Assembly: GCA_009602725.1 (NCBI GenBank)
Contig: WELB01000027.1
Location: 140,005 to 163,800, forward strand
Reading direction: 5' to 3'
DNA from: Spirogloea muscicola
Taxonomy: Eukaryota > Streptophyta > Zygnematophyceae > Spirogloeales > Spirogloeaceae
DNA length: 23,796 nt
Below the pieces are notes generated by a model. The model saw nothing but the letters and a program-made list of their open reading frames with translations. It was not told the origin of the DNA and did no database searches. Every line of letters begins with the position of its first letter. Within the stretch, counting starts at the first letter, position 1. The translations under genes were made by a program, and so were the position numbers. Below, one piece after another: positions 1-23,796 of this stretch.

Positions 1-81
1 CCGCCAGGATGGAAGGAGGGCGGCGGCGGCGGCGGCGTTGGCGGCGGCGGCGGCGGAGTTGGCTTCGAGGGCGGCGCTGGC

Positions 82-2512
82 ATGCCGGCGAAGAAGGAGG
101 TGGCCCAGCCGGCGGAGTCGTCCTCCACGGGTGGTGGCCGCTCGAGCGGTGGCGGCGGCGGCGGCGGCAGTGGAGGCGTTGGCGGTCGCGGCGGCCGCGG
201 CGGGCGAGGGCGGGACTCGCCAGGCTACAACAAGAAGTATGGCGCCGGCCATGCTGCGCAGGCTGGCGCTGGGCCGGCGCCGCCTGCGAGCTCGGCCCAG
301 GTGAAGGCCATGACGGGCCTCGGGCGGTGGCTGGCGCGGCTGATGGCCAAGCCGCACCCCGCCGACGGCTACGACCCCGTGAAGCTGGGCAAGCTGTACG
401 AGCGGGAGACCGACCGCCGGTACGACTACAAGTTGCTCGGCTTCCAGAAGCCGCAGGAGGTCTTCGCCCAGTTCTCCAAGGTGCTCACCTTCTGGAAATT
501 TCCAGCGGAAACGTTGGTGGTTTCCGTTGGTGGTAATTTCCGTTGGTGGTTTCGCATCCTCCCAGCTGCCGTCGAGCCACCTCCGCCAGCCATGGCCGCT
601 TGGCCTTTCAATCCATCCAGTGCTGTCACGTATCCGCCACACACGTGGCCGAGCAAGGACTACCTCCGGCACTGCAAGAGGTTCTGGTCTGCGAGCCACG
701 CGGAGGCGCTGCGTGCGGACGTGCGCTGGTTCTTGGGCTCTTCCGTGTTCAGGCCCGGAGCGCCCCGCCAGGAAGTCGATGTCGGCCCCCTGCTCGCGCG
801 GTTCGAGGAGGAGTACTGCTGGAAGACTGACATCGACACATTCATTGCCGAGCTCAGCTGTTGCCTCAAAGATTTCAAACGCTCACCAGATAGGAGCATC
901 TTGAGTCCATCGGTCGTGGCCATTGGCATGACTACGCCTGGTGGACAACTCCCAAGCCCAGAATACAATGAAGATTTCGATGAAGCAAGGGCAAGGAGAG
1001 AGGAAAACGAGCCGATGAGTGCCGCAGATGAGTACCGCGCCGAGCAGCTGAGCCCACTCAGTGGCCATGCTCCTGAGATGGGCTCGCCTTCTGCAAGCAG
1101 TCCATCTGTGCCGCCAATGGTGCAGCAGCCTCAGGATGTTGACCATGGTCGTCTACACAAGGTGCAAGAAGCCGGATCCCTCAATCGGGACTCGCCCAAG
1201 AATCTGTTGCAAATGAAGGAGGATTGCAATGGCTGCATGTCACCTGTGCTCAATCATTTCCCAAGCTACAGAGTTACATGGCACAGTTGAGAGTGCCAGA
1301 TGAAGTTCCTCACTAGCTGTTGCTGCCGTGCATTTAGTTTTTTGTGCTACTGAAGGAGCACGATGTCCCACCATTGTGCAGCCAAATGCAAGTTCTCAAA
1401 GTCTTCAACGGACTTGGCCTCTGCCGCTTAAATTGCATGAGGGCCTGGCGAAAGCAGATGTGCACAGAGATCGTCTTAAGACAACTTTTGTCGACGTTGG
1501 CGCCCACAAGAGGAGCTCTCAGGAAGCCTTGGAGGGGAATGAGAAGCTGGCAGGTGCCTCGAAGAGGCCCAAGATGCTTAAAGTGTGCAGGGATGTGACT
1601 GACTCCAGCGCCGCTCATCTTCAGCAGTCGTTGCTGGAACAACCTGCATCTCCATTGGTCGAGCAAAAGCCTTCTGAAGGGGACGAAACGAGGAGAGACT
1701 ACAAGGTTCCCCAACCTAGCAGGCTACATCAAGTAAACAAACTTCCCCACTGTCATTGTGAAGTATGCAGTTGCATGATTGGGAGAGTATGCAAAGTCAA
1801 GGTCAGCTACTTGCTGTGTCCATGTGAATGAGTGGCACTTGGCCTTGGATAGTGGCCTTGGTGGTTGTACAAATCACGATATGTCAGGACGGTAGCATAG
1901 CTAGGTGTTACAGCATGGCTGCAGCTCTTACAAGTCGTGCTTCAAGTGAGCTGCTACTTGCTACTGAATTGCATATATATCTTGGCAAGGTGGTGATTTC
2001 TGTCGAACTTTGTGCAAGCCTAACAGCTCCCAGCAGTCTAATTTTCAATTGGAGCCTTGATCAAGTCTAGGAGACCTGCAAGTGGATTGTCTGCAAGTGT
2101 TGCCCTGCATTCTTACAATGTGTTCAACATTGTATGATTGAAGGAGGACGTGGTGGCATTCAAGGGTGTACAGCCCAACAAGGTTGGCTCACATGGAGGG
2201 CAACTGCAAGGAACGAATGCAGTGGATGCTCAGCTTACACAGCAGAGGCTTCTGCTGCAAGCAAGCGAAGACCACGTTGATGGGCCAATGAATGAAGCGA
2301 TCGTAGCTGAGCAAGATCCAGCAGATGGAGGGGTCGCTGATGATGAGCCAGAACTCGACGCTCTTGATCAGGAGGTTAGAAGGGCGGAGTTGCAAGCTTT
2401 GGAAGGACGAGCTAGACTGGCAATGTTGAAGCTTAAGCAACATGTACGTGAAGGTACGAAGCTGTATGAAGAATTACAGCAGGTAATTGGGGACATTAAG
2501 AGTTACAAGTAA
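82..2512 (+). CDS. LOTUS/OST-HTH-like protein with C-terminal coiled coil, paralog 1 (multi-exon, possibly broken)
   Basis: Function unknown. The first block (82-1290) starts at an ATG, then has Gly/Ser/Arg-rich sequence (residues 17-50). Residues 72-140 include LGRWLARLM, LYERETDRRYDYKLLGF and VLTFWKFP. This resembles the LOTUS/OST-HTH winged helix (RNA/G-quadruplex binding in known families), where an LGF turn precedes a hydrophobic helix; that assignment is inference. A second helical module is at residues 192-266 (KDYLRHCKRF, LLARFEEEYCW). The sequence continues in another frame at about 1304-1732 and, after an intron (CAA|GTAAAC at 1732/1733, acceptor after 2143, both phase 0), in 2144-2512. 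That last exon encodes an acidic coiled coil (LDQEVRRAELQAL, LYEELQQVIGDIK). Order and sequence match the paralog at 12308-14762. The frame changes at 1288-1303 with stops in both candidate frames, so either a short intron or a lesion lies there. The window begins inside the locus, so an upstream start is possible. Confidence 0.55.
514..552 (+). repeat. Three near-identical GTTGGTGGT units inside paralog 1
   Basis: The nonamer GTTGGTGGT occurs three times within about 40 bases, separated by TTCC or AATTTCC. It encodes VVSVGGNFRWWF, immediately after the first winged-helix-like module. The corresponding stretch of paralog 2 has a different, Pro-rich sequence without the repeat, so this looks like a local expansion in this copy. 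It keeps the reading frame. Confidence 0.6.
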
Positions 2513-3286
2513 GCCTCCATCCATATGTCAAGATTTGAATCCTTACGAAGATATGCAGTCAATACTAAAACAATGCCCTGGCAAGATGGGAGCTTGATGT
2601 AGATCCATCTTTTTTTGGGCTGGCCACTCACAGCCCTCTACTGGAAGAGTCTCTCTTCCTTGATATAGTCGGCCCATGCTTAGCAAGTCGATAGACTGTC
2701 TTAGTTCATAAATGTTCCATATGTGCAGCTTCACCCACATAGCTTTACCCACAGCTTGACGTGTAATCATCTTGCATGCTGTGGCACGAGCAACAATTGC
2801 TCGGCACCTCCTTTGGGGTTGAAGACCGTGACTGGTCACCAAAAAGAAGTCACCTTCAATTTTCAATACTACGTGTCTAAGTGAACCACTTGCATGTTAG
2901 AGCCTCCTCGACTGTGCTATACTCTATATTCCACTATCACGTGGAAGCTCGTCTGCTGGATCCTTGTTATGTTTGCCTGTCTTTTCAATGTATGTCACAT
3001 TTCACAAAAGAAAGACAACTGTCCTGTCAGGGGCAGGCGTTTTTAAAGGTCAAGAAGGTGGGTTGAGATATTTTGAGCAAGACTGAATCCTGCAGTAGGA
3101 TAGAGTTGTATCCTAAGGGAGGGCAAAGAGTCACATGAGATATTACAAAAGTGAGAGAGCATCATGTCGAATTTGTCATACAGTTGACACTTCTCTGATG
3201 TCGATGTACCAAAGATGTGTGGGAAACGTTTTGACAGTGTTGTGCATCCAAAGTTCAACTGGGTGTAGCGCTTGTAGCGTAACTAC
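2513..3286. other. Intergenic region with no recognisable gene
   Basis: AT-richer sequence follows the coiled-coil exon of paralog 1. The context AA|GTAAGC near 2508 could be a donor site, so a further 3' exon cannot be excluded. The minus-strand open frame at 2543-2866 shows no recognisable motif, low-complexity bias or paralog. Nothing else is evident. Confidence 0.4.
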
Positions 3287-3565
3287 TTAGTCCCTTGCCA
3301 GGTGCAATTTTTGCCATCGCAATGGCGCTACTAATCTGTGGTAGGGATTCATAAAGGTGACCTCCATCTTTGTGTCTCTATGAGAGCGTGGAGTTGGTTT
3401 GTGCATCAGGAAAGTGGTATCAACTTCAGTTCTTACCTCGTACTCGTGAATGAAGAGTTGGAGCCTCGAGGTTCGTCCCACGTAACCAATGTAGCAATTT
3501 CTAGCTGAGCAAGTGAAGCACTTCGTATTTTTGACGCTGCACAACATATAAGTCAATCTTAGCAA
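3287..3565 (-). pseudogene. Possible GIY-YIG nuclease remnant (Penelope-like or related retroelement)
   Basis: The minus-strand open frame contains CFTCSARNCYIGYVGRTSR followed by LFIHEYEV. This resembles the core of GIY-YIG endonucleases (paired aromatic-Ile-Gly blocks, then GxT and Arg, then an E-H pair). Such domains, preceded by Cys pairs, sit at the C-terminus of Penelope-like retroelements. After it come PTPRSH and MEVTFMNP. No reverse transcriptase is recognisable in the minus-strand sequence upstream (3566-4300), and there is no convincing start. If real it is an isolated fragment. The assignment rests on pattern resemblance alone. Confidence 0.3.
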
Positions 3566-4655
3566 TGAGAAGGCTTCGCAACATGAGTGCAGGTGTGTTT
3601 AAGCAGGCGAGCTGGTCTGTGTCGTATCTTACAGCCCTTGCAGTGAAGTGACTTGTATGATGTGCTCCTCTTATTTCGAGGGAAGGGGCACCAATGATAT
3701 GCAGAGACTTGTGCCAGTTTGAGGTTCCGCAACATTGAGCTTTGGTATTGTTGGGTGCACGACAGGCGTAACTTGTAAAACTATTACTCAGACGAGTGCA
3801 AGCCTTGAGCCTCAATAACGAAATTGGTGCAACCATCAAGTATGCATTGGGGAAGCGACTGCAAGCTAGTCCATGGAAGACTAGTAGCGCCAGTAAGATC
3901 TTGGACCTGCTAGATGTCCTCTATCTCCGACCATGGCGCAAAAGGTGCGCGCCACAGCCCTTTCGTCCTGTAATCTGCAAGCCGTTCTCAGGAAGAAGGG
4001 CTAAATTGAGGAGGGTACCTTTGCCAAAGTTGCGGGTCAAGCCCCCAAGCACAACTGTGTGTAAGGGTTGTGCTTGCAAATGGAAACTAGTGGTGTCGAT
4101 GGCCACACCTGTAGATATATTAGCAACAACTTATTTTGGGCGTGCCGGCCTCCAAGTTCGTCTGTCATCTTACTCCCCGTCATAACGGACCACATCCTCA
4201 AGCGGTGCCAAGTGCGTCCTGGACCACCTCATCATCAAGCACTTTGTATGTTACCTGCAGATGTATATCACCTGCTGCCATGCTGACCCTCTAAGTGACC
4301 AGAAGTCAGCAAGTAGAGGTCGTTAACTGATGCCCGAGAGGGACGGCACATGACAAGCCCTTGTGCCCCCAGCTAAGGCCTGACCACCTTACTGGTGCAA
4401 AGCATGAGCCTGAGCTACGCTGCAAACAGTCTGACACACGACGACGCCACAACGGTGAATGTGATAATATGGTGAACCAGCGATGAGCTGGGAACCATTG
4501 AGCAGCCCTGTGGGCCGAAGGAGCGATCTCTGCAAATGGGGATGCCCCGGCACATTGGGGCTCATTTCCGAGGCCACGCGGTGCTCCCGTGCGCCCTAGC
4601 CATGGCTGCCACCCACCTTGGGCGAGGGCGGAGGCTGTGCAAGTCTGGCGGCCGT
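3566..4655. other. Intergenic region, probably decayed repeat sequence
   Basis: Several open frames of 60-140 codons exist on both strands, but none shows a family motif or consistent codon use. The GC content rises after about 4300 towards the repeat at 4656. No RNA gene was seen. The minus-strand side could be the degraded body of the element whose nuclease-like tail lies at 3287-3565, but I see no motif supporting that. Confidence 0.35.
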
Positions 4656-4823
4656 CTGCCGCCATGAGTGGATCTGCGTCTGTGCCGCCGCGACGAGGGC
4701 GGCCTGCAGGGCCTGTGGAGAAGGGCAAACGTCCGATGGGGGATTGTGACTGGAGACAACAAGAATCTGAGAATGTTGATCACAGCAGACAGGAGCAGGA
4801 ACAGGAGCAGCCAGACCAAGAAA
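4656..4823. repeat. Dispersed direct repeat, copy A
   Basis: About 168 bases closely match 5674-5842 in the same orientation. Shared stretches include GGCCTGTGGAGAAGGGCAAA and AATGTTGATCACAGCAGACA. The right-hand ~30 bases also form the outer end of the left arm of the fold-back structure at 4791-5214. Open frames exist on both strands (hydrophobic on the minus strand, Glu/Gln-rich on the plus strand), but neither is recognisable. It is best read as part of an interspersed repeat family. Confidence 0.75.
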
Positions 4824-5214
4824 GGTTATGGTGCGGATGGAGGTAAGTATAGGGACAAAGATAGGCCGTCAGTATGTGCTGGCCGGAGCTGGAAAATGTG
4901 AAGTTGAGGAACAGTCTGGTGGTGTTGCCGGCGGGGTAATGCGAGCCCAGATGTAGACGAAGGTTATGACGGGGCAGCCTGCTGGCTGCTGGCAGTCTGC
5001 TGGCTGCCCCATCATAACCTTCGTCTACATCTGGGCTCGCCAGTGTCACCCCGCCCAACCCCACTGCCTCCACCACCAGATCGTTCCTCAACTCCGCTCT
5101 TTCCAACTCCGGCCAGAAAGTACTGACGACCTATGGCTCTGTCCCTATGCCCACCTCCATCCGTATCCATACCTAAAAGCTTTCTGGTCTGGCTGCTACT
5201 GTTCTTGCTCCTGC
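4791..5214. repeat. Long inverted repeat (fold-back or MITE-like element)
   Basis: The left arm is about 4791-4979 and the right arm about 5002-5214, with a 22-base spacer at 4980-5001. The inner ~39 bases of each arm (GCGAGCCCAGATGTAGACGA onward) are complementary with one mismatch. The outer parts pair with small gaps, for example around GTTGAGGAAC and CTGGTGGTG and at the outer AGCAGCCAGACCAG. A transcript would form a ~190-bp hairpin. No transposase frame and no target duplication were seen. The left arm's outer end overlaps repeat copy A, so the family combines inverted and direct copies. Confidence 0.85.
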
Positions 5215-5673
5215 ATTGGCTCATCCTCCTCCTCTCTGCACACACGCAATCTCATGCTGAAGAAACTGCTCTGTCACTTCCTCTGATTGAGGTCTAGATG
5301 CTCCTAGATCGCTAGCCAGAGGCTTGACAACTAACGACTCCAATCAGTTCCTCATCAGACCGATTTGCCACGGAGATTGCTGTTGCTACAGCATTCTCTC
5401 TTGAGAGAGGCCGGCATAGCCCTGGATCTGAAGTCGGCTCTACAGCATGCCACACGTTTTTAAACTGCAGCATCTTGGTCATCTTGAACTTTCACACTAA
5501 TCAGTTTGTGGTCCTTGAAAGTTTGGGACGAAGGACAGGAAGCGAGCCGCCCGGTAGGCCCATTACCTGATCGTACAGAGGTCCCGGTCTAACAACCTGA
5601 TTTCCATGGTCTAACAGCTGAGGCACAGACAGTAGGTTGGATGCCAGACCAGGTGTATGGGTCTGACTGCTGC
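5215..5673. other. Region without recognisable gene between repeat copies
   Basis: This holds AT/GC-mixed sequence with short open frames on both strands and no family motif. It separates the fold-back repeat from the second direct-repeat copy. Nothing functional was identified. Confidence 0.4.
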
Positions 5674-5842
5674 CTGCCGCCGTGAGCGGATCTGCGTCTG
5701 CGCCGCCCGCAACGAGGGCGGCCTGCTGGGCCTGTGGAGAAGGGCAAACGTTCGATGGCGGATTCTGACTGGAGAATACAAGAATCTGAGAATGTTGATC
5801 ACAGCAGACAGGAGCAGGGAGAGGAGCAGCCAGACCAAGAAA
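5674..5842. repeat. Dispersed direct repeat, copy B
   Basis: Second copy of the 4656-4823 repeat, same orientation, with scattered substitutions (for example GGATTCTGACTGGAGAATAC against GGATTGTGACTGGAGACAAC). The match stops at the AGACCAAGAAA block. After it this copy has unrelated sequence, whereas copy A continues into the fold-back arm. Copy B is therefore a truncated member of the family or a half-element. Confidence 0.75.
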
Positions 5843-7160
5843 TAGCATACAGCCAACAAATAGGCGGCCGGCATGCCCATCTCGGGTGGAAGGATATCAC
5901 ACGTCGTGCATATTCTATAGTTGCTATTGTTTCAAGTAGGGTGTAAAGACGAGGACCCATGCAGCCAAAGTGTCAATTGCGGCTGGGAGGAGGTGATCGC
6001 TACGGGGTAGTCACAGTAGTGCTGCAGCTGTCTCTGCTCTGCACTTCCTCACTGCGTGGCCAGCAATGTGGGTCGTCGCTGAGCTCTTGTGCCTTTATTT
6101 GGAAGAGCTGCTGTGTCTTTTACGCCTCCGTCACAACCACATCGACCGAGTCTCGTGACCGACGCGGACGAGACGGACCAGAGGAGAGAAAGACTCATCT
6201 AGTAAAGGGGCGATGGCTTGTTGTGCGATATCCCGTCGGTGGCTCATTAGTGTCGGTGTTGACAAGGATGCGGAGGTTGTTGGCCTTAGGCGAGAAATCG
6301 CTAAGGATAGAAGTCTTGGCTAACTTCGAGTTAGCTAACTAGCTCTAGGCGGTGACAACCGCAGAGTAGTTTCCTCCGGCGGTGATAGCCGCGGAGAGGC
6401 TTCTGATTCACCCTCTCTCCAGAATCAGATAGGGGCGGCGAGTGGTTCCGCGAAGGCGGTAACCACCTGCATCACCTGCTTGGTGGGGCGGCGTCTAACC
6501 GTTCACCGCCACAAGCAGCTCTGTCAGACACTTGGGGCGGCGCCCTCCCGGGTTGCCCGACGCCCATATAGCCAAGCTCACAGCGCAGAACCCCTGCGCG
6601 GGCTCTCATTTCTGAATACTGGCCCAAGCCCTGCCTCTCTGCCCGCTCAACGCTCCATCTCCCCTCACCTCACAGGGGCTTCTGCCCAGCCGCTGGCACG
6701 CCGTTACGACCCTCGACAATCTTCCGCTGCCGACGGTAGCCTGCAATGGCCGCCGTCAACCATTCTGGCCATTTTGGCCTTCAGAGGTGGCTGCTTACGT
6801 GGATATTCGAGGGTGAGTCATTTCTCATTTTGGTGTGAAGGTGGGTCGCGAGCACGGCATCTCCAACCCGCTTCGGTCAGAAATGATACGTATCAACTTA
6901 GGTCGGCGCCGGAGCATCATCCGGATCTGGCGCCATCGCCTCGCTCATCAACGGTGCGTAGGCTCCCTCTGGGGCCATGGTCAATCAGTGCCTCGGCGCG
7001 CAGCGCTTTGCCTTCTTGCCACCAGCACCACACAAAGCCTCATGTAATTAGGCTGAGCGAACTCACGAAAGCATGTCGAAGGCATAATATGCCTCGATGA
7101 GCCGTGAGGACTCGGCTAGGCAGTGGTGGGGAAATGGTAGGTAGTGGTAGAAGTAAGTCT
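5843..7160. other. GC-rich repetitive stretch, no supported gene
   Basis: It contains a 15-base motif repeated with 30-base spacing (GGCGGTGACAACCGC at 6348 and GGCGGTGATAGCCGC at 6378), each able to form a small stem, and further GGCGG/AACC-type words up to about 6500. An open frame of 206 codons at 6480-7100 (+) is Ser/Arg/Pro-rich, with no domain and poor start context. It looks like chance opening in GC-rich repeat DNA, perhaps LTR or leader sequence of a retroelement. No RNA gene was recognised. Confidence 0.35.
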
Positions 7161-7247
7161 CAAGCCACAATAGCCTTGAGGCCGGGGGACCCAAATGGGC
7201 CAAATGGCCCACCCCAACAAACAATGTCATTCTTTATCTGACCAGGC

Positions 7248-7254
7248 ATAAAAG
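7248..7254 (+). promoter_or_regulatory. TATA-like box upstream of the repeat arm
   Basis: CATAAAA within GGCATAAAAGGGTG lies about 375 bases before the left arm of the large fold-back structure. It precedes GC-rich sequence, as expected for an LTR-type promoter reading rightward. There is no supporting initiator or second LTR copy, so this is only suggestive. Confidence 0.25.
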
Positions 7255-7350
7255 GGTGTGGAGGGCCAAGGCCCGAGCGATTCGCTCGGACTAGTCTCTC
7301 CCTTTGGCTGCTGCCAACCTTAGCCGCCATCGCTGCCGCCACTGCCGCCG

Positions 7351-7487
7351 CTGCCCAGTAAGCGTAGCGCGCGCGTCCAGGGCCACGCCAAGAAGGCGTG
7401 GGCCCATAGCTGTCGTCGCCGTCACTGCTGCTGCTGCTGCCCAGTGAGCGTACAACATCTCCAGGGCCACGCCAACAAAGCGTGGGC
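7351..7487. repeat. Two diverged tandem copies of a ~52-base unit
   Basis: CTGCCCAGTAAGCGTA ... CCAGGGCCACGCCAAGAAGG at 7351-7403 recurs as CTGCCCAGTGAGCGTA ... CCAGGGCCACGCCAACAAAG at 7437-7487. GCC/GCT triplet runs precede each. Within each copy the words CCACGCC and GGCGTGG (AGCGTGG in copy 2) can pair. The unit is just outside the large inverted repeat and may belong to the same element. Confidence 0.7.
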
Positions 7488-7736
7488 ACCGGCATAAAGC
7501 AGACCTACAGAGAGCCGTACCCCGACGAGCCCCGCATCCGGTCGCGACAGACCGGGCACGCACTGGGTAAGCCGCGAAGATCGCGACCTTGTGTGAACCG
7601 CCCAAGCCTAACCTTGGGCCTTCAGAGAGCCTTGCGAATACTCGCGAGCGACTCTCACTGTGCTCCATTGCATCCACCGCTTTGCGAGCTTACTCCATTG
7701 GCATCTTGCCCTCGTTCTTCTAAGTGACTCAGTTAC

Positions 7737-7897
7737 TCCGGGTTTGTGCCCTTGATCCTGTTCGGATAGTCTGGGTTTGTGCCCTTGAACCTGTTCGGAT
7801 ACTCTGGGTTTGTGCCCTTGAACCTGTTCGGACACTGGGTTGGTGCCCTTGAACTTGTTCGGATACTCTGGGCTAGTGCCCTTGAACTTGTTCGGTT
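7737..7897 (+). repeat. Five tandem 33-base units in the left arm
   Basis: The unit reads approximately TCTGGGTTTGTGCCCTTGAA followed by CCTGTTCGGATAC. Units 2 and 3 are nearly identical. Unit 3 is shortened by a few bases at its end, and units 4 and 5 carry GGTTGGTG/GGCTAGTG and ACTTG variants. Units abut with no unique spacers, so this is a minisatellite and not a CRISPR array. Confidence 0.85.
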
Positions 7898-8019
7898 ACT
7901 ACAATCGGTCCGTGATACTGTTCTCGAGGAACCCTCGCTGAGGGGTACTGTTGTTACGTCCTGTTACTCTTGTTCACATAACTTGCACGTGTCTTGACCA
8001 CCGACCTTTGTCCACTTAA

Positions 8020-8088
8020 GTAGTCCGAGCGAACCCGGTCGTCTGGCACGCATGGAGTCATATTGCCATTACTTAAGAATTGGACTAG
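8020..8088 (+). pseudogene. Loop of the fold-back: captured retroelement protease-region fragment
   Basis: On the plus strand it reads CGGTCGTCTGGCACGCATGG ... ATTACTTAAGAATTGGAC, encoding RSSGTHGVILPLLKNWT. The minus-strand element encodes RSSGTHRVIFPLLKNWT at 10915-10857. The two are inverted relative to each other and differ at a few bases. At least two copies of this retroelement have therefore contributed to the locus. Confidence 0.75.
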
Positions 8089-8207
8089 TTAAGTGGACAA
8101 AGGTCGGTGGTCAAGACACGTGCAAGTTATATGAACAAGAGTAACAGGACGTAACAACAGTACCCTCAGCGAGGGTTCCTTGAGAACAGTATCACGGACC
8201 GATTGTA

Positions 8208-8307
8208 GTAACCGAACAAGTTCAAGGGCACTAGCCCAGAGTATCCGAACAGGTTCAAGGGCACAAACCCAGAGTATCCGAACAGGTTCAAGGGCACAAA
8301 CCCGGGA
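8208..8307 (-). repeat. Three tandem 33-base units in the right arm
   Basis: Inverted counterpart of the left-arm array. Three units correspond to left-arm unit 5 (GGGCACTAGCC variant) and to units 2/1 (GGGCACAAACCC). The loss or gain of two units relative to the left arm indicates replication slippage or unequal exchange after the arms formed. Confidence 0.8.
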
Positions 8308-8420
8308 GTAACTGAGTCACTTAGAAGAACGAGGGCAAGATGCCAATGGAGTAAGCTCGCAAAGTGGTGGATGCAATGGAGCACAGTGAGAGTCGCTCGC
8401 AAGTATTCGCAAGGATCTCT

Positions 8421-8725
8421 CACAAGTGACCCAGATATGCTGCCTCAGTTAAAGCAAACCTGCATTTGCCAGGGTGACAGCGCAATCCAGCCTGTTGAAT
8501 AGCTGTAAGCACCACCGCAATATGAGTCAAGTGCTCTGTGAAATCTTGGCTAAATATTAACACATCATTATCGTAACAGCGTGCGAATGGAATGCCTTGC
8601 AGTACAACATCCAGAACACGTTGGGACATCATTGGAGCATTCTTAAAACCGAACGGCATTTTTATCCATTGGTATTGAACATGAATGCCACGACACACCC
8701 CCCAGAACGCCGTCTTATGCCTGTC
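8421..8725 (-). pseudogene. Ty3/gypsy-type reverse transcriptase, C-terminal palm part, with damaged active site
   Basis: In frame it gives KTAFWGV, then WIKMPFGFKNAP (RT fingers/palm motif) and CYDNDVLIFS, then HLTHIAVVL and the AYLGHL block that marks the end of the palm in Ty3/gypsy polymerases. The catalytic box is normally Y-x-D-D. Here it reads Y-D-N-D, so the first catalytic Asp is replaced by Asn. The segment is in a different frame from 8726-9252 because one base is missing near 8725. It ends abruptly at the fold-back arm; no RNase H or integrase follows. The element is non-functional as it stands. Confidence 0.85.
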
Positions 8726-9243
8726 TGAAGGTTGAATTTAATCTGGTTAAAACCCTGTCGACGGTCTAGCACTGAGAACAGCTTACTAGAGCCGACCTGA
8801 TTAAAGATTTCCTCAGGGGTAGGCATAGGATACCTGTCAAGAGGAGTGGATGCATTTAACTGGCGATGATCCCCACACATCCTCTTGTCAGTGTAGTTGC
8901 AAAATTCGTCTTTCTTGGCTGGCAGAACTGTGGGAGCTGCATAAGAACTGGTGGAAGATTCGATCAGTCCAATTGCCAACAGTTCTGCACATCGCTCCTC
9001 AATGAATTGATCCTCAATAGTAGACAAGGGATATTGTCGTTTGAAGATGGGTCTAGTCTCTGTTAAGTCGATCTGAAACTGAGCTCCTACATAGGTACCC
9101 AGGTCAGACGATGAGAAAGCAAAAGCATGTAATTTATCATTCAAAAGGGCAATGAGTTGCCGCTTATTTGTCACACTGAGTCCAGTCCCAAGTTGCCATT
9201 CATACTCAGTAAAAGAATGGTAGGCTTGGTGGCTAGAGATAGG
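8726..9243 (-). pseudogene. Ty3/gypsy-type reverse transcriptase, N-terminal part
   Basis: It shows the usual gypsy RT opening: IDLTETRPIFKRQYPLS, then FIEERCAELLAIGLIESSTS, SYAAPTVLPAKKD, RMCGDHRQLNA, PMPTPEEIFNQ and motif A LFSVLDRRQGFNQIKF with its catalytic Asp. RT copies element RNA into cDNA inside particles. It is in the same frame as the upstream methyltransferase, separated only by TGA at 9252-9250. No Met start is needed if expression is by readthrough. After FNLQ a one-base loss shifts the frame into 8421-8725. Confidence 0.85.
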
Positions 9244-9252
9244 TAATTGTCA
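9244..9252 (-). promoter_or_regulatory. Candidate translational readthrough site (TGA CAA TTA)
   Basis: The only break between the methyltransferase and RT frames is TGA (9252-9250), immediately followed by CAATTA. Stop codons followed by CARYYA are the well-known type I readthrough context, first described for tobamoviruses as UAG-CAA-UUA. Retroelements commonly place a recoding site before pol. Function is inferred from context only; a chance nonsense mutation is the alternative. Confidence 0.4.
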
Positions 9253-11078
9253 GAAGTCTGGCTCAGGTACTACTGGTGCATATAGACCGAGCATATTGAT
9301 GTCCAAATCAGACATATCTCGGGGATTCAATATAGCAGCAGCCTGCTTAACCTTGTAGTCGACCTGGATTGCATTACATACGCTAACTACCCAGGTCATG
9401 GAGTTAGAATCAAATGCCTGACCAGTCAGGCGAACATTAGTTTCAAAGGAAAAATGCGGCAGGGTGATGTCGCCTGGGTTGTAGCCCAGCCATATCTCAC
9501 GCTCCTTCAGCGTGGGCTCATCATAACGGCCTGTGTCCAGGTACCTCACCATACCCTGGGCTGGGACATTATTATGCATGCGGAAGTTTTCCGATGCAAC
9601 GGTAGCCACTAGGGTTGGGAAGGTGACTCTGGGAAAACCTTCATGATTGAAAGCATGTTCCCGGTTGTGACGATGGTCCACCGGGATTACCTCTTTGTTG
9701 GAATCCAAAGCCATATACGCATGAAGTTCAGGTGGACGCTGCTGCTTGTTGATGCAGCACTGCACCATCTGGGCAGGAGCAAGGTTGGTCCAGTGCACCC
9801 TTTTGCGGTCGGCCAGGGAACCCACCACTGCTGCATCCAAGATAGTGTAAGGACCTAGGATGTCACAAACAGACTGAAAGTCGTACCTAGCTTCGTGATG
9901 CCTTTCCCTCGGTTCTACATTTTCTATAATGTAGCCAAAAGGAAGGATCTGCCGGGCTCGGACGCCATGCATGAATTTGACCAATGATTTGAACAATCCG
10001 GTAGAAGGATGTCGAAAGCCTCTGCCAAGACCTAGACCACTAAATCCTTGACACGGAAACCCAGCAATGAGGAGGTCTACTTTCGGCAGCCTCCTGAGAG
10101 ACTCTGGTCTGGCGGCAGTTTGGATGTCCTGGGGCAGCATAGTGTCTCACTCAGTGGAAGTATCATCGTTGACGAGATTGGGGTACTGGCGACGAAGGAT
10201 GGCAATGTGATGTGCAGCGACTTCGCGAGCCTGAGGATCGTTGTCTATGTAGATGTATCGTGCCACCTTGATGTGGCTCTGCATAGCGGGTCTGAAGCCG
10301 TTGGCAGTACCACCGAAGACCTCCACGAGCACAATCCCATCCGGAGGTAGGGTCCAATCAATGACGCCATTATAGAAAATACCCATTTCTTCAACGACCT
10401 CCGTGCCCGCGATGGAAACCAGAGGTGGAATATGCGTGGTCAGTGTGTCAGCTGCCCAGGCTTCCGCTGCACGGGAATGAGCGACCACCGGGAAGCACAT
10501 TCGGGCAGCCTGGATACGCTCCCAGTGCTTCTCCACCTGTAAATGCTGTAGCTGCGGCTCGGTCATGCCCAAATTGCGCATAGGAATGTGAGGATTTGGG
10601 ACGTAGATCCTCAGAGGCTGCTGAGGTGGTGGCTGATCTGCGGAGGTTGATGCCAAACCCCGCTTGGTTGTCAAGCTCAGAACCCGCGCTGGAGGTACAA
10701 TCGGTGGCAGTATCGGGAGATCTGCAACGTCGTCCTGCATTTCTGATTTGCCCTTGTCTGCATTGGGCAAATGAACATCATCAGTAACAGTGTCATCGTC
10801 TTCTGAAGATGAACTTCTGTCAATAGCACCGGTATGCACCCTTATGTCAGTACACGTCCAATTCTTAAGTAACGGGAATATGACTCTATGCGTGCCAGAC
10901 GACCGCCATTCTGGTCGATACCAAGCAACCTCTGCATAGTAATCTATGCCAAAGCCCAATGGAATCAAGAATTCTGTCCCAAGCAATACATCATATGTAG
11001 TTGCCCTAGTGATCAGACACACAGTCGAAAAGTAGGTGCGCCGACGGGAGTCTGTAGCGTGTAGGGTAATGCGAAGGG
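9250..11078 (-). pseudogene. Retroelement protease tail fused to C5 cytosine DNA methyltransferase
   Basis: One frame from 11078 to 9250, interrupted by TGA at 10149-10147. The first part has YDVLLGTEFLIPLG, the C-terminal signature of retropepsin-like proteases; the catalytic DTG lies upstream and is missing. An acidic linker follows. The methyltransferase has motif I LVEVFGGTANGF (10329-10294, SAM binding), motif IV PCQGFSGLG with the catalytic Cys at 10053-10051, motif VI ENVEPRER (E at 9924-9922), motif VIII DRKRVHWTNL, and C-terminal REIWLGYNPGDI and VVSVCNAIQ resembling motifs IX-X. Such enzymes methylate cytosine C5 in DNA. All catalytic residues I can check are kept. The internal TGA falls between motifs I and IV, where CGA to TGA would explain it. 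Its place between protease and RT shows it is element cargo, not a host gene. Confidence 0.85.
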
Positions 11079-11427
11079 GTTTTTAGCAACAACTCCTCCG
11101 GTGTTGTCCGTCTTCAAGGGTCTTGTGGCAGGGAAAATTTCTGATCACATCCAGAATGTTTCTCCCTGTCATCTAACCAATATTGATCCTACTATAGATC
11201 ATACACAGCAGTGTGTCTCTATTCACTTGTCGTGTGAAGTTTGCACTCGGAAAGACCACGCTGCAGCTATGTTGTTATGCTCTATGTGTAATCGAGGGTG
11301 GCATATTCATTGTCTAACCCCACCGCTCACAAGTATCCCTCCAGATGACTGGTTTTGCAGAACTTGTTCGGGTTCAAACCCACCTCCTTCGCCTGTCCCA
11401 GGACTTGAAGCTGGGGGGGGGGTATAA
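11065..11427 (+). pseudogene. C-terminal end of a plus-strand retroelement polyprotein with PHD finger
   Basis: The frame is open from 11065 to a TAA at 11425-11427, with no start codon, so it is a 3' remnant. After VLSVFKGLVAGKISD comes a C4-H-C3 PHD zinc finger: C-x2-C at 11233-11244, C-x2-C at 11278-11289, H-x2-C (WHIHC) at 11302-11313, and the final W-F-C-x2-C ending at 11367. PHD fingers read histone H3 tails. When at the end of a retroelement polyprotein they plausibly steer integration, as chromodomains do in chromoviruses (inference). It directly abuts the minus-strand protease segment, so a rearrangement joined two element pieces. Integrase is absent. Confidence 0.7.
11414..11423 (+). 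promoter_or_regulatory. Polypurine tract (ten G)
   Basis: GAAGCT is followed by ten consecutive G residues, ending just before the stop codon of the PHD frame and the LTR-like region. Retroelements prime plus-strand DNA synthesis from such a purine run next to the 3' LTR. Position and composition fit; no second LTR is available to fix the boundary. Confidence 0.6.
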
Positions 11428-12148
11428 ATTGTTCATTTCGCTCCAAGTTCTCAATTGCTAACCACGCCATCTGTTGGTTGTTCTATTTTATTATTTTCTG
11501 TTCTTTTGTTTTCTTCTCCTACGAAAGTAGCTTCTAAAGTCCTCGTAGACCTTCTTCCTGCCTCATTTCATTAAGTGTCCACCATTCCATATTGGTTTGT
11601 TGCCTGCTTCCGTCCTACCCTGACTTCTCGACGCTATCTGGCAATCGACGCCCTGTGGCACGACAGGCTGTAGTTGGCCAGCCCAGAAAGCTAAGTCCAG
11701 AGAGCCCCCGGAGACTAGTATCTCCGACCTGCGATACTGAGCATCCAGTGGCCACTTTGGTCGTTTACCCCTGATTGGCCGCGTCTTCTTCGAATGCAGT
11801 TCATTCTCTTGTGCTGGCCGACTGCTGCCTCTGGCTCTGGCCAGGGGACCCAGTTCCACGCGCCAAGCATCTCTGATCTGCGGCTGCTTGGTAGGGGTTA
11901 CTGACTGATTCGTAGCTGCTTTGTTTCTCTGTGTGCTTGTTTATCTTAGCGCTTCCCCTGGCCCCCTTCTCGTACTTTTTTCATTCTTTTCCGGGCTGGC
12001 TTTCCCAGCCCCTATCCTCAATGGGCGAGCACTTTCTTCTGATCACAGCCATCGCCCGTCGCCTAGCCTGTGGCCTGTGGCTCCGTCATGAACATCTCCA
12101 TGCATCTGCTGGCTTGTTACAGACGCTCTTTTAATAGAAGAATCAACA
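11424..12148 (+). mobile_element. Putative 3' LTR of the PHD-finger retroelement
   Basis: About 720 bases between the polypurine tract and the 5' end of paralog 2. The sequence is pyrimidine-rich and non-coding, with likely ends near TGTTCATTTC (11431) and AATCAACA (12141-12148), which would give TG...CA termini. Boundaries are inferred from position because no 5' LTR partner was found; 7160-7620 does not match it. The ORFs here have no recognisable content. Confidence 0.5.
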
Positions 12149-12306
12149 CAGCACCGGATTCATCCATTTACTGCAAGACTCTTTCGCCCCTGGCGGCCAG
12201 TCGCCGCTTCCGCCTCCGGCGGCGTCGGCGGCGGCGGCGGCGGCGGCGGCGCAGGATGGCGAGCCACCCCAGCTGGCGTCCGGGCAGCCTCTCGGCGGCT
12301 CCGCAT

Positions 12307-12307
12307 N
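12307..12307. other. Undetermined base (N)
   Basis: A single N lies in the GC-rich 5' end of paralog 2. The frame used by the gene is open on both sides of it, so no indel is required. An assembly error here could nevertheless hide the true start codon. Confidence 0.95.
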
Positions 12308-14762
12308 GGGCCCGCTGCGCAGCCATTGCCGCCGGTCTGCCCGGCGCGGCAGCCTACGCCGAGCGTCGAGGACCTGCTCAGGCTCCTGGCGCCCGCCGCG
12401 CTCGACGGAGCCGGCGCCGGCGCCGGCGCCGAGGTGAAGCCGGCGACAGCTCACGAGCAGGCGCACGACGACCAGCTCCCCGACGACGTGCGGCACCGCT
12501 CGCCCTCCATCGTCGTGCCTGCCAGCGAGGGGTCCACGTCTGCAGCTGCCAGCCCCGCCGGCGGCGGCGGCGGCGGCATGGCCCCGTGGAAGCAGCCGGC
12601 GCGAGCGGCGGCCAAGTACGCCGCCGCCGAGCGCCCCAATAAGCCGCGGCGCAGCCCGTCGCCGAGGCTGCCGCCGGCCAGCTCGGAGCAGGTGAGGGTC
12701 ATGGCGGGCGTCGGGCGGTGGCTGGCGCGGCTCATGGCCGCGCGGGCGGCGGCGGCGGGCTACGAGAACTCGGGCGTGCGGCAGCTGTTCGAGCGGGACA
12801 CGGGGCGCGCGATCGACCTCAAGATGCTCGGTTTCACGCGCTTGATCGCGCTGTTCGCCAAGTTCGACTGCGTTTTGACCATCTGGCACTTCCCCACGGG
12901 CTCGCCCTGCCGCCTCTTCCCGCCCGGCGTGAAGCCCCCGCCGGAGGCCCGGAGAAACGTCCCGCTGGACGGGTCCTGCTCCGTGGACTACCCCCCGGCC
13001 GTGTTCCCGTCCGAGGAGTACCTCCAGCACTGCCGGAGGCACCGGGACGCCTCCAAGACGGTGGCGCTGCTGGCGGACCTCCACTACTTTCTGGACAAAG
13101 TGCTGGAAGGCCCCGAGGCCCGGGACGGGCTGTACGTCGAGTCGCTGCTGGAGCGGTTCGGCGCGAACTACTGCTGGCGGGTGGACGCTGCCCGCCGGGG
13201 CCTGCTGTACGACGTCGTCAGAGCGAGGGCCTGCCTCACGGACTCTGGGTACGTGTACCAGCGCCCGCCAGCCGCGGCTGGCGAGGTCGGCACGTCCGTG
13301 CCGACGGCTGCGGCGCCCTCAGACCGCCATCCGGACATGGATGACGCAAAGAGGCATCCGTATCCCCGTGGTGAAGTGGCTGGTGAGTCCCCCCGGGGCT
13401 TAGTAGCTCCTGGGTGGACGCTCGACGTGCCTCCACGTCGCGAAGACGACTCAGGCAGTCACCAGTATGAGGCGCAGCGCTCGGGTGCTGGCACCTCCGC
13501 TCCTCGAGTGGCCTCGCCCTCTGCGAGTAGCCAATCTCTGTCGCTCGCAGCATGGCAGCAGCCGCAGCAGGCTGCTGAGAGCAGGCCGTTGCCTGCGACG
13601 CTCAGAGCAGCTCAATCCACGCTTGACGGCAACAGGACACAAGTTTTGTTGCCCGTCAAGCAGGAGAATGACGTGCCGAGCAGGGCGAAGCCCTGTCCAG
13701 CTTCTCAGCAGGTTTCTAGTGAGAAGCTGGACGTTGTTGGTAGTGGAGATGCAGCTCACTCGGCAGACGTGGGCACTGGTCAGCCGGTGCCCATCTATAC
13801 CTCGCAAGTGGCTGTTGCAGTTGCAGGAGCTGCGGTGGAGGCTCAGGTTAAGCTGGGAGGGAACTGTGTGCAGCCTGGTGAGACCTACTCTGCTGTCTTG
13901 CGTGCAAGGCGTGTGCTGCCCAAACAAGAGATGCCAGAGGAGCAGCTAGAAGGGCATGGGGTTTTCCTGGCAGGGACAGGCACTCCTGAAGCTCGGGCAG
14001 AGGGCAAACGAAGCTTCGCTTTGGCATTAGAGGGGGATATGCAGCTGGAAGATCCAGTGAAGAAGCCCAAGACATCAGATGCCGGTGTGCCAGATTACAT
14101 ACCACTACTGGACAATGTGCCGGCTGAAGAAGCCACTTTGGCGCAGAGTCCTGACAAGCTGCTCCCACAAGAAGACAGTCATCAAGTCACTTGTCCAAAG
14201 GAGGTGAGGCCAATCTGCTTTCTGTATTGAGATGCCTGCGCTACTTGACCTGTGGTTGAGCGATGGGTGTGATGAGGGTTTGGTCACAGCTTAGAGTGCA
14301 AGTTCCCATCAACACTGAAGTAGAGGGACAGTATCGGCTCATCAGCCAAGCACTTCATGCTTGCAGGACAAGGGCACTGCCAAAGCACAGGTTACACCAG
14401 CCAGTCAGGCCGCAGTGCAGGTGGAGAGGAGTGCAAGTGCAGACTTGCTCCGGACTGGCTCACAGCGAGTAGAGGAGATGGTGCTGCAAGGCAGTCGGGC
14501 CGCTTTGCTAGCAAACGTGTCAGAGGTGTCTGAGCTACATACAAGAGATGCTGCACGAGCTGATGAGGAGCAGGAAGCTGACGACTTGCGTCAGGAGGTT
14601 GCGAGGGCAGAGTTGCAAGCACTTATGCAACTAGGGAAAGTGGCATTGTTGAAGCTCAGAGTGCATGAGCGCCAGGGCCAAAAGTTGTACGCTGAGCTGG
14701 AGCAGATTATGGCTGATATTAAGGTACAAGGCCATAAGGTGAGCAGGTTGTCACTGCCTTGA
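12308..14762 (+). CDS. LOTUS/OST-HTH-like protein with C-terminal coiled coil, paralog 2
   Basis: Function unknown. Two exons: up to 14203 (GAG|GTGAGG) and 14367-14762, both phase 0, with a 163-base intron. The first in-frame ATG is 12578; coding-like sequence (PTPSVEDLLRLLAP) continues upstream to the N and beyond without ATG, so the true start is uncertain. Counting from 12578, residues 37-107 form a winged-helix-like module (GVGRWLARLM, LFERDTGRAIDLKMLGF, VLTIWHFP) comparable to LOTUS/OST-HTH. Residues 145-220 form a second module (SEEYLQHCRR, LLERFGANYCW). A Ser/Gln/Pro-rich middle with a basic patch (DPVKKPKT) follows. Exon 2 gives a coiled coil (LRQEVARAELQAL, LYAELEQIMADIK). The whole layout parallels the gene at 82-2512. 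Another donor-like AAG|GTACAA or AAG|GTGAGC near the end could extend it. Confidence 0.7.
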
Positions 14763-15713
14763 CCGTTCAGCCGCTTGGATATACACTTTGCTGATTGTGC
14801 TTTCCTTGTATAGCATGGCTGATGTCGAGGTTCACGGTCAGGTGGTTAGCAGGTTGACAACAGCTTGAATATAGCCGTAGGAGGTTGTATGCCAAGCTTT
14901 CTTGATGTGAAACCATTTCTATGTAGGTCATCAAGTTCGTTGAATTTAATATTATGTAATTTCACATACTAGCAGCACTCAAGACTGATATTGAACATTG
15001 CGGCTTTGTCCTTATATATGATTTTGCAGCATCTGCCTTCATGGGATGATGATTTAGCTGGTAATGGTGCAGCGCAGTTTCATTACATGAAGTGAAGATG
15101 CAGGGCCTGGATTGGTGAGACTGAGAGTCCTGATCATGTTGTGATGGTACTCAGCAGCTTTATGCTTCTGTCCAGGTCTCTTGGGCCCCGCGTACAACCT
15201 TATTGGAAACAACGCTGGAAGGCATGCACAGCACCTAGAGACGAGCCCAGTGCAGCTTCTCTAAGGTTGCAACAATAGTTGCATGCTTGGTATATACTCA
15301 CAAGTCTTGGAAAATGCTAGCTTTCAGGATGAAAAATAGTTGCACATGGCATGTTTATTATAGAAAAGTGCAGTGAAGAACTTTGCCCTTCGGGAACACA
15401 CTTATTGGTGCACATCTGCACTACATTCGTGTCCCGCTCAACACTCGCAAAGTCCCTCCCCCGCATCTTTTTTGGCCGACAAAGAATGTCATATGAGTGC
15501 AGAGTCACGAGGGTAGTATGATTAATATTGTACAGGGAGCAGCCAGTAGCCAGTGATGGTTTTTATGGGAGATCAACTGAACGGAGTGGTAGCAGATCTA
15601 GTCCTTCGGAGCAGTGTGTATCAGATATATCCTGCCCTGCGGTATTTACTACGGAATGAGAGGCGTACATAGTCTGTACGTATCTGTGGCACTGGAGGAC
15701 TAGCTGCCCTTCC
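14763..15713. other. Intergenic region between convergent genes
   Basis: AT-richer sequence with TGTAA-type words that could serve as polyadenylation signals (for example TTATGTAATTTC near 14950). It lies between the 3' end of paralog 2 (+) and the 3' end of the small membrane-protein gene (-). The minus open frame 15317-15508 has no recognisable content and may be 3' UTR. Confidence 0.4.
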
Positions 15714-16563
15714 CTAAGAGCTATCCCTACTGATGGACCCTCCGGATGGAATTCTAGGCTTGGAGGCCTCACTGTGGCCCTGCACGCCACCACCTTGCTG
15801 GGGCTGCACAGCTGCCGAGTGCGTGGGTCCTTCAGGGTGGTGAATCTTGTCTTTGTCCTGCTCAGTCGGCACAGTGGGAACCTTCTTGCCAAGACCAAGT
15901 CTGTGCATCTTGCCCTCTGGGTCCAGTCGCGAAGCTGTTGGCTGGTACGACAGCAGGAACCACCCTAGGCCTGCAGGCCGCCAGAGAGGCGCGAGACATC
16001 AGTGAAGGTCAAGTGCCCACAGAAGAAAGCCAGCTAGGAACCAACATCATTACTCGTGCACTTGAAGCCCGTGAGCGCAGGTGAACGTCAATATCACAAT
16101 AACGCCACAAACTTGACGATGGCCAAAAGATCAACACTTTCCTCCATCAAACTAGTCACCAATTCTAGATGTATTATCGTGCTGTTATTGACGCCTATGT
16201 TGATGGACAAGGACGTCAAATTGACAGCTAAATGACAGGAAGGCCACTTACGGTGCCTCTGAATTGCTGGACTTTCATTAGTTGGTGGTAGAAGGGCTTG
16301 CCATTCTCTATTGGGCTCTCTTTCCTTACCATCCTCAAAGAGGCACGTCAAAGTCCTGCCTATGTAAGCAGCGAATAGCTAGCATGCCATCATGACCATG
16401 TAAGTCTATGCTCCGTCCGAGCACTTGTTACGGAGAGGCACGCACCCAGAGCAGCCATGCCGGTGACGAAGATGAGGCCCTGGCGGGTCTTCTGGTCCAC
16501 GCCGGGCCGCAGGAGCTTGAAGGCCGGGCTGCCCTCCCGCTGGAGCGTGTCGTCCCGTGCCAT
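15714..16563 (-). CDS. Small single-pass membrane protein, two exons, 124 residues
   Basis: Not recognised as a named family. Exon 1 is 16563-16446 (ATG start, 39 codons plus one base) and exon 2 is 15970-15714 (TAG stop). The intron 16445-15971 has GT-AG ends (G|GTGCGT and CTGCAG|GC), and the phase-1 junction restores a Gly codon. The protein has a charged N-terminus (MARDDTLQREG), then LLRPGVDQKTRQGLIF and one transmembrane segment spanning the splice junction (about residues 29-50: GLIFVTGMAALGLGWFLLSY). A polar His/Gln/Gly/Ser-rich tail of about 70 residues follows. The helix becomes uninterrupted only after splicing, which supports the model. A small organelle-membrane protein is plausible, but nothing in the sequence fixes its location or role. 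Confidence 0.65.
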
Positions 16564-16654
16564 CTCGCGCCGCCTCTGCCCGCGAGAAGCGGAGCCTGGG
16601 AGGCCTCGCTGCGGGCAGCGCGCCTCCGCTGCTAGCCCGGCCCGCCAAAGACGG

Positions 16655-16680
16655 CGGCGGCGGCGGCGGCGGCGGCGGAG
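16655..16680 (+). repeat. (CGG)n tract in the divergent promoter region
   Basis: Eight or nine CGG triplets lie about 90 bases upstream of the ATG of the small membrane-protein gene, probably in its 5' UTR (read as CCG on its strand). A complementary-orientation GCC tract lies at 17012-17058, so the two could pair across the divergent region. Confidence 0.8.
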
Positions 16681-17011
16681 CTGGCGCCGACGTGGGAGAC
16701 GCTGGCCAGAGGCGAGGTGGCTTCGTGGGGAGCTGACCTCTAGCTGGACACTTCGCGACCCCGCCACGTGGGGGAGGGGGGATGGGTGTCCCTGCCCCGT
16801 TTGATTTCCAAAATGCAGTAGTAATGATAGCATTTGAACCCCCCTCTGTATGCACCTGGCTTTACAGCCGCTCTGGCCGCAACTGGCTTCTATAGCAGTT
16901 TTGAATGATCGGGACTTCAGCAGCCGCATTCATCATCTTTTCCTTCTCCAGGAGCTGCAGGCTGCGCCGCCATGGCCGCCATGCGGCACGGTGCATGGCC
17001 AAGGCCCGCCA

Positions 17012-17058
17012 TCGCCGCCCGCCGCCGCCGCCGCCGCGCCGCCGCCGCCGCCGCCGCA
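17012..17058 (+). repeat. (GCC)n tract near the start of the plus-strand membrane-protein gene
   Basis: A near-pure GCC run with one interruption pattern, following CCATGGCCGCCATG at 16970-16984. Depending on frame it encodes poly-Pro, poly-Arg or poly-Ala, so open frames here are unreliable. Confidence 0.75.
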
Positions 17059-17146
17059 TCCGGACGGCCTGGCCGCAGTGGGCTTCGTCATATGAGACCC
17101 ACCTTCGCGGCGGGCGGGCGCTCGATCTCTACGGCCGCCAGGCACG

Positions 17147-18325
17147 GTGGCGGCGGCCATCGCTGCGGGTGTACTAGGCCGGCCGAGCGGGAATGGCGGC
17201 GCCAGCCTAATTTTGCAGCTCACGAGCTCGGCGCTCCCAACTGGGCCACTTGCAGGACCGGGCTCGCCCAAGTGCGGCAACGGCGCCTCCGCGGCGGCGG
17301 CCACCGCGGCCTGCTCTGCTCCCGGCCTTGGCTGTGAAGCCTCAGCGGCGGCGACTGACGTGCTGAGGCGGCGCACTGTTCAATCCTGCGGCAGCGGTGA
17401 CGTGCACACGAGCGCTTCGCTGGGGGCCACCTTCAGCGTCGAGGCGGCGACGGCGGTGTTGGCGAGCGCCGGAGCGTCGCTGAAGCTCGCCGTCGGCGCC
17501 GGCTTGCTGGCCGCGCTGGCCTCCGCCGCCTACGTCCGGCTCCGGCGGCGGCGGCCGGCTCGAGGCAGGGCAGACCAGGCCCAGCTCCTCCTCGACGGCC
17601 CGCCCCACCAAGTCGACGCCATGGAAGCGAAGCTGGCGGCGGAGCTGCGGAGGCTGTGCGGCGCTGACGGAACCAGCGGCCGCGCCGGTGTGAAGTCAAG
17701 GCAACCCGATCGGGAAGTAGAAGCCACGCTCACGGTCGCCTGCCCTGAGGCCGCCGATGTACGCTCCGGCAGCGGAGCCGAGGAAGCCTCAGCGGCACTC
17801 CTCTGGAACGACGATGGCTACCTGGAGGACCTCCACGACAGCACCCCGGCCGAGTCCAGGAAGCCGGGCTCGGTGTCCGTGCGGCCAGCCGCAGCTAACC
17901 CACTTCCTGCTTATACCGTGGGTAGCATTATACGTGATCAAGGAGAGGGTGGGAGTAACAATGTGCATGGCCTAAAGAAGGTGGACTCACCAGGCTCAGG
18001 GCATGGGGACAGCCGCAGATGTAGGCAGACTGAACAGGTGCAAGAAGCTGGGGAAGTGGTTCCGGTACAGTGCGGAGCTGACAGCGGTGAAGCTCTGGAA
18101 AGGCATGCCAGGCTCTGGTGTAGGGGTCCTTGCGCAAACGTCCTGAGCACACTGCAGCCACAGTGGATGCAAAGGCAAGCCAGTAGCTTGCAGCAAGATG
18201 CCCTTTTGGAGATTGAGAAGGATGCCAATTGCAAGACAGCCCGCGATAGGCGGCTCCAGCATCACCCCCTCATAGCAGCCACCAACTGCTCCTTGCGGGC
18301 AGTGCTCTACTGCTCCCCATATTAG
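17147..18325 (+). CDS. Predicted single-pass membrane protein, partial model
   Basis: Not recognised. An open frame of about 392 codons begins without an ATG (first in-frame ATG at 17621), so an upstream exon or a missed start is likely; ATGs at 16972 and 16981 are in another frame. The N-terminal part is Ala/Gly/Ser-rich. A hydrophobic helix, LKLAVGAGLLAALASAAYV (about 17481-17537), is followed at once by a basic stretch (RLRRRRPARGR), as for a type III or tail-side membrane anchor. Then comes an acidic-polar region with ALLWNDDGYLEDLHD. GC content and codon use drop after about 17930, so the last ~130 codons may be intron or 3' sequence read through. It is divergent from the 15714-16563 gene. 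Confidence 0.4.
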   Translation: MAAAIAAGVLGRPSGNGGASLILQLTSSALPTGPLAGPGSPKCGNGASAAAATAACSAPGLGCEASAAATDVLRRRTVQSCGSGDVHTSASLGATFSVEAATAVLASAGASLKLAVGAGLLAALASAAYVRLRRRRPARGRADQAQLLLDGPPHQVDAMEAKLAAELRRLCGADGTSGRAGVKSRQPDREVEATLTVACPEAADVRSGSGAEEASAALLWNDDGYLEDLHDSTPAESRKPGSVSVRPAAANPLPAYTVGSIIRDQGEGGSNNVHGLKKVDSPGSGHGDSRRCRQTEQVQEAGEVVPVQCGADSGEALERHARLWCRGPCANVLSTLQPQWMQRQASSLQQDALLEIEKDANCKTARDRRLQHHPLIAATNCSLRAVLYCSPY

Positions 18326-19591
18326 AGCACCTTCCTGTTGGGTTTTGGCAACAGCAGGATGCTGTTAGGTATACTGCACTTGCCACTCGAGGCAGCCATG
18401 TATTTAGTTGGACAGTGGACTTTAAAGCAATGTGATGTATACTATTACAAAAATCTCGTCCCTGTGTTCCAAGCTACTTTCTTGTGACTGCATCAACATA
18501 ATGTTGCCTACAGTACCGGGTATAGACAGAGAGCATTCAAGATGTCGACATTCTAGGGAGATGCAAGGAGTTGTCAATCGCATGCTCCACATCAAGAGCA
18601 CATCAAATCCAAGTTCCATGTGCTGTCATTGTTAGCACGCTCAAGGGACTTTCTTCAAAACACTGCAATGGCTGGGTCAGGTCCTGCTGACAACCACTTA
18701 TTAAATTTAGATGTGTGCTGGCTCTTATCCCGCTTCTGCCAGGTACAGACATTATGGTCATTGCAAGTGATGCAAGCTACCTTGTCTTTGAACCCTGGGA
18801 AGGAAGCTTGCAATAAATTGATCTAAAGAGTCTCCAATACTGCCACCAGCACCAGTGCCACCAGCAAATTGTCTCTGCCAGGCAGGTAGACCCTTACTGT
18901 GCTTAAAATATTCAGAAGTACTAGATGCTGCTCAGTGTGTAACAGCAGCTGTCAGTAGTACCTTAACTGCCAATCCATGATTGTAGAGGCCTGTAATTGT
19001 TGTGCTCAGTGCCAATAATTGACTGACAGCCAGTTGTCTCGAGTGCGCAAAGGAAGTACCAGCACACAATCTGCTCTCTGATGCTGGAAACATGTGCAAC
19101 ACAGCCAAGGGTCATATACAAATACTAGTCACAGATTCGACAGTACAGCCAGCAGGGTGCTTAAGAGCGGCAAAATGGAGATTGTTCAGCAAATGATGCA
19201 ACGCCTGACACCTTAGCTCCACCTTTGAAAGATACCTAAAGAAGCCCAGACAATGTATGATGTAAAGAGCAGCACATTGCACGTGCAGGGAATAATTATT
19301 GGAATCTAAGAAAAGCAGATCAATAATCATGTAACAGTTGAGCAATGAGCAAAGAGCTCACGCAAGAATTACAGGTACGACTGGACTGCCAGGCGACCTA
19401 GTTCTGACTATTCTCAGATGAGGATTCTCAGATGAGGATGCCGGAGGCTCCACTGCCACCAGAGGCGCGGATGCTGGCAGCCTTCATCTTCAGCAGCTGC
19501 TCATACCATTACAGAGTATTTGAATGTGACCCTGGGCTGCCAGTCATTATGTTCGATGGAATGGAGTTTCGGTGATTAAGTTTGTCGCTCT
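18326..19591. other. Intergenic region between convergent genes
   Basis: AT-rich sequence between the plus-strand membrane-protein frame and the 3' end of the MDAR gene. The only structured items are a 14-base tandem duplication (ATTCTCAGATGAGG twice, about 19413-19440) and an adjoining minus-strand stretch at 19434-19502. That stretch reads LLKMKAASIRASGGSGASGI before a stop and has coding-like composition, but no start or upstream exon could be linked to it. No RNA gene was seen. Confidence 0.4.
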
Positions 19592-22500
19592 CTACAAAGC
19601 GGCACTTGTGTACGAAGTGGCCTCCATGGCGCTTTTAGCAATCTTGAGAGCATCTTCCACAGACTTGGCTGCCCCTAAAGCACTTATGTCAACCTTCGGT
19701 TGTGCTCTTGCCAGCTTGGGAAGCAAAGCAAACTCCTGTAGTGACAGCAATTCCACCAAGAGAAGGTGTGAGCAACATAGTAGGACACTGCAGTTTTAGA
19801 AACAGCATATAAATGAGGGGCGTCCTTTGAAGGGCAAAACCCAATCTGCTGCCACCTGCTATGGTCTGTGTGTGATAAATCATGCACACAATGATTTGAA
19901 CTGACCTCAGGTGTTCCACTTTCCAGCAAAATCCCCTTCAGATGTCCTGCATAGATATACTCCAGAGATGAGTAATGTGATGAGGCATTGTCAGGGCCAA
20001 CTAAAGGAAATCGTGACAAGACCTTGGTGATGTTCAAGACCACAAGGCCTCGAGCTTTAGCTTTAGCTTTAGCTTCAGTACAAAGTTGGTTGATCTGCTT
20101 GATAAATATTACATCACATATGCTTGTAGCCAAATATGCAGCACAGGCAGCCAGAACGAGCCCAATCAATTCCTCCAATCAGTGTGCACCTGGCTCCAAA
20201 GGAGGGTCCCGTGGCAATGATGACTTTCGGTGGACCACAGGGCCTACCATCTTTCACCCAGATATTCAACAGCTTGGGGTCGAAGTTGCCTTTCTCCACA
20301 CTCTCGCCAACTGCACTAATCGCTGTCTGCTTGTCAGTTGCTTGCAAATGACAAATGTAGATTCCAAGCTGCATATTGGATTTTGCATATTGACGATGTA
20401 GAGTACAAATTATCCTATGGCAAGCATCTGACTGTGAGTGGAGCTTGAGTACATTGAATCACAGCGCTGAGGAAAGTGATGGAGCTAGCAGATCGACGCA
20501 CCATTATCGCCATAGAATTGCCACCAGATCTTGTGCTCACTGCCAGGGTGCTCAAATACTCGAGAATAGAAGTATGGAAGGTAGTCATACCTGCCTACCT
20601 GAAGCTTATCAGATGTACTTCAAAAGCAGGAAGGACACTATAGGTCATCAACATTCTTAATAGTCTCCAAGTGAATGGCTCATAAGATGCAATCTACCTG
20701 ACACTACATGGTTTCAGCTGATAAATGCTGGAAAAATCAAAGCCAGATTTTGGGAGGTACTCACTCCTCCTCAGAACCTTTTACAATAGAATTGACAACA
20801 TGGGCTCCAGAACTTCGTGCATGATCCACATGCTCCACCCTCGCTCTTCTTTCATACAGCTGCAAGCAGGTGATGAGGACAGATGAAACTCTTACTAATC
20901 TGTATTAATCAAGCAGCAACGAAAGCCACAAAGAAGGTACACTTGGGCAGCAGTCAAAAGTTGATCAGCTGACTACTTGCTAAGCTCACAGCTGACATAC
21001 CCACCCAATGCTCTCATGATTTCGACTTGGAGCAGCAGCAGCTGCTCCAAGTCAGATCACGTTGCATACTCTTACCCAACTTCATACAAGGAAGAAGGAT
21101 GTGTGTCATGCAGCACTGGTTGCGGCCGCTGTCTGTTGGCACAACAACATTGGATGTACAGTTTTGTTCACCTGTACACCTTCGTATTCCGTATATGCTT
21201 GTGAGCAGAGCTTGCCTGTAGGGTAGAAACTGACCTTTAAGGGAAACGCAGCAACGTCGCCAATAGCGTAGATGTTGGGGTCACTACTGCAGAGCTTTCC
21301 ATTCACCTTCACACATTGCAATTGATAAGGGGTAAAGTCGTCGAGCTGTTTGTGATTCGGATATTGCTACGAGTACACAGAGTCATCTAATTTCCCGATT
21401 GCCAGAACATGGCTCTATCAGGATACTTGTATCCCCAATACCACTTTCTCGAATTATGAGAAGCTCCTCCAATCAACCATCACTTGATTCTTCCAAGATG
21501 TAGTCTGCCCTTTCAAGAATGGCATGTTGCACTTTTGGTTCTACTAGAGGGATGCTTGATACCTCGATTCCTTTCTGTTCACTCTTAAGGCCTGCATTCA
21601 AAAAGGGCTCCACCACAGGCCTTGCCCCAACTCCCACAATGACCTATACAGCCCAACATCATTGATGAGTCCCTGATCCTTATCTTCTTACAACAGCACC
21701 TACTCAGCACTGCTCTTGTCACCATGAGCTTTGTCGTCATGCAGAAGCCATCTCTGGCTAATGGATGTCAAATATGGCCAAAGAAGATCTGGTGTTACCG
21801 TCGTGGGTATCTTCCAAGTTGCACAAGCTGCGCCAACCTCCTCACCAATGTACCCACCCCCAACAATGACAGCCGCCTTTGCACTTTGCTGACAAGAAGG
21901 TCCAAAGTACTCATTCTCAGAGCAGTCATAGTAAGAGCAACAGTTCCTTACCAAGACTTTGTGTAGTGGAGATAATAATAATCTGCCACTTGAGTTGCAG
22001 CAATGCATGAGACCGCCCCTTGGATGAGGATTTCAGCTTATTCTTCAAGTCATGCAATTGCAAGATATACTGAACAGTGATACTTATGGCAATAAAGGGA
22101 GGAGGCTTCTCACAAATGCCTCAACAAGTCCATCAGCATCTTCAACAGAGCGGATGACATGCACGCCCGGTAGATGGCCGCCAATCTTCTCCGGAAGCCT
22201 GGAGGAATAGTGAATTGTTGAATGTTAGCAGGTGACCAAGATCAAAGATAGATGATATAACACAATGACAGTGGGTGCAGATTCAATCACGTGTGCTGCC
22301 TGATGCCAGTCATGCTCTATGGAGGCCCTTACTTGCACATTTATACCAGGGAACAAAGGATGGTGCACTTGAACCACAAACTTTTTACAAACTTGCATCA
22401 CGTGCTTCAACAGACCTGATAGCTGCGGAGCCAGTGGCGATGACAAGGTTTTTGTAAGCAACCTCATCTCCAGAGGATGTCTTCAATGTCCTGCTTCCAG

Positions 22501-23791
22501 TGTCCAGGCCTGTTATGGTGGTTGAATAGAGGACCTGCACACCACGATGCATACTAGAACAACAGTTTGTTCGAAATAAGCAGAGCCTTACAGAGAGCCT
22601 TAGATGTGATGTTGTTATTCTTAAATTCTCCTGAATGTGTGACTGCCCCAAGCATCAACTCTGGCAACGCCCGTACATGCAGACCGTCGGTAGAACGTGG
22701 GCGTACCCACCTACCTCAATCCCCTTCTGTTGGTACCACTCTGGAGTCTGTCTTTCTCCTCCACCTCCCACAGAGGTATGGAAACCCTGCAACACAGTGT
22801 ACCTGATACTGCCTTGTCCACAGAGTAGCAGATAGGTGCAACAACAATCCTAGGTCTAGCAGAAGGGCATTGAGATTGGACAGAATCTAACAAGATATTG
22901 CATCGCCACGAGTTATTCTGGTTTTGTTTTGGTTTTTCTGGTTTGGTTAGAATCATATAGCACACAGGTTTTAACCAACTACTGCAGCGGAAGAAGTCAT
23001 CAACTATCTCATGTTTTGAAGCATGACGATGTCCAAAGGGGCCATCACTCACAGGAAGGCGTGGCGGCTTGGCCTCCAAAGGAAACAGATAGCCCTTTGT
23101 AAGGGTAGGCCGTTCATATGGGGCTACTTTCTGCACAATGTAGTACTTTCCACTCACTTCAAATGTAGCCATTCATTGAGCAATATGTGCGGCCTTGTTT
23201 CACCGTTGTGTAACCTACTGTGCTGCCATTGCCCCAAGGCAGCAGTGTGCCAACAGGCCGTGATATCCACATTGCCAAGTACAAGCCGATATACTCACAT
23301 CAGCGGTGACAATGCAGAGCTTTCCCTCAGCATGCCCCTGCTCAACGAAAGCCTTGGCTGCATAGCCAGCAGCATTGCCTCCTCCCACGATGACATATCT
23401 TCACACGCAATCACACAAAGTTTCATGGCAAGTACGTATATGCAAAGGAACTCGAGATTGGATCCGAGCTCACAATTGGCCTTGAGCCGCATGTATTCTG
23501 GAACCTTACGGATACAGCGACAACTAGCTCCTGCTTGCTGGCAGGGAGCAACCAGGGGCCCTGCAGCGCTCACTCCTTGTTGGCGTTCAGTGCGGCTGAG
23601 ATCGTGGCTATACGTCTCGACGCCAAGCCTTCAGGCCCGAGCCGAACCCCGAGCTTGGAACCGAGCCATGCGCTGGAGCTGGCAGCTGGTCTGCAGGAGC
23701 TGCCGGCGCGCAGCAGAGAAGCGCGGCGGCGCCCTGCGAGCGCGGCCGCCGCGGCCGTCCGCGACGCAGCCAGCGAGGTGGCGCTGCACAT
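19592..23791 (-). CDS. MDAR: Chloroplast-type monodehydroascorbate reductase, 14 exons
   Basis: FAD enzyme that reduces the monodehydroascorbate radical to ascorbate with NAD(P)H. Exons: 23791-23574, 23398-23299, 23130-23053, 22786-22715, 22534-22416, 22198-22114, 21888-21799, 21643-21563, 21306-21235, 20859-20765, 20590-20502, 20310-20248, 19946-19906, 19735-19592. All introns are GT-AG and all phases agree, giving 448 residues. An Ala/Arg/Ser-rich start (MCSATSLAASRTAAAAALAG) fits a plastid transit peptide of about 65-70 residues. Next come FAD motif YVIVGGGNAAGYAA (74-87), APYERPTLTKGYLFP, IATGSAAIR, NAD(P)H motif VIVGGGYIGEEV (231-242), FAD motif YAIGDVAAFPLK (294-305), RVEHVDHAR, YDYLPYFYSRVFEHPGS and WWQFYGDNVGES. 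About 60 residues usual between the NAD(P)H motif and VIVGVGARP are missing at the exon 7/8 junction. Identity is secure; activity is uncertain. Confidence 0.93.
20054..20074 (+). repeat. GCTTTA hexamer repeat in an MDAR intron
   Basis: AGCTTTAGCTTTAGCTTTAG: three to four tandem GCTTTA units within the intron between exons 12 and 13 of the MDAR gene. Read on the coding strand it is TAAAGC repeated. This short microsatellite has no evident function. Confidence 0.7.
21024..21053. repeat. Perfect 13-base hairpin in an MDAR intron
   Basis: GACTTGGAGCAGC and GCTGCTCCAAGTC are exact complements separated by AGCA, inside the intron between exons 9 and 10. It would form a stable stem in the pre-mRNA. 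There is no T-run or protein-binding motif to suggest a role. Confidence 0.75.
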
Positions 23792-23796
23792 TGTCG

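Follow-up and report, generated by a model that had tools for sequence, protein, structure and literature searches.

A rearranged retrotransposon in the window

At positions 6219-11665, the window (the whole stretch of 23,796 nucleotides that was analysed) contains one member of a multicopy family of Ty3/gypsy-type retrotransposons; this copy has decayed and its interior is inverted (Table 1). The ends of this copy were set by breakpoints common to several other copies, including L061, L062, and L064. The original prediction had given the span 8421..11078 and the order retropepsin (PR) tail, C5 cytosine methyltransferase (DNMT), and Ty3/gypsy reverse transcriptase (RT) on the minus strand. This order was borne out by the open reading frames (ORFs), Pfam matches, and comparison with L061, but the span covers only an inverted internal part of the element, whose plus-strand limits are 6219 and 11665. 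Similarly, the predicted single minus-strand frame held in part: three ORFs (11082-10147, 10146-9250, and 9249-8662) are consecutive pieces of one frame, but two stops interrupt it and the RT leaves this frame before its catalytic half.

Table 1. Features of the element copy in the window
Feature	Coordinates	Strand	Basis or remark
Whole integrated element, rearranged	6219..11665	+	ends TGTTGTGC...GCACGACA
Target site duplication GGCT, left	6215..6218	+	
Target site duplication GGCT, right	11666..11669	+	
5' untranslated/terminal region A	6219..7716	+	89-94% identity to L062 106-1510
Large palindrome	7624..8420	none	repeat search; main arms 96-98% complementary
Inverted interior with PR tail, DNMT, RT	8421..11082	-	
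PR, C-terminal part	10828..11082	-	tblastn against L061 PR, 53%; without Pfam match
C5 cytosine methyltransferase, apparently DNMT3-like, interrupted	9262..10377	-	Pfam, likeness to L061; PDB profile of kin best for DNMT3A
Premature stop within DNMT, window copy	10147..10149	-	DNMT frames of L061-L064 open here
TGA stop between DNMT and RT, family-conserved	9250..9252	-	
CAATTA hexamer directly after DNMT/RT stop (CARYYA motif)	9244..9249	-	
RT first part, in frame with DNMT	8740..9249	-	62% to L061
RT catalytic part, shifted frame	8459..8737	-	RVT_1 E=3e-14; likeness to L061
Integrase C-terminal tail, frameshifted	11079..11199	+	domain map
PHD finger, polyprotein end	11188..11421	+	Pfam PHD 1.7e-10; 65% to L061 tail
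3' terminal region B	11424..11665	+	89% to L062 6641-6884

A profile check proposed for the methyltransferase returned Pfam DNA_methylase (E=1.1e-10, 9253-10146), and RVT_1 was matched at 8423-8737. Since the PR-bearing ORF (10150-11082) and the first RT piece (8662-9249) had no Pfam match, both were identified by their likeness to L061. The plus-strand PHD finger is the element's own 3' end, region A carries an insertion of about 0.5 kb at about 6278-6784, and the palindrome encloses a 50-bp fragment of the PR region (8036-8085). Inverted fragments adjoining copies of the family are frequent.

Copies, termini, and relatives of the family

The domain map comprised the window and 64 loci, some of them overlapping in part, with layout and Pfam domains read in L061, and the better-kept copies have Gag-PR-DNMT, a stop, and then RT-RNaseH-integrase-PHD. 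In L061, Pfam found the order RT-RNaseH-integrase in ORF B, with a Ty3-like RT (best PDB match Ty3-G, 349 bits) and an integrase of the rve/DDE type; no tyrosine recombinase was among the Pfam matches in either frame of this copy, its Gag matched only a zinc knuckle, and its PR matches fell below Pfam's cut-off. A DNMT match lay within 3 kb of 31 of the 36 family RTs, which argues against a chance association, and of 0 of the 44 other gypsy RTs among the matches listed. The outcome named as damaging to the prediction, a methyltransferase found only here and copies without it, was therefore not what we saw. Of the five family RTs that lack a DNMT match at this distance, two look like deletions, a third has masked sequence upstream, and two are unread (these five and the 0 of 44 were rechecked against all 71 match places). 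The DNMT and RT trees have a deep split in common, and the family forms three clades within one genome, the third more distant.

The 4-bp flanks were identical in all seven copies in which both were read, and TG..CA ends with 4-bp target duplications are of the integrase (DDE) type. LTR-flanked copies that keep the PR-DNMT-RT order had been suggested as a check: the order was retained in the better-kept copies, but ordinary LTRs were not found in the three copies examined (L061, C65, and C328). C65 and C328 carry split direct repeats arranged A-coding-B-GC-A-B, similar to those of PAT/DIRS elements, and no direct repeat was detected between the ends of L061. The spacer between B and A was GC in 7/7 pattern hits (control, 0). 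The matches of five putative primer-site words to region A all carried 2-4 mismatches.

Searches for relatives returned little. The viral contig scan gave a single weak relative (L069, 32%, query residues 153-249), the scan of GTDB genome contigs gave none, and protein-database searches yielded no relative for the PR-DNMT part of L061 and only one fungal PHD protein for its integrase-PHD tail. A search with the PHD tail gave 122 matches, of which the first 56 all had at least 50% identity, and host PHD proteins were among those beyond. Two further structures were considered and rejected: splicing as the source of the internal deletions of L068, where adjoining aligned pieces share about 10 bp at every join, which points to microhomology, and L057 as one simple element, since it consists of tandem and inverted pieces.

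The methyltransferase and the stop that follows it

The window ORFs contain the predicted PR tail (YDVLLGTEF) and, in order, EVFGGTANG, GFPCQGFS, IENV, ADRKRVHWTN, and GQAFDSN, which we take to be DNMT motifs I, IV, VI, VIII, and X; motif X adds to the four named beforehand. In a PDB profile search built with the DNMT kin, DNMT3A scored 54 bits, DNMT3B 47, HhaI 35, and DRM2 24, and none of the 56 hits was named DNMT1 or CMT, while a single-sequence search placed HhaI (30 bits) slightly above DNMT3A (25). The enzyme thus appears DNMT3-like by profile search, with HhaI first in the single-sequence search. An AlphaFold2 model (P0003 on alignment A1) had a pLDDT of 28 and no usable fold. The dN/dS of the DNMT was 0.11-0.16 in the five pairs with dS of 0.48-1.30, indicating that it is under purifying selection; the values were 0.06 to 0.31 in pairs with dS of 1.6-3.2 and 0.45 in one very young pair. 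The family DNMT is intronless, and the host gene C256, as far as read, is a DNMT1 whose catalytic motifs are spread over several exons; compared with this one host gene, the element's enzyme gave no sign of being a host DNMT with host introns. Taken together, the multicopy state, intronless structure, probable DNMT3 affinity, PR-DNMT-RT order, and purifying selection uphold the predicted capture of a cytosine methyltransferase by a retroelement. The CpG observed/expected ratios of L061 (0.67) and the window element (0.74) are close to those of host flanks (0.68 and 0.71) and thus give no sign of special methylation.

At the DNMT/RT junction, 28 of the 31 junctions read had a stop (TAG 19, TGA 9, TAA 0) and 26 had CARYYA after the stop position, although these junctions come from related copies and so represent fewer independent events. 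Sense codons replaced the stop in three (C134, C365, and C269), and five hexamers had a single-base deviation, both of which decay of the copies would probably explain. The hexamer is also retained in the third, more distant clade, including C36, a copy that lacks PR and DNMT. In five open frames used as a control, in-frame CARYYA occurred at 0.27% of codon positions, and YYA followed a CAR codon in 16 of 256 cases. Whereas the residue after Q varies at the junction (L, P, or S, with R or T at two deviant sites), the third base of its codon is A in 30/31, against 27% for L/P/S/T/R codons, which indicates that the nucleotides are conserved rather than the protein. Reassignment of the stop codon was rejected: TAG is unlikely to be a sense codon because L061 has a single one, the DNMT/RT stop, in 2449 codons.

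CARYYA is the readthrough signal of tobacco mosaic virus (TMV; PMC2754532, PMC4132726). Its reported effect is similar for UGA and UAG and much weaker after UAA (PMC4132726), and readthrough reached about 10% for TMV and, with CARYYA in a single mammalian reporter, about 15% (PMC2754532, PMC4132726). By analogy, the DNMT/RT stop is probably leaky, most likely a site of programmed readthrough with the DNMT on its Gag side. Placement just before such a stop suggests that the enzyme is produced in large amounts along with the coat protein and not with the copying enzymes. The predicted location inside pol is hence probably not how the DNMT is expressed; pol-side expression is improbable because the DNMT ends the Gag-PR-DNMT frame at a conserved stop of the readthrough type.

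Proposed expression, alternatives, and known systems

We consider it likely that the family encodes Gag-PR-DNMT, a programmed leaky stop (UAG/UGA and CARYYA), and RT-RNaseH-integrase-PHD, with the following particle and chromatin roles. Most ribosomes would halt after the DNMT and release a Gag-PR-DNMT product, and a minority would read through to add the RT-integrase-PHD extension. A Gag-side DNMT would be packaged at Gag-like amounts and might act on CG sites in newly made cDNA or in the target region, methylating the element's own or host DNA, while the PHD finger of the integrase may read the histone H3 tail and guide insertion. As to the role of the enzyme in DNMT-carrying retrotransposons, its place just ahead of a stop of the readthrough type leads to two predictions: it would be made at the level of Gag, far in excess of RT, and it would reside in the particle. 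The family also offers naturally varied stop-codon contexts in which readthrough could be studied, and a Gypsy-type element with split repeats raises the question of how its ends are remade.

The element could also be the known KnitGypsy-Dnmt3 of a Klebsormidium alga, its stop and PHD tail being undiscussed features of the published element, and we regard this as evenly poised. The precedent mentioned in the original prediction is correct: a DNMT-carrying Gypsy class, including DIRS-like repeats, is already described from Klebsormidium nitens (PMC5890265). Both elements have Gypsy pol domains, an intronless methyltransferase domain in a polyprotein (Dnmt3-type there, apparently DNMT3-like here), DIRS-like repeat order, purifying selection on the DNMT, and several copies (PMC5890265), and the host here carries chlorophyll a/b-binding genes (68 exon matches). 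However, the main text of that study (PMC5890265) assigns the DNMT to the ORF of the Pol polyprotein and mentions no PHD, readthrough, or gag, whereas here, on a comparison with the published description, a conserved stop with CARYYA follows the DNMT and a PHD finger closes the integrase. It is unlikely that the stop is never read through, with RT made by reinitiation, splicing, or from a subgenomic RNA and CARYYA an inherited relic; the three sense-codon junctions fit this, but the hexamer persists despite residue changes and TAG/TGA variation, TAA never occurs, and the distant third clade keeps it, C36 included. The commonness of inverted fragments adjoining copies could indicate that the inversions and palindromes are assembly or amplification artefacts, which is improbable given that the main palindrome arms differ by 2-4% and a target duplication brackets the rearranged window copy. 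Finally, a host DNMT pseudogene invaded by a gypsy element, as the window copy taken alone could suggest, can be set aside as extremely improbable, since copy number (31 of 36 family RTs with a DNMT match) already refutes it and the agreeing trees and the intronless DNMT, set against the exon-split host DNMT1, also oppose it.

Compared with the known class, the conserved stop-CARYYA between DNMT and RT appears to be new. A broader claim, for which we see roughly equal chances either way, is that a lineage with the DNMT as a Gag-level structural component through the leaky stop, a histone H3-reading PHD-tailed integrase, and PAT/DIRS-style split-repeat replication with a DDE integrase would form a self-contained write-and-read chromatin system, found in three clades of a single genome and, given the metagenomic DNMT kin, probably elsewhere too. 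The junction shares stop identity (UAG/UGA) and 3' hexamer with tobamovirus UAG-CARYYA readthrough, but here the putative site lies in a retroelement between DNMT and RT (PMC2754532, PMC4132726). The repeats resemble the A1-...-B1-A2-B2 arrangement of PAT/DIRS elements, which use tyrosine recombinases (PMC4157794), unlike the DDE integrase and 4-bp target duplications seen here. SymbioDIRS-Dnmt3 and SymbioLINE-Dnmt of Symbiodinium are likewise retroelements with captured C5 methyltransferases, by their authors' account captured independently, and use tyrosine recombinase or LINE machinery in place of a DDE integrase; SymbioDIRS-Dnmt3 gave CG methylation in yeast, and the Klebsormidium enzyme gave none there, a result its authors termed inconclusive (PMC5890265). 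Chromoviruses and other Gypsy elements also bear a reader domain on the integrase C-terminus, a chromodomain or Tudor domain where this family has a PHD finger (PMC12477816, PMC3605345), and the DNA transposon Ginger1-9_HM is listed as having a Gypsy-type integrase that carries a PHD (PMC2836005).

Coding content and rearrangement of the window copy

The original prediction placed protease, methyltransferase and reverse transcriptase (RT) of a retroelement in one minus-strand frame. Their order and the frame pieces bear this out, as the retropepsin (PR) tail YDVLLGTEF is read in a minus-strand frame and the start of a Ty3/gypsy RT shares the frame of the C5 cytosine methyltransferase (DNMT), but two stops interrupt that frame and the catalytic part of RT lies downstream in a shifted one (RVT_1, 3e-14). 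The DNMT carries all four motifs claimed for it and one more (in order I, IV, VI, VIII and X), and the segment matches a methyltransferase profile (Pfam DNA_methylase, 1.1e-10). Pfam gave nothing for the PR-bearing ORF or the first RT piece, both of which were identified by likeness to L061, another copy of the family.

Between the 5' and 3' terminal regions of the element (A and B) lie a palindrome and then the inverted PR-DNMT-RT block. By their sequence, the plus-strand integrase tail and PHD finger belong to this element as its 3' terminus and are not a host gene. The outer ends of the copy are TGTTGTGC and GCACGACA with GGCT on either side, so the whole rearranged unit occupies an integrase-type insertion site.

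Features of the element copy in the window
Feature	Position	Strand	Evidence or remark
5' region A, broken by ~0.5 kb	6219-7716	plus	L062 match, 88-94%
Palindrome	7624-8420		between A and B; repeat search
Successive pieces of one frame (ORFs)	11082-10147, 10146-9250, 9249-8662	minus	ORF reading of window
Stop separating DNMT from RT	9250-9252	minus	common to family
Stop within DNMT	10147-10149	minus	L061-L064 open at corresponding place
Integrase tail and PHD finger	11079-11421	plus	adjoins minus-strand block; 65% to L061 tail
3' region B	11424-11665	plus	L062 match, 88-94%

Two related Gly/Ala-rich frames without a Pfam match flank the element (1-1290 and 12092-14230, +); they match at 79% over 96 nt (279-374 vs 12670-12765) and are probably host genes. 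Also outside the element are a 136-nt direct repeat (4688-4823 and 5707-5842; 93% identical, 1019 bases apart) and a short repeat (11822-12040) that recurs, in either orientation, near but outside several copies (L061 365-689; L067 1500-1822 and 7840-8152; L063 8226-8497).

A methyltransferase-bearing family in the host genome

Searching the host genome (153 Mb, 471 contigs), we found at least 55 DNA matches to the retroelement of the original prediction, at least 95 to the DNMT-junction protein and at least 71 to Pfam DNA_methylase, a few of the last being host genes. In L061 (contig C2), a first frame of 1411 codons comprises zinc knuckle, PR and DNMT, and a 1037-codon frame after a single TAG comprises RT, RNase H, H2C2, rve integrase and PHD. 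Its knuckle (18.3 bits, cut-off 20.8) and PR (21.9, cut-off 28.2) both score below the Pfam cut-off; in L063 and L064 the knuckle is above it and PR below. The order Gag-PR-DNMT-RT-RNaseH-INT-PHD is repeated across a map of 64 partly overlapping loci, with many copies deleted or partly inverted.

Among the best 80 of 89 RT matches, a DNMT match lies within 3 kb at 31 of the 36 places where RT is at least 50% identical to L061, and at none of 44 further gypsy RTs, whose identity is 41% at most; these counts, the second of which held when compared with all 71 DNA_methylase places, contradict the possibility, raised with the prediction, that the methyltransferase is present only here and absent from other copies. 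Five family RTs have no DNMT nearby (C36, C17, C142:374k, C2:711k and C445); of the three that were read, C36 and C17 look deleted and C142:374k is masked upstream. A third, more distant group combines RTs 50-59% identical to L061 with DNMTs that share ~43-55% identity with a family of metagenomic proteins. The distance of these metagenomic kin from the copies in this genome suggests that they come from other hosts. In one PR-DNMT frame of this group (L070, G000:C361:39200-42700) motif IV reads GWECQGHS and lacks the proline that normally precedes the catalytic cysteine.

Neighbouring head-to-head inverted element pieces are common (L002/L014, L004/L005, L012, L015/L018, L049/L053/L055; contigs C31, C60, C51, C20, C91). 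Small internally deleted derivatives also occur (L059/L068 on C240, L057 on C16, L011/L019 on C66 and C89), and the DNMT-to-RT deletion is nearly identical in L011 and L019, which might reflect movement of a non-autonomous form.

The DNMT dN/dS (Nei-Gojobori) was 0.11-0.16 where dS lay at 0.48-1.30 (five pairs), 0.06-0.31 where dS lay at 1.6-3.2 (13 pairs) and 0.45 for a single pair that is very young (dS 0.09); synonymous sites were saturated in the remaining pairs, and pN/pS over all pairs was 0.17-0.61. The RT counterpart was 0.06-0.21 (seven pairs). Trees of DNMT and RT, built from single-frame pieces, have a deep split in common, and a single DNMT capture before the clades parted would fit. 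Against solved structures, a profile of the kin ranked DNMT3A first (54 bits), then DNMT3B, HhaI, HaeIII and DRM2, with no match named DNMT1 or CMT, and the lone L061 sequence placed HhaI slightly above DNMT3A. We regard the element enzyme as DNMT3-like, not as a proven DNMT3. A host gene at G000:C256:20560-22500 is a DNMT1 with separate exons, and its two exon matches recur together at C168:177-179k and C234:114-116k.

The stop between DNMT and RT

We read 31 DNMT-RT junctions, excluding L083 and L086 and including C36, which is without PR and DNMT. A stop stands at 28 (19 TAG, 9 TGA, no TAA) and a sense codon at three (C134, C365, C269), counts that are not independent trials since the junctions come from related copies. 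The hexamer CARYYA directly follows the stop position at 26 of the 31, and the remaining five hexamers are one base off (CAACGA, CAAACA, CGATCA, CAATCG, CCATCA). As background in five open frames, in-frame CARYYA occupies 0.27% of codon positions, YYA follows a CAR codon in 16 of 256 cases, and A-ending L/P/S/T/R codons make up 27%, compared with 30/31 at the junctions. Because the residue after the glutamine varies, what is conserved is the RNA word. Stop identity differs within clade II of the trees (TGA in the window, TAG in C341).

CARYYA is the readthrough signal of tobacco mosaic virus (TMV), with which, according to the accessible portion of PMC4132726, UGA is read through about as well as UAG and UAA much less, in agreement with the stops observed here. 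TMV readthrough is about 10%, and rice gypsy elements include readthrough candidates (PMC2754532, in part). In the element, Gag-PR-DNMT would be the main product, with the RT-INT-PHD part made in smaller amounts by readthrough; the DNMT would act on element cDNA or the landing site, and the PHD finger would read the H3 tail. What is observed is the layout, the conserved stop word, the selection and the ends. Among solved structures, the PHD finger is closest to those of KMT2C/D, CHD4 and ATXR5, with UHRF1 lower in the list. We saw no indication that CpG had been lost to an unusual degree.

Ends, split repeats and known systems

Identical 4 bp were found on both sides of all seven copies with both flanks read (GGCT in the window and L061, CGCC in L062, GGTC in L064, GTGC in C328 and, for two A-B units, CCGC in C384 and ACTG in C274). 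A search for intact copies flanked by LTRs had been proposed; the PR-DNMT-RT order does recur, but the two ends of L061 share no direct repeat, and C65 and the internally rearranged C328 read, by coordinates, A1-coding-B1-GC-A2-B2. A B end, a spacer of 0-6 and an A start occur together seven times in the genome, always with GC as spacer, and never in the reversed control. The A-B units at C384, C274, C137 and C52 are too tight for a coding region. Ten places, that of the query among them, carry region B at 99-100% identity, which points to recent movement.

Among the listings and passages covered, we found no report of a PHD-tailed integrase and CARYYA readthrough in one retrotransposon. A similar stop lies ahead of the envelope-like gene of a soybean element. 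Among the nearest cases, Tca2 has a UGA between gag and pol (PMC2194720), the DNA transposon Ginger1-9_HM has a PHD on its Gypsy-type integrase (PMC2836005), and the integrase tail of Ectocarpus Gypsy is a chromodomain or Tudor (PMC12477816), each as far as the available part of the source tells. DNMT-carrying retrotransposons were already known (PMC5890265; PMC12344493, both in part), and the precedent named in the original prediction was correct (PMC5890265). That paper alone was returned by a literature search for KnitGypsy and its kin, and its main text is without PHD, readthrough or gag. The split-repeat order matches that of PAT elements in the accessible text of PMC4157794, although the integrase here is of the DDE type; for KnitGypsy-Dnmt3 of Klebsormidium nitens, the closest known system, a figure legend gives a split-repeat order as well (PMC5890265).
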